64,000 nt of DNA from Marinobacter sediminum (GTDB taxonomy: Bacteria > Pseudomonadota > Gammaproteobacteria > Pseudomonadales > Oleiphilaceae), in assembly GCF_023657445.1 (NCBI RefSeq), contig NZ_JAGTWY010000001.1, forward strand, positions 1,922,001-1,986,000. Direction: 5' to 3'. Positions within the stretch are counted from its first letter, which is position 1. The number at the start of each line of letters is the position of its first letter. A program made the position numbers and the translations under genes. Shown here piece after piece: positions 1 through 64,000 of this stretch. Under the pieces are notes generated by a model that worked only from the letters and a program-made list of their open reading frames with translations, searched no databases and was not told the origin of the DNA.

Positions 1-720
1 CCTGATGGCTCTGAATATCTTCCTGAGTTTTGACAAACGAAAATAACGGTCGATAATTTTTATATTATCGAGATTATTAAACGCCATATAATCTGGAGAT
101 GTTGTTTCAATATTACTGATGTATTCACGGCACCATCCCCAAACTGCTTCAGGAACATCCAATCTTTGCTCTTCCAAAGCCTGCCGCGTTCTTTCAATAG
201 GCACATGCTCCCCAAAAGGATTCGAGGTGAAACAAAATCGGCCAGGTAAACGACTGCCGGTCAATCCAACATAATCCACATTCGTTTCCTGGCATACAAT
301 CCAGCAAAAATGAGCAAACGCGTTGGACACATTCTCATATAGAACAGCAGTATATCCATGCTGATCTATTAGCTGAGAGAAAAAAGATAGAAGAGCACTC
401 TTCAGGCGGTCAAAGAATTCATCAGATCGCCTTCCCCAGATACCATATTCTTCAGATCGATCGAAATCAGAAAAAAGGGCCAAGTTCAGATTATGGTGAG
501 AATAGGCTGACAGTATCTCTTCATCTAGCTCATGCTGAGCAAAGAATTCTGAGAAAACATCGTACTGCACACCCAGCTCTTCAACTTTGTTTTCAGCAAG
601 AGAAACAGGACAGTCTACGGCATAACCAACTCCCACGCCCTTTTCAATCAAACGCCGACTGATCGCATTAAAGAAGTTATGATAGTTTGGCGCACTGTTT
701 GATAAAACAAGAACTTTCAT
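1..720 (-). CDS. Capsule/glycan biosynthesis protein, possible glycosyltransferase (3' end outside window)
   Basis: An open frame runs from the ATG at 720 to the window edge without a stop, giving about 240 residues beginning MKVLVLSNSAPNYHNFF. The start looks like the first beta strand of a Rossmann-type glycosyltransferase, and the text resembles proteins annotated as capsular polysaccharide biosynthesis in pseudaminic-acid loci. It lies 30 bp downstream of the fcl stop on the same strand, so it is probably the next gene of the polysaccharide operon. It could attach fucose or pseudaminic acid to an acceptor, but no catalytic motif is recognisable in the visible part. Family assignment is by resemblance only. 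Confidence 0.6.
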   Translation of the reverse strand, partial: MKVLVLSNSAPNYHNFFNAISRRLIEKGVGVGYAVDCPVSLAENKVEELGVQYDVFSEFFAQHELDEEILSAYSHHNLNLALFSDFDRSEEYGIWGRRSDEFFDRLKSALLSFFSQLIDQHGYTAVLYENVSNAFAHFCWIVCQETNVDYVGLTGSRLPGRFCFTSNPFGEHVPIERTRQALEEQRLDVPEAVWGWCREYISNIETTSPDYMAFNNLDNIKIIDRYFRLSKLRKIFRAIR

Positions 721-750
721 TAAAACCACATATTCGTAGACCGCTAGATA

Positions 751-1725
751 TCAACCCCGAATCGCGTCGGAGTTTTCCAGAAACCACTGATAAGCCTGCG
801 ACAAGCCTTCTTCCAACCCAACCGAAGCCTCCCAGCCTAACGCCTTCAGCCTTGAAACATCCATAAGCTTCCTCGGTGTACCATCGGGCTTACTGCTGTC
901 AAACACCAGCTGCCCCTCAAAGCCCGTCACCTTGGCGACCGTTTCGGCCAGCTCCCGAATTGTGCAATCCACACCGGTGCCCACATTGATGTGAGACAGC
1001 ATCGGCTCCGTGTTCGCTGCATATGTCTCACCGTCCAGCTCCATTACATACACGCTAGCCGACGCCATGTCGTCCACATGCAGGAACTCCCGCATCGGCT
1101 TCCCGCTTCCCCAGATAACCACTTCTTCGTCAGCAGCCTTCACTGCCTCATGAAAGCGTCGCAACAGCGCCGGAATCACGTGACTGTTTTCAGGGTGAAA
1201 GTTGTCATTGGGCCCATACAGGTTGGTCGGCATCACACTGCGGTAATCGCGACCATACTGCCGGTTATAGCTTTCACAAAGCTTTATCCCGGCGATCTTG
1301 GCGATGGCATAAGGCTCATTGGTGGGCTCCAGAATACCCGTCAGGAGGGCGTCCTCACGCATGGGTTGATCTGCAAACTTGGGGTAAATGCAAGACGATC
1401 CCAGGAACAGCAGTTTCTGAACATCCGCCGTATGCGCCGCGTTGATCAGATTCGCCTCAATCAACAGGTTTTCGTAGATGAACTCTGCGGGGTACGTATT
1501 GTTGGCATGAATACCCCCTACTTTGGCCGCCGCGATGTACACTTGCTCCGGTTTATGCTCGGCGAACCAGGCGTGGACTTCCGCCTGGTCAAGCAGATTT
1601 AATTCATCCCGGCTAGCCGTGAGAATATTAGTGTAACCGAGGGCCTGAAGCCTGCGAACAATCGCGGAGCCAACCATCCCCCGGTGACCTGCCACAAATA
1701 CACGCTGATGTTTCATTTCCATCAT
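751..1725 (-). CDS. fcl: GDP-L-fucose synthase
   Basis: Fcl (WcaG) is the epimerase/reductase that turns GDP-4-keto-6-deoxy-mannose into GDP-L-fucose with NADPH in the cytoplasm. The chosen start gives 324 residues, normal for the family. The dinucleotide-binding GxxGxxG is at residues 13-19 (GHRGMVG), and the SDR catalytic set is seen as SSCIYP at about 110-115 plus YAIAK with Tyr139 and Lys143. The ATG at 1725 was chosen because GGAG lies 7 nt upstream and the gmd stop ends just before it; an upstream alternative would run into gmd. It forms a two-step pathway with gmd, so the surface glycan probably contains L-fucose or a relative. Confidence 0.95.
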
Positions 1726-1726
1726 C

Positions 1727-2845
1727 TCAATTCTCCACCGATACGATAACATCGTGCCCGTGGGCCTTTAGCAACGCATGGCGCTTGGCGTTCTTCAAGT
1801 CTTCCTGAACCATCTCTGAACACATCTCTTGAACGGTAATTTCCGGAACCCAGCCGAGCTTTTCTTTGGCTTTGGTCGGGTCACCCAGCAACGTCTCCAC
1901 TTCGGCCGGGCGAAAATAGCGCGGGTCTACACGGACAATCACAGTGCCCGGCTCTACCGCGGGCGCATGCTCACCGGCCACCGACTCCACCAGGGCAATC
2001 TCTTCAACGCCCTCACCCTCAAAACGCAGAGCAATGCCCAGCTCCGCTGCAGACCATCGGATGAACTCACGCACCGAGTACTGGACCCCGGTGGCGATGA
2101 CAAAATCCTCGGGCTGATCCTGCTGTAGCATCATCCACTGCATGCGCACATAATCCTTGGCATGCCCCCAATCCCGCAGCGCATCCAGGTTACCCATGTA
2201 CAGGCAGGCTTCCAGTCCCTGGGAGATATTCGCCAGGCCCCGGGTAATCTTGCGGGTTACAAAGGTTTCTCCCCGGCGCGGGGATTCGTGATTGAACAGC
2301 ACCCCATTACAGGCATACATCCCGTAGGCTTCACGGTAATTCACTGTCATCCAGTAGGCATACAATTTAGCCACTGCATAGGGCGAGCGGGGATAGAAAG
2401 GCGTGGTTTCCTTCTGGGGTGTCTCCTGCACTAAGCCATACAGCTCGGAGGTAGACGCCTGGTAAAACCGGGTTTTTTTCTCCAACCCCAGCAACCGAAT
2501 AGCCTCTAGCAAACGCAGCGCACCCATGCCATCCACGTCGGCCGTGTATTCCGGCGACTCAAAACTCACCGCAACGTGAGACTGAGCGCCCAGATTATAC
2601 ACCTCATCGGGCTGAACCTCTTGAAGGATCCGCGTCAAGTTGGATGAGTCCGTCAAGTCTCCATAGTGCAATACGAAACGCTGATTGTCGGTATGCGGAT
2701 CTTGGTAAATATGATCCACTCTCTGCGTATTAAAAAGCGAGGCTCGCCGCTTGATACCGTGTACTTCGTAGCCTTTTTCGAGCAAAAACTCCGCCAAGTA
2801 AGAACCGTCCTGACCAGTCACACCAGTGATCAATGCCTTTTTCAT
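1727..2845 (-). CDS. gmd: GDP-mannose 4,6-dehydratase
   Basis: Gmd converts GDP-mannose to GDP-4-keto-6-deoxy-mannose, the substrate of the next gene, fcl. The protein has 372 residues, the usual length. It starts [19 protein letters not shown] with the NADP-binding GxxGxxG at residues 8-14; the catalytic region is STSELYG at about 131-137 and YAVAK with Tyr156 and Lys160. No GDP-mannose supply genes (manB, manC) are visible here, so GDP-mannose must be made elsewhere. A terminator-like hairpin separates this gene from pseI upstream, so gmd-fcl may be a partly separate transcription unit, or may depend on read-through. Confidence 0.96.
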
Positions 2846-2870
2846 CCAAAAAACCTGTCCGTCGCGTTAC

Positions 2871-2912
2871 GCAAAAAAGAAACGGGCCTTCGACAGTTCG
2901 AAAGCCCGTTTA
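2871..2912 (-). terminator. Rho-independent terminator between pseI and gmd
   Basis: A 13-bp stem with one C/A mismatch (AACGGGC...GCCCGTT, loop CAGT) is followed on the - strand by TTTCTTTTTT. It lies 65 bp after the pseI stop, so it closes the pseudaminic-acid gene block. If the locus is controlled by RfaH, this site is one that antitermination would have to pass. Confidence 0.8.
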
Positions 2913-2977
2913 ATGGAAACATAGGAAGAGTTTACGCTAAGGTAAGATTCATTTCAGCAACCGAGCCCCGCATCCCT

Positions 2978-4039
2978 TCATTCAGAATCATCCAGATTAA
3001 GCACGTCATTTTTCACAGGTGAATTCGAGGACACAGCGTATTTAACTCGCTTTCCGATCACCGAATCATTGTATTTTGGGGCCAACCCAAACCCTGGCCT
3101 GACGCTTCGTACACAGTCTTTGGTAATTATTTCACCTGCCTCCAGATCTTTCACAAAATACAGCGACCTACGGAACTGAACATTGCCCTGCTCACTGGAC
3201 TTACGCCCATAATCGACTTTACCCAGCGCCTTCCAGGCAGTTTTGCTGTCTCTACACAACGCGGCAAGATCACCGGGTTCCAGAGAAAAACTATCATCCG
3301 GCCCTCCACCATTTCGATCCAGGGTGAAGTGTTTTTCAATGAGGGAAGCGCCCAGCACCACGCTAGCAATGGCTGTGGTATTATCCAGGGTGTGGTCAGA
3401 CAACCCAGTCACCAAACCAAACCTTTCCATCATGTCCGGTATGGTACGGAGGTTGTAGTCCTCAGATGGAGCCGGGTAGCCGCTCACGCAATGGAGAATC
3501 GCGAGGTCCTGACAGCCGCCATCCCTCGCGGCGGCGATGGCCTCTCCAATTTCCTCCGCATCCGCCATACCGGTGGAAATGATCATCGGCTTACCTGTGG
3601 CTGCAACATAACGGATCAGGGCCAAGTCAACGGCTTCAAAGGAGGCTATTTTGTAAGCCGGTGCGTTCAGATCTTCGAGCAAATCTACCGCGGTGGTGTC
3701 GAACGGTGAGCTAAAAATGGGGATGTCCAGCTTTCTGGCATATTCGAACAAGGGCTTGTGCCACTCCCAGGGGGTGTGCGCCCACTCGTACAACTCATAG
3801 AGTGTTTTACCATCCCAGAGGCCACCTTTGATCTGGAAATCGGGCAGATCTGAGTTCAGGGTAATAGTATCCGGTCTGTACGTCTGGATTTTCAGAGCAT
3901 CAGCACCGGCTTTTTTTGCCTCTTCGATAATCCGGAAGGCAGTCTCGATATTGCCATTATGATTGGCGGACATCTCGGCAATGATGTAAGGCTCGTAGTC
4001 GTTACCAATCGGACGACCAGCGATTTCAAATTTCTTCAT
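2978..4039 (-). CDS. pseI: Pseudaminic acid synthase
   Basis: PseI condenses the 6-deoxy-altrose diamino sugar with phosphoenolpyruvate to give a pseudaminic acid (NeuB-like family). The 353 residues show a TIM-barrel half with the early motif AEMSANHNGN, a conserved IEKHFTLDR stretch, and a C-terminal SAF/antifreeze-like domain at about residues 285-350 that caps the active site. The ATG at 4039 is preferred over an in-frame TTG two codons upstream; GGAG lies 10 nt upstream. The start overlaps the end of the formyltransferase gene by 14 nt, indicating translational coupling. PseI rather than NeuB is supported by the adjacent pseB, pseC, pseF and pseG. Confidence 0.93.
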   Translation of the reverse strand: MKKFEIAGRPIGNDYEPYIIAEMSANHNGNIETAFRIIEEAKKAGADALKIQTYRPDTITLNSDLPDFQIKGGLWDGKTLYELYEWAHTPWEWHKPLFEYARKLDIPIFSSPFDTTAVDLLEDLNAPAYKIASFEAVDLALIRYVAATGKPMIISTGMADAEEIGEAIAAARDGGCQDLAILHCVSGYPAPSEDYNLRTIPDMMERFGLVTGLSDHTLDNTTAIASVVLGASLIEKHFTLDRNGGGPDDSFSLEPGDLAALCRDSKTAWKALGKVDYGRKSSEQGNVQFRRSLYFVKDLEAGEIITKDCVRSVRPGFGLAPKYNDSVIGKRVKYAVSSNSPVKNDVLNLDDSE

Positions 4040-4679
4040 GGTCAACTTTCTCCAGACTAATCTTGTATTTCTGCCCCAGATGCTCGAACCAGGCAGGGTA
4101 GCGTTCTGGGTCGCACATGCGTATGAGGTCGAACTGTTCTGCGATGGATTTTTGAGGATCCAGCTCGCTATCTGCGGGTGTGCGGCGCTCGTAGTATGTG
4201 GGAACGATGTCTGCGTCCTGATGACAAGGCTCTATTTGCTCGGAGTTGTCGACAGCCTCATTTATGAGGTCGACTTCTGCCTCAAAAAGCTTTTCGTTTA
4301 CGTCGTACCACAAATCGGTCTTGCTGATCGGTATGACGCGCTTTAACCATATCCGCCCGCTATCGACCTTGTCTTCGGCTTCCAGCAGGCTGAGGGTGAT
4401 GTGCTCGGCACCGCGAACAACTTCCCAGACATGAGGGCTCCACCCCCGCCCTTTGGGCAGATCACTGGCATGCAGGACCAGGGTGTGTCGGTAAAGTGAA
4501 CGGTGTTCAGCCTTGATGATCTCAGAACACGACACCAAAAAAAGGATATCGCCGCCGGATAGCTCACAGCGCTTGCGCAGCAGCTCAATGTCATGCCCAT
4601 CGCGCTTCTGCCCAACCCACCTGTTGAGGTGTCTGTTAACCGGGTGTTCAGGATCGCTACACAGAACGGTTATTTTCAT
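4026..4679 (-). CDS. Formyltransferase-family protein in the pseudaminic-acid operon (candidate sugar N-formyltransferase)
   Basis: The 217-residue protein resembles the catalytic half of 10-formyltetrahydrofolate-dependent formyltransferases. Visible motifs are LHASDLPKGRGWSPHVW with candidate catalytic His70, and VDSGRIW with Asp106. The usual catalytic Asn is not obvious: the matching position reads FLVSCSEII (Ser50/Cys51). It overlaps pseG by 4 nt (ATGA) and pseI by 14 nt, so it is inside the pathway operon. No PseH acetyltransferase gene is present, and this gene sits where pseH would act. I infer that it formylates the C4 amino group (N7 of the final sugar). Other substrates are possible. 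Confidence 0.75.
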   Translation of the reverse strand: MKITVLCSDPEHPVNRHLNRWVGQKRDGHDIELLRKRCELSGGDILFLVSCSEIIKAEHRSLYRHTLVLHASDLPKGRGWSPHVWEVVRGAEHITLSLLEAEDKVDSGRIWLKRVIPISKTDLWYDVNEKLFEAEVDLINEAVDNSEQIEPCHQDADIVPTYYERRTPADSELDPQKSIAEQFDLIRMCDPERYPAWFEHLGQKYKISLEKVDHEEI

Positions 4680-5779
4680 GAGTGAATAATCCTGGTCATT
4701 TCTGAAACCAAACGTGAGCTACCCTTACCATCGCAGACTAGCTCTGCATTAGCCGCCAGGCGTTCCAGTTCTTTTCCCGGCTCCACCAGTCGGCTCAGTA
4801 GAGGGCTGAGCTCATCGGCAATTCGATCTCTGTCTACGAGGTACGCACAGCCGCTTTGCGCCAAAGCGTTACCAATATTGCGCTGGTTCTCCGCAAGGAT
4901 AACCATGATGGAGGGTAACCCAAGGCAGCATCGCTCCCAGGAAGTACTGCCCGCAGCGCCGATAGAGAGGTCTGCCCGGCACATGCGATCGGCCATGTCG
5001 TAAACGTTTACGCTTACTTCCGCCCGGAAAGGAAGTTGTTGGGCCATCTGCTGTACTTCATCCAGGTGAGGTGCGGTTGCTCCCATGATGATATCCAGAT
5101 CTGTGTCGCCAGGCAGAGAACTATTGGCAAGAGCATTGAGTACCTTGCCTGTCACATTGTCTGAATCAACTCCACCAAGGGATATAAGGATACGCTTCAC
5201 TTCTGGCTTTACCCGCCGTTTCAGGGCGGCTTCCCTGAGTTCAGCAAACTCGGGGCGCAGAAGAGCATATCGCGGGCCAATCAGCCGAACACAGCGTTCC
5301 GGGACTCTGTGGCTATAGTCCGCCTCCTGGCTGCCCAGGTTCTGATCGAGCAGCAGATCGCAATCGTGATTCCTGTCCGCAAGATCGTCAATTACCATGA
5401 CCCGTTTTGCAACGGACGCGAGCCTGTTTTCCCAACGGGACTCCAGGGCATAGTGGTCCGCGACCAGCCAATCCACGTCCGGTTTATCGACGACAGAGAG
5501 CGTTTGGTCAGCATCCATTTCCCAGCTAACGCCCAACCAATCTGAATGAGCCGTTTCGTTAACACTGACGCGCCTGGCTTCGGGTACAGCAGGATTGGAG
5601 AGCAGGTCACACGTGAAGCCCTTGCTGAGAATGAAGCCGGCAAGGTGGCCCGGATGGTCACGGCAAACGAATTGGCAGGCGTGTCCCTGGCGCCGAAGTT
5701 CCTCCGCCAGGGTCAAACACCGCATTACATGGCCGGTGCCAATACTGAGGGATGCATCCGCCCTGAAAACAACTTTCAT
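4676..5779 (-). CDS. pseG: PseG, UDP-2,4-diacetamido-2,4,6-trideoxy-altropyranose hydrolase
   Basis: PseG removes UDP from the diamino sugar to release the free substrate for PseI. The 367-residue protein starts with a GT-B fold P-loop-like segment, SIGTGHVMRCLTLA, in which His17 matches the catalytic base known for this family. A later SLGGVD motif and GAAGSTSWERCCLGLPS segment fit the nucleotide-binding half. It is coupled by 4-nt overlaps to pseF upstream and the formyltransferase downstream. There is no fused acetyltransferase domain, unlike some PseG-PseH fusions; the length is accounted for by the hydrolase alone. Confidence 0.93.
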   Translation of the reverse strand: MKVVFRADASLSIGTGHVMRCLTLAEELRRQGHACQFVCRDHPGHLAGFILSKGFTCDLLSNPAVPEARRVSVNETAHSDWLGVSWEMDADQTLSVVDKPDVDWLVADHYALESRWENRLASVAKRVMVIDDLADRNHDCDLLLDQNLGSQEADYSHRVPERCVRLIGPRYALLRPEFAELREAALKRRVKPEVKRILISLGGVDSDNVTGKVLNALANSSLPGDTDLDIIMGATAPHLDEVQQMAQQLPFRAEVSVNVYDMADRMCRADLSIGAAGSTSWERCCLGLPSIMVILAENQRNIGNALAQSGCAYLVDRDRIADELSPLLSRLVEPGKELERLAANAELVCDGKGSSRLVSEMTRIIHS

Positions 5780-6489
5780 TCGTCAACCTTGGCGCTCGTC
5801 ATGGCCTTAAACATCCATTCCGCGCGAGTCCAGTCTTCCGGGGTGTCGATGTCCTGCACTCTGTGGCGGGGTAACTTCACCGGAACTGCGCCCTCACTGA
5901 ATATTGCATGTTCCTCAAGCCAGGCACCCGCCGTTCCCCAATAGAACTGGCCCGCATCGTGCCAGGCTTCTTCCAGATCCTGTGAGCGGGTATTGAAATG
6001 CTCCGGACTGAACATCGCTACCCGTCCACTTCCGGTAATCCGGATAGCCCGCTGAATCGGAAAGGCATAACTGGTCACAGAAAAAGCGTAGCTGGCACCA
6101 TCCTGCTGAATCAGCTCCCAACCTCGCTCAAGATCTTCCGGGGAAATAAACGGAGCAGTCGCGTAGATACAACACGCGTAATCAATGGGGTCGCCATTTT
6201 GTTGCAGCCAGTCCACAGCGTGCCGAATGACGGGTAACGTTCCCGCGTAGTCATCTGAAAGCTCCGCAGGGCGCATAAAAGGCACTTCCGCGCCATGGCG
6301 TTTCGCTACATCCGCAATTTTTGCATCGTCGGTGGATACGATAACCCTGTCGAAGCAGCCGCTTGCCCTGGCTGCCTCGATGGACCAGGCAATCATTGGT
6401 TTACCACAAAATTCCCGGATATTTTTCCGGGGAATACGCTTGCTGCCGCCTCTGGCAGGAATAATGGCTACACGGTTGGGGGACGTCAT
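5776..6489 (-). CDS. pseF: Pseudaminic acid cytidylyltransferase
   Basis: PseF activates pseudaminic acid with CTP to the CMP-sugar used by glycosyltransferases. The 237-residue protein carries the nucleotide-binding signature IIPARGGSKRIPRKNI near the N terminus, as in NeuA and KdsB relatives, and has the family's usual length. It overlaps pseC and pseG by 4 nt each. A legionaminic or neuraminic cytidylyltransferase would look similar, but the neighbouring pseB/pseC pair points to pseudaminic acid. Confidence 0.93.
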   Translation of the reverse strand: MTSPNRVAIIPARGGSKRIPRKNIREFCGKPMIAWSIEAARASGCFDRVIVSTDDAKIADVAKRHGAEVPFMRPAELSDDYAGTLPVIRHAVDWLQQNGDPIDYACCIYATAPFISPEDLERGWELIQQDGASYAFSVTSYAFPIQRAIRITGSGRVAMFSPEHFNTRSQDLEEAWHDAGQFYWGTAGAWLEEHAIFSEGAVPVKLPRHRVQDIDTPEDWTRAEWMFKAMTSAKVDE

Positions 6490-7652
6490 GTTGCTTTACC
6501 CAGAATCTCTTTCAGCACCGACACCACCCTGTCCTGCTGTTGGTCTGTAAGGCCGTGGAACATGGGAATGCTGATGGCCTCACAGTAATAGGCCATGGAT
6601 TGCGGGAAATCGTTGTCTTTAAAGCCCATCTGTTCGTAATAAGGCTGCGTGTGCACGGGGATGTAGTGCAGGTTTACGCCAATGCCCTGCTCTCTCAGTG
6701 CTTCAAAGACTTCTCGATGGCTTAAGGTGACGTTTTCCAACTGCAGTCGGATTACATAAAGGTGCAAGCCACTGTAGCTGTCCGGATGCTGCCAGGGCAG
6801 CGTCAGAGGCAGGTCGGCCAACAGTTGGTCATAGCGCCTTGCAAGTTCATGACGCCGGGCCACAAAATCGTCCAAACGCTGCATCTGGCTCACGCCCAGT
6901 GCGGCCTGCAGCTCAGTCATGCGGTAGTTGTAGCCGAGGTCAACCTGCTGGTAATACCAGGGGCCATCCGGCTCACGGGTCATTAATGCGGGGTCCCGGG
7001 TTATACCGTGGCTGCGCAGAAGGTTCAATTTTTCCGCCAGTTGGTCATCGTTTGTCACTGCCATACCGCCTTCGGCCGTGGTCACGATTTTGACCGGATG
7101 AAAACTGAACACCGTTATGTCGCTGTAGCGGCTGTTGCCAATGAATTCACCCTGGTATTTACCACCAATCGCGTGGGAGGCGTCTTCGACGACCTTGAAC
7201 CCGTACTCCCGCGACAGGGCCGCAATGGCTTCCATATTGCATGGCTGGCCGCACAGGTGCACCGCCACCACCACCTTGGGCAGGCGATTTTCCTTTTCTG
7301 CCTGCTCAAGCTTTGCCTTCAGGGCTTTGGGGCACAGGTTGTAGGTTTGCGGATCAATGTCCACAAAGTCGACTTGTGCTCCGCAGTAGAGGCCACAGTT
7401 GGCAGACGCCACGAACGTAACGGGTGTCGTCCACAGCCAGTCGCCCTGCCCCAGGCCAAGTGCCATACAGGCAATATGCAAAGCCGAGGTCGCGCTATTT
7501 ACCGCGATAGCGTGGTTTGCACCAACATGGTCAGCAACAGCTTGCTCGAACTTCGGCACCATGGGGCCCTGAGTCAGGAAGTCTGACTTCAGCACCTCAA
7601 CAACGGCGTCGATGTCAGCCTGGATGATTTCCTGCTTGCCATAAGGGATCAT
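6486..7652 (-). CDS. pseC: PseC, UDP-4-amino-4,6-dideoxy-N-acetyl-beta-L-altrosamine transaminase
   Basis: PseC is the PLP- and glutamate-dependent aminotransferase that aminates C4 of the PseB product. It has 388 residues and belongs to the DegT/DnrJ/EryC1/StrS family. The PLP lysine is in SFHPVKIVTTAEGG at about Lys188, and the substrate-pocket segment NYRMTELQAALG is present. The protein starts MIPYGKQEIIQADIDAV, typical of PseC. It lies 2 bp after pseB and overlaps pseF by 4 nt. Confidence 0.95.
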   Translation of the reverse strand: MIPYGKQEIIQADIDAVVEVLKSDFLTQGPMVPKFEQAVADHVGANHAIAVNSATSALHIACMALGLGQGDWLWTTPVTFVASANCGLYCGAQVDFVDIDPQTYNLCPKALKAKLEQAEKENRLPKVVVAVHLCGQPCNMEAIAALSREYGFKVVEDASHAIGGKYQGEFIGNSRYSDITVFSFHPVKIVTTAEGGMAVTNDDQLAEKLNLLRSHGITRDPALMTREPDGPWYYQQVDLGYNYRMTELQAALGVSQMQRLDDFVARRHELARRYDQLLADLPLTLPWQHPDSYSGLHLYVIRLQLENVTLSHREVFEALREQGIGVNLHYIPVHTQPYYEQMGFKDNDFPQSMAYYCEAISIPMFHGLTDQQQDRVVSVLKEILGKAT

Positions 7653-7654
7653 GA

Positions 7655-8653
7655 TCAGATCTTGCCGATTTCGTTGTTGTGACGATCAATCCAGGCCTGA
7701 AGCTCTTCGTCTGTCATCCACTCTTCATTGTTGTCACTGGCGTAGATAAAGCCTTCGGGCACAAGTTTACCGTCTTTGATTCGCTCTTTACTTGTACCCC
7801 AGTTATTGATGTTGGGCAGGATTTTAAAATGTTCCGGGTACTCGTAGGTAAAGTAGGAGTCTTCAGCACCAATCATTTGCTCGTGCAGTTTTTCACCCGG
7901 GCGAATGCCGACGTTGTTCAGTTCTGCATCCGGTGCAACCACGCGGGCCAGATCGGTCACTTTCATCGAGGGGATCTTCTTAACGTAGATTTCCCCACCA
8001 ACCATATCCTCGAAGGCATGCCATACGAGTTCTACGCCCTGCTCCAGACTGATCATGAAACGGGTCATGCGGGGGTCTGTGATGGGCAGTACGCCTTTGT
8101 CTTTAATCGACATGAAGAACGGAATTACAGAGCCGCGGGAGCCCATTACGTTGCCGTAACGCACAACGGAAAATTTCGTTTCATGGCCGCCGGAATAGGA
8201 GTTGCCCGCTACAAACAATTTGTCCGAAGCCAGCTTTGTCGCGCCATAGAGATTGATGGGGCTGCTGGCTTTGTCTGTCGAGAGTGCCACTACGCCCTTC
8301 ACGCCTTTGTCGATTGCTGCATCGATCAGATTCATAGCGCCGTGAATGTTGGTTTTTACACATTCGAACGGGTTGTACTCGGCCGTCGGTACGATCTTGG
8401 TGGCAGCTGCGTGTACTACGTAATCCACGCCATCCAGTGCACGGTAGAGGCGGTCTCTGTCCCGCACATCGCCTATGAAGAAACGAAGGCGGTCGTCGCC
8501 CTGGAACAGCTTGGCCATTTCCCACTGTTTCATCTCGTCCCGGGAGAAAACGATGATTTTCTTCGGGTTATATTTCTCGAGGGTCATGGGGATGAACTTG
8601 TGGCCAAAGGAGCCGGTGCCGCCGGTGACCAGGATGGTGGAGTTTCTGAGCAT
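7655..8653 (-). CDS. pseB: PseB, UDP-GlcNAc 4,6-dehydratase (inverting)
   Basis: PseB is the first enzyme of pseudaminic-acid synthesis: dehydration at C4/C6 of UDP-GlcNAc with C5 inversion. The 332-residue protein has the NADP-binding TGGTGSFG at residues 10-17 and a catalytic region STDKASSPINLYGATK, giving Asp127, Lys128, Tyr136 and Lys140, as in FlaA1-type dehydratases. Start: ATG at 8653; an in-frame GTG two codons upstream is an alternative. The short length separates it from the membrane-bound WbpM type. It is the first gene of the pse block and follows a flippase gene after a 39-bp gap. Confidence 0.95.
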   Translation of the reverse strand: MLRNSTILVTGGTGSFGHKFIPMTLEKYNPKKIIVFSRDEMKQWEMAKLFQGDDRLRFFIGDVRDRDRLYRALDGVDYVVHAAATKIVPTAEYNPFECVKTNIHGAMNLIDAAIDKGVKGVVALSTDKASSPINLYGATKLASDKLFVAGNSYSGGHETKFSVVRYGNVMGSRGSVIPFFMSIKDKGVLPITDPRMTRFMISLEQGVELVWHAFEDMVGGEIYVKKIPSMKVTDLARVVAPDAELNNVGIRPGEKLHEQMIGAEDSYFTYEYPEHFKILPNINNWGTSKERIKDGKLVPEGFIYASDNNEEWMTDEELQAWIDRHNNEIGKI

Positions 8654-8692
8654 AATCACGTTCTCTAGATATTTGCTTGAGGACGAATGGTA

Positions 8693-9934
8693 TCACCGCC
8701 AGTCGGCGGGTGTTAATCGATAGAACTGTAGGGTTTTCCACCCAAGGATGAATCCGAAGGCTGTGATAAGACCGAGCGGAACTGCAAGTTCACTGGTGAA
8801 AAGGCTAAACACTGGAGTCGCCATGGTAAAAACGGCAAAGCCTACCAGATGGCCAATAATAAGCGGCTTATCTTTACCTCTGGCATAAAGAGCGTAATGA
8901 GGCACCATGCTAGTTACAAATAAAGCATTAGCAAACAGCAGCCAGCCGAACAAATGCTGATACTCCTGATAAAGTGGGCGTTCAAGCCATTGCAGTAGTG
9001 GCTCGACAGCCAACCAAGCAACCGAGGAGAAAATCAGAATGAGCACACCAGTTTGCAGAGCCATCTGCCGGAACTTCGCTCTGAAACCCGCCGCATCCTG
9101 GTTGGCGTAAGCCGAGATAAGCGCAGGATAAAGAAAAGTGAATACCCCTGCGTCCATGAACGCCAGCAAAGCTCCACACATCCCGATATATAAAACATAC
9201 GCCCCCAGAACATCCAAACCGGCAAGAGCTTCAAACCAGTAACGGTCTACGGTGTATAAACCACGCAAGGCGAGTGTTGCCAGCAACATCGGGAGCGCGA
9301 TACCCAGCCCTTTTTTGACCCAAGCCCAGTTTACAGGCTGCCGCCATCCTCCGAGGTCCTCACGAACAATAACAACAAGCCCAATAAGCAGCGCGCTGCC
9401 ACTACCCAGAATCCAGCTAGCCAATACAGTTTGAAGGTTGCGTTGGTCTTCATTCAGGTATATGGCTGCCACGACCAGAAGGCACCAGGCGCCAGCCCTG
9501 AAAAACAGAACCCAACTAGCCATTAGTTGTCGGGATAACGCCACAAGTAAACGGTTGAGTTCCTGGGTTATATGCTCCAGTACCAGCAAGGCAAGAAACC
9601 AGGGCAAAAGCCACCACGGCAGGAGGCCAAAGGCAAAAAGACAAGAGGAGAGCGGCAGGAATACACTGTAAAGAATCAAGCTGAGACCAGCCTGGCTTTT
9701 CAGTAATTGCCCCCTGTTTTCCGGCTCCGTTTTCAGTATTTCCCGCGTGGTAAAAATGTAAAAATCGAAACCCAGAAAATAGAGCGAATAGCTTATTGTA
9801 ACGGTTATCAACCCGTACAAACCCAGCTCGGCCGGCTCAAGAAATCGGGCCAGCAAAAAAATCAGTAAAAACTTACTGACCAGCGTGGTGCCCCGCAAGC
9901 CTAAGTTGATTAGTCTTTCCAGCAAGGGTTTCAT
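8693..9934 (-). CDS. wzx: Wzx-like oligosaccharide flippase (first of two in the locus)
   Basis: This 413-residue membrane protein has around 12 hydrophobic segments along its length and starts with the flippase-like segment RGTTLVSKFLLIFLLARFLEPAELGLYG. It belongs to the polysaccharide transporter (MATE/PST) group that flips lipid-linked glycans across the inner membrane. It lies directly upstream of pseB and after a 247-bp gap from the WecA-like gene, so it may handle the glycan that carries pseudaminic acid. The gap holds no recognisable gene. A second flippase lies at 21801-22991, so the substrates of the two are uncertain. Confidence 0.85.
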   Translation of the reverse strand: MKPLLERLINLGLRGTTLVSKFLLIFLLARFLEPAELGLYGLITVTISYSLYFLGFDFYIFTTREILKTEPENRGQLLKSQAGLSLILYSVFLPLSSCLFAFGLLPWWLLPWFLALLVLEHITQELNRLLVALSRQLMASWVLFFRAGAWCLLVVAAIYLNEDQRNLQTVLASWILGSGSALLIGLVVIVREDLGGWRQPVNWAWVKKGLGIALPMLLATLALRGLYTVDRYWFEALAGLDVLGAYVLYIGMCGALLAFMDAGVFTFLYPALISAYANQDAAGFRAKFRQMALQTGVLILIFSSVAWLAVEPLLQWLERPLYQEYQHLFGWLLFANALFVTSMVPHYALYARGKDKPLIIGHLVGFAVFTMATPVFSLFTSELAVPLGLITAFGFILGWKTLQFYRLTPADWR

Positions 9935-10181
9935 GTTATTTCAAGTATCCCCAGTAACGGGAATCAAACATCTCACACTCCTGAAGGCATAAGAGTGACC
10001 AGGGCCGCTGCGCCTTAACAAGAATTCTATGCAATGGAGTAAACCTCTGACAGAGGGCCAAGAATGCGCTGACAAGCAGCGTCGTCACCATAAGGATTAT
10101 GAGCTCTACTCATTCGGGTTGAACCAGGGCACACATACTGTCAGTAAAGAAAAACTCCACTGTCATTAAGCGCTCAGCCGT

Positions 10182-11249
10182 TCAGGTTCGCCGAGCACCA
10201 AAGTGCTTCCGATACGAAATCAACAACCGCCATATATGGGTCAATGCCCAATCATAAAGGGCAAATACGCACATAAACGCCATGAACATTATCCATCCAG
10301 GGATGTGAAAGTATTCGCCGAGCAGCCCAATGGTAGCCAATAAAATTGCAATTGCCGTGATCATCACCAAGGCTTCACGATCCGAGAAGCCGGCACGCAT
10401 GAAAATATGATGAAGGTGGTCCCGATCCGGCTTCATCACCGACTGCCCTTTTCGCGCCCGACGAACCATGATGGCCACCATGTCCATTAACGGAATCGCA
10501 ATTAGCCACAATGCGGTGACCGGTCGAAATGCCGCACCTTCCAGGTGTGTCCCCTGGACCAGCAACCAGACCAACGCAAACCCGATAAACATCGACCCTG
10601 CATCCCCCATGAAAATCCTGCGCTTGAAAGGATACAGCCGCAGGTTCGCCATGAGATAAGGAATCAACGCAAACGAAATAGCCAGGGAGAATGTCAGCTC
10701 CAGCGGGAAACCGCCGGATGTTGAGAAGAGAAAACATAAGGACAGTAAGGCCACGAGCGATAGACTGCCTGCAAGCCCATCGATCCCGTCAACCATGTTA
10801 AAGGCGTTGGTTGCCCCAATAATGGCCGCTATGGTGACAAAAGGCCCGAACAGACCAAGTTCAATGGCGCCAAGCCCGAACAGATTGCCAAAGGACTCGA
10901 GCGAGTTCCCGGAACCAAAAGCCAGCACGGCACCCAATACGACCTGTCCACCCAGACGGAACTTGGCCGGCAGTTCTCTGGCGTCGTCCACCGCACCCAT
11001 GATTACCAGCAACGAGGCACAAAACAGGAACACACCGTAGCCCTCGGCTAAAGGCATTTCCAGAAGCCAGGCAACGCCAAGCCCCAAGAAGACACTCAGG
11101 CCACCCACCAATGGCACCGCCCCACTATGGGCCTTGCGGTCATCCGGCCGATCCAGCAGATCAACCTGAACCGCGAACGGCCTTAAAGCCATCAGGAACA
11201 AAAACGCGATAAAACCCGAGATAAGACCGGTAACGCCAGCCGCTTCCAT
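10182..11249 (-). CDS. WecA/MraY-family undecaprenyl-phosphate sugar-phosphate transferase
   Basis: This polytopic glycosyl-1-phosphate transferase loads the first sugar phosphate onto undecaprenyl phosphate at the inner membrane and so starts repeat-unit assembly. The 355 residues show family motifs: LDRPDDRKAHSGAVPLVGG near the N terminus, VDDARELPAKFR (Asp-Asp), NAFNMVDGIDGLAGS (catalytic Asn/Asp set) and the cytoplasmic loop HLHHIFMRAGFSDREA. It is more like WecA than MraY in length and the histidine loop. With wecB and the tviB-type gene nearby, an N-acetylhexosamine-phosphate is the likely first sugar, but the substrate cannot be read from sequence. Confidence 0.88.
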   Translation of the reverse strand: MEAAGVTGLISGFIAFLFLMALRPFAVQVDLLDRPDDRKAHSGAVPLVGGLSVFLGLGVAWLLEMPLAEGYGVFLFCASLLVIMGAVDDARELPAKFRLGGQVVLGAVLAFGSGNSLESFGNLFGLGAIELGLFGPFVTIAAIIGATNAFNMVDGIDGLAGSLSLVALLSLCFLFSTSGGFPLELTFSLAISFALIPYLMANLRLYPFKRRIFMGDAGSMFIGFALVWLLVQGTHLEGAAFRPVTALWLIAIPLMDMVAIMVRRARKGQSVMKPDRDHLHHIFMRAGFSDREALVMITAIAILLATIGLLGEYFHIPGWIMFMAFMCVFALYDWALTHIWRLLISYRKHFGARRT

Positions 11250-11414
11250 GCAAATGCCTCACTTAAAGGTGAATCAGGTTCGATACAGAGAGCCGTTCAT
11301 ATGATCCGGAACTAAGCATATAAGAAATTCAAGATAGGATTCTAATCATACCGCAGCTAAGAAAGGAATCGTGGAAAGTCGCACAGAATTTCATAATCAC
11401 TGACACGACAACCT

Positions 11415-11492
11415 CTAAGCCGGCAGGCAGTCAAGGTACGCCTGGACCACGCGCTCTTCACCAAACTGCGCCTCCAGGCTTACCCGATTGAT
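11415..11492 (-). pseudogene. Remnant of a glycosyltransferase C terminus
   Basis: Directly after the stop of the tviB-type gene, and in the same frame, 25 codons read INRVSLEAQFGEERVVQAYL and a few more residues before a TAG. The pattern (basic residue, LEAQFGEERVVQAYL) is like the last helix of family-4 glycosyltransferases, often written as RVxxxFxxExVxxxYxxLY. No upstream part is present, so this looks like the scar of a deleted transferase gene. The rest of the 243-bp gap up to the WecA-like gene shows nothing recognisable. Confidence 0.45.
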
Positions 11493-12755
11493 TTAAAGTC
11501 GCAGATCCGCCCCACCCAACGGAAACACGCCTTTGAGGTCATAGAGAACACCGCCACCCTTCAGGTAACCTCTGGGGCCAGCGGCACCCACTGCCACATA
11601 CTCCTTGTGCGGAACCGTGACGATCACCGCATCGTAAGCACCCTGCGCAGGCTCCTCCACCAGGGTGACGCCATACTCATGCTCAGCCTCGACGTTGTCG
11701 GCCCAGCAGTCGGTGACCTCCACCTCACAGCCAAACTCCCGCAATTCCTTCACCACATCAATCACACGGGTGTTACGCAGATCCGGACAGTTTTCCTTGA
11801 AGGTGAAGCCCATCATCAGCACCCGGGCATTGGCGATGGTCTGGCCGGACTTGATCATGGCTTTTACCAGTTCGGCGGCGACATAGGACCCCATACCGTC
11901 ATTCACCCGGCGGCCGGCGAGGATGATTTCGGGATGGTAGCCAATGGCCTGGGCCTTGTGCGTCAGGTAATAGGGATCCACACCGATACAATGCCCGCCC
12001 ACCAGGCCCGGCTTGAATGGCAGGAAGTTCCACTTGGTTCCGGCAGCCGCCAGTACCTCATGGGTATCAATACCCAGCCGGGTGAAAATCATTGAGAGCT
12101 CGTTCATCAGGGCAATATTCAGATCGCGCTGGGTGTTTTCGATCACCTTGGCCGCTTCCGCCACTTTAATGGAACTCGCCTTGTGGGTACCGGCGGTAAT
12201 GATATCGGCATAGAGCGCGTCAACTTCCTCGGCAACGGCCGGCGTGGAGCCCGCGGTCACCTTCTGGATGGTGGTTACCCGATGCTCCTTGTCCCCGGGA
12301 TTGATCCTCTCCGGGCTATAGCCGGCATAGAAGTCGGTATTGAACGTCAGGCCCGACACCCGCTCCAACACCGGCACACAAACTTCCTCGGTGGCACCGG
12401 GATAAACAGTGGATTCGTAAATCACGATATCCCCGGTCTTGAGCACCCGGCCCAGGCTCTCACTGGCCTTCACCAGCGGGGTCAGGTCCGGCGTTTTGAA
12501 CTCGTCAATCGGTGTGGGCACTGTCACGATATAGACCGAACAGTCGGCAATATCATCCAGAGAACTCGCGAAAGACAACTGATTCGCCGCCGCCAGCTCG
12601 TCGGACGACACTTCACGGGTAAAGTCCACGCCGTCTCTCAGCTCGGCAATGCGCTTGCCGTTAATATCAAAACCTACAACCGCCCGCTTCTCGCCAAACG
12701 CCACGGCCAAAGGAAGCCCGACATAGCCCAAACCAACTACTGCAATTTTCTTCAT
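11493..12755 (-). CDS. tviB: TviB/WbpO-type UDP-N-acetylhexosamine 6-dehydrogenase
   Basis: This enzyme oxidises the C6 of UDP-GlcNAc or UDP-GalNAc to an uronic acid with NAD. The 420-residue protein has the NAD-binding GLGYVGLP at residues 8-15, the VPTPID segment at about 79-84, catalytic Cys256 in [14 protein letters not shown], and a C-terminal UDP-binding domain with [15 protein letters not shown]. The closest named relatives by resemblance are TviB of the Vi capsule and WbpO of Pseudomonas. Expected product: UDP-GlcNAcA or UDP-GalNAcA, which would make the capsule acidic. It sits between a glycosyltransferase gene and a decayed transferase fragment. Confidence 0.9.
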
Positions 12756-12828
12756 ACAATCCTTCTAATAACACATTATAAGAGGACAAAGAGGCCAAGC
12801 ATCCAAGTACTTGCACCACCAATAGAAC

Positions 12829-14004
12829 CTACCCTGCTGTCCGTATAATTTCGGCCGCCATACGCTCAATAATCCGGCTGCGGGAAAACCGTTCCGTAAA
12901 CTCTTTTCGTGGTGCCACCTTCATTTCAAGCTCCTGAAAAGACTCTGCCGCAGCGTCGACATCACAAGGCGAAAACACGGCCGCGTTATCCAGATTTTCC
13001 CGTATGAAATCGGCGGAAAATCCGCCAACGCCAGCCCATACCGGTTTGCCAAGCGCACCGTATTCAAAGATTTTGGAAGGCAGCACTTTCTTGAATGCGT
13101 CGAAGTCATTCAAATGCAGAAAAAGAATATCGGCGTTAGCGTACACATTAACCAGCTCGTGCCTTGGTACCGGATCATCCAGAGTCACGTTCGTGCAGCC
13201 CTGCGCCTTGAGGTTGTCTTTCAACTGCTGCAACCGGCCACCACCACCAATCAGCCGAAACGTCAGTTTTCCCTCAAAGCGCTTTGCCAGGGGTGGAATG
13301 ATATGGTGCAACCCCTGACCTTCGCCCATATTGCCGGCATACAGCACCTCCGGCACAGGCTTGTTCAGCATGCTTTGGTCAGATGGCGCCGCATCCAGAA
13401 ATTCCTGATCAATGCCATTGGTAAAGCCGGACAGCTCAATCCCGGGAAAGTGCTTCTGGAAATACGGCACAAAGCCACCGGAAACAACGTTCACCCGGCT
13501 CGCCCTGCGCACCGCCCACTTCTCCATTTGGGAAAACACCGGCATAGCAAACGTGGTAATCGTGGCGGGCAAAACATCTTTTATGGTGTCTACGAAGATG
13601 TCGCGAATATCCAGATAAAATGGAATGTTTTTGCGCCAGGAGACCCAACCGCCGAGGACAGACATCATCAAGCGTGAAGAACTGGCGTACACCAGATCGT
13701 AGTCCTCTCCAGCTGTCATCTTCATTACCTGGCGTGCGTAACTCGCAAACGAGCGCGACTGATCCACCATGCCACTTTGATGACCAGGCAAAGCCACCCG
13801 CCGGATACGAATGTTACCCCACCGCTCGTCCTCAGGCGCGCTGGCGGCAAAGGACGCATAGCGGTTCGGCAAGGTGGTAATAACATCCACCTGACTCCCC
13901 TCCGGCAACTGCTTCGCCAGCTCCTTCACCAACGCACTGTTCTTGAACGAACCGGCTGAAAGATCCGGTTCAAAATAAAAACACAGGCAGAGAATTCTCA
14001 ACAT
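12829..14004 (-). CDS. Family-4 glycosyltransferase (WbuB-like)
   Basis: A cytoplasmic GT-B glycosyltransferase of about 391 residues. It starts MLRILCLCFYFEPDLSAG, has the donor-domain segment VLYAGNMGEGQGLHHII, and the family-4 E-x7-E region near FEYGALGKPVWAG. It resembles WbuB, a fucosamine transferase of E. coli O26, in overall layout, but donor and acceptor cannot be inferred safely. The ATG at 14004 has GGAG just upstream; an alternative ATG at 14013 adds three residues. It overlaps the end of the heparinase-like gene by 7 nt. Confidence 0.85.
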   Translation of the reverse strand: MLRILCLCFYFEPDLSAGSFKNSALVKELAKQLPEGSQVDVITTLPNRYASFAASAPEDERWGNIRIRRVALPGHQSGMVDQSRSFASYARQVMKMTAGEDYDLVYASSSRLMMSVLGGWVSWRKNIPFYLDIRDIFVDTIKDVLPATITTFAMPVFSQMEKWAVRRASRVNVVSGGFVPYFQKHFPGIELSGFTNGIDQEFLDAAPSDQSMLNKPVPEVLYAGNMGEGQGLHHIIPPLAKRFEGKLTFRLIGGGGRLQQLKDNLKAQGCTNVTLDDPVPRHELVNVYANADILFLHLNDFDAFKKVLPSKIFEYGALGKPVWAGVGGFSADFIRENLDNAAVFSPCDVDAAAESFQELEMKVAPRKEFTERFSRSRIIERMAAEIIRTAG

Positions 14005-15671
14005 TGACTCCATTCAAGCTTGGTTAAAACACGGCTACCGTTAAAACTCACCGCAATACACTGGTTCGGCTCAGCAACCCCAAACCGGGGATGCCAGGTG
14101 GAATTTTCAACTTCAATACTTGCCGCTCCCTCAAAGCTCACCCTAGCCCGCTGGCTGCCGGGCAACTGCAGAGCCAGGGCACTCTGGCCGACCTTTTCAA
14201 CCCTCACCGAGGGATGGCAATAGAAACGACATACCGCCACTTCAAACCGGCCCTCCAGGGTATCCTCGATTTCCAACCGATTTTCATTGAGCGCAATGGC
14301 ACGACATACAGACACCGGACTGGCCAGGCGATGATAGCCGTCATGGCAGGCCCTGGACTCCAAACAGCCTCCGGAATCATCGACTTTAACCTTCCCCGGA
14401 TACGCCCTTCGGGCCACGCGAAATCCACTCCATACCTCAGAGGAATCCGTTCCATTTACCTCGACGGTATTGTGGGCTGCCGTACTGCGCTGACGGAGCC
14501 GCTCTTGGCCGAGCCCGTACTCTGACGTGCCCGAGTTAACAAACAGCCTTTGCCCGAACAGACTCAACTCCAGACTTAAAGTATCGGCATGGGCATGCCC
14601 GGGAAGGTAATCCGGGCCCACAGGTGCGGCATCAAAAAACAGACAGGCCTCCCGATTGGCCATCCGGATATAACCGCTCTGAATGAGGTGCGTCAGCTCC
14701 CCGAAGACAGTGTCAGTTTCAAATCCCAAACGCCGGGCATAAGCCATTAAGGACTCACAACCGGGCGCGATGCCTTCGGCCGCATCGTTGAAGAAGGAGA
14801 TCCCGCCATCCGGGTGCCGCACCGCATTCAGCCAGCCAATCATGGCCTGAATGCGGGCTGGCCAGTCGCTCAGAAACCGCCCCAGTTCGGTACGCAAACG
14901 TTCATCCTGAAGATCACCCGCAGGCTCAAGGCTGCGCAGCAGGTTCATCAGATCCAGCATGTCTTCCAATGCCAGAGCGTGGTACATCGTGCTGCGCTCA
15001 AAGTGACCGCCATCGGGTAAAATCTGCTCAGACACCTCGCGCTCAAGAATCCGGAACCCGGTTCTCAGCCACCGCTCGGCTTCAGGGCCGGTGAAAAAAG
15101 CGCCTGCAAACACCAACGCCTTGGCGTTCGCAAACAGATGATTGCCCAGCAGGTGAATTTCCAACCGCCGGGATAACCAACGGGCCTGTACCGCCAGGCT
15201 CTCTCTACATTCATCCGGTAACGAATGCCCCGCAAGCGCCCACTTCACCCAGTTCACGATGCGAAGTGACGTTGGGTAGGGTTCCCAACCACTGCCATCT
15301 GCAGGCGGGTTATCAAGCACCCAACGCTGCAGGAGGTGGCGGTGCCAATCGGCACGATCACCCGCACCCTTAGCATTCAAATCATCAAAGTAATGCTGGT
15401 TGTAACGCCAAAGCTTGCTCCGGACATCCCCGTCCCAGCCGATGTCCTCGAGTTCCCCTTCCTCCCCCAGGAAGCGGAAATGCGTTGGCCCCAGCATGCT
15501 GGGTTCCCGGTAAGCGGGCAGCTGCCATTCGCTTCCAACAGCACGAACCAAAGGGGCTGGATCCAGGCAGGGTTTGGGGTTGTATAACCGAACCCAAAGG
15601 CGGCCATAAAACTGAACCGGCCTCAGATAACGGAGCGTGTGCCAATACCTAAGGAACCTGTTCACCGGCAA
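13998..15671 (-). CDS. Heparinase II/III-family protein
   Basis: The 557-residue protein has the alginate-lyase/heparinase layout: an alpha-helical N-terminal half with RYNQHYFDDLNA and LLGNHLFANAKALVFAG, then a beta-rich C-terminal domain with GHAHADTLSLELSLFG, which holds the conserved His residues of the heparinase II/III domain. Such genes are common in O-antigen and capsule loci near wecB and WbuB-like genes, where their exact job is uncertain; trimming or editing of an uronic-acid glycan is possible. No signal peptide is visible. It overlaps wecB by 10 nt upstream and the glycosyltransferase downstream. Confidence 0.85.
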   Translation of the reverse strand: MPVNRFLRYWHTLRYLRPVQFYGRLWVRLYNPKPCLDPAPLVRAVGSEWQLPAYREPSMLGPTHFRFLGEEGELEDIGWDGDVRSKLWRYNQHYFDDLNAKGAGDRADWHRHLLQRWVLDNPPADGSGWEPYPTSLRIVNWVKWALAGHSLPDECRESLAVQARWLSRRLEIHLLGNHLFANAKALVFAGAFFTGPEAERWLRTGFRILEREVSEQILPDGGHFERSTMYHALALEDMLDLMNLLRSLEPAGDLQDERLRTELGRFLSDWPARIQAMIGWLNAVRHPDGGISFFNDAAEGIAPGCESLMAYARRLGFETDTVFGELTHLIQSGYIRMANREACLFFDAAPVGPDYLPGHAHADTLSLELSLFGQRLFVNSGTSEYGLGQERLRQRSTAAHNTVEVNGTDSSEVWSGFRVARRAYPGKVKVDDSGGCLESRACHDGYHRLASPVSVCRAIALNENRLEIEDTLEGRFEVAVCRFYCHPSVRVEKVGQSALALQLPGSQRARVSFEGAASIEVENSTWHPRFGVAEPNQCIAVSFNGSRVLTKLEWSQC

Positions 15672-16756
15672 AGCAACTGCTCCAGTGCCTCAACAATGCG
15701 CTCACTGGTTTTGCCATCCCACAGCGGCGGAATACCGCCCTGTTTCCAGTTTCCGGCAAATAACCGATCCAACGCAGGCCGCAGCGCCGCCGGGTTGGTT
15801 CCCACCAACTCATTGGTGCCCATTTCCACCGTTTCCGGTCGCTCCGTGTTGTCACGCAGAGTCACGCAGGGCACGCCCATTACGGTTGTCTCCTCGGTAA
15901 TACCGCCGGAATCCGTAATTACTGCCTTGGCGTTTTTCACCAGGTAGTTGAACTGCAGGTAAGGCTGAGGGTCCACAAACACCAGGTTTTCCGGCAGATC
16001 GATGACATCCCGAAGGGTTTTAGCCGTACGTGGATGCACCGGAAACACCACGGGTAAACCCCGAGTACTCTCACCAATGGCCTGCAACATTTCAGCGAAA
16101 GCGCCAGAGGCATCGACATTGGCCGGGCGGTGCAAGGTGACGACAAAATACTGACCCGGCTCCAGCCGCGTTTCCTCCCAGAAATCCGGCGGGCTGAAAC
16201 GCGGCATGTTCGCCAGCAAGGTATCAATCATGGTGTTGCCCACGAAGAAGATCCGGTCTTCCGCAACCCCGCCTTTTTTCAGGTTAGCTCCCGCCCACTC
16301 ACTGGTGGTAAAGAACCAGTTGGTAATACTGTCGGTGACCATGCGGTTGACCTCCTCCGGCATGGTCCAGTCTCCGGAGCGAATACCGGCTTCCACGTGC
16401 GCCACAGGGATATTCAGCTTTTGCGCCGCAATGGCACAGGCCATGGTGGACGTCACATCGCCCACCACCAGGCAAAGCGCGCTGGGGCTTTCCATCAGCA
16501 GCTTTTCATAGCTCACCATGATGCCCGCGGCTTGCTCAGCCTGGGTGCCACCACCAATCTCCAGGTTTACCTCGGGCTTGGGAATACCAAGTTGCTCAAA
16601 GAACGCCCCGGACATCTGCGCATCATAATGCTGCCCGGTATGCACCAGGCGATAGCGCAAAGCATCACCTTCCGAAGCCCGGTCCTCCAAAGCTTTGATG
16701 ATTGGAGCAATTTTCATGAAATTCGGGCGTGCGCCCGCAATGATGTCGATCAGCAT
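15662..16756 (-). CDS. wecB: UDP-N-acetylglucosamine 2-epimerase (non-hydrolysing)
   Basis: WecB interconverts UDP-GlcNAc and UDP-ManNAc in the cytoplasm. From the ATG at 16756 the protein has 364 residues, begins MLIDIIAGARPNFMKIAPII, and shows the GT-B features GDVTSTMACAIAA, HVEAGIRSGDW and TDSGGITEETTVMGVPC. Another ATG four codons upstream (16768) cannot be excluded; neither has a strong ribosome site. The enzyme may provide a ManNAc-type donor for the capsule repeat, or a C2 epimer for a dideoxy sugar. Confidence 0.92.
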   Translation of the reverse strand: MLIDIIAGARPNFMKIAPIIKALEDRASEGDALRYRLVHTGQHYDAQMSGAFFEQLGIPKPEVNLEIGGGTQAEQAAGIMVSYEKLLMESPSALCLVVGDVTSTMACAIAAQKLNIPVAHVEAGIRSGDWTMPEEVNRMVTDSITNWFFTTSEWAGANLKKGGVAEDRIFFVGNTMIDTLLANMPRFSPPDFWEETRLEPGQYFVVTLHRPANVDASGAFAEMLQAIGESTRGLPVVFPVHPRTAKTLRDVIDLPENLVFVDPQPYLQFNYLVKNAKAVITDSGGITEETTVMGVPCVTLRDNTERPETVEMGTNELVGTNPAALRPALDRLFAGNWKQGGIPPLWDGKTSERIVEALEQLLCR

Positions 16757-16822
16757 AAGAAGACACATCCAGGTGAAATCAGAAAAGCGGGTGGCCGGGG
16801 CCCCGGCCACCGAAGAGAAAGA

Positions 16823-18952
16823 TCAGTTGCGCAGTTGCTCAGCCACTTCCAGAGTCACCCGAGATACCTCAAAAATCTCATCCCGGGAAATCGGTGCTGC
16901 ACCGCCCTGTTTGATTGCACTTATAAAGGCCGAGGCACAGGCGTTCTGACCTTTATCCTGCCGCCACAGCCGGCTGTCCTTGGCACCGGGCCAGCCAAAC
17001 GCTTTCAGCTTACGGAAGTTATCCAGCTGCAACACCCGGCCAGCACAGAACACCTCCAGGCGCTCCTTCGGAAAGCCCTTGTCGCCGTTAGCCAGGTAAT
17101 GCACGGTGCCGATAGAGCCATCCGCAAAGCTAAGCGTGATGGTCGCCTTGTCGTCCCGCACCTCGAGGGTCGGGTGCCGACCCAGGGCTACGCTGTGATG
17201 GCTTACAATAGGCGCACCCACCAAGTGGCGCAGGAGATCAATAAAGTGACAGCCCTCACCCACAATACGGCCACCGCCCACTTCCGGGTCCTGAGTCCAG
17301 TGGTCGGTGGGGATGTCACCGGCATTCACCGTCATCACCAGGTTCTTGGGCTCTGCAACGGTATCCAGCAGAGATTTCATGGTGATAACTTGAGGCGCAA
17401 ATCGCCGGTTGAAACCAATCATCAGCAACTGGTCCGGGCGCTGGTCGGCTTCGGCTTTTATAGCCTTCAGTTCATCCTGGGTGAGGCACAAAGGCTTTTC
17501 ACAGAACACATGCTTGCCAGCCTGCAAGGCATCAATCACCTGCCGGGCATGGGCATTGTGGCGGGTGGCAATGACCACGGTATTCACCGCCTCATCCGCC
17601 AACATGGCGGCGCCGTCTGTTGAGGCATTGCGGAATCCGTGTTTCTTGCCATAGTGCACGGAGCTGACACCACCGCCGCTTACCACCGTTTGCAAATCGG
17701 CTCCGGCTGCCTTGAAGGCTGGAATCAAAACCCGCCCCGCGTAATTCCCGGCACCAAGAAAACCAACCCCGGCTGCACCACTGGCAACGACAGGCGTTTC
17801 CCTGGCGGGCGCCAGCTCCACAACCCTTGGGCCAACACCTTCCGCTTCCGGATACTTCAGCAAGATGCCGAGAGAGGATTCACCGGATGACAGCAGATCA
17901 TAGGCCGACACCGCGTCGACTAAATCAAACCGGTGGCTGATGAGCGGCTCCAGGTCCAGCTGACCAGAGGCCATCAGGTCCAACACCGCCTCAAAGTTGC
18001 GCTGCTCTGTCCAGCGCACAAAGCCCACAGGATAGTCCTGACCGCCTTCTTCATAGGCGGGATCATACCGCCCAGGCCCGTAGGAGCAGCTGACCTGAAA
18101 GCTCAGTTCCTTCTCGTAGAAATCCGCACGGGACAACTCCAGACCGGTCACACCCACCAGCACAATCCGGCCACGCTGGCGGCACATATTCGCAGCCTGG
18201 CTGACAGGCTCATTACTCTTGGTAGAGGCGGTAATGATTACCGCATCCACGCCCCGGCCACGGGAAAACGCGGTAGCAGCAGAAAGAACATCTTCGCCCG
18301 CACCGGGGTTTACCACCTCGGCACCGAAGCGTTTGGCCATTTCCAGCCGGGCTGGATCAAAATCAATACCCAACACACGGCAGCCCTGCGCCCGCAGCAT
18401 CTGAACGGTCAGCAAACCGATCAACCCCAGGCCGGTAACCACAACACATTCGCCCAAGGTGGGATTCACCAACCGGATGCCCTGCAAACCAATGGCCCCA
18501 AGCACAGTAAAACTGGCATGCTCATCAGACACCGAGTCCGGAATACGCGCACACAAGTTTTTAGGCACATTCACCACCTGAGCGTGGTTGCCATTGCTAA
18601 CTACCCGATCGCCCACCGCAAAACCATCAACGCCAGCCCCCACTTCCGCCACTCTCCCCACATTGCAGTAGCCAAGTGCCAGTGGCTGATCCAGTTTGCT
18701 CTGCACCGCGTCAAGCGTTGTGGCCAGGCCGTCAGTGCGAACCTTGTCCAACACCATGCGCACCTTGTCCGGTTGCTGTCGCGCCTTGTTGATCCAGTTA
18801 GCCTTGCCGAAATCTACCAGCATCCGCTCGGTTCCGGCACTAACTAAGGTTTGTTGACTCGAAATTAACAAATAGCCAGGTTTGCTTTTTGGGGAAGGCA
18901 CATCTGTCAATGTGGTGTCGCCATTGGCAAGGTTTTGTAAAATTTGTCTCAT
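16823..18952 (-). CDS. Two-domain oxidoreductase: alcohol dehydrogenase-like fused to Gfo/Idh/MocA
   Basis: A 709-residue fusion. Residues 1 to about 370 look like a medium-chain zinc-type dehydrogenase, with GYCNVGRVAEVGAGVDGFAVGDRV and a Rossmann segment VVTGLGLIGLLTVQML. Residues about 385-709 look like a Gfo/Idh/MocA oxidoreductase, with VGFLGAGNYAGRVL and HVFCEKPLCLT (the EKP motif). Such fusions recur in polysaccharide loci beside heparinase-like and WecB genes; the substrate is unknown, probably a nucleotide sugar. It lies 2 bp after the acyltransferase gene. Confidence 0.88.
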   Translation of the reverse strand: MRQILQNLANGDTTLTDVPSPKSKPGYLLISSQQTLVSAGTERMLVDFGKANWINKARQQPDKVRMVLDKVRTDGLATTLDAVQSKLDQPLALGYCNVGRVAEVGAGVDGFAVGDRVVSNGNHAQVVNVPKNLCARIPDSVSDEHASFTVLGAIGLQGIRLVNPTLGECVVVTGLGLIGLLTVQMLRAQGCRVLGIDFDPARLEMAKRFGAEVVNPGAGEDVLSAATAFSRGRGVDAVIITASTKSNEPVSQAANMCRQRGRIVLVGVTGLELSRADFYEKELSFQVSCSYGPGRYDPAYEEGGQDYPVGFVRWTEQRNFEAVLDLMASGQLDLEPLISHRFDLVDAVSAYDLLSSGESSLGILLKYPEAEGVGPRVVELAPARETPVVASGAAGVGFLGAGNYAGRVLIPAFKAAGADLQTVVSGGGVSSVHYGKKHGFRNASTDGAAMLADEAVNTVVIATRHNAHARQVIDALQAGKHVFCEKPLCLTQDELKAIKAEADQRPDQLLMIGFNRRFAPQVITMKSLLDTVAEPKNLVMTVNAGDIPTDHWTQDPEVGGGRIVGEGCHFIDLLRHLVGAPIVSHHSVALGRHPTLEVRDDKATITLSFADGSIGTVHYLANGDKGFPKERLEVFCAGRVLQLDNFRKLKAFGWPGAKDSRLWRQDKGQNACASAFISAIKQGGAAPISRDEIFEVSRVTLEVAEQLRN

Positions 18953-18954
18953 AA

Positions 18955-19476
18955 TCAGTCACGATCTTTAAGTTTTTTCGCCGGAATGCCACCGACAATT
19001 GTATAAGGTTCAATATCTTTATTAACGACGCTTCCGGCAGCTACAACAGCCCCTTCGCCAATCGTTACTCCCGGCAAAATAACGCAGTTAGCTCCAATCC
19101 ACACATCACGACCGATCGTAACCTTTGCCTTATCATGTCCGGAACCGAAAATCCTACCCCTATTTTTAGGGATTTTATGGTTCGCGGAAATAATTTGAGC
19201 ACGATAGCCTATCAATGACCTTGCTCCAATTTCCACTCCGCCGGACGATGTTATTAATACCCCTAGGGCTATATCTACATCATCCTCTAAAACTAGCTTC
19301 CGGCCCGGTGCAATCCAAATGCCAGGATAAAAAACAACTCGCCTACCTACTATTGATCCGTTAAGTCTTAAAAAAAAGGCCTTTACCTTATTCAGGAACT
19401 TATACCGAGGCAAACAAAATAAAAAAAATTGCAAAGCCTCATAGGAAACAACCAAAAAACTGCGCATATTTATCAT
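18955..19476 (-). CDS. Left-handed beta-helix (hexapeptide) acyltransferase
   Basis: The 173-residue protein is mostly hexapeptide repeats in its C-terminal two thirds, for example [21 protein letters not shown], which form the trimeric left-handed beta helix of WbbJ/NodL-type O-acetyltransferases. The conserved His is in ISANHKIPK. It probably acetylates a repeat-unit sugar. Its start overlaps the stop of the glycosyltransferase gene by 4 nt (ATGA). Base composition is more AT-rich than the genes to its left, matching the block up to about 23 kb. Confidence 0.88.
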
Positions 19477-20591
19477 TTTAGCAAACCAAATATCATCTCA
19501 AATTTTTCATTGATTGTCGGCAGCCTAGACAACTGTACTTTTCCCTCTTCTACCAGATTCTGCTGTGAACTCTTATCATCAATTAACAATTTAATACCCT
19601 CAGCCGCACCTTCAGCATCATGGGGCTCGATATACACTGCAGAACCTTTGCAAATATTTCTAGAAAAATCCCTGTCACTGCATATTAAGGGAATACCCGC
19701 CTTCCATGCTTCCATGTAGTTATTACTAAAACTTTCGAGGTCGCTCACATTCATTAAGAAATCCGCAGAGGCATAAATTTCATTTATTTTTTCCGGATGA
19801 ATGGAACCGACAAAACGGAATTTATCACGATTAAATTTTAAATCAACTCCCATCAACTCCAAGCAATCATCAAACGCTTCTTCCGAAACCGATAAAATAA
19901 AGCAATAATCTACTACCCCAATTTTTTCCAAAGAATTACTTATACTGGGAAGTCGCCATAAATTTTTATGCGGATCAGTCCCTCCAAGAAGCAGAATACG
20001 ATTCTCTTCACCTTTATTTTCATAACCCACATCACTTACGAAACTTGAAGGGGAAGGAGGAATAGTTGTCAACCTGGAGAAGGCTAAATCTAAGAACTTG
20101 TGAAGTCTATAACGCATCACCTCAGTTTCTACGATGACCGTATCGGCTTTTTTTATGCGATTGCGTCTAAAATCATTAACTAACTTCTTTTTAAATTTTT
20201 TAAAGAAGGGCAAATAGTCCCAATATGAGCTATCTGGATAACAAATTATAGGGTAAGCAACAGAAACGACTTTACGAACATTTTTAAGATCACCAAGACC
20301 TGACCCGAAAAAGGTATATGCTATATCGATATTGTTCGTGCGCAAAAATTTATCCAACGTAAAGACCTCAAACATTTTTCTTTTTATGTAGGAGTCTGGA
20401 TAAGTTAAAACACCGTCACAAACAAACTCATAGTATTTATCATCAGAGAGAGGGCCTTTTTCCGGTCGTAGCACATAAACAGACTCTAAATTTTTTTTTA
20501 CTTCTTTAGACTCAAGATATTTAAGGAAGTTAATGGCTAACTGAAGCCCACCTCCCGTTTTAATAGAACCAACATCAAGCAACAAATTCAT
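19473..20591 (-). CDS. GT-B glycosyltransferase (family 4-like)
   Basis: A 372-residue protein starting [20 protein letters not shown], whose GGG segment is typical of the acceptor-side P-loop in family-4 transferases. The C-terminal half has [16 protein letters not shown], then [27 protein letters not shown], the family's E-x-x-x-x-x-x-E donor-site region. It likely adds one repeat-unit sugar; which one is not readable. It lies 10 bp after the Wzy gene and overlaps the acyltransferase by 4 nt. Strongly AT-rich with many AAA/TTT codons, unlike the flanks. Confidence 0.85.
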
Positions 20592-20601
20592 TTAACACCC
20601 A

Positions 20602-21804
20602 TTAATTAACTATTTTGACTTTTTTGCGAGGCGACAACTTACATAAAGCATAATAGAAAACGGCAGAATACAGATAGGATTTCAGAAAGAAGCCAAAGTC
20701 GGATCTTTGCCCAGCAATAAAAAAGATTGCTAACAGGACCGCATTACCGAACATTAAATTATTAGGGGAATTTTGGCCTCGAACTGTAACTCTGCAGACG
20801 ATATAAAATATAACGAGGTATAAAATGTAGCCAAAGTATGAAAAACTCCAATAGAAGTCGGCCAGCATCATAAAGTCATACCCCATATTAACGTTCGTAT
20901 TAAATAAATCGTTAAATAGATATGACGACCTCAAATAAAACTCATCGCTACCTAACAAATAAAAAACAAAGCTAGGAACGAAAACGCCCCAAATATAATT
21001 CAAAAATGGCTCACCAAAAAGGTAACCGGTATCCTCAGCAACAATTTGTTTCACTTCGGCTAAAATGTGCCCAATACCCAGCCCTCCAAACGTTCCTTGC
21101 AAGAGCATAAAACCAATATATTCAAATTTATCCGTTCCTAGCGCTCTAAAAACATAAGCTCCGAGCAAGGAAGACAACATTAAAACAATGAAAATATTTT
21201 TCTTTGTTATAAACTTTAAGCCAACTCTTCCGATAGCACCATATCTATAAATGACAAATACAAAAAGAATAGCATAATAAAAAAGCATCCTTCTATCTCC
21301 CAATGAAATTGACTTCAAAATAACAGAAGTTAAAAGGACGCCCAACACAAAATTGCTGAGCCGCTTTTTATCATACGAAACCATGTAAAATAAAGTTAGG
21401 GGCAAAGAAAGTACAGAAATTCTAGAAAGAGCATCTGCTAAGCTCCTATCAAATTGTCCTACCCCCCTGTCATAATTAGAAAACCCCCAATTAACCGAAA
21501 TTAGATTTATTATTGCATAAGAAATTAATACGGCAGATAATAAGTAATAAAACCGTCCATATTTAAATCTCACTACAAATTCCTGTGAATGTCCGTACGG
21601 CTTGCACCTATAATTAGAAATGTAAATAAAAGAGCAAACCAAAAAAACTATAGAGCTTTCTATAACCGAGTTCCATTCGAACCCTGTTTTGCCAAACAAA
21701 CCTCCGAAATAAATTAATCCATTACTTTCACTATACAACTCGACAATATAAGATCCAAAAAAATTACAGAACAATGCAATTATCAATAATAGGCTGGCCT
21801 TCAC
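20602..21804 (-). CDS. wzy: Wzy-like polysaccharide polymerase
   Basis: A 400-residue membrane protein with about ten hydrophobic segments and a large central periplasmic loop containing SNYDRGVGQFDRSL. The layout fits O-antigen/capsule repeat-unit polymerases, which have little sequence conservation, so the call rests on topology and on its place between a flippase and a glycosyltransferase. The start is GTG (21802-21804), overlapping the flippase stop as GTGA. It is AT-rich, as Wzy genes often are. It probably polymerises the lipid-linked repeat at the periplasmic face. Confidence 0.78.
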   Translation of the reverse strand: MKASLLLIIALFCNFFGSYIVELYSESNGLIYFGGLFGKTGFEWNSVIESSIVFLVCSFIYISNYRCKPYGHSQEFVVRFKYGRFYYLLSAVLISYAIINLISVNWGFSNYDRGVGQFDRSLADALSRISVLSLPLTLFYMVSYDKKRLSNFVLGVLLTSVILKSISLGDRRMLFYYAILFVFVIYRYGAIGRVGLKFITKKNIFIVLMLSSLLGAYVFRALGTDKFEYIGFMLLQGTFGGLGIGHILAEVKQIVAEDTGYLFGEPFLNYIWGVFVPSFVFYLLGSDEFYLRSSYLFNDLFNTNVNMGYDFMMLADFYWSFSYFGYILYLVIFYIVCRVTVRGQNSPNNLMFGNAVLLAIFFIAGQRSDFGFFLKSYLYSAVFYYALCKLSPRKKVKIVN

Positions 21805-22991
21805 CTAAACCTCCTGTGCATACCAACCGTGGTTGTCAGAACATATGCACATATCATCGAACCAGCAACCTCAACAGCTTTGGCCTCTACCCCGTGAGAC
21901 AACATCAAATATGAAATCGAAAGGTATAATGTTGAGAAAATAAAAACCAAATAAATTGCATTATTATATTTCTTTTTAGCTATACAAATATTTACTTTAA
22001 CCTGGTAAAAAACTGAAGTTAAACCAGCAACTACAAAATATTTTATCGACTCAGATAGCATCCCACTATATCCTTTGTACAAACCTTCGATCTCAACAGA
22101 CAACAAAAAAACTGTGCCTGCTAATAAAGCCGCCCCAATGTAAGAGCCATAACCATACAGCCAATAGAATGCTGCATTTCTCTCGGCTAAAAACTTCATA
22201 GATAAGGTGGACACCATCGACGGCAATATAACCACAACCGTTAACCATTGATAGCCGAGATTAAATATGGCCATTTCCAGGCCTCGATGATCAAAGTGAT
22301 TTAACAATGAAATTGCCGCAAAATGGATGGGGGCACCCAGCGATGTTATTATTATTAACTTAACTAATACCGCACCATCTGCCTGCTTTAAGTTCCCATC
22401 GACCTTCCTTGAATTAAAGTCAGCACGTTTCGATATAAACCAGAAAACTATCGGAAACAAAGAAATCGTTATAAATGGGAATATAATATAAAGAATGAAG
22501 GTGTAATCTAATTTTTTTCCACTTTCTAATGCAAATAACACCAAGATGAACACTAAAAAAACGAGCGTAGATACTATAGAGGCGAAGTTGCTAACCCATG
22601 CAACGCCACGGCCAATTAAGATAGAATTTAGCCCACCACAAAAAACCAAAATGTAACAAATGAAGCCAGAAACAAGTGAATATTTTAAGCTTCCATCAAT
22701 AAAAAAATAATATGAAAAACAACTAATCAAGAATGCAAATACGGCTAAGAAAACCGAGAGCCAAAAAACTTCTTTAACTCTCGCACCGTTAACCGAAACG
22801 AAATGATTGAGAGACGCTATAAGAGGTGTGGCTAAAAGCGCTGATGTTAAATAAACACCTGAGACCACGGAAAAATCAACAGGCTCTAAATATATAGATG
22901 AAAAATAGTTCGACAGGAAAACCGAAAGCCGTGCCAACAATAAAGGGATAATACCAAAGGCTAAATACTTTAAAACACTTCCTAACGACAT
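21801..22991 (-). CDS. wzx: Wzx-like flippase (second of two)
   Basis: A 396-residue protein with about 12 hydrophobic segments and the start SVLKYLAFGIIPLLLARLSV, resembling MATE/PST flippases, though more divergent than the copy at 8693-9934. It probably flips the capsule repeat unit. Its neighbour wzy overlaps it by 4 nt, and Wzx-Wzy pairs are usually matched to one repeat unit, so this one is the likely partner of wzy. Base composition is AT-rich. A 99-bp gap separates it from wzc, with no recognisable site. Confidence 0.78.
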   Translation of the reverse strand: MSLGSVLKYLAFGIIPLLLARLSVFLSNYFSSIYLEPVDFSVVSGVYLTSALLATPLIASLNHFVSVNGARVKEVFWLSVFLAVFAFLISCFSYYFFIDGSLKYSLVSGFICYILVFCGGLNSILIGRGVAWVSNFASIVSTLVFLVFILVLFALESGKKLDYTFILYIIFPFITISLFPIVFWFISKRADFNSRKVDGNLKQADGAVLVKLIIITSLGAPIHFAAISLLNHFDHRGLEMAIFNLGYQWLTVVVILPSMVSTLSMKFLAERNAAFYWLYGYGSYIGAALLAGTVFLLSVEIEGLYKGYSGMLSESIKYFVVAGLTSVFYQVKVNICIAKKKYNNAIYLVFIFSTLYLSISYLMLSHGVEAKAVEVAGSMICAYVLTTTVGMHRRFR

Positions 22992-23090
22992 TGACTTAGT
23001 CCAAATCCTTTAGAATCCTCTACAAACCTGCATTCGATTCATACTCCCTATATTATTGTCCCTTTTTATTAATAAAGTGCTCCGTTGCTC

Positions 23091-25304
23091 TCAAGGCTTT
23101 TCGACTTCGTATCTGTAATTGTAGTAACCGTAGGTCGAGGATTTTTTGACAACGGCATTAAAAACAACACCCTTTACATCAATGCCATTTTGCTCAAACC
23201 GACGTTTGGTAACCTCTATCTCTTTCAGCGGATTCACCCCAAACCGGGTAACCAGCATTGTGGTACCTGCATGCTTCCCCACCACTGCGGCATCCGTCAC
23301 GGCTAGGATAGGCGGCGTGTCTACAATTACGAGGTCATATTGTGGGGAAATTGCGGCCAGAAACTCATCGAATCGTCGGCTCATCAACAATTCAGATGGG
23401 TTTGGAGGAATTGTTCCGCGGGAGATGAAATCCAAGTTCTTCAGATCCGAATGCAGAACAACCTCATCCATGGTTGCCTTGCCGGCAAGAAAGTCAGACA
23501 GTCCTTGCTCCTTCCGCACTCTGAAAAAGTCATGGGAGAAGCCCCGGCGCATATCGCCATCAACCAGCAGCACTCGCTGATCCGCAATGGCGGTTACCGC
23601 GGCGAGATTGGCGGACACGAAGCTTTTACCCACCTCAGGGCTCGGGCCGGAGATCATGAGAACGTTGTTTTTGGCGTTCATCATGCCGAAGTAAAGACTG
23701 GTTCGGAGGCTTCGCAAGGATTCAACAGCCAGGTCAGCCGGATTGACGACAGCAAGCAGGCCAGGGGCTCTATCACGATGTCGGCCCCGGACCTTATTCA
23801 TTGTCTTGGCCAGTTGAGACTGATTTTCAGACAGCGGAATGCTCGCATAGACCGGCAAGCCAATTTTCTCAATGTCTTCCGGATTTTCCACGCCGCGGTT
23901 CAAGGCTGATCTGAGCATGACTATACCTACGCCGACCATTCCCCCCAACACCACCGCTACCATTGCGATCATCGAGCGCTTTGGTTTTACCGGCTCAGCA
24001 TTGTTGACTGCCGACTCATCCACGAGTCTTACATTGCCAATGGTACCAGCCCGGGCGATGTCCAGCTGCTGAATGTTCGATAGCATTTGCAGATATATTT
24101 TGTTGCCTACCTCTACATCCCGGCGCAGCCGGACCAGTCTCTGCTGGGTCTCAGGAAGGCCGCTGAGCCTCTGATTCAGTTCAGCCCGGCGCTGCTTGAG
24201 CTCGGCCATCTGGGAGGCCCAAGCCTTGTAACGGGGATGTGTGGGTTGGAAGCGTTGGTCAATTTCGGCGCGCTGGAACTCGAGCTCGGAGATGCGGGTT
24301 TCGAACGCCACGATTTGCTCTAAGAGTGCAGTTCCCTCGGCGGTAATATCGATGGTTTCTTCTTCCACCTGGTATTGGTTCAGCTTTTGCTCAGCAGCTT
24401 CCAGTTCCTTCCTTACTTCAGGTAGGGAATTGCGGAGAAATTCGAGGGATTTGGCCGCCTCGGCACTGGCACGTTCTACGTTTTGACGGACGTAGTTTTG
24501 GCTTACCTCTGCCAACACGTGTTCGGCCACAGCAGGGTTGGTGTTTTCGTACGCCAACTCGATAACACCGGACCCTCTGCCCTTCTCGGAGGCAGAAACC
24601 TCTTTTTGTAGATCCATGGTAGCCGCATACTGACTTCGCTTGGACACATTGAAACGGGTGCCGGGGTGGGCCACAAGTTCCGTGACCATCAACCCAAAGC
24701 CGTTGACCTCTGCTGGAGTGTTTGTTTGGCCTTCCAACACCAATTCTTCATCTCCGTTATACAGACGCCAGTTATTCTTATCACCAGCCTCCAATAGGAA
24801 AGTGCCATGCTCACCCGGGACCTCCATGCGGGTAATCGTGAGTTTTTCTCCACCCCAGGCGTAGCCTTCACCCCACATAGGCTCGGCTAACTCGCCTTCA
24901 CCACCGTTGTATCGCCGCGCAATGGTGGCGCCAATCAGCGGGAAATAATCAGGCCTTACGGTAATTTCTAGGTTCAGGTTTTCTACCACGCCGCCCAGTA
25001 CACGACGACTTTTGATCAGCTGAATCTCTGTTTCAGCGTTGGAGGGTGTTTCCAGCAACCCTCCAAGTTCTTCCATGCCCGGGAGGCCACCCTGTTTTTC
25101 TTCTACCTGGATAAGCGCGTTGGCCCGGTACACCGACGGCTGAACCAAGGCGTAGAACACGCCGATGGCGGTGAACACCAACGTTACGGCGGCAATCAGC
25201 CATTTGCCATCCCAGAGAGGGCCAAGCAGGCCGAGCAGGTCGATTTCGTCATCCTGCGGGGCGTTCGTCTGATAGCTCAGGTTGGTTGCGGTGGTGTCGG
25301 TCAT
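23091..25304 (-). CDS. wzc: Wzc, polysaccharide co-polymerase and tyrosine autokinase
   Basis: Wzc controls chain length and, with Wza, spans the envelope. The 737-residue protein has an N-terminal Wzz domain with a first membrane segment (LIAAVTLVFTAIGVFYALVQ, about 36-55), a coiled-coil periplasmic region, a second membrane segment near 430-460, and a C-terminal BY-kinase domain: Walker A SGPSPEVGKS, Walker A' LLVDGDMRRG and Walker B LVIVDTPP. The tail TYGYYNYRYEVEKP carries five tyrosines, the autophosphorylation cluster. It lies 5 bp after wzb, its phosphatase partner. Confidence 0.95.
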   Translation of the reverse strand: MTDTTATNLSYQTNAPQDDEIDLLGLLGPLWDGKWLIAAVTLVFTAIGVFYALVQPSVYRANALIQVEEKQGGLPGMEELGGLLETPSNAETEIQLIKSRRVLGGVVENLNLEITVRPDYFPLIGATIARRYNGGEGELAEPMWGEGYAWGGEKLTITRMEVPGEHGTFLLEAGDKNNWRLYNGDEELVLEGQTNTPAEVNGFGLMVTELVAHPGTRFNVSKRSQYAATMDLQKEVSASEKGRGSGVIELAYENTNPAVAEHVLAEVSQNYVRQNVERASAEAAKSLEFLRNSLPEVRKELEAAEQKLNQYQVEEETIDITAEGTALLEQIVAFETRISELEFQRAEIDQRFQPTHPRYKAWASQMAELKQRRAELNQRLSGLPETQQRLVRLRRDVEVGNKIYLQMLSNIQQLDIARAGTIGNVRLVDESAVNNAEPVKPKRSMIAMVAVVLGGMVGVGIVMLRSALNRGVENPEDIEKIGLPVYASIPLSENQSQLAKTMNKVRGRHRDRAPGLLAVVNPADLAVESLRSLRTSLYFGMMNAKNNVLMISGPSPEVGKSFVSANLAAVTAIADQRVLLVDGDMRRGFSHDFFRVRKEQGLSDFLAGKATMDEVVLHSDLKNLDFISRGTIPPNPSELLMSRRFDEFLAAISPQYDLVIVDTPPILAVTDAAVVGKHAGTTMLVTRFGVNPLKEIEVTKRRFEQNGIDVKGVVFNAVVKKSSTYGYYNYRYEVEKP

Positions 25305-25309
25305 GTAGT

Positions 25310-25753
25310 TCAGTTACCCAGGTGTTTGAGCCAACTTTCGATGGCTTGGTCTATCAGTTTGAAGGCGTGTTCGAAGGCCGGGCGCTGTTGGCGGTAGGGG
25401 TCTGGCACCGGCTGGTCATTTTGCCATTTGCCCAGCAGGAAGGCGCGGCCGCGGATTTGCGGGGCGATTTCGTGTAGGCGCTTGAGATGGCTCTCTTCCA
25501 TGACCAGGATCAGGTCTGCATCCACCAGCATTTCTTGGGTGACTTGCTGAGCCCGATGGGCGATGGCATCTATGCCCTGCTCTTTCAGCAATTCAAGAGC
25601 GGTGTCGTCTGCCGCTTCATCTACCAGTGCGCCTATGCCAGCAGAGTATACCTCTTTGCCGCCATTTTCAGGCAGCCGCGCCCGCAGCAGGTATTCTGCC
25701 ATGGGGCTGCGGCAGATGTTGCCTATACATACAATGAGAATGTTGTTGAACAT
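25310..25753 (-). CDS. wzb: Wzb, low-molecular-weight protein-tyrosine phosphatase
   Basis: Wzb dephosphorylates the tyrosine tail of Wzc, letting the capsule machine cycle. The 147-residue protein has the signature C-x5-R in IVCIGNICRSPMAEYLL near residues 8-24 and the general-acid aspartate in VPDPYRQ near the C terminus. The gene lies 4 bp after wza and 5 bp before wzc, the standard wza-wzb-wzc order of group 1 capsule and exopolysaccharide operons. Confidence 0.95.
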   Translation of the reverse strand: MFNNILIVCIGNICRSPMAEYLLRARLPENGGKEVYSAGIGALVDEAADDTALELLKEQGIDAIAHRAQQVTQEMLVDADLILVMEESHLKRLHEIAPQIRGRAFLLGKWQNDQPVPDPYRQQRPAFEHAFKLIDQAIESWLKHLGN

Positions 25754-25757
25754 CGAA

Positions 25758-26861
25758 TCAGTTGCTGTTAGTTATTTCGTTTTCAGACAAGGTTACGAAA
25801 TAGACTGCTTGCGCTGTTGGTAGTATCTGTGCGATCAGGCGATTCCATCGGGCGACAGGCGCAGCCGTTACGTAAACAATATCCCGCGGCTGCAACTGAA
25901 ACTGGTCCGCGAGGACGAGTGCCGTGGCGTTGCGGGCATAAAGCTGAAACACCTCGGCAACCTTGCCGCTTTCTTCCGGCGCTTTGCGGATCACGAACAC
26001 TCCGTTGGCGTTGGCAATGGCCTGGTTGAAGCCCCCGGAATCAGCCAGCGCCTCGGCAAGCGTGATGTCGGAACGGCCAATGTTCAGGCTCGTGGGCTTG
26101 TTGACCTCACCCAGGACAAAGACCTTGGCCGCATCGTTGCTGGCTATGTGAATAATGTCATTGGGGCGCAGCAACACGTTCTCACGGGTGTCGCCCTGGC
26201 GGTATAGCTCCCGGAGCGAGTAGCGAGTGGTTTCGCCGTTTCGCGTCAGGGTGACACTGGTCCAGTCGGCGATTTCGGTCAGCCCGCCGGCATTACTGAC
26301 GGCTTCCAGGAGCGTGAGCGGCACATTGGTGATGGGCTGGGTACCCGGCTTTTTCACTTCGCCGGTCAGATAGACCCGCTTGGAGCGGAAGGAGGCCACT
26401 GTGACGTCCACCTGCGGTGATTCGATGTACTCCGCCAGTTTTTCTCTCAGAATGGCCCGGATTTCCGTGACCCTGAGCCCGGCGACCTCAACCTCACCGA
26501 CATACGGATAAAAAATGGTGCCGTCGCTGTGCACCCAGTTACCTGCCTCGGAAGGACTGCGGTCGGAGCCGGCCGGGATGGTCAGCTCGGGGTGATCCCA
26601 AACGGTTATGTTAAGAATATCGCCACGATTGACTTCGTAATCGTAGCCTCGGATCTCGAGTTCGAGCTCTTCATTCAGTTGCGGTTTCGGTTCAGGTTGA
26701 GATCGGTATTCCGCAATCAGGCTGGGGGTGATGGCATAGATATTAACCTGCTCTTCGATGTCAAAGTCTTCGGCATCGGCTTCAAGGGGAATGTAAGAGC
26801 CAGGTATAACCGAGCAGCCACTCAATGAGGCAATCAAAACTAATAAAAGGGTAAATTTCAT
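25758..26861 (-). CDS. wza: Wza, outer-membrane polysaccharide export lipoprotein
   Basis: Wza forms the octameric outer-membrane channel through which polymer leaves the cell. The 367-residue protein has a short lipoprotein signal with lipobox LSGC (Cys16), then a polysaccharide-export domain with YEVNRGDILNITVWDHPELT, and SLBB domains containing VYLTGEVKKPGTQPI and VFVLGEVNKPTSLNIG. Length fits the family. Downstream wzb and wzc are tightly linked; wzi lies 73 bp upstream. Confidence 0.95.
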   Translation of the reverse strand: MKFTLLLVLIASLSGCSVIPGSYIPLEADAEDFDIEEQVNIYAITPSLIAEYRSQPEPKPQLNEELELEIRGYDYEVNRGDILNITVWDHPELTIPAGSDRSPSEAGNWVHSDGTIFYPYVGEVEVAGLRVTEIRAILREKLAEYIESPQVDVTVASFRSKRVYLTGEVKKPGTQPITNVPLTLLEAVSNAGGLTEIADWTSVTLTRNGETTRYSLRELYRQGDTRENVLLRPNDIIHIASNDAAKVFVLGEVNKPTSLNIGRSDITLAEALADSGGFNQAIANANGVFVIRKAPEESGKVAEVFQLYARNATALVLADQFQLQPRDIVYVTAAPVARWNRLIAQILPTAQAVYFVTLSENEITNSN

Positions 26862-26934
26862 CCGGTGTAAGTATCCGTTATCAAATCATTTCGAACATGC
26901 ACCTGTACTGAACCGAAACGGCCACCAAGGTGCA

Positions 26935-28365
26935 TCAGAATTCGTACTGCCAACGGCCACCAACCGACCACCTTTCAAGCCGGCGATTGACAATCTGTAT
27001 CTCTGTATCCGCGATTTGCGCCTGGAGTTTGAGGTGCCCGCCGAAAACGTCGCCACCATACCCCACTGATAAAAAGCCTACCACCTGACTTTCTGTTGGA
27101 ACAAAATACTGAACGTCCGGATCTGTAACCGTTACACGGCTGCTGCCATCAACGTTCAGATCTGCGTATGTCAGTGTCACACTTATCTGGTCACCACCGC
27201 CCATGAAGTGGTAGCCACCCAGACTAACGCCCTCTGCATCGCCGTCAACACTGGCACCCATTGACCGGCCATAATAGCGGAAACCACTCTTATAAATCCC
27301 GTGTTCGTAAGTCACGTTCGGGATGGCATCACTAACGAAGTCGTCTGCAATTGTATTCACATACTCCAGAAACCACTGTTGCTCGCCGCGACCGATACCG
27401 CTTGTCCAATCGAGGCCAAACAGCCATGACTTCCTGGCCGGGAACGCGCCTGCCTCATCCTCCCCCATCATTTGAGCGTATACGCCCATCGTCCGCTCAC
27501 CCGTGACGAATCCGTATCGAGCGTCGACGCTGGCGAGCTGATTTCCCGGCTCGGAGACTTCGCCCTTCTCCCGATTATCGTTACCAATCAGCGCATCCCA
27601 GACCGTCGAGGCGCTCACCGAACGGCCCTCGCCTCCAAGCATCAGGATGCGTGACAGGCCAATATCGAAACTATTAAATGGCCGGGTTTCCAGACGCATC
27701 CCCACAGTCACCGGGCTGGATACGAATCTTTCTTCTTCCATTTCCCCGACAAACATTGTAAATCGCCAAGGGCCAATCCACTTGAGCCAGTCAACGTCGG
27801 GAGCAATGGCCTGATTGCGGTTTAGCCAAACCTGAGGCAACGGCCGTGCGTTATTGGAGAGGATCAAACTGTTTTGCCAACCAGGCCCCCACCAGCGATC
27901 AATGGCGCCGATACCAAACATCCAGTTGCCAAGGGTGCCTGCCAGGTAGGAGTCATCAAAGCGAAGCTGTTCGTTGTCGTCGGGATTCGCCGCGACTGAT
28001 GCCTTTATTCGGGCAGACCACCGGGACTGATCCCATTCCACGCCCGCTTTCAGTTCAGCAGGATCCTGAACCTTGTCCTCGAAACCGCCGATCAACGAAG
28101 GTTCGGATGTTCCACCAACTTCAATAATCCCTCGAACCTCATTATTGGATGGGGGAACCTGTCCCTGCTCGATATCCGCCTTCATGAACGGCCAGGTAGA
28201 TGTGGCTGCTTTCAGGTCACCACTGTCCGCCTTCTGCTGAAGCTTAAAGCGGGCATGGGCATCTCCCGGTTCAACCCAGGGCGAGGCCGAAACCTGCGAG
28301 GCAGAAAAAACGGAAAACAGGCACGCTACCGCCCCACCGACCAGGGCCCAGTGTTTTGAGGTCAT
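26935..28365 (-). CDS. wzi: Wzi-like capsule assembly outer-membrane protein
   Basis: Wzi is an outer-membrane beta-barrel lectin that helps anchor capsule to the surface. The 476-residue protein has a signal peptide (about residues 1-27, ending SASQVSA), then alternating beta-strand text with RWWGPGWQNSLILSNNARP, a segment shared by Wzi proteins, and a C-terminal strand ending in Phe, as outer-membrane proteins do. The ATG at 28365 is kept because it gives a good signal peptide; the ribosome site is weak (AAAGAAAA). An ops element lies in codons 11-15. It is the first gene of the locus. Confidence 0.9.
   Translation of the reverse strand: MTSKHWALVGGAVACLFSVFSASQVSASPWVEPGDAHARFKLQQKADSGDLKAATSTWPFMKADIEQGQVPPSNNEVRGIIEVGGTSEPSLIGGFEDKVQDPAELKAGVEWDQSRWSARIKASVAANPDDNEQLRFDDSYLAGTLGNWMFGIGAIDRWWGPGWQNSLILSNNARPLPQVWLNRNQAIAPDVDWLKWIGPWRFTMFVGEMEEERFVSSPVTVGMRLETRPFNSFDIGLSRILMLGGEGRSVSASTVWDALIGNDNREKGEVSEPGNQLASVDARYGFVTGERTMGVYAQMMGEDEAGAFPARKSWLFGLDWTSGIGRGEQQWFLEYVNTIADDFVSDAIPNVTYEHGIYKSGFRYYGRSMGASVDGDAEGVSLGGYHFMGGGDQISVTLTYADLNVDGSSRVTVTDPDVQYFVPTESQVVGFLSVGYGGDVFGGHLKLQAQIADTEIQIVNRRLERWSVGGRWQYEF
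28321..28333 (-). promoter_or_regulatory. ops element (RfaH recruitment site) inside wzi
   Basis: The - strand reads GGCGGTAGCGTGC, a perfect copy of the ops sequence at which RNA polymerase pauses and RfaH binds the non-template strand. It lies 33-45 nt after the A of the wzi start codon, within codons 11-15 of the signal peptide. rfaH itself is the next gene upstream, 228 bp before wzi. In Escherichia coli operons the element is in an untranslated leader, so the coding position is unusual. Confidence 0.85.
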
Positions 28366-28593
28366 AGGATTATTTTCTTTGAAGACGGGAAAATATAAGG
28401 CGGGGAAAACAAACTCCCGACTGCGTCCCTTTCAGTTCATGGATATTGTGTTTCTGAGGGGCGGGAATTTTACGGGTTCTTATATGTGACGCAAGCAACA
28501 ACATGCCGGGCACACGCAGTTTCAAGGAGTTAGAGGAGAAAAGTTTTGTAAAAGATTCGAAGATGCAAGTAAATCGGTCACATTTACAGCAAC

Positions 28594-29073
28594 TTATCGT
28601 TTTATCGCAGAAACAGGGACCTTCACTTCCTGCCGCTGCTGCATGAAGTTGATAAGAACGATGGCTCTCACTTCACCGTCGTAGGACTGGAAGATGGCAT
28701 TGATGCCTTCAAAAGGTCCTTCACTCAACTGCACGGACTGGCCGGGCCTGATTCCTCCCTGCTCTGCCACGGATTCCAGGCCTTGTTTAATATGTTCGAT
28801 AACGTCCGCACCAATGGCTGCCGGCTTACCACCGAACCCAACCACCCGGAGCACGCCTCGGGTTGACCGCAGTTTCGCCCACATAGAGTCAGTCTGTTCA
28901 AGATTGACGAACAGATACCCCGGGAAAAGTGGCTCCAACACCTGAGTTCGCTTACCGCCCTTGATTTTCTCTACGAGAACCTTGGGGAAAAAACAGGAAA
29001 CTTCCTGATTTTGCAGGTGCGTCAGGGCGCGATCACCCTGCGCCGGTTTGTACTGAAGTGCATACCAGGTCAT
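28594..29073 (-). CDS. rfaH: RfaH, NusG-family antitermination factor
   Basis: RfaH joins RNA polymerase at ops sites, prevents pausing and Rho-dependent termination, and helps recruit ribosomes in long virulence and envelope operons. The 159-residue protein has an NGN domain (WYALQYKPAQGDRALTHLQ, then PLFPGYLFVNLE) and a C-terminal KOW domain beginning near GIRPGQSVQLSEGPFEG. The ATG at 29073 overlaps the cysQ stop as ATGA; an upstream alternative start is not needed. The ops site in wzi downstream fits its job, and separates it from housekeeping NusG. Confidence 0.92.
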   Translation of the reverse strand: MTWYALQYKPAQGDRALTHLQNQEVSCFFPKVLVEKIKGGKRTQVLEPLFPGYLFVNLEQTDSMWAKLRSTRGVLRVVGFGGKPAAIGADVIEHIKQGLESVAEQGGIRPGQSVQLSEGPFEGINAIFQSYDGEVRAIVLINFMQQRQEVKVPVSAIKR

Positions 29074-29837
29074 GCGTACCACTCACCTGCCGCGACGAAG
29101 TGAGGGTTAAGGATATCTTCCTTACCATATTTAAGCGGTTTGCCTTCGAGAGTTTCGACTTTACCGCCAGCTGCCGCCAGCACAGCATGGGCTGCTGCGG
29201 TATCCCACTCGCTTGTAGGGCCAAGCCGCGGGTAGATATCCGCGTGCCCTTCGGCAATGCGGCAGAACTTGAGCGAACTGCCGGCTTGCACCAGTTCGTG
29301 TTCACCAAGCTTATCGATGAAAGTTCTGGTCTCTTCGTTGAGGTGGTTTTTGCTGGCCACCACGCGCTTTACGGCTTTCGGTTCCGCTACCCGGATACGG
29401 TGAACTTTGCCTGTGCGATCGCGCATGTGAGCACCCTCACCCACTACGCCCCAATACGCCTCTTTCAGAGCAGGTGCTATCACCACACCCATTACCGGAT
29501 CGCCATCTTCGATCATAGCAATGTTGACGGTGAACTCACCGGTGCGCTGGGTAAAATCCTTGGTGCCATCCACAGGGTCCACCAGCCAGAAACGACGCCA
29601 GTGTTTACGCTCTTCCCACGGAATATCCTTACCCTCTTCGGAGAGGATGGGGATGTCCTGGCTGATGCTCCGCAGGCCGTGCGTGATAATGTCATGGGCG
29701 GCGGTGTCTGCAGCAGTGATTGGCGAATCGTCTGCCTTGTAGCTCACTTTGAAGTCTGACTGGTAGATGTGAAGAACCTTTTCACTGGCCTCATCAGCCA
29801 CTTTGATGACATCCGGAAGGATGGAGCTGTAATGCAT
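29070..29837 (-). CDS. cysQ: CysQ, 3'(2'),5'-bisphosphate nucleotidase
   Basis: CysQ hydrolyses 3'-phosphoadenosine 5'-phosphate, a by-product of sulfate assimilation. The 255-residue protein has the inositol-monophosphatase fold signatures: metal-binding EEGKDIPW near residues 67-74, WLVDPVDGTKDF at about 83-94, and a C-terminal region WDTAAAHAVLAAAGG. Length is normal. It overlaps rfaH by 4 nt. The 90-bp gap to the divergent nuclease gene must hold both promoters, but I see no strong consensus. Confidence 0.94.
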   Translation of the reverse strand: MHYSSILPDVIKVADEASEKVLHIYQSDFKVSYKADDSPITAADTAAHDIITHGLRSISQDIPILSEEGKDIPWEERKHWRRFWLVDPVDGTKDFTQRTGEFTVNIAMIEDGDPVMGVVIAPALKEAYWGVVGEGAHMRDRTGKVHRIRVAEPKAVKRVVASKNHLNEETRTFIDKLGEHELVQAGSSLKFCRIAEGHADIYPRLGPTSEWDTAAAHAVLAAAGGKVETLEGKPLKYGKEDILNPHFVAAGEWYA

Positions 29838-29927
29838 CTGATTCGCTTCCTGCTTCAGGTCAATTTGTTATGAACTATGATACGTCATAGTAACATCTCC
29901 GAAACAAAGAATCTGAAGGACGCTTTT

Positions 29928-31289
29928 ATGAAACTTCGCTTCCTCGGCGGCACCGGCACAGTCACTGGCTCCCGTTATCTACTCTCGGATGACAAACACC
30001 GAATGCTGGTGGACTGCGGCATGTACCAGGGTGTGAAAACCCTGCGCCGGCGGAACTGGGCAAAATTTCCCGTAGACCCTCATACCATAAACGCGGTGGT
30101 TCTGACGCACGGCCATATCGACCACTCCGGGTACCTGCCCGCACTTGTCAAAAACGGCTTCAAAGGCAAGATTTACTGTACCAAGGCAACGCATGAACTG
30201 TGTAAAGTTCTGCTGCCCGATGCTGGCTTTCTGCAGGAGGAAGATGCGAAATACGCATACCGGAAAAAATTCTCAAAGCATGACAAACCGGAGCCGCTGT
30301 TCACCGAGAAAGACGCCTGGGAGGCGCTCAAGCATTTCGAGTCTTTGCATTACCACGAGATTTTTGAGCCGGTTAAGGGCATGGAAGTGACCTTCACGCC
30401 GGCCGGCCACATTTTGGGCTCTTCCTGCGTGCATGTTCACCACAAGGATACCGACCGGACCGTGGTATTCAGCGGTGACGTGGGGCGGCAAAACGACATC
30501 ATTATGCGGCCGCCAGAGCCTCTCCAGAAAGCCGATGTACTGGTGTGTGAGTCCACCTATGGTGACCGGGCGCACGGCGACTCTGACCCCGAAACAGAGC
30601 TGGCCGAGATCATTACCCGCACCGCTGGACGTGGCGGCATCGTGCTGATTCCATCCTTTGCGGTTGGCCGCGCCCAGATGCTTCTTTATGTCGTTCACAA
30701 GCTCATTAAAGAAGGACGCATCCCGAAACTCCCGGTCTTCCTGAACAGCCCGATGGCCATCAAAGCCACGGAGATTTTCTGCAAGCACCACAAGGAGCAC
30801 AAGCTCAGCGCGGCACAATGCGAGCTTATTGATAACAGCACCAAGTTTGTTCGCAAGGTGGAAGAGTCTATTGAGCTGGATGCCGTTCGCTACCCCTGCG
30901 TCATCATTTCAGCCAGCGGAATGGCCAGTGGCGGGCGGGTGCTGCATCACTTGAAAACGCTATTGCCCAACGAACGCAACAGCATTGTGTTTGCGGGGTT
31001 CCAGGCACCAGGTACCAGGGGCGATGCACTGGTTAATGGCGTCGAGTCAGTGAAGATTCATGGGGAATACTGGCCGGTAAGAGCCGATGTATTCAGCCTG
31101 GATTCTCTGTCTGCTCACGGGGATTACAACGAGATCCTCGCCTGGCTCGAGCAAGGATCACTCAAACCCGAGAAGGTGTACGTCACTCACGGGGAGATGG
31201 TCGCCAGTGACGTGATGCGCAAGCGGATTAGTGAGAAGTTTGGCTGGGATGCTGAGGTGCCGGAGTTGTTTGAGGAGGTAGAGATTTAG
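29928..31289 (+). CDS. Metallo-beta-lactamase/beta-CASP RNA-processing exonuclease
   Basis: The 453-residue protein is a YSH1/CPSF-like member of the MBL-fold family that processes RNA. It has the zinc motif LTHGHIDHSGYLP (HxHxDH), the GHILGSS motif, SGDVG, and the beta-CASP region with IPSFAVGRAQ, ASGMASGGRVLHHL and a late SAHGDYNE His. The ATG at 29928 was chosen because AAGGA lies 8 nt upstream; an upstream in-frame start adds 17 unrelated residues. It is transcribed away from cysQ; no operon partner is visible. Confidence 0.9.
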   Translation: MKLRFLGGTGTVTGSRYLLSDDKHRMLVDCGMYQGVKTLRRRNWAKFPVDPHTINAVVLTHGHIDHSGYLPALVKNGFKGKIYCTKATHELCKVLLPDAGFLQEEDAKYAYRKKFSKHDKPEPLFTEKDAWEALKHFESLHYHEIFEPVKGMEVTFTPAGHILGSSCVHVHHKDTDRTVVFSGDVGRQNDIIMRPPEPLQKADVLVCESTYGDRAHGDSDPETELAEIITRTAGRGGIVLIPSFAVGRAQMLLYVVHKLIKEGRIPKLPVFLNSPMAIKATEIFCKHHKEHKLSAAQCELIDNSTKFVRKVEESIELDAVRYPCVIISASGMASGGRVLHHLKTLLPNERNSIVFAGFQAPGTRGDALVNGVESVKIHGEYWPVRADVFSLDSLSAHGDYNEILAWLEQGSLKPEKVYVTHGEMVASDVMRKRISEKFGWDAEVPELFEEVEI

Positions 31290-31297
31290 CCACTCAT

Positions 31298-31585
31298 TTA
31301 AAGGCTGCATCCCGGTGGGACGTAATCCGTCTTCTAGCTCGATGTAACAGCTGCGCTGTTAATCATGCAATTCCATGAACCCGTCGCGGCTCGCTCAAAA
31401 CGGATACCCAGATCTGACAATTCTGGATGCGCCTTGCCACCCATGGTCACCTGAACGTGGCCGGATCCGCGAGGATTGGCGACTCCGATATTCATTGCGA
31501 TATTACCGGTGGTCCAGTTCGAAGGGGAGTAGCCGAGCCCTGAATTGGAAACCGGCCCGCGATCCAGCAACTTCCCTAAATCCGC
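31298..31585 (-). pseudogene. 5'-truncated type IV pilin gene with in-frame amber stop
   Basis: This 288-bp stretch encodes only the C-terminal half of a type IV pilin: LGYSPSNWTTGNIAMNIG, GSGHVQVTMGGKAHPEL, then GSWNC, the first cysteine of the pilin disulfide loop. A TAG at 31334-31336 interrupts the frame; beyond it the same frame continues KTDYVPPGCSL, a normal pilin end with the second cysteine. The N-terminal half with the prepilin site is missing: the frame is closed by a TGA at 31586-31588, only 34 bp from the end of the next gene. It is most likely a decayed second pilA; a silent donor cassette is a less likely alternative. Confidence 0.75.
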
Positions 31586-31621
31586 TCAACTTGAAAGCCG
31601 CGTTCAGTGACTAAAAACCAG

Positions 31622-33541
31622 TTAGAACTGCAGGCGGCGGGACCATACCGGCGATGTCACTGACCCCTGCTGACTTTTGAATTCATCAAGATAAATTTCA
31701 AGGGCTCTTGCGTTCTCAGACTCACCGGAAAGGCGGTAAGCACCAATAAGGCTTTCAATCAACAATGTCGGGCCTTGCCCTTTATTCTCCCGGAAAACAA
31801 AACGATCAATTCCCTCATTGAGTATTTTAATTGCCTCAGCATACTGCCCTGTCGACATGAAGGCTTCAGAAAGGGTTATTCGCCCTCGGATACAATTCGG
31901 CACACTACCCAGAATCTCTTGAAGAATATCTATCGCCGCAGGTTTATCATATGACCAGGTAAGCCGTGCTCGGTCGGTTTGCTGCGAGCAATTATCCCTT
32001 TGCAGCCAGGAGTTTTGATCAATTCGATCCACAATCTGCTGTGTCAGATCCTTTCCAAAAGGAGTGTCTGCCAGCTTCAGAGCTGTATTCACTTCGGCCC
32101 CAACGATTTGGTTTCGAATCTCAACGTTCAACGGCGAAAAGTATTTTAAAGCAAGCAAGTCATAGTAGTGTTCAGATTGTACGTTAAAATCACTCCCGGC
32201 TTGTGCTTGTAAGTCGTTGATCGTTTTTCGGCTCAATACATCAGCATTAAATGACATGAAAACCACTAGAAAAACGATAAATAAGAAGGTACGCACCCCA
32301 AAAACCGCTACCCGGCGTTTGTCCGAGAAACCAGAAAATGATTGTAATTGAGTCAAAATTGAACTGGCCATAACACAGCCCAAAAACGCATTGATGAGCG
32401 GATGGTACATAACAAAATTTACAAGGCTGTGGGCACCGACCAGACTCACTAGAGCTACGACAAGACAGGAAGTTGCTGCCACGCTCGGATCTTCCGATCG
32501 GACATAGGCCCGGACACAAAGAATAAACAGCACGACCGGGGTTATAAACCAGCCCAAGAAACCAACGATACCAAGCTCTGCAAGCAACTGAAGATAATCG
32601 TTATGGGCAAAATAGCCAGCTGATGATGTTTCCGAAAATGCACGAAACTCTGGATAACGCAACGCGAAGGTTCCTAATCCCGTTCCCCAAATTGGGTGTT
32701 CCAGAAACATAAGCCATGCGCTGTGCCACATATCAAATCGATCTGACATCGAGTCGGGCCGATCACTTAATGACAACCCACTAACGCCAGCTCCATCTGG
32801 AAGCAGCAACGAGCCTACAAAGAACGATAGAACGAGAATAAAACCGGAAGCTACAAACGCGCCAAGCCACTGAATTTTTTTGCAGTGACATAAAGACAGA
32901 TAAATGCACACTGCACCTGCCAGCGCTAATGCAGCACCCCGAGAGAGACTTAGAAACAAAGCCAACCCCAGCACAAATTGAATAAGATAAAGTATCTTTC
33001 TAGGAAACTGCTGGATCAAAAAGAGCGTTGACAGGATGCCAAGAGCACAAAAGTCTGCTGCAAGATTTGGATCATCAAGTAAACCGGCAGGCCTCCGTAC
33101 GTCTTGATATGCCAGAAAAATCATTGACAGAGAGTTGATGACAATTACCGCAACGAACCCAGAAATCAAATCCAAGAGATGGATTTTACGGTAAGCCAAT
33201 ACCATCAAGACGGTGAGAGGCAGGAAGATAAAGCCGGCACTCATCCAGATAGAGAGCCATGGCCAGTAGCTGTAACTCAGAGATGACAAGAGAAGAAACA
33301 AAGGCCCAACTGCGAGCACGCAAACGAGCTTGGGGTACTTCTTAAAAAACGCCAGCCAAGTTTCCGGAGCAACAGCAAGAGAGATAATGAATACGGCAAG
33401 CACTAATGCGGGAAAAATTTGATCTTTGGGAAGGGTATTAAATTGAAGAAGGCAAAAAAAGACGAGGCCAAAAAAAACGGAGAAGAAAGAGAGGGGATAT
33501 CCCTCTCTCTCTTTCAGTTCTGACTTAGCAATCAAAACCAA
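31622..33541 (-). CDS. PglL/TfpO-like O-oligosaccharyltransferase (O-antigen ligase family)
   Basis: The 639-residue protein has about 12 membrane segments over residues 15-430 and the Wzy_C signature region: GLGTFALRYPEF, then HNDYLQLLAELGIVGFLGW with the key His. Residues 450-639 are soluble, with TPR-like repeats (FMSTGQYAEAIKILNEGI). Such enzymes move a lipid-linked glycan onto protein serines in the periplasm. It lies 6 bp after pilA, the classic place of a pilin glycosylation ligase. The start is a TTG (33541, or a second TTG two codons on), with AAGAGA upstream. A WaaL lipopolysaccharide ligase is the main alternative. Confidence 0.8.
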   Translation of the reverse strand: MVLIAKSELKEREGYPLSFFSVFFGLVFFCLLQFNTLPKDQIFPALVLAVFIISLAVAPETWLAFFKKYPKLVCVLAVGPLFLLLSSLSYSYWPWLSIWMSAGFIFLPLTVLMVLAYRKIHLLDLISGFVAVIVINSLSMIFLAYQDVRRPAGLLDDPNLAADFCALGILSTLFLIQQFPRKILYLIQFVLGLALFLSLSRGAALALAGAVCIYLSLCHCKKIQWLGAFVASGFILVLSFFVGSLLLPDGAGVSGLSLSDRPDSMSDRFDMWHSAWLMFLEHPIWGTGLGTFALRYPEFRAFSETSSAGYFAHNDYLQLLAELGIVGFLGWFITPVVLFILCVRAYVRSEDPSVAATSCLVVALVSLVGAHSLVNFVMYHPLINAFLGCVMASSILTQLQSFSGFSDKRRVAVFGVRTFLFIVFLVVFMSFNADVLSRKTINDLQAQAGSDFNVQSEHYYDLLALKYFSPLNVEIRNQIVGAEVNTALKLADTPFGKDLTQQIVDRIDQNSWLQRDNCSQQTDRARLTWSYDKPAAIDILQEILGSVPNCIRGRITLSEAFMSTGQYAEAIKILNEGIDRFVFRENKGQGPTLLIESLIGAYRLSGESENARALEIYLDEFKSQQGSVTSPVWSRRLQF

Positions 33542-33547
33542 TTTCTC

Positions 33548-34006
33548 TTAGTTAGGTGATCCATTCTCACAGCTTGCAGGAATGTAACCAGTCGCTTCTT
33601 CAAGATCAGTTACGCAAGTCCAGTTGCCTTGATCATCGCGACTAATCTCAATCTTCTTGGTGCTGATGATTGCACTTGCATCCTGTCCAAAGGTAGCAAC
33701 AATGTAGCCCGCGCCAGCTTCACCAGAGTCAAACGACACTGCAGGAACGCTGCCATTCATAAGGTTAGACGACGTCAAACCGATCTCGTCTGAGGAAGTA
33801 GGGAATTGGCCGCGGGAAAGACTCTCTTCTACCGCGGTCTTACCTGCAGAAATCTCACCCAGGACGCGAGTGACCTGAGAGCGAGCGACGTAATCCTGAT
33901 ATTGCGGGATGGCAATTGCAGCAAGGATACCGATGATCGCAACAACGATCATCAATTCGATCAGGGTGAAGCCTTTCTGAGCGTGATTAATTTGCATGTT
34001 CTTCAT
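33548..34006 (-). CDS. pilA: Major type IV pilin
   Basis: The 152-residue prepilin has the class IVa leader and PilD cleavage site KG^[21 protein letters not shown] (Gly12, Phe13, Glu17). A C-terminal disulfide loop joins Cys131 (NWTC) to Cys146 (PASC), followed by the tail ENGSPN with Ser150 exposed. AGAGGT lies upstream of the ATG at 34006, which decides that start over the in-frame ATG three codons on. The glycosyltransferase gene follows after 6 bp. A sigma-54 promoter lies about 100 bp upstream. Pilins of this kind drive twitching, adhesion and DNA uptake. Confidence 0.96.
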
Positions 34007-34103
34007 TATCGACCTCTATATTTGTCGTTGATCAACTCTATATGGCCCCGGGCCCGGTGGAGTCGCACCCCATGACCGGTATTTCGAGCCTGCCATTGCC
34101 TAT

Positions 34104-34118
34104 GCATTGGATGTGCCA
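34104..34118 (-). promoter_or_regulatory. Sigma-54 promoter of pilA
   Basis: The - strand reads TGGCACATCCAATGC, that is GG-N10-GC with one mismatch to the consensus TGGCAC-N5-TTGC. It predicts a start about 12 nt downstream, near 34092, and a leader of about 85 nt before pilA. RpoN with the PilS/PilR pair is the usual control of pilA in relatives; pilS and pilR are not in this window. Confidence 0.82.
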
Positions 34119-34124
34119 ACGTCG

Positions 34125-34140
34125 AAAAAACATGTTTTTT
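34125..34140. repeat. 16-bp perfect palindrome upstream of the pilA promoter
   Basis: AAAAAACATGTTTTTT is a perfect palindrome 6 bp upstream of the -24 element. It could be a regulator site or bend, or a weak bidirectional terminator. The spacing is close for a sigma-54 activator site, which usually lies further upstream. Confidence 0.5.
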
Positions 34141-34426
34141 TACTATAAACTGTTTTATTATCAAATAGATAGAATCTTCCTAAAACGCGCCATATGACAC
34201 CCTGACCCCATATATACTGCCCGCTGACGTCACTGAGTGACCAAATTTGTCACCAATGAAAACCATGACACTGCGCCGCTTAAATAATATGAGTAATGAA
34301 ATTAACCTCCGCGCCAGCAAGACTTCTGCTGCGCGTGTCTTTCCAAACGCCTGTCAGCCATCTAAACTCAGTGCCATTGACAAAATATCATTTTCAGTAA
34401 CTTAGGCTGCGCTTCTTTACTAATTT
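34141..34426. other. Remainder of the pilA-pilB intergenic region
   Basis: The 420-bp gap between pilA and pilB contains the pilA leader, its promoter and the palindrome. The remaining part up to pilB is AT-rich near 34141-34190 and otherwise plain; it must hold the pilB promoter, but I see no good -35/-10 pair. No small ORF with a convincing ribosome site and no RNA gene is evident. Confidence 0.5.
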
Positions 34427-36142
34427 ATGTCTACAAATAAAAGCAATATCACGCTCACAGGCCTTGCGAGGCGCTTTGTGGATGACGGACTCCTTGATGA
34501 GGCAACTGCTAAAGATGCTTTTTTGCAGGCGTCTCAGAACCGGATTCCTCTAATCACCTACCTCACGCAAAACAAGCTGGCAGACAGCTCCAGGCTGGCG
34601 TTTTCAGCAGCCATGGAGTTTGGAGTTTCCGTTCTGGATCTTTCTGCGTTTCTGCCAGAGATGATGCCGGAGCAGTCTGTGGACGAAAAGCTCGTCCGGA
34701 AACACAATGCACTTCCGCTCTATAAGAGGGGCAACCGCCTGTTTATTGCGGTTTCTGACCCGACCAACATTCAGGCTCTTGATGAAATCAAGTTCAACAC
34801 TGGCCTGAGCACCGATGCAGTGCTGGTGGATGACGCCAAGCTAAGAGAAGCCATCGACAAGTATCTGGAATCCCAGGATACCACCATGGGGGACCTTGAT
34901 GATGCCGACCTCGAGGGCGTTGAAACAGAAGGCGGCGAACAGGAAGATGACGGTGCAGTCTCTGCGAGCGAGGTAGATGACGCTCCAATCGTAAAATATG
35001 TGAACAAAATGCTGCTCGACGCCATCCGCGGAGGTGCCTCGGATGTTCACTTTGAGCCGTACGAAAAAATTTATCGCGTTCGCTATCGAACAGACGGGAT
35101 ACTGAAAGAGGTTTCCCGCCCCTCTATCAAACTGGCCCCCAAGATTTCGGCCCGGGTAAAGATCATGGCCCAACTGGACATCTCCGAACGGCGAGTCCCG
35201 CAGGACGGTCGCATAAAGATGAAGCTGTCCAAAACCAAGGCTATTGATTTCCGGGTTAATACCCTGCCAACACTTTGGGGCGAAAAGATCGTTCTTCGGA
35301 TCCTGGATCCGAGTCAGGCCAAGCTGGGTATCGATGTTCTTGGTTACGAAGAAGACCAGAAGAAACTGTATATGGATGCCCTGGAGCAGCCGCAGGGCAT
35401 GATTCTTGTGACCGGCCCCACCGGCTCTGGTAAGACCGTCTCCCTATATACCGGTTTGAATATTCTCAACACCCCGGGCATTAACATATCAACGGCAGAA
35501 GACCCGGCAGAAATCAACCTCGAAGGTATCAACCAGGTTAACGTGAATACACGCGTGGGCCTTGGCTTCGCCGAAGCGCTTCGCGCCTTCCTGCGCCAGG
35601 ACCCGGACGTCATCATGGTAGGTGAGATCCGGGATCTTGAAACTGCGAACATTGCCATCAAGGCCGCGCAAACAGGCCACCTGGTGCTTTCTACCCTGCA
35701 CACCAACAGCGCGGCGGAAACCCTGACGCGAATGATGAACATGGGTGTACCCTCCTTCAACATTGCAACCTCGGTGAGTTTGATCATCGCCCAGCGACTT
35801 GGCCGGAGATTATGCAGTGCGTGCAAGCAACCCGCAGAAATCCCGAAAGACGTGCTTTTGGAGGAAGGGTTCACACAGGAACAAATTGATACAGGGTTCA
35901 CGTTGTTCCGCCCTAAGGGCTGTGATAAATGCAATGGAGGATATAAAGGCCGCGTCGGTATATACGAGGTGGTCAAGATTACCGACGAGCTGGCGAATAT
36001 GATTATGGAAGAGGCCAGTTCCATTAAAATTGCAAAACAGGCTCAGGCAGAAGGCTTCCGAAATTTGCGCCAATCAGCGCTATTGAAAGTGATTGAGGGC
36101 GTAACGAGTCTCGAGGAAGCCAACCGAGTGACAAAGGATTAA
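34427..36142 (+). CDS. pilB: PilB, type IV pilus extension ATPase
   Basis: PilB hydrolyses ATP to add pilin subunits at the inner-membrane base. The 571-residue protein has an N-terminal MshEN/GSPII_E_N domain (about 1-160), Walker A GPTGSGKT at about 329-336, the Asp box RAFLRQDPDVIMVGEIRD, and His boxes, then a C-terminal zinc tetracysteine (CSACKQ and CDKC). Length is normal. It is divergent from pilA and lies 2 bp before pilC, the standard pilBCD cluster. Confidence 0.96.
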   Translation: MSTNKSNITLTGLARRFVDDGLLDEATAKDAFLQASQNRIPLITYLTQNKLADSSRLAFSAAMEFGVSVLDLSAFLPEMMPEQSVDEKLVRKHNALPLYKRGNRLFIAVSDPTNIQALDEIKFNTGLSTDAVLVDDAKLREAIDKYLESQDTTMGDLDDADLEGVETEGGEQEDDGAVSASEVDDAPIVKYVNKMLLDAIRGGASDVHFEPYEKIYRVRYRTDGILKEVSRPSIKLAPKISARVKIMAQLDISERRVPQDGRIKMKLSKTKAIDFRVNTLPTLWGEKIVLRILDPSQAKLGIDVLGYEEDQKKLYMDALEQPQGMILVTGPTGSGKTVSLYTGLNILNTPGINISTAEDPAEINLEGINQVNVNTRVGLGFAEALRAFLRQDPDVIMVGEIRDLETANIAIKAAQTGHLVLSTLHTNSAAETLTRMMNMGVPSFNIATSVSLIIAQRLGRRLCSACKQPAEIPKDVLLEEGFTQEQIDTGFTLFRPKGCDKCNGGYKGRVGIYEVVKITDELANMIMEEASSIKIAKQAQAEGFRNLRQSALLKVIEGVTSLEEANRVTKD

Positions 36143-36144
36143 GC

Positions 36145-37365
36145 ATGGCAGAGAAAGCGCAAAAGCTGGAATCGTACGTTTGGGAAGGAAAAGACCGGAA
36201 AGGCAATAAGTCCAAGGGTGAGCTTACCGGTTCAAACCTGGCCTTGGTGAAGTCACAGCTTCGCAAGCAGGGCATTATTCCGGACAAGGTCAAGAAGAAG
36301 CCAAAGCCATTGTTCGGGGGCAGCAGAAAGATTACCCCCTTCGATATAGCAATGCTGACTCGCCAGCTGGCCACTATGATGAAAGCGGGTGTTCCGCTGG
36401 TTCAGAGCTTTGACATTGTTGCTGACGGCCTTGAGAACAAGGGTCTTCAGGAACTGGTAATGAGTATCCGTAATGATATCTCGTCAGGCACGAGCTTTGC
36501 CGGCGCCCTTCGGAAGCATCCGAAGCATTTTGATGACCTTTACTGCAACCTGGTGGATTCGGGTGAAAAGGCTGGTGCATTGGAACAGATGCTTGATCGC
36601 ATTGCGACTTACCTTGAGAAGACCGAATTGCTTAAGAAGAAAGTCAAGAAGGCAATGACCTACCCAATTGCCGTTGTCGTCGTAGCGATCGTTGTAACAG
36701 CTATTCTTCTGGTAAAAGTGGTGCCGCAGTTTGAAAGTCTATTCCAGGGCTTCGGCGCAGAGTTACCCGTATTCACACAAATGGTTGTAAATCTGTCTGA
36801 ATGGCTACAAAGCTGGTGGTTCGTTGTTCTTCTTGGGATTGTGGGAACGATTTTCCTTTTCAAGGAAGCCGTAAGAAGATCTCAAAAGTTCTCGGATCTG
36901 GTAGATAAATACGTTCTCAAACTGCCTATAGTCGGCGAAATCCTTGATAAATCCGCTGTCGCCAAGTTTGGCCGTGTTCTATCAACAACATTCGCAGCGG
37001 GCGTACCTTTGGTAGACGCCCTTGACTCCGTAGCAGGCGCCACAGGCAATGCCGTCTACCGCGATGCTATTAACCGCATCAAGAACGACGTGTCCAGCGG
37101 TACCCAGCTCCAGGCATCTATGCGGCAGCAGGAAGTCTTCCCTGTGATGGCTGTTCAGCTGACTGCCATCGGCGAAGAGTCCGGTAACCTGGACGAGATG
37201 CTTGCCAAGGTTGCCGAGCACTATGAAGCCGTGGTCGACGACATGGTCGATAACCTTACCGCCCTCATGGAGCCAATGATCATGGCCGTGCTGGGCGTAC
37301 TGGTTGGCGGCTTGATCATTGCAATGTACCTGCCGATCTTCCAGATGGGTCAGGTCGTCGGCTGA
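36145..37365 (+). CDS. pilC: PilC, type IV pilus inner-membrane platform protein
   Basis: PilC is the inner-membrane platform on which PilB acts. The 406-residue protein has two GSPII_F domains with the repeats FDIAMLTRQLATMMKAGVPLVQS (first copy) and KFGRVLSTTFAAGVPLVDAL (second), and three membrane segments: about 172-194, 220-240 and 375-397. Length is typical. It lies 2 bp after pilB. A 71-bp gap with a hairpin separates it from pilD. Confidence 0.96.
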   Translation: MAEKAQKLESYVWEGKDRKGNKSKGELTGSNLALVKSQLRKQGIIPDKVKKKPKPLFGGSRKITPFDIAMLTRQLATMMKAGVPLVQSFDIVADGLENKGLQELVMSIRNDISSGTSFAGALRKHPKHFDDLYCNLVDSGEKAGALEQMLDRIATYLEKTELLKKKVKKAMTYPIAVVVVAIVVTAILLVKVVPQFESLFQGFGAELPVFTQMVVNLSEWLQSWWFVVLLGIVGTIFLFKEAVRRSQKFSDLVDKYVLKLPIVGEILDKSAVAKFGRVLSTTFAAGVPLVDALDSVAGATGNAVYRDAINRIKNDVSSGTQLQASMRQQEVFPVMAVQLTAIGEESGNLDEMLAKVAEHYEAVVDDMVDNLTALMEPMIMAVLGVLVGGLIIAMYLPIFQMGQVVG

Positions 37366-37377
37366 TAATTGGAAACT

Positions 37378-37405
37378 GGGGCAGAAGAAAAGGTTCTCCT
37401 GCCCC
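37378..37405 (+). terminator. Hairpin between pilC and pilD (possible attenuator)
   Basis: GGGGCAG pairs with CTGCCCC, extended after one A/C mismatch by AGAA/TTCT, loop AAGG. There is no clear T run after it, so it is more likely an RNA-stability or partial attenuation hairpin than a full terminator. Confidence 0.4.
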
Positions 37406-37436
37406 CGCCTTTACTTCCCTGCTTTCCGGATAGTTG

Positions 37437-38312
37437 ATGCTTACTCTTGACACCTTTTTGGCCACACCGTGGCTGCTGTACCTGTCTGTCACTCTTGTTT
37501 CCCTCTGCATCGGTAGCTTTCTCAACGTCGTTATCCTTCGTCTGCCAAAAATGATGCATCAGGACTGGCGCTGCCAGTGCGAAGAGTTTCTGGAGCTTCC
37601 TGAACAGCAACGCAAGCAGGAAAAACACATTACGCTCTCCAAACCGGCCTCGACCTGCCCCTCCTGTGGCCATAGCATTCGGGCCTGGGAAAACATTCCT
37701 GTGGTGAGCTACCTGATCCTTGGCGGCAAGTGCTCTTCGTGTAAAACACGAATCTCACCCCGATATCCGATCATCGAGGCCGTAACCGCTCTCTTTTCCG
37801 TCATTACGGTTATACTGCTGGGCCCAAGCGAAGCGGCACTCTGGGCGCTGCTGCTGGTTTGGTCTCTGGTTGCCTTGACGGTTATTGATTTCGACACCCA
37901 GTTGTTGCCGGACAACGTCACCCTGCCACTTATGTGGCTTGGTCTTGTGCTGAACTATTTCGGAGTGCTGACCAACTTCACCAGTGCCTTCTGGGGCGCG
38001 GTGGCCGGGTACCTGTCCCTGTGGTCGGTGTACTGGCTGTTCAAGCTGGTCACTGGCAAGGAAGGCATGGGCCATGGCGATTTCAAGTTGCTTGCAGCGC
38101 TTGGTGCCTGGCTGGGCTGGCAGTTGTTGCCGGCGGTTATTCTGCTGTCTTCGGTTGTTGGCGCCGTGGTTGGCATCAGTCTCATGATCTTCAAGAAACA
38201 CGGTCGGGAAGTTCCGATCCCGTTCGGCCCTTATCTGGCTGCCGCGGGTCTGCTGTGTCTCTGGTTTGGTCCTGAAATTCAGCGTTTCTGGTTCGGTTTT
38301 CTGGGTGTTTGA
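37437..38312 (+). CDS. pilD: PilD, prepilin peptidase/N-methyltransferase
   Basis: PilD cleaves prepilin leaders and methylates the new N-terminal Phe. The 291-residue membrane protein has the N-terminal methylase domain with two CxxC pairs (CPSCGHSIRAWENIP and KCSSCKTR), and aspartyl-protease residues in VIDFDTQLLPD and GHGDFKLLAALG (GxGD type). About seven hydrophobic segments follow the cytoplasmic domain. The ATG at 37437 directly follows an in-frame TTG that is an alternative start. It lies 3 bp before coaE. Confidence 0.96.
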   Translation: MLTLDTFLATPWLLYLSVTLVSLCIGSFLNVVILRLPKMMHQDWRCQCEEFLELPEQQRKQEKHITLSKPASTCPSCGHSIRAWENIPVVSYLILGGKCSSCKTRISPRYPIIEAVTALFSVITVILLGPSEAALWALLLVWSLVALTVIDFDTQLLPDNVTLPLMWLGLVLNYFGVLTNFTSAFWGAVAGYLSLWSVYWLFKLVTGKEGMGHGDFKLLAALGAWLGWQLLPAVILLSSVVGAVVGISLMIFKKHGREVPIPFGPYLAAAGLLCLWFGPEIQRFWFGFLGV

Positions 38313-38315
38313 ATC

Positions 38316-38915
38316 ATGGCGATAGTTGGTCTGACAGGTGGTATAGGCTCAGGCAAATCTACGGTTGTTCGCCTGTTTGGCGACCTCGGCGTCCATTGGG
38401 TTGACGCGGACGATGTTGCCCGAGAGGTTGTTGAACCGGGCACTCCCGCCCTGAGAACCATTGCAGACCATTTCGGGCAGGCGATCCTGACGACCGGGGG
38501 CGCTCTTGATCGCGCCCGCCTGCGCCAGATTGTTTTCGAGGATCCGCAGGAGCGTGCATGGCTTGAGGCCTTGTTGCACCCGATTATCCGGGACGAACTG
38601 ATCCGTCAGCTGAACCCGGAGCAAAACCGCCTTCCCTATGTGTTGCTGGTGTCGCCTCTGTTGCTGGAAACCGATCAGCATCAACTGGTTGACCGCATTG
38701 TTGTGATTGACGTGCCCGTTGATACCCAGATTGAACGCACCATGGCGCGCGACACCAACTCCCGGGACCAGGTAGAGCGCATCATTGCCGCCCAGATGCC
38801 GCGGGAACAACGCCTCGCCAAAGCGGACGATGTTATTGATAACAACCGCCCGCCCGAAGAAGTGGAGCGCAACGTCCGTGAGCTGCACGAAAGATTTGTG
38901 GTGGATTTTGGCTAA
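38316..38915 (+). CDS. coaE: Dephospho-CoA kinase
   Basis: CoaE carries out the last step of coenzyme A synthesis, phosphorylating the ribose 3'-OH of dephospho-CoA. The 199-residue protein has the P-loop GLTGGIGSGKST at residues 5-16, WVDADDVARE at about 28-37, and an adenine/lid region with AQMPREQRLAKADDVIDN. Length is normal. It sits in the pilD-coaE-yacG region common in gammaproteobacteria; here three other genes have moved in between coaE and yacG. Confidence 0.96.
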   Translation: MAIVGLTGGIGSGKSTVVRLFGDLGVHWVDADDVAREVVEPGTPALRTIADHFGQAILTTGGALDRARLRQIVFEDPQERAWLEALLHPIIRDELIRQLNPEQNRLPYVLLVSPLLLETDQHQLVDRIVVIDVPVDTQIERTMARDTNSRDQVERIIAAQMPREQRLAKADDVIDNNRPPEEVERNVRELHERFVVDFG

Positions 38916-39999
38916 CCGCTATTTTCATTCCCTGTTTGCTGGTCTGGCAGCCACCATTATCTGTCTCACAGTTACACATGCCCAAGGTGCTGAGCCGGTC
39001 TTCGAAGTTCAGGAACGGTCTGTGGCCGATGTATTGGCCCCTGGACAACTCCCTCCCTCTTTCTACACCTTCGAACCGGACGACTACTGGGCAGAACCTC
39101 GAGACTCCTACTGGATGAATTTCAGCAACTGGGTACTGCGGCAGGAGCGAACCCAGGGGCCAAGAGTTCAGTGGCTTGGGCAATGGGCGGATCGCACGCT
39201 CTCCGGCAGTGCGCACGGCTTACCGAATAACGACAGTTACCTGCGCATCGGGTTTGCCACGGAATCGGAACATGGCGATCCTGCCCAGTTCGAGCCGGAA
39301 GCCCGGTTTCGTCTGGACATCCCCACCACCAAGCGGAAACTCCGTCTGGTTATTGAAAGCGAAAGTGAGGAGCTGATTCCGCTGGCAGAGCGGCAGCGTG
39401 ATCGACAGCTGACCGAACCGGACCGAACCGAAACCCAGGCCACGGGGGCACTGCGTTACCTGACCCGGATCGGCGATGCCATCAATTTCTCGAATGATAT
39501 CGGTGTCCGGCTTCGGATTCCGGCAGATGCGTTCTGGCGGGTAACGGCTCAGAAACAGTGGCGTCCCGATGGCAACTGGACACTGACCGCCCAGCAACGG
39601 TTCTATTACTATCACAACGATGGCTGGGGTGAGCGCACCTGGTTCGGGGCTGGCCGCCCGGTGGGTAACGGATGGTACTTCCGGTCATCCACTGAACTGG
39701 AATGGGTTCATAATGATCGTCAATTCGTGACTGCCCAGATCTTCAGCCTCCGCAAACACCTCAATAACCGGTCCACGGTTACACCCCGTCTAGGTGTTCT
39801 GGGCGAGAGCCAGCCGGTGTGGCGCACAACCTCGGTGTTCGCCGATCTTACCTGGCGTTACCGGCTTCACAGTGACTGGGTATACGCGGAACTCATTCCG
39901 GCACTCACCTTCCCACGGGAGGAGAACTTCAGCGATCAGGCCTCTGTGGTTTTCCGGATCGAATTATACTTCTCCGGCAGCATTCAGCGATCCAACTGA
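38908..39999 (+). CDS. Exported protein of unknown function
   Basis: This 363-residue product is not one I recognise. The TTG at 38908 gives a clean signal peptide (ANRYFHSLFAGLAATIICLT, ending about AQGA), with GGTGG just upstream; it overlaps coaE by 8 nt. The mature part is rich in Trp, Arg and aromatic residues in alternating strand-like stretches such as RVTAQKQWRPDGNWTLTAQQ and RFYYYHNDGWGERTWFG, and the C-terminus ends with a hydrophobic/aromatic strand, so an outer-membrane or periplasmic beta-rich protein is likely. Longer in-frame versions overlap coaE further and lack a signal peptide. Confidence 0.65.
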   Translation: MANRYFHSLFAGLAATIICLTVTHAQGAEPVFEVQERSVADVLAPGQLPPSFYTFEPDDYWAEPRDSYWMNFSNWVLRQERTQGPRVQWLGQWADRTLSGSAHGLPNNDSYLRIGFATESEHGDPAQFEPEARFRLDIPTTKRKLRLVIESESEELIPLAERQRDRQLTEPDRTETQATGALRYLTRIGDAINFSNDIGVRLRIPADAFWRVTAQKQWRPDGNWTLTAQQRFYYYHNDGWGERTWFGAGRPVGNGWYFRSSTELEWVHNDRQFVTAQIFSLRKHLNNRSTVTPRLGVLGESQPVWRTTSVFADLTWRYRLHSDWVYAELIPALTFPREENFSDQASVVFRIELYFSGSIQRSN

Positions 40000-40009
40000 C
40001 TACTCAACT

Positions 40010-40753
40010 ATGCCCAGACATCCATCACGCCCCGCAGCCGATGCGCTCACCTTAACGCCCATTGCCTATACGCGTTCCTGCTTCAGGGACAAGTTTGGTG
40101 TGCCGCGCCAACCCGGCCTTACGCGCTATGCCCGGGCCGATCTGATTATTGAGCCTCCGTTTAATCGTGAGGACGCTTTCCGGGGCCTGGAGACCGCCAG
40201 TCACCTGTGGCTGACCTTTCAGTTCCATGAGGCAGTACGCGCCGAGTGGCGACCTGTGGTTCGCCCGCCCCGGCTCGGGGGAAACACGAAAATTGGTGTC
40301 TTTGCCAGTCGCTCACCCTTTCGCCCAAACAGCCTGGGGCTGTCCGTCGTTCGCAACGAGGGTCTGGTGCACAAAGACGGCACACTGGTGCTGCAAATCA
40401 GCGATCATGATCTGATTGATGGTACGCCGATCCTGGACATCAAACCCTACCTGCCGTTTGCCGACTCGGTACCGCAGGCCACACTCGGCTGGGCAGATTC
40501 ACCACCGACAGACCGGCTGTCTGTGGTATTTCTCCCCGAAGCGGAAGATCAACTCGGAAATCTGTCACCTGCGGACTATCCAGACCTTCGGTTATTGATC
40601 GAGGATGTGGTCAGCTTTGATCCGCGCCCCTCCTTCAGGCGAGGCCGCGAGGAAGATCGCATCTATGGCGCCCATCTTTACGACCTCAACGTACGCTTCC
40701 GATTCGTGAATGAGCATTCACAGAAACGTGTCGAAGTCCTAACTGTCTGTTAA
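40010..40753 (+). CDS. trmO: TrmO (TsaA/YaeB), tRNA t6A37 N6-methyltransferase
   Basis: TrmO methylates N6-threonylcarbamoyladenosine at position 37 of some tRNAs with S-adenosylmethionine. The 247-residue protein has the family motifs TPIAYTRSCFRDKFGVPRQPGL near the N terminus and GVFASRSPFRPNSLGLSV, a signature of the TsaA/VirR beta-barrel domain. The ATG at 40010, after the previous stop at 39999, gives the family length; longer in-frame forms reach into the upstream gene and were rejected. An 8-stranded barrel and C-terminal domain are expected. Confidence 0.9.
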   Translation: MPRHPSRPAADALTLTPIAYTRSCFRDKFGVPRQPGLTRYARADLIIEPPFNREDAFRGLETASHLWLTFQFHEAVRAEWRPVVRPPRLGGNTKIGVFASRSPFRPNSLGLSVVRNEGLVHKDGTLVLQISDHDLIDGTPILDIKPYLPFADSVPQATLGWADSPPTDRLSVVFLPEAEDQLGNLSPADYPDLRLLIEDVVSFDPRPSFRRGREEDRIYGAHLYDLNVRFRFVNEHSQKRVEVLTVC

Positions 40754-40795
40754 ACTTCATTGGAGATTTTGTAGTCGACACAGGGAAGTTGTGCC

Positions 40796-43147
40796 TTGCC
40801 TTCAAACCGGTTTTTAAAGCGAATGGGAATACGGCCACTGGCTGCCAGAATACTGGCGTATGTTCTACTATTCAGTCTTGTGCTATCCCTGGTCGTCACC
40901 GGTGTTCAGATGATCGGTGAGTTCGAGCGTCGGAAAAATGATCTTGAGAGTACCCAGTCAAAAGCTGCCGAACTCATCTCAGGGAGCATGAGTAACAACA
41001 TCCGGCTGATGAACCTGAGCGAGGTGGAGAACAGCCTTGAGGACATGAAGGTCGTCCCCGCCATTCAATACGCGCGGGTCATCACATCGACGGGAGATGA
41101 GTTCACAACGGGCCACTACCCTGAAGGCCGGGTCATATCCCAAACCTTTCCTCTGGTTTTTGACCGTTCCGGTGCCAGCAATTCGGAGAAGGTGGGCACG
41201 CTTACCCTGACTTCCTCCGTCGACCAGGTTTATGACGAACTGAAAAACCGCGCCCTGCTGAACCTCCTTTTCCAGTCTATCATGGTTATGCTCGGTACCC
41301 TTGGACTACTGATCATCGTGCGTCTGACCCTTTGCCGGCACCTGGAAACCATGGCGGATTACGCCGCCCGGCTGAATCTTGATGCCCTCGTGGATCCTCT
41401 AAAGCTCAAACGCAAAACACCGAGGACTCCGGATGAGTTAAGCGAACTGGAGCAGGCCCTGAACAAAATGCGGCTGCAGATTCTCGAGGACACTCAGTCT
41501 CTCCGCAAGACGACCATTCAGTCCCAGGACGAACGCGATGAAGCGGTTCGCGCCAACCACGCCAAGAACCAGTTTCTCGCGAACGTGAGTCATGAGCTTC
41601 GCACTCCCCTGCAGTCGGTTTTGGGCTACGCGAATCTTTTAACCGATACACCACTGGATCAGGATCAGCGAGAGTATGTTCACACGCTCCTCAGCGCCTC
41701 GGAGGGCCTCTCGGCGATCATCAATGACCTACTGGACATTTCCAGCATGGAAGCCGGCAAGCTGGTGCTCGACAACATTCCGTTTGATCTTCGCGAAACC
41801 CTGAACGACCTCGTTCATATGCTCGGTACACGTGCCCGGGAAAAGGGGCTGGCACTGGAACTCCGCATTGATGAAAACCTGCCCTGGGCAATCAATGGTG
41901 ACCCGGTCCGCATTCGCCAGATCCTCCTGAATCTCACCTCAAATGCGATCAAGTTTACCGATTCCGGCCATGTACTGATCAGCATTGAGATGCTGGGGCG
42001 CCGCGATGACAAAGCGCGACTTCGTCTCGCGGTAGAAGATACCGGCGTCGGCATTAACCCGGAAGATATTCCGCTCGTTTACGAACCCTACGTTCAACTC
42101 GGTCAACACTTCCAGCGCCAGCTTCCAGGTGCGGGCCTCGGGCTGACCATTTGCCGACAACTGGTCAGCCTGATGGAAGGCTCTCTGGAACTGGAAAGTC
42201 GCCCCGGCGACGGTTCTACCTTCTGGATCGAGCTGACGCTGCCGATCGCTCCCGAAAGTTCGACCCACATACGCCCCGATACCAGAATGGTCAAAAACAA
42301 ACGCATTCTGGTGGTGGATTCCTACGAACTGTCGCGCAAGATCACGCTGGAAATGCTATCCCGGCACGAAGTCCACATCGAAGCGGTCAGGTCCGCGGGC
42401 GAAGCTCTGACGACTCTCCGCCAGGCATTCGATAGCCAGCAACCTTTTGACGCAATCATCCTGGACGGTTTTGTACCAGACATGGACAGTGATCTTCTCT
42501 GTCGCCAGATCCGCGACAATCCGTCATGGTCCGGGATGCGGCTGCTCATTCTGTCTTCCAATCCGCAACGCGGCGATGCCGAGCACTTTCGACAGGCCGG
42601 CGCCGATGCATTTCTGAGCAAATCCCTTCGGGAATCCTGTCTGACACTGATCCTCAACCATTTGTTTGCGGACGCCGCCAAAAACGAACGGCACTTTCTC
42701 ACCCGTTTCTCTCTGCAGGCTGTCAGCGATACCTCGCAGCGCCGTGAATTACCCTGCGGCCGCATGAAGGTTCTGCTGGTTGAAGACAATCCGGTTAACC
42801 GAACGCTCACCCGGCGCCTTCTCGAAAAGCTGGGCTGTGATGTAATGACTGCGAATGACGGCGAAGCGGCTGCCAGTCTGTGGCAGTGGCATCCGTATGA
42901 TCTTATCTTCATGGATTGCGTGATGCCCCGCGTAGACGGGTTCGAAGCAACTCGCAGGCTCAGGGAGTGGGAAAAAGCCCACAATCGTGAACCGGTACCG
43001 GTTGTGGCGCTGACCGCCAGTGCCATGGAGGAGGACGAGGAAAAATGCCGTCATGCAGGGATGGATTCGTTCGTTGCCAAGCCTGTCAATATTGAAATGC
43101 TGCGTGCAGTACTGGAACAATACTGTAAAGCGTCCGCCCCCTCCTGA
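40796..43147 (+). CDS. Hybrid sensor histidine kinase with two receiver domains (BarA/GacS-like)
   Basis: The 783-residue protein has membrane segments at about 19-41 and 160-182 around a small periplasmic domain, a HAMP-like linker, the H-box FLANVSHELRTPLQS (His near 265), an ATPase domain (NLTSNAIKFTDSG, DTGVGI, GAGLGLTIC), and two receiver domains: one near 500-610 with Asp in AIILDGFVPDM, and one near 656-775 with LIFMDCVMPRVDG. There is no C-terminal Hpt domain, unlike BarA/GacS, so the phosphorelay must end elsewhere. The TTG start has AGGGAAG upstream; ATG at 40823 is an alternative. No cognate regulator is adjacent. Confidence 0.88.
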   Translation: MPSNRFLKRMGIRPLAARILAYVLLFSLVLSLVVTGVQMIGEFERRKNDLESTQSKAAELISGSMSNNIRLMNLSEVENSLEDMKVVPAIQYARVITSTGDEFTTGHYPEGRVISQTFPLVFDRSGASNSEKVGTLTLTSSVDQVYDELKNRALLNLLFQSIMVMLGTLGLLIIVRLTLCRHLETMADYAARLNLDALVDPLKLKRKTPRTPDELSELEQALNKMRLQILEDTQSLRKTTIQSQDERDEAVRANHAKNQFLANVSHELRTPLQSVLGYANLLTDTPLDQDQREYVHTLLSASEGLSAIINDLLDISSMEAGKLVLDNIPFDLRETLNDLVHMLGTRAREKGLALELRIDENLPWAINGDPVRIRQILLNLTSNAIKFTDSGHVLISIEMLGRRDDKARLRLAVEDTGVGINPEDIPLVYEPYVQLGQHFQRQLPGAGLGLTICRQLVSLMEGSLELESRPGDGSTFWIELTLPIAPESSTHIRPDTRMVKNKRILVVDSYELSRKITLEMLSRHEVHIEAVRSAGEALTTLRQAFDSQQPFDAIILDGFVPDMDSDLLCRQIRDNPSWSGMRLLILSSNPQRGDAEHFRQAGADAFLSKSLRESCLTLILNHLFADAAKNERHFLTRFSLQAVSDTSQRRELPCGRMKVLLVEDNPVNRTLTRRLLEKLGCDVMTANDGEAAASLWQWHPYDLIFMDCVMPRVDGFEATRRLREWEKAHNREPVPVVALTASAMEEDEEKCRHAGMDSFVAKPVNIEMLRAVLEQYCKASAPS

Positions 43148-43194
43148 GCAGGTGGCGGGCATCCGGTACAGCATCATCACTCTGAAAGGCAGCC

Positions 43195-43383
43195 ATGAAC
43201 GTCGAATGCCCAACCTGCAAAAAATCCGTTGAATGGACAGAAGCCAACTCTTACCGTCCGTTCTGCTCCGAACGATGCAAACTGATTGACCTTGGCGCAT
43301 GGGCCAATGAAGAGTACCGTGTGCCAGCTGAAAATGCGTCACCGGAAGATCTTGACCAGGGCGGCGAAACCACGCAGCACTGA
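43195..43383 (+). CDS. yacG: YacG, DNA gyrase-inhibiting zinc protein
   Basis: The 62-residue protein binds one zinc with Cys5-x2-Cys8 and Cys24-x3-Cys28 (VECPTCKK and [15 protein letters not shown]), the full YacG signature. It inhibits DNA gyrase by binding GyrB. YacG often neighbours coaE and pilD, as nearly here. The 47-bp gap after the sensor kinase gene holds no visible terminator. Confidence 0.95.
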
Positions 43384-43495
43384 ACCACTACCTGATGCCA
43401 GGTTAACGGCGACTTACGGCCTTTTAAGTTGAGTCCTCTCAGGCCGATCGTTACCCTAGCTCCAGTTGAATTAATTACTTACAAAAGGTGCACGA

Positions 43496-44056
43496 ATGAA
43501 AGCGTCCCGTATTTCTTTGATGATTTTCTCTCTGGCTGCCGCTCCGGCGTTCGCTGGTGATGTGGATCTTAGCCTGACCAATGATTCCGTAAAGGGTCAG
43601 GTCAACTTCTTTGGCACCAACAACGATATTCAGCTCGGCACTGGTTATACCTACCGTGAGGGTGGCCTGGATATCCTTAATGCCGATTTTCATGCCCAGG
43701 GCCGCACCGCCATCGGCAACCTGCCCACCACCGCCGGCATTGGCATGCGTGGCATCGCCTGGGATGCGGACCAGGTTGATGGCGGCGCCATCGCGCTGGG
43801 GGGATTTGCGACGGTAAACATCCCGAATGTTCCCGGCCTTTCCTTCACGGGCGGCCTGCACTACGCGCCCAGCATCCTGTCGTTCGGCGATTCGGATGAC
43901 CTGACCAGCCTTGAGCTGCGTGGCAGCTACCGGGTTATCCGGAACGCGGAATTGTTTGCTGGCTACCGTTACCTGAACACGGATCTGGATCGTCCATTCC
44001 GAGGCGATGTGGATCTTGATGAGGGCATTATGGCAGGCATGAAGATCTTCTTCTGA
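43496..44056 (+). CDS. YfaZ-family outer-membrane protein
   Basis: The 186-residue protein has a signal peptide ending APAFA^GD (about residue 20) and then beta-strand text typical of YfaZ, a small barrel of unknown transport role: GQVNFFGTNNDIQLGTGYTY, then FAGYRYLNTDL and a final MAGMKIFF ending in Phe, the outer-membrane assembly signal. Its own ribosome site, AAAGGTG, lies 8 nt upstream. A terminator follows, so it is probably a single-gene unit. Confidence 0.88.
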   Translation: MKASRISLMIFSLAAAPAFAGDVDLSLTNDSVKGQVNFFGTNNDIQLGTGYTYREGGLDILNADFHAQGRTAIGNLPTTAGIGMRGIAWDADQVDGGAIALGGFATVNIPNVPGLSFTGGLHYAPSILSFGDSDDLTSLELRGSYRVIRNAELFAGYRYLNTDLDRPFRGDVDLDEGIMAGMKIFF

Positions 44057-44077
44057 TGGCCTGACCTGCCCTCCTTC

Positions 44078-44104
44078 CAGGTGCCTGCAGCAAGCAGGCA
44101 CCTG
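44078..44104 (+). terminator. Terminator after the yfaZ-like gene
   Basis: CAGGTGCCTGC and GCAGGCACCTG form a perfect 11-bp stem around AGCAA, followed by TTTCGTG. The T run is short. It lies 22 bp after the stop. Confidence 0.65.
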
Positions 44105-44183
44105 TTTCGTGCCTTCCCTCACGCTTTCCCTCAACGCCCGCTGATAGACTGACCGCCTGAACCCTCAGCACGGACGGCCAGGC

Positions 44184-46358
44184 ATGCGACTAATCTTTGG
44201 TTTGCTTCTTTCCTCAACGATTTTACTGACCGCAGGATGCGGCAGTGGGGACGATGCAATCAGCGGCGCACGTAACGATCCCAACGATTTTGCGGCCGCA
44301 AAAAACCCGGTGGACGATTTCAGCTCTGGCAGCACCGGGGATTCCAGCAATGCCGGGGGCCTCAAAGCCAATGAGGTCCGGATCACCATGGAAGTACCCG
44401 CAGACGCAGCTCCAGATGCGGAATTGACGCGACGCAACCTCAAGATCGTCCAGCCTGACCGCCTGGACGTCTATTCCACCAACACTGCCCTGCAGAACCT
44501 CGGTTCAGTTCCAATATCCACTCGTACGGACAGCAACGGATTCATCATTATCACATTTGAGCAGGGGCAACCCCTGGGACCGGATGTGATCATCGATGCG
44601 AGCTATGGCAACATCCGAATGCGCGCGCTGGCAGCAGACGCTGACCGGGACGTGAAGATCAATCCGTTCTCCGAATACCTGGTGCGTAATACGATTGCCA
44701 GCTACACCTCCGGTGAGTTACAGGCCATCCTCGATTGTGTGGAGGATGCCAACGGCGAGCTGTGCCTCAACAAATATGTCTGGTCGACGCTTTCTGACCA
44801 GGTCCACGACTTTGAAATCGATATTCCGTCTGGCGCTAACCTGAATGACGCCATGGCACTGCTTTCCAACCGCGGTGATTTTGCCCGGTATGTCGCGGCG
44901 ATGGCGGACTACGCTTTGCTCAATGAGACCTCGTCCGGCAAGATCAGCGCCAGCTCGGCGGATTACAATTCGGTGTTTCTTGGCTTAGAGCTCGGCCAGA
45001 CTTTCCTTGAAAGCTCCCTGCAAGGCTCTGGCCAGTGGGGTATCCGTACCGCTCAGGAAGAGATGCTGACAGACAACAATGGCACCAGCTACGTCTACCC
45101 GGCGCTGACGCTGACCAGTTTCGACACCTTCAACATCCGCGTTACGTCCCTGGCCAACGATATTCCCTATGATCGGGAGGCGCTGATCCATCAGGCCGGG
45201 AACCAGTTCTATCTGCGAGGTTCGGAACGGTGGGAACTGAACACCCACTCATCGTCTCCCGGTGCCGCCACACTGCTTGAGGATACTCGCTTGTTGGCGG
45301 GCCGCGCGCTTTACCAGAGCATTACCGGTCGCGGTAGCTCCAGGATCATCGGCTGGACGCGAAACCCCTATTACCTGGACGCCTACACAACGACGCCGGC
45401 ATCTGACACCACTGGGCCGGACCGGGTCATCAGCGGTTATTTCAGTGCCGGTAAGGCTATTGAGCTGGAAGCTTCTGGCGAGGAACTGAAGCGCAAAGGA
45501 ACACTGGAAGATCATTACTTGTCGGTCATTGAAATTGATCTTCTGAGAACGACCGGCTTTACCCTGGATACGCTGGATACTCGCAGCTACAACATGCTGT
45601 ACCTGTCGAGCCGGTTCAGTGATGACACAGCCTCTCCTGTTGTCATCGAATCCGGTATTGGCGACTGGCAGATCAGCGGTAGTACCATCAGTCAGTCCCA
45701 GAGTTATACGACAGTCAGCCGAGGCATGTCTGGCACTGTGACACGCAATGACACAGGCACCCGAAATGAGTCCTGGACGGTAAGCCGCCGAACCTCGAGA
45801 CTGAGCACGGGAGACGTCGAGACCGGTCGATTGAACCTTGATATCAGTACCGCGTCCGATTCCTTTGAACAGCCGGATCTCGGCATTGGAGCGAGTACCC
45901 CCGATGGTAGCCTGATGGCCTTCAACCTGGATGACAGCCCGCTGGGAGACGGGATGCTAATCGCCGCCGAGCAAACACCCAGCGCTACTCCGACAAGCGG
46001 GCAATACCGGTTGCAGGGGCTGGCAATCGGGCTGACGCCGGACACCAACCACCTGCAGCATTTTGATAACGCAGTGCTGACGATAGATTCAGCCAGCGTG
46101 GCAACATTGAGCACCCGAACCCTGGACATAATTCATTCGGTGAGTGCGGAAACTGTTTCAACACCGCAGCTCGTGGAAGGCGCTGAAATTAGCCTCGCGT
46201 ACATCGATGCTGGCAATGGCCGAGTCTCATTCACCAACGGCTCTCTCAATTTTGACGGCTTTTTCACGGCCGACAAAGAGCAACTCTACCTGCAGTTACG
46301 GGATTCCCAGGGCGACGAAGAGCAGGTCGGCTTGTTGTTGGCGACCCGGGTTCCCTGA
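44184..46358 (+). CDS. Large lipoprotein of unknown function
   Basis: This 724-residue product is not one I can name. It has a lipoprotein signal with lipobox LTAGC (Cys19), then a low-complexity Gly/Ser/Asp linker up to about residue 60, and a long acidic, beta-rich body. The residues after Cys19 are Gly-Ser, not Asp, so the outer-membrane inner leaflet is the expected site. There are no repeats or catalytic motifs that I see. It has only two cysteines besides Cys19 (residues near 188-196, in ILDCVEDANGELCLNKY), which may form a disulfide. It starts 80 bp after the previous terminator and is followed by a separate promoter. Confidence 0.75.
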   Translation: MRLIFGLLLSSTILLTAGCGSGDDAISGARNDPNDFAAAKNPVDDFSSGSTGDSSNAGGLKANEVRITMEVPADAAPDAELTRRNLKIVQPDRLDVYSTNTALQNLGSVPISTRTDSNGFIIITFEQGQPLGPDVIIDASYGNIRMRALAADADRDVKINPFSEYLVRNTIASYTSGELQAILDCVEDANGELCLNKYVWSTLSDQVHDFEIDIPSGANLNDAMALLSNRGDFARYVAAMADYALLNETSSGKISASSADYNSVFLGLELGQTFLESSLQGSGQWGIRTAQEEMLTDNNGTSYVYPALTLTSFDTFNIRVTSLANDIPYDREALIHQAGNQFYLRGSERWELNTHSSSPGAATLLEDTRLLAGRALYQSITGRGSSRIIGWTRNPYYLDAYTTTPASDTTGPDRVISGYFSAGKAIELEASGEELKRKGTLEDHYLSVIEIDLLRTTGFTLDTLDTRSYNMLYLSSRFSDDTASPVVIESGIGDWQISGSTISQSQSYTTVSRGMSGTVTRNDTGTRNESWTVSRRTSRLSTGDVETGRLNLDISTASDSFEQPDLGIGASTPDGSLMAFNLDDSPLGDGMLIAAEQTPSATPTSGQYRLQGLAIGLTPDTNHLQHFDNAVLTIDSASVATLSTRTLDIIHSVSAETVSTPQLVEGAEISLAYIDAGNGRVSFTNGSLNFDGFFTADKEQLYLQLRDSQGDEEQVGLLLATRVP

Positions 46359-46410
46359 ACAAGCACCCCTCGGTCAAGGTAAGCCGTTGGCAAGACTGGC
46401 CCGTATAACC

Positions 46411-46419
46411 TGTTATAAT
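46411..46419 (+). promoter_or_regulatory. Extended -10 promoter of the Bax-like gene
   Basis: TGTTATAAT (TG-n-TATAAT) is a perfect extended -10 motif, 32 bp before the start of the glucosaminidase gene. The possible -35 (TTGGCA) is too far away at 21 bp; extended -10 promoters often lack a -35. Confidence 0.65.
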
Positions 46420-46450
46420 CCAAGTCATATCCATTCTGACGAGAGGTTCT

Positions 46451-47371
46451 ATGTCTTCAGGTAAACGTGCGCTGTTGTTGATTGTTCCATTGATCGCATT
46501 CGCGGTCGGCGGCGGATTTTACGTTCCTCCGGGCAGCATGACTGGAGGGGCTGGCGGCGAGCCGGCGCTCTCGTCCCTACCGTCATTACCAAACTGGGCT
46601 GACGATGACCTTCCTGATTTTTCCCAGTTTCGGGACACCACTGAGAAAAAGGCGGCGTTTTTCTCATTCCTTTATCCTCGTATCGTACTGGCAAACTCCC
46701 GCATCCTGATTGAACGGGACTATCTCGACAGTCTGGCAAACCAGTCCAGCCTGGCCGAGAAGGAAAAAAAGTGGCTTACCGCCCAGGCCAACCGTCTGAG
46801 GATTGACGAGAAAATCGGAAGCCCGGAGTTCTTCGACCTGCTTCACAAACGCCTGGATATCATCCCTCCTTCTCTGATTCTGGCGCAGTCAGCAAACGAG
46901 TCCGCCTGGGGCACATCCAGATTTGCCACCAGAGGCAACAATCTGTTTGGCCAGTGGTGCTTCTCAAAAGGCTGTGGCCTTGTTCCTCGCAGCCGTGTGG
47001 AAGGGGCAGATCACGAGGTTGCAAAGTTCTCATCGCCCTATCGCTCAGTGAGGGCGTATATACAGAACCTGAACAGCCATCCTACCTATCAGTCCCTGCG
47101 TGATATTCGTTTGAAAGACCGGCGGGCAGGCGATCCGCTATCGGGACTGGATCTGGCCAGAGGGCTGCTCGGCTACTCAGAGCGCGGTCAAGACTACATA
47201 GAAGAAATAAGGGCGATGATCCATTACAACAACCTGGAATTTTACGATGACGATTTCAGGAGTGTCATCAAGGATTTAAGCCCCTCCCTGCTTGAGCAGC
47301 TGGCGTCCGCGGATCGAGAAGCCACGCTTTTGCCAGGCCAAAGCTCCTCCACGCCCCCTGCCGAAGGCTGA
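46451..47371 (+). CDS. Bax-like glucosaminidase-domain protein
   Basis: The 306-residue protein has an N-terminal hydrophobic segment (about 7-25), probably a signal anchor, and a glucosaminidase domain (about 120-275) with LILAQSANESAWGTSRFA, where Glu is the likely catalytic residue, and NNLFGQWCF. E. coli Bax has the same arrangement. It probably cuts GlcNAc-containing peptidoglycan chains in the periplasm. GAGAGG lies 6 nt before the ATG at 46451. Confidence 0.88.
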   Translation: MSSGKRALLLIVPLIAFAVGGGFYVPPGSMTGGAGGEPALSSLPSLPNWADDDLPDFSQFRDTTEKKAAFFSFLYPRIVLANSRILIERDYLDSLANQSSLAEKEKKWLTAQANRLRIDEKIGSPEFFDLLHKRLDIIPPSLILAQSANESAWGTSRFATRGNNLFGQWCFSKGCGLVPRSRVEGADHEVAKFSSPYRSVRAYIQNLNSHPTYQSLRDIRLKDRRAGDPLSGLDLARGLLGYSERGQDYIEEIRAMIHYNNLEFYDDDFRSVIKDLSPSLLEQLASADREATLLPGQSSSTPPAEG

Positions 47372-47410
47372 CCCCAACACAGAAGCCAGGACTTTCCGGA
47401 ACTATCCACC

Positions 47411-48304
47411 ATGTTGCACTTTCTACCCGCGCCGCTGAAAGGAACTCTGGCGGCAGCGCTTATTCTTCTGAACACGCTGATCCTGTTTCCCGTCCTGCTG
47501 GTGTTCGCCATCATCAAACTGATCCTGCCGGTGTCTTTTGTTCGCAAGGGCTGCACCGTCATTCTGAACCGGATTGCGTGGATCTGGATCGGCTTTAACA
47601 ATTTGCTGATGGACGGTCTGCACAGGGTTGAGTGGGATGTTCGTGGTGTGGAGGACCTGGATCGGAAACACTGGTATTTCGTCACCTGCAACCACCAGAG
47701 CTGGGCTGACATTCCCGCAATTCAGTATGTCCTGAACAATCGAATTCCGTTGCTGAAGTTTTTCCTGAAAAAGGAACTGATCTGGGTTCCGCTAATGGGT
47801 ATCGCCTGGTGGGCTCTGGACTTCCCGTTCATGCACAGGCACACGAAGGAACAGATCGCCCGGCGCCATGAACTGAAGGGAAAGGACATAGCGGCTACCC
47901 AGGCTGCCTGCGAGAAATTCCGGTACACGCCCGTTACCATTTTCAATTTCATGGAGGGTACCCGCTATACGCCCGCGAAACATAAATCCCAGGCTTCGCC
48001 CTATAAGCACTTGCTAAAGCCTCGTGCCGGGGGAACCGCGTTCGTGTTAGGGGCAATGGGGGAAATGATTCATACCATGCTGGATGTAACCATTGTTTAT
48101 CCGGGTGGCCGGGGAGGGTTCTGGAACTACCTGTGTGGACGGATCGGCCGCATTATCGTTGATGTCCGAGTGCGGGAAATTCCGTCACGATTCTTAGGGA
48201 TGGATTACGAAAATAATCGCGAAATCCGGTCCGATTTCCAGCGTTGGATCACCGAAATCTGGGCCGAAAAGGATGCCCGGATCGAAGAACTCAAACAGAC
48301 TTAG
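47411..48304 (+). CDS. YihG-like PlsC-family acyltransferase
   Basis: The 297-residue inner-membrane protein has an N-terminal hydrophobic segment (about 12-45) and the acyltransferase motifs NHQSWAD (HxxxxD), FMEGTRYTP (EGTR) and VTIVYPGG. It resembles YihG, which acylates lysophospholipids with poly-unsaturated or other unusual chains. It is linked to the Bax-like gene by 39 bp. Its stop overlaps the stop of the convergent regulator by TTAG. Confidence 0.9.
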   Translation: MLHFLPAPLKGTLAAALILLNTLILFPVLLVFAIIKLILPVSFVRKGCTVILNRIAWIWIGFNNLLMDGLHRVEWDVRGVEDLDRKHWYFVTCNHQSWADIPAIQYVLNNRIPLLKFFLKKELIWVPLMGIAWWALDFPFMHRHTKEQIARRHELKGKDIAATQAACEKFRYTPVTIFNFMEGTRYTPAKHKSQASPYKHLLKPRAGGTAFVLGAMGEMIHTMLDVTIVYPGGRGGFWNYLCGRIGRIIVDVRVREIPSRFLGMDYENNREIRSDFQRWITEIWAEKDARIEELKQT

Positions 48305-50991
48305 AGCAACCCTAGCTCCCGTGCCCGGACGATTGCCTGGGTACGCGACCTCACTTCCAGCTTGGCATTGATGCGGCGTGCATGGGTTTTTACGGTATGC
48401 AGTGAGATGTGCAGCTTGTCGGCAATTTCCTGATTTGAAAGCCCCTTTGCGATCAGTTCCAACACGCCGTGCTCACGGTCGCTGATCGGCTCCGCCAGAG
48501 AACCAATCCCCTCAGCCACTGGCTCTACCTCGTAAAGACGGCCGAGGGCCTCTCTGAATGCACTCTCGGGGAGCTGATAGAACCCCTTCTCAACCAGACT
48601 CTGCAGCTCGTTCCTGAGCTCTGCAAAGGGGCTGATAAAATGCTCCCGGGATGCCTCGGCCACAACCGACGCCAGAATTTTCTGAGCCACCGTTGCGCCT
48701 TTCTCTTCCTGAATCAGTAGGGCTTCTAACAGGCGCATGTGCAGTTCTACACCCCAGGGTATGGCCTCATCATAACGTTGACGGCTCTCCTGCAGCGTTT
48801 CGCGAGCCCGAATGTATTCACCCCGGGCCAGATCAACCCGAACCTGCATGCAATCGAGCAGCCCGGGCATCATCGGAAAGAGCTCTGGCACACAGCCGGC
48901 CCGGCGATAGGGCTCCAGCTTCATCACCGCCTGAGCGGCACTGTCTACCTGATTTTGCGCCAGCCAGCAGCTGGCCTTGAGGGCCTCAAGAACCGGCACA
49001 AACAGTGATTCATCCACTTGCCAGGCATGCATGGTTCGTTCGGCTCGCCCGATCCAGACAAACGCTTCCTCAATTCGACCGGATACACGACACATCAACA
49101 CACGAACGGTCATTGCCAGCAACAGACCAAGATCCCGGGTCTGCTCTGCGTGGCGCCCACAACGCACCAGTAACCGGTCAGCCTCGGCATGTCGCCCCTG
49201 GTGCCAGAGCACCAGAACCAGGTTCAACTGCAGGCGAGTCTCCCCAATCCGGGCCGGCCTTGCCAACTCCTGCATGGCCGTGTCCAGCCCGGTGCGAAGA
49301 AGCTGTTCCGCATGCTTCAAAGCACCCTTACCAAGCTCAATCCGAGCGTGGGCATAAACCGCCAGAGCTTCCGAGCCGGAATCTCCCGCTTCCCGGGCAA
49401 GCCGAGCCGCCGCACGATTCGCTTCCCGGGCTCCATTAAAGCGGCCCGCCGCACACAGGGCACTCGAGCGCACCATCTGGGTAACCAGCTGTCCCTGGGT
49501 AGAAAGCTCTCCTCCTGACAAAGCCTTGTCGGCCATAACCAGCGCGTCCCCGACACTGCCCTCGCCCCTGAGGATAAACGCCTTCAGAGCCTGTATCCTG
49601 GCGGCATGTTCGCGCTGATCCGGCTCAGTAAGGCCATCAATCAAAGCCTTGGCCTGCCGGAACTGACCTCCGATTGCGTGCACCCAGCTATACACGATTC
49701 GCAATCGTGCGCTCCGCTCCAAGACCCGCGATGGCAGACTCTTACGCAAACGAAGCAGAGACGCGGTGTCCTGACCCAGGAGCAATGCCTCCGAGCCCTC
49801 CGAAGCAATACGAATGACTTCTTCTGCATCACCGGCCAACAGAGCGCACTTCAACGCCTCCGGGAATTGATCACGTGCTCCGAACCACCAGCTCGCCCGC
49901 AACATACGCTCGTTATAACCGGCCATCACCGGAGCCTTCAGCCACTCCTGAAGCAAGGGATTAAACCGGTACCAACGCCCCCTTCCCGGTATGACTTTGA
50001 GAGGCAGGCCCAGGTCCAGCGCTTGTGAAGGGGCAAAGCCGGCGTCCGGAATCAAAGGCTCCAGATCTGCAAACAGTTCGTCTGAGAATAACTCCAGCTC
50101 AGCCATGGCACGCAGTGATTGCCTCTGAGCCGGTGTCAGCCCCCCCAGCACGGAATCTTTCAGAAAACGCTCAACACTTGCCGTTTCCTGCACCGGCTTC
50201 CGCTCGCTGTCGCGTATTAGTTCACGACGATAGAGAGCCAGCGGCGTGGCCCAGCCTTCCGTAATGCCATAGAGGTTATCAACTGCAACGCTGGTTAACT
50301 GCCTACTCTCAAGTGCCTGCCGGAAATAGCCAAACATCTCCGACCGGCTGAACTCGAGCTTATCGCTTCCAAGGCGATTGAACCGATTTTCCAACTCCAG
50401 TCCGTGCGTTTCAAACGGGAGAACCTTTCGGGAAATCAACACCACAGACATCTTGTCAGGGACTTCAGTCACCAGTTGTTGCAGGAGCGCTACAACAGCA
50501 GGGTTACTCAGGTTTTGCAGGTTGTCCAGAATGAGAACCCGACATACCGGGTTACGCTGGCGGCCCAGCGCAACCAGCATCATCGCCAGGGCATCGGAAA
50601 AGGTTGCCCCCCCCTGGAGACTGTTCTCGGAAGCTTCAGGCAGATCTAAAGCAATGCCAATCAAAGTCAGAAACCGGGAAGGCGAATTGTCTCGAGCGTT
50701 AAGAGATACCCAGCGGAGGGTTTCCGGGGCGAAGCCGGCGGAGTGCAGACCTGCATTCACAGCGTGGGATTTTCCGTAACCGCCGGGGGCTTCGACAAAT
50801 AACGCCCCCCGGGGAAGCAACCCTTCGGCAATACGCTGGTTCAGCTGAGGTCGTTCCAGGGAATCAGAGGGGATAACGGGAACCTGGACCCTTTGCCTGA
50901 GCAGGTCCCTGACCAACTCACCTCGTTGAAGACCACTGTTCGCTGACTGGAACTCATCATTGGCTGCACAGCCATCATTGAATGGTTTCAC
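48301..50991 (-). CDS. MalT/AlkS-like LuxR-family ATP-dependent regulator
   Basis: An 896-residue STAND-type regulator: an N-terminal NTPase with P-loop EAPGGYGKS at 68-75, a central run of TPR-like helices (about 380-790), and a C-terminal LuxR HTH with LSNQEIADKLHISLHTVKTH. Such proteins switch on promoters when a small inducer and ATP bind. The start is GTG at 50991, with GGGGCAG upstream. It lies downstream of DUF1302-DUF1329 on the same strand, with a terminator in the 269-bp gap, so it probably has its own promoter; it may control that pair. The inducer is unknown. Confidence 0.9.
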   Translation of the reverse strand: MKPFNDGCAANDEFQSANSGLQRGELVRDLLRQRVQVPVIPSDSLERPQLNQRIAEGLLPRGALFVEAPGGYGKSHAVNAGLHSAGFAPETLRWVSLNARDNSPSRFLTLIGIALDLPEASENSLQGGATFSDALAMMLVALGRQRNPVCRVLILDNLQNLSNPAVVALLQQLVTEVPDKMSVVLISRKVLPFETHGLELENRFNRLGSDKLEFSRSEMFGYFRQALESRQLTSVAVDNLYGITEGWATPLALYRRELIRDSERKPVQETASVERFLKDSVLGGLTPAQRQSLRAMAELELFSDELFADLEPLIPDAGFAPSQALDLGLPLKVIPGRGRWYRFNPLLQEWLKAPVMAGYNERMLRASWWFGARDQFPEALKCALLAGDAEEVIRIASEGSEALLLGQDTASLLRLRKSLPSRVLERSARLRIVYSWVHAIGGQFRQAKALIDGLTEPDQREHAARIQALKAFILRGEGSVGDALVMADKALSGGELSTQGQLVTQMVRSSALCAAGRFNGAREANRAAARLAREAGDSGSEALAVYAHARIELGKGALKHAEQLLRTGLDTAMQELARPARIGETRLQLNLVLVLWHQGRHAEADRLLVRCGRHAEQTRDLGLLLAMTVRVLMCRVSGRIEEAFVWIGRAERTMHAWQVDESLFVPVLEALKASCWLAQNQVDSAAQAVMKLEPYRRAGCVPELFPMMPGLLDCMQVRVDLARGEYIRARETLQESRQRYDEAIPWGVELHMRLLEALLIQEEKGATVAQKILASVVAEASREHFISPFAELRNELQSLVEKGFYQLPESAFREALGRLYEVEPVAEGIGSLAEPISDREHGVLELIAKGLSNQEIADKLHISLHTVKTHARRINAKLEVRSRTQAIVRARELGLL

Positions 50992-51212
50992 GCACTGCCC
51001 CGTTTGAAACCGGCAGGAGTTTACCCTTTCGCCGGAAAATGGTTCTCTGCACTGACGTTTGATTAGCGACCTTCTTCGGGTACGCCTTTAGTATGATCTA
51101 GAGGTTAAACCAAATTAGGGGCGGGCTGCAAAATTTTGACGTGAAAGGATTTTATGCGGTGGCGATTGTTTAACAGTGCTCCAGTGTTAGCCTGAAATTT
51201 TCGGCCAGATAC

Positions 51213-51242
51213 AAAAACGGCGGGCCCAGAGCCCGCCGTTTT
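51213..51242 (-). terminator. Rho-independent terminator after the DUF1329 gene
   Basis: AAAACGGCGGGC and GCCCGCCGTTTT form a perfect 12-bp stem around a 5-nt loop. On the - strand it ends in TTTTTG. It lies 18 bp after the DUF1329 stop. The rest of the 269-bp gap to the regulator gene shows nothing else. Confidence 0.88.
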
Positions 51243-51260
51243 CAGATTGCTAACTCCCCC

Positions 51261-52622
51261 TCAACGGGTACCCGAACGGCGAAGCGCAGCCGGCGTGTAA
51301 TCCCGGGACCGACGCTCAACACCAAATTGATACGGATCGTTTTCTTCGTTGGTCAGACCCAGTGCCAGATAACGGCCGGACAGCAGATCATACAGCGTTT
51401 CGATCGCGTACCAGGGTACAACCTGATCGTAGAACTGCATCGAGTGGGCTTCAGCCACACGCCAGAGCTCACCACGGCCGTCATAATGGTCAATAACGGA
51501 CGCCTGCCACGTGTCTTCATCAATGTAGAAATCACGCTGAGCATAGATGTGGCGCTCACCTTCTTTCAGTGTGGCGCGCACGTGCCATACACGGTGCAGT
51601 TCATAGCGGGTCAGATCCTGATTGATATGACCGGCCTTAACGATCTGGTCATAATCCAGGCTCCGATCCACCAGCTTGTAGGAATTGTATGGAATGTACA
51701 TTTCCTTCTTGCCTACGAGCTCCCAGTTGTAACGATCCGGCGCACCGTTGAACATGTCGAAGTTGTCGGACGTACGCATACCGTCAGACGCGGTACCCGG
51801 ACCATCATAGGCAACCTGAGGCGCACGGCGAACGCGACGCTGACCGGCGTTGTATACCCATGCACGACGAGGCTCGGCAACCTGGTCAATGGTTTCGTGA
51901 ACAAGCAGTACGTTACCTGCAAGACGAGCCGGCCCAGTGATTGCCTGCTTGAAGTAGAACAGAACGTTGGGATCTTCCCCTGGCTTGTAGTCCTCAAGGT
52001 ACGTCCTCCAGGTCAGCTCGTCCTGGAATTTAACCACGGAGAAAGAACCGTCAGCCGTGGGAGTAACCTGTCCAACGTTTCGCTGAACCGAGCCACCGCG
52101 ATAACGGGTAATGTGATTCCAGATTGCCTCAAGGCCATTCTGGGGAACCGGGAACGGTGTAGCCGTTTGGTAATTGCCAAGCCCGTTACCATCTTTGATC
52201 AATTCGACCGATGTGGCGTTCGCTACGGTCTCATCCATCACATCTTTCGGATAAGCAGCGCTACGGTGACTCTCGTAGACCGGCATGAAGTAATCATCAT
52301 ACTTCTTGATCATCGCAACCTGGCCCCGGGACAGCTTGTCCTCGTACTGCCCAACGTTGCTCTGATCGATGGTGAACTTCGGCTTTTCATCCGGGAACGG
52401 ATTCACGTATATACCGTCCCCCTTGTAGTCGGCAGGAGGTGTCGTCAGACCACCAGTCCACGCTGGAATTTCACCGCCATTTCCGGCCTTCTCAGCACCC
52501 ATCGGGGTCAGCGAGTCTCCCAGCTTGGAGGCTTCCGCTGCAGAAACCGCACCATAGGCCTGGCCCGCAAAGAGACTTGCAGCCAGTACGCCTGTGGACA
52601 GTAGTTTCTTGTTCAGTTTCAT
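51261..52622 (-). CDS. DUF1329 outer-membrane-associated protein
   Basis: A 453-residue exported protein with a signal peptide ending about AGQAYG^AV (residue 24). The mature body has the DUF1329 features, including GGEIPAWTGGL near the N terminus and the segment RAWVYNAGQRRVRRAPQVAYD, which make a LolA-like curved beta sheet. It is always near DUF1302 genes, as here (33 bp downstream of it), and is thought to help move hydrophobic substrates across the envelope; the mechanism is not established. Confidence 0.88.
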   Translation of the reverse strand: MKLNKKLLSTGVLAASLFAGQAYGAVSAAEASKLGDSLTPMGAEKAGNGGEIPAWTGGLTTPPADYKGDGIYVNPFPDEKPKFTIDQSNVGQYEDKLSRGQVAMIKKYDDYFMPVYESHRSAAYPKDVMDETVANATSVELIKDGNGLGNYQTATPFPVPQNGLEAIWNHITRYRGGSVQRNVGQVTPTADGSFSVVKFQDELTWRTYLEDYKPGEDPNVLFYFKQAITGPARLAGNVLLVHETIDQVAEPRRAWVYNAGQRRVRRAPQVAYDGPGTASDGMRTSDNFDMFNGAPDRYNWELVGKKEMYIPYNSYKLVDRSLDYDQIVKAGHINQDLTRYELHRVWHVRATLKEGERHIYAQRDFYIDEDTWQASVIDHYDGRGELWRVAEAHSMQFYDQVVPWYAIETLYDLLSGRYLALGLTNEENDPYQFGVERRSRDYTPAALRRSGTR

Positions 52623-52655
52623 TTAAAGTTCCTCGTTAAACGAATTCTTTCCGGT

Positions 52656-54554
52656 TCAGAATGAGTAGGAAACACTGGCACTCACAAAATCACGGTCAGT
52701 CAACTCGTTATACGGTTTGCCGCCGAAAAAGTTTGTATAACCGATGTCACCGGTAATCCTGTTCTGGTAAACCGCCTGAAGGGAGAGACCAATGGCCTTG
52801 CTACCTTCGTTGAACGCCCCACCCGGCTGCGGACTATAACCCTGGACATCGTGGCTCCAGGCAAGCTGAGGTTTCAGGTTTATGCCAGCCACAACGTTCG
52901 GATAATCCCAAACAAAGCGGGCACGGTAACCCCAGGAAAAGTCTGTGGTAAAGCCCTCGTTATTACAGTAGTTGACGTTGATGTTTCCGCCATTGGCACA
53001 GATATCAGCGCCTCCGAGACTGTCCAAGGGGATTGTCCCGATACCGAAGGTGCCGGAACGGCCGTAACGCGCCTCATCGTATTCCGGAAGATCGTGAATG
53101 TAGGTTGCACCAAATTCTGTAATGAACGACAGGCGGCTGGCACCCATCACCTGATCAAAGAACTTGATCAATGTGAACTGAGCCTGGGACACATTGAAAC
53201 GGTCGTACCCGGCAACGGGCTTTCCAGCCAGATTCGCACCGCCAGTTTCCTCAAGACGCTGGGCTTCCAGCTTACTCAGGATATCTCCCGCCGGACTACG
53301 CTGCTGCAGGCCGCCATAAATCAATTCAAAGGCATTCCACTGCAAAGGCACATTGTCCCGGAAGCTGTATTCCGCCCCCAGCGACCAGCCACCCGGCGTG
53401 GTTGTGTTGATACTGATACCGTAAAGGTTAATGTTCTCAGGGTACTCAATAAAGTAACTCGGGAATGCCGAATATGGCAGTGAAGGATCATTCACCTGCG
53501 TCGCATCCGGGCTTGACGGGTTATTTACCAGACCACTGACGTATGGCAGGCGGCTGTTATACTTGATGTAATAAAAGCCGAGCTCTGAATCGTTGAGCTC
53601 TGGAACATACCAACGCAACGCTACACCGAACTGATCTTTGGAATCAGCCTCTTTGTCGCCGATTCTGGGAGCGATAAATCCCTGGGCGTAAGCCTGGGAA
53701 TCGGGGAGCTGCCCTGCGAGTAGAACCGGGCCACATCCATCAGCGGCAAAGTCATTGGTTGAGAAAAACGTACCGCAATCGTCCGGACGAACGGGTTCCC
53801 AATCGGCCTGAACGAAGGTTTCGACCGTGACGTTCTCTGTGATGCCCGCTGACATGTAGAACATTTCCACCGGCAGCAAGGCGTCTTTCAGTTCTGAACC
53901 GGGAGCGCGGAATGCCGGAACGTCGACCGGGTTGATAACGTTGATGCCACCCTGAATGAACGTACTTTCACCCCAGCTCAACACCTGCTTACCATACCGG
54001 AGACTTACCGGGACATTGCCGAAGTACCAATCGGAAAACACATACGCATCAAGAATTTCGCCGCCGGAGGCATTACCTTTTGCCTCATCGTTCAGCTCAC
54101 GCTGCTGTCCTACGTAATCGACCGCCCTGTCCCCGTCCTTGAGTTCGAAGTCGTACCAGTAACGGCCACGAAGCAGACCACCAACGCGGGTGAGATATGA
54201 ACTGTCGACGTTGTAGTTCAGGAACAGCTCACTGTTGCCTTTGACGATCTTCGAGTAGACGTCATTCTTGGCAAAGTTGAGGTTGCCATCATCGTAGTTG
54301 TTTGTGGAGGAACCGATGTTTTCGAGTGTGCCACCCGGAGCATACTCGGGCCCCAGATTGCCCTGGGCAATTAACCGCTTGTCGCGGTCTGAGACACGCC
54401 AACCGATACCGGCGGACAACGTGGTGTTAAATTGGGCTTCTACATCCCCCATATAAAACGAATAGGCGGCTGCCTGACCAGACATCCCGGCGGCAACTGC
54501 CATAACTAGCGGCAATTTGGTCCAACGCTGCCATTGATGTGTTTTTCTTGTCAT
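52656..54554 (-). CDS. DUF1302 outer-membrane channel-like protein
   Basis: A 632-residue protein with a signal peptide ending SGQAAA^YSF and a beta-barrel body (short aromatic-ended strands, final YSF). It fits the DUF1302 family of FadL-like long barrels. The ATG at 54554 was chosen because the signal peptide follows it and GGAG lies 10 nt upstream; a GTG at 54608 adds 18 polar residues. In other bacteria DUF1302 and DUF1329 genes are found in steroid and fatty-substrate degradation loci. The thiolase gene upstream supports a link to lipid breakdown, though this is circumstantial. Confidence 0.86.
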   Translation of the reverse strand: MTRKTHQWQRWTKLPLVMAVAAGMSGQAAAYSFYMGDVEAQFNTTLSAGIGWRVSDRDKRLIAQGNLGPEYAPGGTLENIGSSTNNYDDGNLNFAKNDVYSKIVKGNSELFLNYNVDSSYLTRVGGLLRGRYWYDFELKDGDRAVDYVGQQRELNDEAKGNASGGEILDAYVFSDWYFGNVPVSLRYGKQVLSWGESTFIQGGINVINPVDVPAFRAPGSELKDALLPVEMFYMSAGITENVTVETFVQADWEPVRPDDCGTFFSTNDFAADGCGPVLLAGQLPDSQAYAQGFIAPRIGDKEADSKDQFGVALRWYVPELNDSELGFYYIKYNSRLPYVSGLVNNPSSPDATQVNDPSLPYSAFPSYFIEYPENINLYGISINTTTPGGWSLGAEYSFRDNVPLQWNAFELIYGGLQQRSPAGDILSKLEAQRLEETGGANLAGKPVAGYDRFNVSQAQFTLIKFFDQVMGASRLSFITEFGATYIHDLPEYDEARYGRSGTFGIGTIPLDSLGGADICANGGNINVNYCNNEGFTTDFSWGYRARFVWDYPNVVAGINLKPQLAWSHDVQGYSPQPGGAFNEGSKAIGLSLQAVYQNRITGDIGYTNFFGGKPYNELTDRDFVSASVSYSF

Positions 54555-54850
54555 TGGAAGGCTACTCCATTGTTGTTCTGAGTCGCTGCTCTGATTATTG
54601 GTGTTCACGATGTATTGGAGGCTTCGTGCACAGTGCTCGTGATGTACGCACTATAGCTAACGCTGTCGAACGCTTTGATCAGTCAAAAGTATGATTTTGC
54701 TCTCACTCCCCATTTACCGCCGGGTTTCGTCGCACAGAATCACTATAGACAACAAATTTGGATGCAACCACTTTGGTTTTGGTGGTTTTTTTGAGGTCGG
54801 CCTGGCTCGCAGATCGCAACTTTAGAGGAAGCACCGAGGAGCAATATCGT
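54555..54850. other. Gap upstream of the DUF1302 gene
   Basis: This part of the gap between the thiolase and DUF1302 genes holds no ORF. A TATAGT at 54650-54655 (- strand) is a possible -10 without a matching -35, which would fit an activator-dependent promoter. Beyond it lies the degenerate repeat copy at 54851-54916. Confidence 0.35.
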
Positions 54851-54916
54851 CGTCCGGGACCCACTACGAACACATCCCTGTGCGCTTGGATCCCAACAAC
54901 TATGGCAACAGGCCGG
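54851..54916. repeat. Degenerate copy of the GGA-hairpin repeat element
   Basis: On the - strand the core reads as in the copies at 58780-61640: CCAAGCGCACAGGGATGTG, then TCGTAGTGG and a GGTCCCGGAC arm fragment. The first GGCC hairpin is eroded and the long arms no longer pair. It lies 12 bp after the thiolase stop, in the GGA-sense orientation for that gene. Confidence 0.65.
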
Positions 54917-54928
54917 CCTGCGGCAGAC

Positions 54929-56113
54929 TCACAGCATCTCAATTGCCATAGCCGTGGCTTCACCACCGCCAATGCACAGAGCCGCGATGCCTTTTTTCTT
55001 ACCGTAACGCTGAAGCGCATACATCAGAGTAACCAGCAAGCGAGAGCCTGTAGAGCCGACAGGGTGGCCCTGGGCACACGCGCCACCGTGGATGTTTACT
55101 TTTTCAGGATCCAGGCCGAGCTCACGGATTGGCATCATGGCAACCATGGCGAAGGCTTCGTTGATTTCGAAAAGGTCAACGTCTTCCTTGCTCCAGCCGG
55201 TTTTCCCGAACAGGGTTTCAATCGCGCCTACCGGAGCACAAGTGAACTCTGACGGGTGCTGGGATTGGGCACTGTGGCCGACAACCCGCGCCAGGGGCTT
55301 GAGACCCCGCTTCTCGGCTTCTGACTCGCGCATCAGGACCAGTGCAGAAGCACCGTCGGAGATGGACGATGCATTGGCAGCGGTTACGGTGCCGTCCTTG
55401 CTGAAAGCCGGGCGCAAACCGCGGATTTTTTCCAGGTTGGCATTGAGCGGCTGCTCGTCATCCTCGACGACAACCTCACCCTTCCGGTTTTTCACGGTTA
55501 CCGGAATGATCTCATCTTTCAACAGGCCTTCCTGAATAGCACGCTGGGCGCGCTTCAGTGAGCTGATGGCGTAATCATCCATCTCTTCGCGGGTATAGCC
55601 TTTTTTGTCAGCCATTTCCTGGGCAAACGCACCCATCAGGCGACCGGTTTCCGCATCTTCCAGCCCGTCCAGAAACATATGGTCCTGAGCTGCGTCACCA
55701 GGCCCCATGCGATAGCCTTTACGGGCATTAAGCAACAGGTAGGGCGCGTTGGACATGCTTTCCATACCACCAGCGATCATGATGTCGTTGCTACCGGCCT
55801 TGATCAGATCGTGGGCAAACATGGCGGCTTTCATGCCGGAACCACAAAGCTTGTTGATGGTGGTTGCGCCCGTGCTGTCTGGCAAACCGGCTTTGCGCAT
55901 GGCCTGACGAGCCGGCCCCTGTTTCAGCCCGGCAGGCAGAACGTTGCCCATGATGACTTCCTGAATATCGTCCGATTTCAGTCCCGCACGTTTTACCGCC
56001 TCGGCGATGGTAATGGCGCCGAGCTCAGGTGCAGCAACACCCGCCAGGCTGCCCTGGAATCCGCCCATCGGAGTGCGGACACCGCTGACAATCACTACAT
56101 TATCGTTGCTCAT
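54929..56113 (-). CDS. Acetyl-CoA C-acyltransferase (thiolase)
   Basis: The 394-residue protein has the thiolase active-site set: nucleophile Cys90 in INKLCGSGMKAA, a late GGACAQGHPVGSTGSR His near 350 and a final CIGGGEATAMA Cys near 380. It makes or breaks acetoacetyl-CoA or acyl-CoA; degradative or synthetic use cannot be told from sequence. Start: ATG at 56113; the longer in-frame form was rejected since GAGAG lies just before this ATG. It is followed by the degenerate repeat and then DUF1302. Confidence 0.94.
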   Translation of the reverse strand: MSNDNVVIVSGVRTPMGGFQGSLAGVAAPELGAITIAEAVKRAGLKSDDIQEVIMGNVLPAGLKQGPARQAMRKAGLPDSTGATTINKLCGSGMKAAMFAHDLIKAGSNDIMIAGGMESMSNAPYLLLNARKGYRMGPGDAAQDHMFLDGLEDAETGRLMGAFAQEMADKKGYTREEMDDYAISSLKRAQRAIQEGLLKDEIIPVTVKNRKGEVVVEDDEQPLNANLEKIRGLRPAFSKDGTVTAANASSISDGASALVLMRESEAEKRGLKPLARVVGHSAQSQHPSEFTCAPVGAIETLFGKTGWSKEDVDLFEINEAFAMVAMMPIRELGLDPEKVNIHGGACAQGHPVGSTGSRLLVTLMYALQRYGKKKGIAALCIGGGEATAMAIEML

Positions 56114-56202
56114 AGAGGACTCTCTCTCTGTCATTTTCGTTCGAACGGCTTACTGGCGTCTCCCGCTTTGCGATCCTGTGCCTCTGAACTCTTATGTTTT
56201 TA

Positions 56203-57336
56203 TCAGGGCTTATGCGCTGCCTCGAGATATTCCTGGGACTGCATTTCCAGCAGACGGGACTCGGTGCGCTCAAACTCAAAGCTCAAGCGGCCTCCGGAGT
56301 AGAGCTCCGTAATCGGGGCCGCTGCTGAGATTATGACTTTGACATTGCGATCGTAGAATTCGTCAATCATGTTGATGAAGCGGCGGGACTGGTCTTGTCT
56401 GTCGCCTCCCAGGACGGGCACGTTACTGATAATGACGGCATGGAACTGGCGCGCCAGTTCGATGTAATCGTTCTGGCTCCGCGGCCCATCACAGACGTCT
56501 TTGAAATCAAACCACACGACATCGTCCGCGTGAGCCTGAGCGGGAATTTTCCGGCCATTGATCTCCATGGACTGACTGTGCTTTGCCGCTTCCACCGCAA
56601 GGGCGTCAAAGCTTTTCTGCAAACTGATATCGGCGGCATCATCCAACGGTGAGTGGAAGAGCTCTGCCTGTTCCAGCGTTCTCAGACGATAGTCGACGCC
56701 ACCATCCACATTGACGACATCGGTGTGTTTTTTTACCAGGGCGATCGCTGGCAGGAAGCGCGCGCGCTGGAGCCCATCCTTGTAAAGACCATCCGGAACA
56801 ATATTAGAGGTACAGACCAGTGTGACGCCGCGGCTGAACAATCCATCCATGAGGGTTGCGAGGATCATGGCATCACCGATGTCTGATACAAAAAACTCAT
56901 CAAAGCAGATGACTCGCGTTTCGTCGGCAAACTTTTTGGAAACCAGTTCCAGCGGGTTTTTCTCACCCTTGAGCGCCCTGAGCTCATTGTGTACGCGCTG
57001 CATGAAACGGTGAAAGTGAACCCGCATTTTCCGATCGAACGGCAGTGATTCGTAAAACGTGTCCATAAGATAGGTTTTGCCACGGCCGACACCACCCCAG
57101 AAATAAAGGCCCTTGACCGGTTCCTCCTTGCCTTTTTTCAGTTTGAGCCGCAGTTTGACCATCGCCTTGTCACGATCGCTTTCCGCTTCCACCAGTTTGT
57201 CGTACAGTGACTGGAGGCGTAAGACTGCATCTTCCTGGGCCGGGTCCTTTTCGAAGTCCGGGCGTTCAAGATCCTGCTGGTAACGTTCCAATGGGGTCAG
57301 GCGCGCACTTTTTTCTGAGGACATGGCAACAGTCAT
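56203..57336 (-). CDS. zapE: ZapE (AFG1-like) cell-division ATPase
   Basis: ZapE is a cytoplasmic ATPase that binds FtsZ bundles late in division under stress. The 377-residue protein has Walker A GGVGRGKTYLMDTF, Walker B VICFDEFFVSD and a conserved RFINMIDEFYDRNVKVI segment, with the usual AFG1 length. It lies 90 bp downstream of the divergent-free thiolase start; upstream is a 193-bp gap shared with zapG, on the opposite strand. Confidence 0.94.
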   Translation of the reverse strand: MTVAMSSEKSARLTPLERYQQDLERPDFEKDPAQEDAVLRLQSLYDKLVEAESDRDKAMVKLRLKLKKGKEEPVKGLYFWGGVGRGKTYLMDTFYESLPFDRKMRVHFHRFMQRVHNELRALKGEKNPLELVSKKFADETRVICFDEFFVSDIGDAMILATLMDGLFSRGVTLVCTSNIVPDGLYKDGLQRARFLPAIALVKKHTDVVNVDGGVDYRLRTLEQAELFHSPLDDAADISLQKSFDALAVEAAKHSQSMEINGRKIPAQAHADDVVWFDFKDVCDGPRSQNDYIELARQFHAVIISNVPVLGGDRQDQSRRFINMIDEFYDRNVKVIISAAAPITELYSGGRLSFEFERTESRLLEMQSQEYLEAAHKP

Positions 57337-57529
57337 TAAGGTATCCCTGGAAGTTGGTCAAAAAATTGGGCGCGTTATTGTCGCGCATTTCGAGTTTTTT
57401 CGCCACGTTGGCTGCTTTTGAAGCAATACGACGATTGGCGCAGGGCACAGGCATGGGCTGATGGAGCTTCGGGCGTTATACTCACCCTGAGGGCTTGGCT
57501 CAATTCAAGGCAAAAGGACGACACAGCAT

Positions 57530-57970
57530 ATGACAAACCTGATTCTGGCAGCGATTGCCGCATTAATTGTTGGCATTGTCATCGGGGTACTTGTTGGCCG
57601 ATCCGGGCAAGGATCCACGCTGAGACAGCGTCGGGCGGAACAGCAGGTTGAGGAACTGAGGAGCGAGTATATCCGCTACCAGGCCCAGGTGAACGAGCAT
57701 TTCATGGAATCTGCCCATTTACTTCGCCGCTTCAACGATGCCTATCGCGATGTAAACCAGCACATGGCGCGGGGCGCTAACCGCCTCTGCAATGATGAGG
57801 AGTGGATGGAAGAGCTGGCGCAGGAAACGTCCAGGAAGCGCCTGGAAGAAGTCAGCGAGGATGGCGTGGAGCCACCGAGGGATTATGCGCCCAAGACCGA
57901 CCCGAAAGCTTCAGGGACTCTGGCTGAAGATTTTGGCCTCAAGAAGGGTGAGAAGCCTCAGCAAGCCTGA
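57530..57970 (+). CDS. zapG: ZapG (YhcB, DUF1043) envelope/division protein
   Basis: The 146-residue protein has one N-terminal membrane anchor (about 3-23, ILAAIAALIVGIVIGVLVG), then a coiled-coil cytoplasmic region with the signature VNEHFMESAHLLRRF and a polar tail. YhcB/ZapG links envelope growth with division and is often beside ZapE or HisC-region genes, as here. It is divergent from zapE. A hairpin overlaps its stop. Confidence 0.92.
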   Translation: MTNLILAAIAALIVGIVIGVLVGRSGQGSTLRQRRAEQQVEELRSEYIRYQAQVNEHFMESAHLLRRFNDAYRDVNQHMARGANRLCNDEEWMEELAQETSRKRLEEVSEDGVEPPRDYAPKTDPKASGTLAEDFGLKKGEKPQQA

Positions 57971-57982
57971 GGCTCTCTTTCT
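57954..57982 (+). terminator. Terminator overlapping the zapG stop
   Basis: AGCCTCA and TGAGGCT form a 7-bp stem around a 7-nt loop, then CTCTTTCT. The stem contains the zapG stop codon. The convergent Nif3-like gene ends 12 bp further on. Confidence 0.6.
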
Positions 57983-57993
57983 GATCTCGGCTT

Positions 57994-58737
57994 TTATACC
58001 GGGTTATCACAATCGATGAAGATGTGCCTTACGCCAAACTTCTTTTCGAGCGCTGCCCCTAGCGCCTGAACCCCATACCGTTCAGTGGCATGGTGCCCTG
58101 CTGCGTAATAGTGGATGCCACATTCTCTGGCTGTATGGGTCGTCGGCTCTGAAATTTCGCCACTGATATAGGCATCCAGCCCTGCTTCCAGCGCTTTGTC
58201 GATAAACCCCTGAGCGGCACCGGTACACCACGCTACTGTTCTGATTTCCGACTTCCCCTCACCCACCTGGAGCGGTTCTCTGTGCAATTTCCTTGAGAGG
58301 TGCAGGTTGAATGTTTCCGGAGTCATGGCCTCTTCAAGATCGCCTTGCCAGACAAGTCCGTCCAAAGGCCGCGGATTTTTGATTTCCAGAACGTCGGCGA
58401 GCTGGCGGTTGTTACCGTACTCAGGGTGATCATCCAGTGGCAGGTGGTATGCAACCAGGTTGATGTCGTGCTCCAACAACTGTTTCAGGCGTTCGCGTTT
58501 CATACCCTGAATTCGCTGATCCTCACCTTTCCAGAAGTAGCCGTGGTGAACCAGGATCATATCGGCGTTCGCGTCGATGGCTGCTTCTATCAACGCCCTT
58601 GAAGCTGTTACACCCGATACGATAGTTTCAATCTCGGCTTTCCCTTCAACCTGGAGGCCATTCGGACAGTAATCCTGAAAGTTTTCCGGCTGGAGCCATT
58701 CGGTAATCTTGCTAATGATATCTTGTCGGTTTGCCAT
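57994..58737 (-). CDS. Nif3-like dinuclear metal centre protein (YbgI)
   Basis: The 247-residue protein is a YbgI/Nif3-family hexamer whose pore holds a two-metal site. Motifs are NFQDYCPNGLQVEG near the start, MILVHHGYFWKG, and GHHATERYGVQAL near the end. The exact reaction is unknown; a GTP-cyclohydrolase-like role has been suggested for the family. It is the last gene of the leftward his-side group and follows a repeat element. Confidence 0.92.
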   Translation of the reverse strand: MANRQDIISKITEWLQPENFQDYCPNGLQVEGKAEIETIVSGVTASRALIEAAIDANADMILVHHGYFWKGEDQRIQGMKRERLKQLLEHDINLVAYHLPLDDHPEYGNNRQLADVLEIKNPRPLDGLVWQGDLEEAMTPETFNLHLSRKLHREPLQVGEGKSEIRTVAWCTGAAQGFIDKALEAGLDAYISGEISEPTTHTARECGIHYYAAGHHATERYGVQALGAALEKKFGVRHIFIDCDNPV

Positions 58738-58779
58738 AGCTCCTCTCCTTACTGGCCGCTACTCACAGATTCGGTGAGC

Positions 58780-58882
58780 GGGGCAGGACGCACCTTTCGG
58801 GAATGTCGGAGGCCAAGGATGGCCGGAGTCAAGCGCACATGGATGTGCTCGTAGCGGTTCCCGGAAGGTGCGTCCTGCCCTG
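58780..58882. repeat. GGA-hairpin inverted-repeat element, copy A
   Basis: Arms 58780-58803 and 58858-58882 are inverted repeats of about 24 bp with one mismatch (GGGCAGGACGCACC on the left). Between them is a core of about 54 bp with two small hairpins: GGCCAAGGATGGCC and GCACATGGATGTGC, each with GGA in or near the loop. The GGA strand is +, antisense to hisC and nif3. It fills the gap between them. Confidence 0.88.
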
Positions 58883-58903
58883 CTCTTGCACAAAGCCAAG
58901 AGG

Positions 58904-59956
58904 TTACAAAGCCTGAAGCCCTTTGATCAATGCATTGTTCTGCTCAGGCGTGCCAATGGTGATGCGCAAAAAATCGCTGATTCTGGGTTTGTTGAAATGC
59001 CGGACGATAATGCCCTGCTCTCGCAGGCCTTTGGCAAGTGTTTCGCCAGGCTGTTCCTTGTGGCGAGCGAAGATGAAATTTGCCCTGGATGGCAACACCT
59101 CGAAACCCAGGCCTTCCAGCGCTTCAGCTACTCGCTCCCGCTCGCTGATTACGCCATCACAGGACTTCCGGAACCAGGCTTCGTCTTCGTACGCAGCTTT
59201 GGCACCCGCCAAAGCCAGCCTGTCGAGCGGGTAACTGTTGAAGCTGTTTTTGACCCGGTTCAGCGCCTCAATCAGGTCCGGGTGACCTGCCGCAAATCCT
59301 ACACGCAGGCCCGCCAGTGAGCGCGCCTTGGACAGGGTTTGCGAAACCAGCAGATTCGGGTATTTATCCACCAGAGTGATCGCACTCTCGCCGCCAAAGT
59401 CGATATAAGCTTCATCGACCACCACGACACGATCCGGGTTGGCCTTCAGGATCTCTTCAACACAGTCCAGGCCCAGGTAACGACCGGTAGGCGCATTGGG
59501 ATTTGGGAAAATCACGCCGCCGTTGGGTTGTTTGTAGTCTTCCGGATTGATTTCGAAGCTGTCTGTGAGAGGTACTCTTTTGCCTTCAATGTTATAGAGG
59601 CCACAGTACACCGGGTAGAAGCTGTAGGTGACGTCCGGAAACAGAATGGGCTCACCGTGCTGGAACAGTCCATAGAATATGTGTGCGAGGACTTCATCGG
59701 AGCCGTTCCCGAGGAAAACCTGCCCGGGTTTGAGGCTGTGGTAGTCCGCGATGGTCTGGCGCAGGCTTTCGCCCTCGGGGTCCGGGTAGAGGCGAAGGTT
59801 GTCGTTCAGTTCGGCCTGGATAGCCTCGATAACCTTCGGGGAAGGGCCAAACGGATTCTCGTTGGTGTTCAGTTTGACCAGGTTGGCCATTTTGGGCTGT
59901 TCACCTGGTACATAGGGGACCAGGTCGTTTACCAGCGGGCTCCAAAACTTGCTCAT
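58904..59956 (-). CDS. hisC: Histidinol-phosphate aminotransferase
   Basis: HisC is the PLP enzyme of the seventh step of histidine synthesis. From the ATG at 59956 the protein has 350 residues; the longer in-frame form reaches into the repeat element and was rejected, as GGAG lies 9 nt before this ATG. Motifs: [11 protein letters not shown] (about 26-36), [17 protein letters not shown], and the PLP-Lys region [14 protein letters not shown]. Length and layout are standard. Confidence 0.95.
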
Positions 59957-59979
59957 CTTATTGCACTCCATTTCGTGCA

Positions 59980-60098
59980 GACGGGCGGCGGACAAGACGT
60001 GTTCCCGGGAACCACTGCAAGCACATCCCTGTGCGCTTGGCTCCGGCCATCCATGGCCTCCGACATTCCCGGGAACACGCCTTTGTCCACCGCCCTGC
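59980..60098. repeat. GGA-hairpin inverted-repeat element, copy B
   Basis: Arms 59980-60011 and 60066-60098 pair over about 30 bp (for example GTGTTCCCGGGAA). The core is the same as in copy A but on the - strand: GGCCATGGATGGCC, then GCACAGGGATGTGC, the latter a match to the CsrA SELEX motif ACARGGAUGU. Here the GGA strand is the his transcript itself. It lies between hisD and hisC. Confidence 0.9.
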
Positions 60099-60166
60099 AT
60101 ACGGTGGTGATAGCTTCTTACGGCGCTACCTGCAAACTAGCCAGCTGCCGCAGCAACCAATACGGA

Positions 60167-61474
60167 TCAGTCTTTAATTCGATACTCGGCGGAACGGGCG
60201 TGGGCTGTGAGCCCTTCCCCTCTCGCCAGCACAGACGCAACACGACCCATACGATCAGCACCCGCCGCACTGAAACCAATGAGGGAAGACCGCTTCTGGA
60301 AGTCATATACGCCCAGAGGAGAAGAGAACCGCGCTGTGCCGCTGGTCGGCAAAACGTGGTTCGGGCCGGCGCAGTAGTCGCCAAGGGCCTCTGCGGTGTA
60401 GCGCCCCATAAAGATGGCGCCGGCGTGGCGGATTTCCTCAACCAATGATTCGGCGTTTTCCACCGAAAGCTCCAGGTGCTCGGGAGCAATGCGATTGGAT
60501 ACCCTGGCCGCTTCACTGAGATCCGCCACCTGAATCATTGCCGCTCGACTGCCCATGGACTCGGCGATGATTTCGGAACGTTCCATGGTCGGCAGCAATC
60601 TATTAATACTTGCTTCGACGGCATCCAGGAATTCCGCGTCCGGGCTAATCAGGATCGACTGGGCCTGTTCGTCGTGCTCAGCCTGCGAGAAAAGATCCAT
60701 GGCGATCCAGTCCGGGTCAGTCTTGCCATCACAGATCACGAGGATTTCGGACGGTCCGGCGATCATATCGATACCAACGGTGCCAAACACTTCCCTCTTC
60801 GCGGTCGCCACAAAGATATTGCCGGGGCCAACGATCTTGTCGACGGCCGGGATCGTTTCTGTGCCATAAGCCAGCGCGCCAACCGCTTGGGCTCCACCCA
60901 CGGTAAACACACGATCGACGCCAGCAATAGCGGCGGCTGCCAGCACCATGTCGTTCACCACACCGTCGGGCGTGGGAACAACCATGACCACTTCGCTGAC
61001 ACCGGCAACCTTTGCCGGAATCGCGTTCATCAGTACAGACGACGGATACGCAGCCTTGCCGCCAGGAACATAGAGGCCCGCACGATCCAGCGGCGTCACC
61101 TTCTGTCCGAGTACCGTGCCGTCTTCATCCTCATACTGCCAGGATTTCTGATTCTGGCGCTCGTGATAGCCCCGGATGCGATCGGCCGCCTTTTCAAGGG
61201 CGATACGCTGGTCTTGAGGAATAGCATCCAGAGCCTTGTGCAACCGATTCTGGTCCATTTCAAGCTCGGCAACACTGCCAACCTTGAGACGATCGAATTT
61301 CTCGGTGAACTCGAGCACCGCAGCATCTCCGCGGGTCTTCACCTGATGCAGGATATGACGAACCGACTCATTCACCTGATGATCAACACTGTCGTCCCAG
61401 GCCAGAAGCTTGGCCAGCGAACTGTCAAAGTCACTTTGGGAGGCGTTTAATCGTGTGATACTGATATCGGTCAT
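60167..61474 (-). CDS. hisD: Histidinol dehydrogenase
   Basis: HisD makes histidine from histidinol in two NAD-dependent steps with zinc. The 435-residue protein has the Rossmann halves and the catalytic region [21 protein letters not shown] and a C-terminal [28 protein letters not shown] segment with the zinc-binding His and Asp. Length is normal. It lies between two repeat elements. Confidence 0.96.
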
Positions 61475-61535
61475 TTTTCAAACCCTGTCTGGGATTATTT
61501 ACTTGCTGCGGCCGGACGATTCAGAAGTTCTGGGA

Positions 61536-61640
61536 AATGCTCGGGCAAGACTTTCCAAAACTGTGCGGAGCCATGGTGGCGGAGCTCAAGCGCCACAAGG
61601 ACGTGCTTGAGCGGGTTTTGGGAAGTCTTGCCCGGGCACT
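61536..61640. repeat. GGA-hairpin inverted-repeat element, copy C
   Basis: Arms 61536-61561 and 61615-61640 pair over 26 bp (CGGGCAAGACTT...). The core on the + strand has GGAGCCATGGTGGCGGAGC and a partly eroded second hairpin CCACAAGGACGTG. It ends 2 bp from the hisG stop codon. The GGA strand is opposite to the his genes. Confidence 0.87.
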
Positions 61641-61642
61641 GC

Positions 61643-62290
61643 TTACTCCGCTACCCGGCGCTTTTCCACTGCAGCGGACATTTTCTCGATTATGGGGTTA
61701 ATTTTCTCGTGTTTCATCTTCATGGACGCACGATTCACCACCAAACGGCTGCTGATATGCTCAATTAACTCACGGGCTTCGAGACCGTTGGCTTTCAGCG
61801 TATTTCCGGTATCCACAATATCGACAATCTCATCCGCCAGGCCGAGAATCGGAGCCAACTCCATCGCACCATAGAGCTTGATAATGTCAGCCTGCCGCCC
61901 CTGGGCCGAATAGTAGCGGCGCGCCAGGTTGACGAATTTCGTGGCAACCTTGATACGACCCGGAGGAGGTGTCTGATCCTTAGGGCCTGCAGTCATCAGA
62001 CGGCAGCGGGAAATATTGAGATCCAGAGGCTCATAAAGCCCCTCGCCACCATGCTCCATCAGTACATCCTTGCCGGTAACTCCCAGATCCGCACCGCCAT
62101 ACTGAACATAGGTTGGCACGTCAGTGGCGCGAATGATGAGCACCCGCACATTGGGGTCCGTGGTGGGAAACACCAGCTTCCTGGATTTCTTGATATCGTC
62201 GACCAGCTCAATCCCGGCCTCAGCCAGCAACGGCAATGTTTCTTCGAGGATTCGTCCCTTCGACAATGCGATGGTGATGGAATCTGTCAT
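61643..62290 (-). CDS. hisG: ATP phosphoribosyltransferase, short form
   Basis: HisG starts histidine synthesis by joining ATP and PRPP. The 215-residue protein is the short form, which needs HisZ as a regulatory subunit; hisZ is not in this window. It begins [22 protein letters not shown] and has the signature [17 protein letters not shown] and a PRPP loop [16 protein letters not shown]. The ATG at 62290 has GGAAGGA upstream; the longer in-frame form was rejected. It lies 29 bp after murA. Confidence 0.95.
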
Positions 62291-62319
62291 GCGTCCTTCC
62301 GGTTTCCCGTTTGTCTCTG

Positions 62320-63853
<1,534 letters not shown>

Positions 63854-63955
63854 AAAAAATCCTCGGGTGTTTTGAAATCAGGGCGAGATTGTAACCAATT
63901 CCGACGCCCGGGTCAGCTTTACCATCCCGTAACACGGATACCGGCAATCGTTTGA

Positions 63956-64000
63956 TTCAGTTGGATGGGTGCGGGGAGTCGGGCCCGAAGCCCGCCAGCT
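63956..64000 (-). CDS. Possible 3' end of an mlaB-like gene (cut by window)
   Basis: The last 45 bp can be read on the - strand as LAGFGPDSPHPSN followed by a TGA at 63956. In gammaproteobacteria mlaB, a small STAS protein, usually lies just upstream of ibaG, and the LAGFGP end would suit it. The fragment is too short for a secure call; other frames are also open here. Confidence 0.3.

Follow-up and report, generated by a model that had tools for sequence, protein, structure and literature searches.

CsrB/RsmZ-type sponge RNAs pack many binding sites for the regulator CsrA/RsmA into one or a few molecules, whereas REP/BIME repeats are intergenic, palindromic DNA units, mobilised by a RAYT transposase, with a bias toward the gaps between convergent genes. 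The Aln1a-c RNAs of Alteromonas exemplify the many-site sponge type in the accessible part of the source (PMC5864184). According to excerpts of earlier work, the CsrA/RsmA consensus is RUACARGGAUGU, with ANGGAN as the shorter form (PMC3791407), and one CsrA/RsmA dimer bridges sites 10-60 nt apart (PMC4066749). A third described system is TwoAYGGAY (Rfam RF01731, clan CL00106), in which an outer stem leads through a three-way junction to a pair of hairpins whose loops are of the CAUGGAUG type; the available excerpts list it in a table as probably an RNA (PMC2864571), describe its external stem as poorly conserved and already predict CsrA binding (PMC4333381). Here, we show that three successive gene gaps in a 64,000-nucleotide stretch of Marinobacter sediminum DNA, the window analysed here, each hold an element that is, judged by model matches and predicted fold, a relative of TwoAYGGAY, and that the structure of this element is under selection at the level of RNA.

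The three gaps, of the nif3-hisC, hisC-hisD and hisD-hisG types (gene names given by an earlier sequence-only reading), contain one element apiece, consisting of a 28-bp arm, a core and a second 28-bp arm. Copy 1 lies on the + strand at 58774..58887 in the nif3-type/hisC-type gap, and its arms (58776-58803 and 58858-58885), core (58804-58857), hairpin 1 (58811-58824) and hairpin 2 (58835-58848) can be read directly from the letters. Copy 2, in the hisC-type/hisD-type gap, is on the - strand at 59983..60095 (core 60012-60065; hairpin 1 60045-60058; hairpin 2 60021-60034, read in the same way), and copy 3 is again on the + strand, at 61532..61644 with its core at 61562-61614, in the hisD-type/hisG-type gap. 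The cores measure 54, 54 and 53 nt, respectively. R1, a covariance model built from 16 copies of the M. sediminum genome, the window copies among them, scores the three at 120.4, 105.5 and 89.7 bits, and their fold energies are better than those of all 200 of their own shuffles (z -9.16, -8.04 and -6.58), which bears out the proposal of one element per gap. The two equal 14-nt hairpins that had been described are exact in copy 2 and recur in copy 1 with one loop base changed per hairpin, but not in copy 3, where hairpin 1 (GCCATGGTGGC) lacks one base of GGA and the motif is retained in hairpin 2 only. A fourth, eroded copy had also been suggested, and we find it as a relic at 54831..54945 on the - strand, at the end of a thiolase-like ORF: it is 81% identical to copy 2 across 53 nt and scores 22 bits with R1 (E = 0.21), without any special fold (z -0.14; 80 of 200 shuffles equally good). 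The orientations were likewise read correctly, copies 1 and 3 being on the + strand and copy 2 and the relic on the - strand, which is that of the his-type ORFs. An Rfam scan of the window gave no family at or above its own cut-off; matches to microRNA families all stayed under the family cut-offs and were taken as chance.

How close is the element to TwoAYGGAY? The full 168-position RF01731 model has matches in 28 of 38 genomes and in none of 14 controls at E <= 1, passing its 43-bit cut-off in seven of the 38 with a best score of 49.8 bits. The M. sediminum genome reaches 41.5 bits at best, and all of its listed RF01731 matches coincide with R1 matches; the window copies, unreported at E <= 10, are too diverged for RF01731 to report. 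At ten loci with RF01731 matches, R1 matches the same place in every case, and one genome (G037) has five RF01731 matches without an R1 match. Two hairpins with AYGGAY-type loops stand on the outer stem of the element as they do in TwoAYGGAY, with strict AYGGAY in the majority of cores only, as Y occupies the second loop position in 92 of 152 cores for hairpin 1 and in 106 of 152 for hairpin 2. Unlike the Cis-reg label that Rfam gives to TwoAYGGAY would suggest, copies of the element occur in both orientations. Many copies per genome are, moreover, unreported for TwoAYGGAY in the open-licence literature searched, in which six core strings also matched no paper, whereas the M. sediminum genome holds tens. 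As far as these searches show, three features are new: the dispersal in many copies, a stem of fixed length that compensates its own changes, and selection specific to one strand. The RNA motif itself is catalogued, which accounts neither for its scatter nor for a stem that always changes and always pairs. The CsrA interpretation given in the sequence-only reading is not new, having been proposed for TwoAYGGAY (PMC4333381, in part), even if its premise, a fit of the loops to the consensus, holds.

The element is common in the genus and scattered beyond it. With copy 1 as query, blastn gave 22 matches in the 3.88-Mb M. sediminum genome, of which 16 are element-like, two are copy 1's own arms and four are chance-like; copy 3 was missed. 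R1 finds about 39 copies at E <= 0.01 (64 candidates scored) and 40 at E <= 5 (150 of 1194 candidates scored), the fortieth being the window relic. Among relatives, R1 matches occur in 42 of 58 genomes, including 36 of 36 from the same genus, at the level of the order in 105 of 293 genomes and 49 of 118 genera (E <= 1e-6, 12 candidates scored), and at the level of the class in 58 of 369 genomes and 52 of 272 genera (E <= 1e-7, 10 candidates scored). A strict core pattern was found in at least 119 stretches of named genome contigs, with Marinobacter as the source of all 80 matches listed. Because R1 counts range from three to at least 64 copies within one genus, those of copy-rich genomes being lower bounds, the element is dispensable. 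In nearly all of the 14 other-genus loci of the order and four other loci of the class that we read, the core is again 54 nt long and some 27-30 arm positions pair. At one class-level homologue (L375 in genome G421), arm pairing extends over about 43 bp rather than the usual 28.

The arms differ between copies and still pair within each copy, as had been claimed, since their sequences compensate. In the alignment of 16 copies, both partners vary in 27 of 28 arm pairs, and pairing is seen in 93% of arm cells. For the structure as a whole the paired fraction of cells is 91%, compared with 34-45% after the partners are shifted by 1-3 columns and with a mean of 65% in 500 shuffles, none of which reaches as high. 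In a model-fitted alignment of 56 rows, both partners change in 28 of 28 arm pairs, three of five hairpin-1 pairs and two of four hairpin-2 pairs. For 147 distinct copies, which are largely top-scoring loci rather than a random sample, the Watson-Crick fraction by arm position from the core is 0.93-0.99 at positions 1-20 and 0.84-0.92 at 21-26, and it drops to 0.76 at 27-28 and to 0.30 at 29. The 11 innermost positions keep their bases, as do 17-18 (GG) and 28 (G), with G in 125, 123 and 102 of the 147 copies at positions 17, 18 and 28, respectively. The conserved positions 6-7, 17-18 and 28 are spaced by 11 bp, which is the repeat of an A-form helix.

Is the pairing maintained in RNA or in DNA? 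Wherever the GGA strand has a G-U pair, the opposite strand has an A-C mismatch, so that the ratio of the two shows the strand whose RNA is selected. On the GGA strand this ratio is 104:22 for arm positions 1-26 of the 147 copies. As these copies had been chosen by a structure model, we repeated the count on copies detected by core sequence only, using nhmmer with 117 training cores on 1.6 Mb, composed of 40 stretches of two relatives, G007 and G017, and 40 stretches at preset coordinates in 21 genomes of the genus. Of 48 matches, 46 with at least 19 of 26 arm pairs were kept and two dropped; R1 is the more sensitive search, with 35 places in the G007 and G017 stretches where the core search gives 21 elements. 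The 46 copies contain 1140 Watson-Crick, 34 G-U, 4 A-C and 18 other arm pairs, some G007 and G017 copies being orthologous and the counts hence not fully independent. The preset stretches alone, with 25 elements, give 23:3, and counted per element 23 have G-U only and two A-C only (p = 2e-5); outside the arms, G-U:A-C is 405:553. The earlier claim of selection on structure is thus supported and can be sharpened: selection acts on the RNA-level structure of the GGA strand.

The loops suggest a candidate partner for such an RNA. Across 152 distinct cores, which came from models that reward the letters of CANGGAYG, hairpin 1 presents C (151), A (152), N, G (151), G (152), A (151), Y (T 132, C 17) and G (152), and hairpin 2 presents C (151), A (151), N, G (151), G (152), A (149), Y (T 94, C 53) and G (151). 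Both loops therefore read CANGGAYG with a free N, GGA is present in both loops of 146 of the 152, and the proposed fit to the CsrA/RsmA motif is supported. The element combines ANGGAN in hairpin loops with paired sites inside the bridging range of 10-60 nt, the loop-to-loop spacing being 24 nt in copy 1. The csrA gene is found in the M. sediminum genome and in 57 of the 58 genomes examined for it; within the class, 52 of 57 genomes with the element and 21 of 23 without it have the gene, which is nearly universal and does not discriminate between them. No csrA match was found in the element-bearing genome G516, which is 98% complete. Most genomes have one csrA match; G051, G617 and G661, all element-bearing, have 9, 8 and 7.

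The explanation we favour, with about even chances of being correct, is that the element consists of small TwoAYGGAY-type structured-RNA units, scattered through gene gaps, that are transcribed and together bind and partly sequester CsrA. Transcripts of the GGA strand would start at a nearby promoter or arise by antisense transcription or read-through, and would fold into a three-way junction of a 28-bp stem of near-arbitrary sequence and two short hairpins, whose CANGGAYG loops, at the copy 1 spacing, one CsrA/RsmA dimer could bridge. As weak evidence, promoter-like scores calculated for 144 copies are slightly raised in the 5' flank on the GGA strand (p 0.001 versus the other strand; 2e-5 versus the 3' flank); opposite-strand scores in the 3' flank are raised too. 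Like CsrB/RsmZ-type sponges, the element carries GGA in hairpin loops that fit the consensus, yet it has two sites per copy in many scattered copies instead of numerous sites gathered on one or a few molecules. Against CsrA sequestration stand the absence of a sense-orientation preference, the dispensability of the element, the lack of a csrA match in G516 and the GGA loss in copy 3. The sequence-only reading had seen antisense copies as a difficulty for a sponge; copies are indeed present both ways, but those antisense to both neighbours also have an excess of G-U over A-C, at 10:2, which weakens the objection. Tentatively, and with less confidence than in sequestration as such, we infer that the copies may form a genome-dispersed CsrA buffer of tens, perhaps hundreds, of units binding one dimer each, in which free CsrA would follow pervasive intergenic and antisense transcription; the 28-bp stem would serve as an RNA ruler, as a stabiliser or as a processing site, free to drift in sequence while paired, and exchange between copies would keep cores alike and arms private.

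The main rival, somewhat doubtful in our view, is a REP-like selfish repeat, for which an enzyme would recognise the folded RNA or a single-stranded hairpin and spread copies into gaps, the CsrA-like loops serving that enzyme or binding CsrA incidentally. Genomic context supports this reading. With genes called by a simple codon-usage gene finder, all 46 core-detected copies are intergenic and none is inside a predicted gene; they are enriched in convergent gaps (14 of 46, compared with 35 of 406 gaps) and sparse in divergent ones (6 of 46, compared with 140 of 406). Relative to the GGA strand, the upstream and downstream neighbours are same/same in 14, opposite/opposite in 12, same/opposite in 14 and opposite/same in 6, that is, without an orientation preference in co-directional gaps. 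Copies less than 600 bp apart have their 5' ends facing in 17 of 17 pairs and in six of six more, some of which may be orthologous, and the next pair, 601 bp apart, has both copies on one strand. The element thus shares with REP/BIME repeats its intergenic position, palindromic form, many copies, inverted pairs and preference for convergent-gene gaps; it differs in its length of about 110 bp, its 54-nt core and its copy-specific arms. Inverted pairs of another, REP-like repeat (GTAGGTCGGATTAG...TAATCCGAC) occur at L048, L149, L153 and other loci of relatives, often between two divergent copies of the element. Different repeats also occupy the his gaps of other species: several copies of a short palindrome of the GGGGTCTGAAGAAA...TTTCTTCTGACCCC type on both sides of hisD at L064 (G002), and a repeat of type TGTAGGAGCGGTTTTAACCGC past hisD at L076 (G006), in a gap where other species have the element.

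Mobility as a whole unit is suggested by one copy in G007 (C1:757417), which matches the unlinked hisG-hisD copy over 108 nt at 91%, with arms to about position 25 on both sides. The other 24 of 25 non-self matches in G007 at E <= 1e-18, eight of the 25 having been aligned, cover 68-98 nt at 86-100%, i.e., core and inner arms only, and the M. sediminum genome has no clear arm-sharing pair among 31 copies (best 11 of 14 variable positions). Same-genome copies with cores at least 94% identical share 6.4 (eight pairs, M. sediminum) and 6.2 (nine pairs, G007) of 14 variable arm positions, compared with 5.0 expected and with 4.4 and 5.1 in other pairs, close to chance and slightly higher. The matches confined to core and inner arms, the lack of a clear arm-sharing pair in M. 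sediminum and the strand-specific tolerance of G-U, which requires the RNA to matter, argue against a REP-like repeat. This alternative, raised in the sequence-only reading, is borne out in part: in the intergenic position, the convergent-gap excess, the lack of orientation preference and the single unlinked look-alike.

As one genome per species was compared, young insertions are not visible. Copies are missing at places where relatives retain them. In a comparison aimed at clean empty sites, 25 M. sediminum loci were paired with G016; R1 finds an intact element in three of them (L124, L131, L141) and a remnant in L123, with flanks too diverged, among the alignments listed, to show target duplications. 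Three element-less places keep one outer arm only (hisG-hisD in G016; 29739 and 109760 in G007, relative to G017), and some absences relative to G017 are consistent with a deletion between two short direct repeats. Twelve G007/G017 pairs were compared. In four of them (119089, 119370, 122971, 104882) the arms are damaged or differ strongly, and simple orthology is doubtful; the remaining eight show compensated, two-sided change at 17 of 224 positions and one-sided change at 15, often in adjacent blocks. At G007:C1:2171193-2171307 and its syntenic G017 locus (L161, L174), the core is inverted and of another subtype between like arms and flanks, which suggests recombination between arms or core exchange. 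Copying of the arms from the insertion site is disfavoured, as positions 17-18 and 28 are conserved and one unlinked copy shares its arms, although the lone outer arm at the three element-less places would fit it.

An element that acts locally, within its own transcript, as an RNase III site, a 3'-end stabiliser or a CsrA-controlled switch of neighbouring genes appears improbable. A fixed 28-bp perfect stem would suit RNase III, a double-strand-specific enzyme, and the nearer gene is on the 3' side of the element in 39 of 46 copies. The element nevertheless has no orientation bias with respect to genes, 12 of the 46 copies are antisense to both neighbours and still bear the RNA signature, and copies are lost where relatives retain them. 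An ordinary terminator was considered and rejected, as no T-run follows the 3' arm, and a fixed end motif past the arms occurs in few copies only. Very improbable is a DNA palindrome without an RNA role, kept perfect by hairpin-templated correction in replication, which the rarity of arm imperfections, the near equality of compensated and one-sided changes with their adjacent blocks, and the inverted core would fit, but which would treat G-T and A-C alike, is largely refuted by the 34:4 asymmetry and finds no C-to-T bias suggested by the flank composition of the GGA strand (A 1627, T 1082, C 1551, G 1260). Such correction may operate in addition to RNA selection.

In conclusion, counting G-U against A-C is an inexpensive way to tell if a palindromic repeat acts as RNA or as DNA, and the element makes a case for asking how near-identical cores coexist with private, perfectly pairing arms. 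If the CsrA-sequestration reading is correct, an orphan Rfam motif, long predicted to bind CsrA, would become a testable regulatory system, and a common intergenic repeat of the genus, scattered in the class, would be a CsrA-interacting RNA and not inert DNA.
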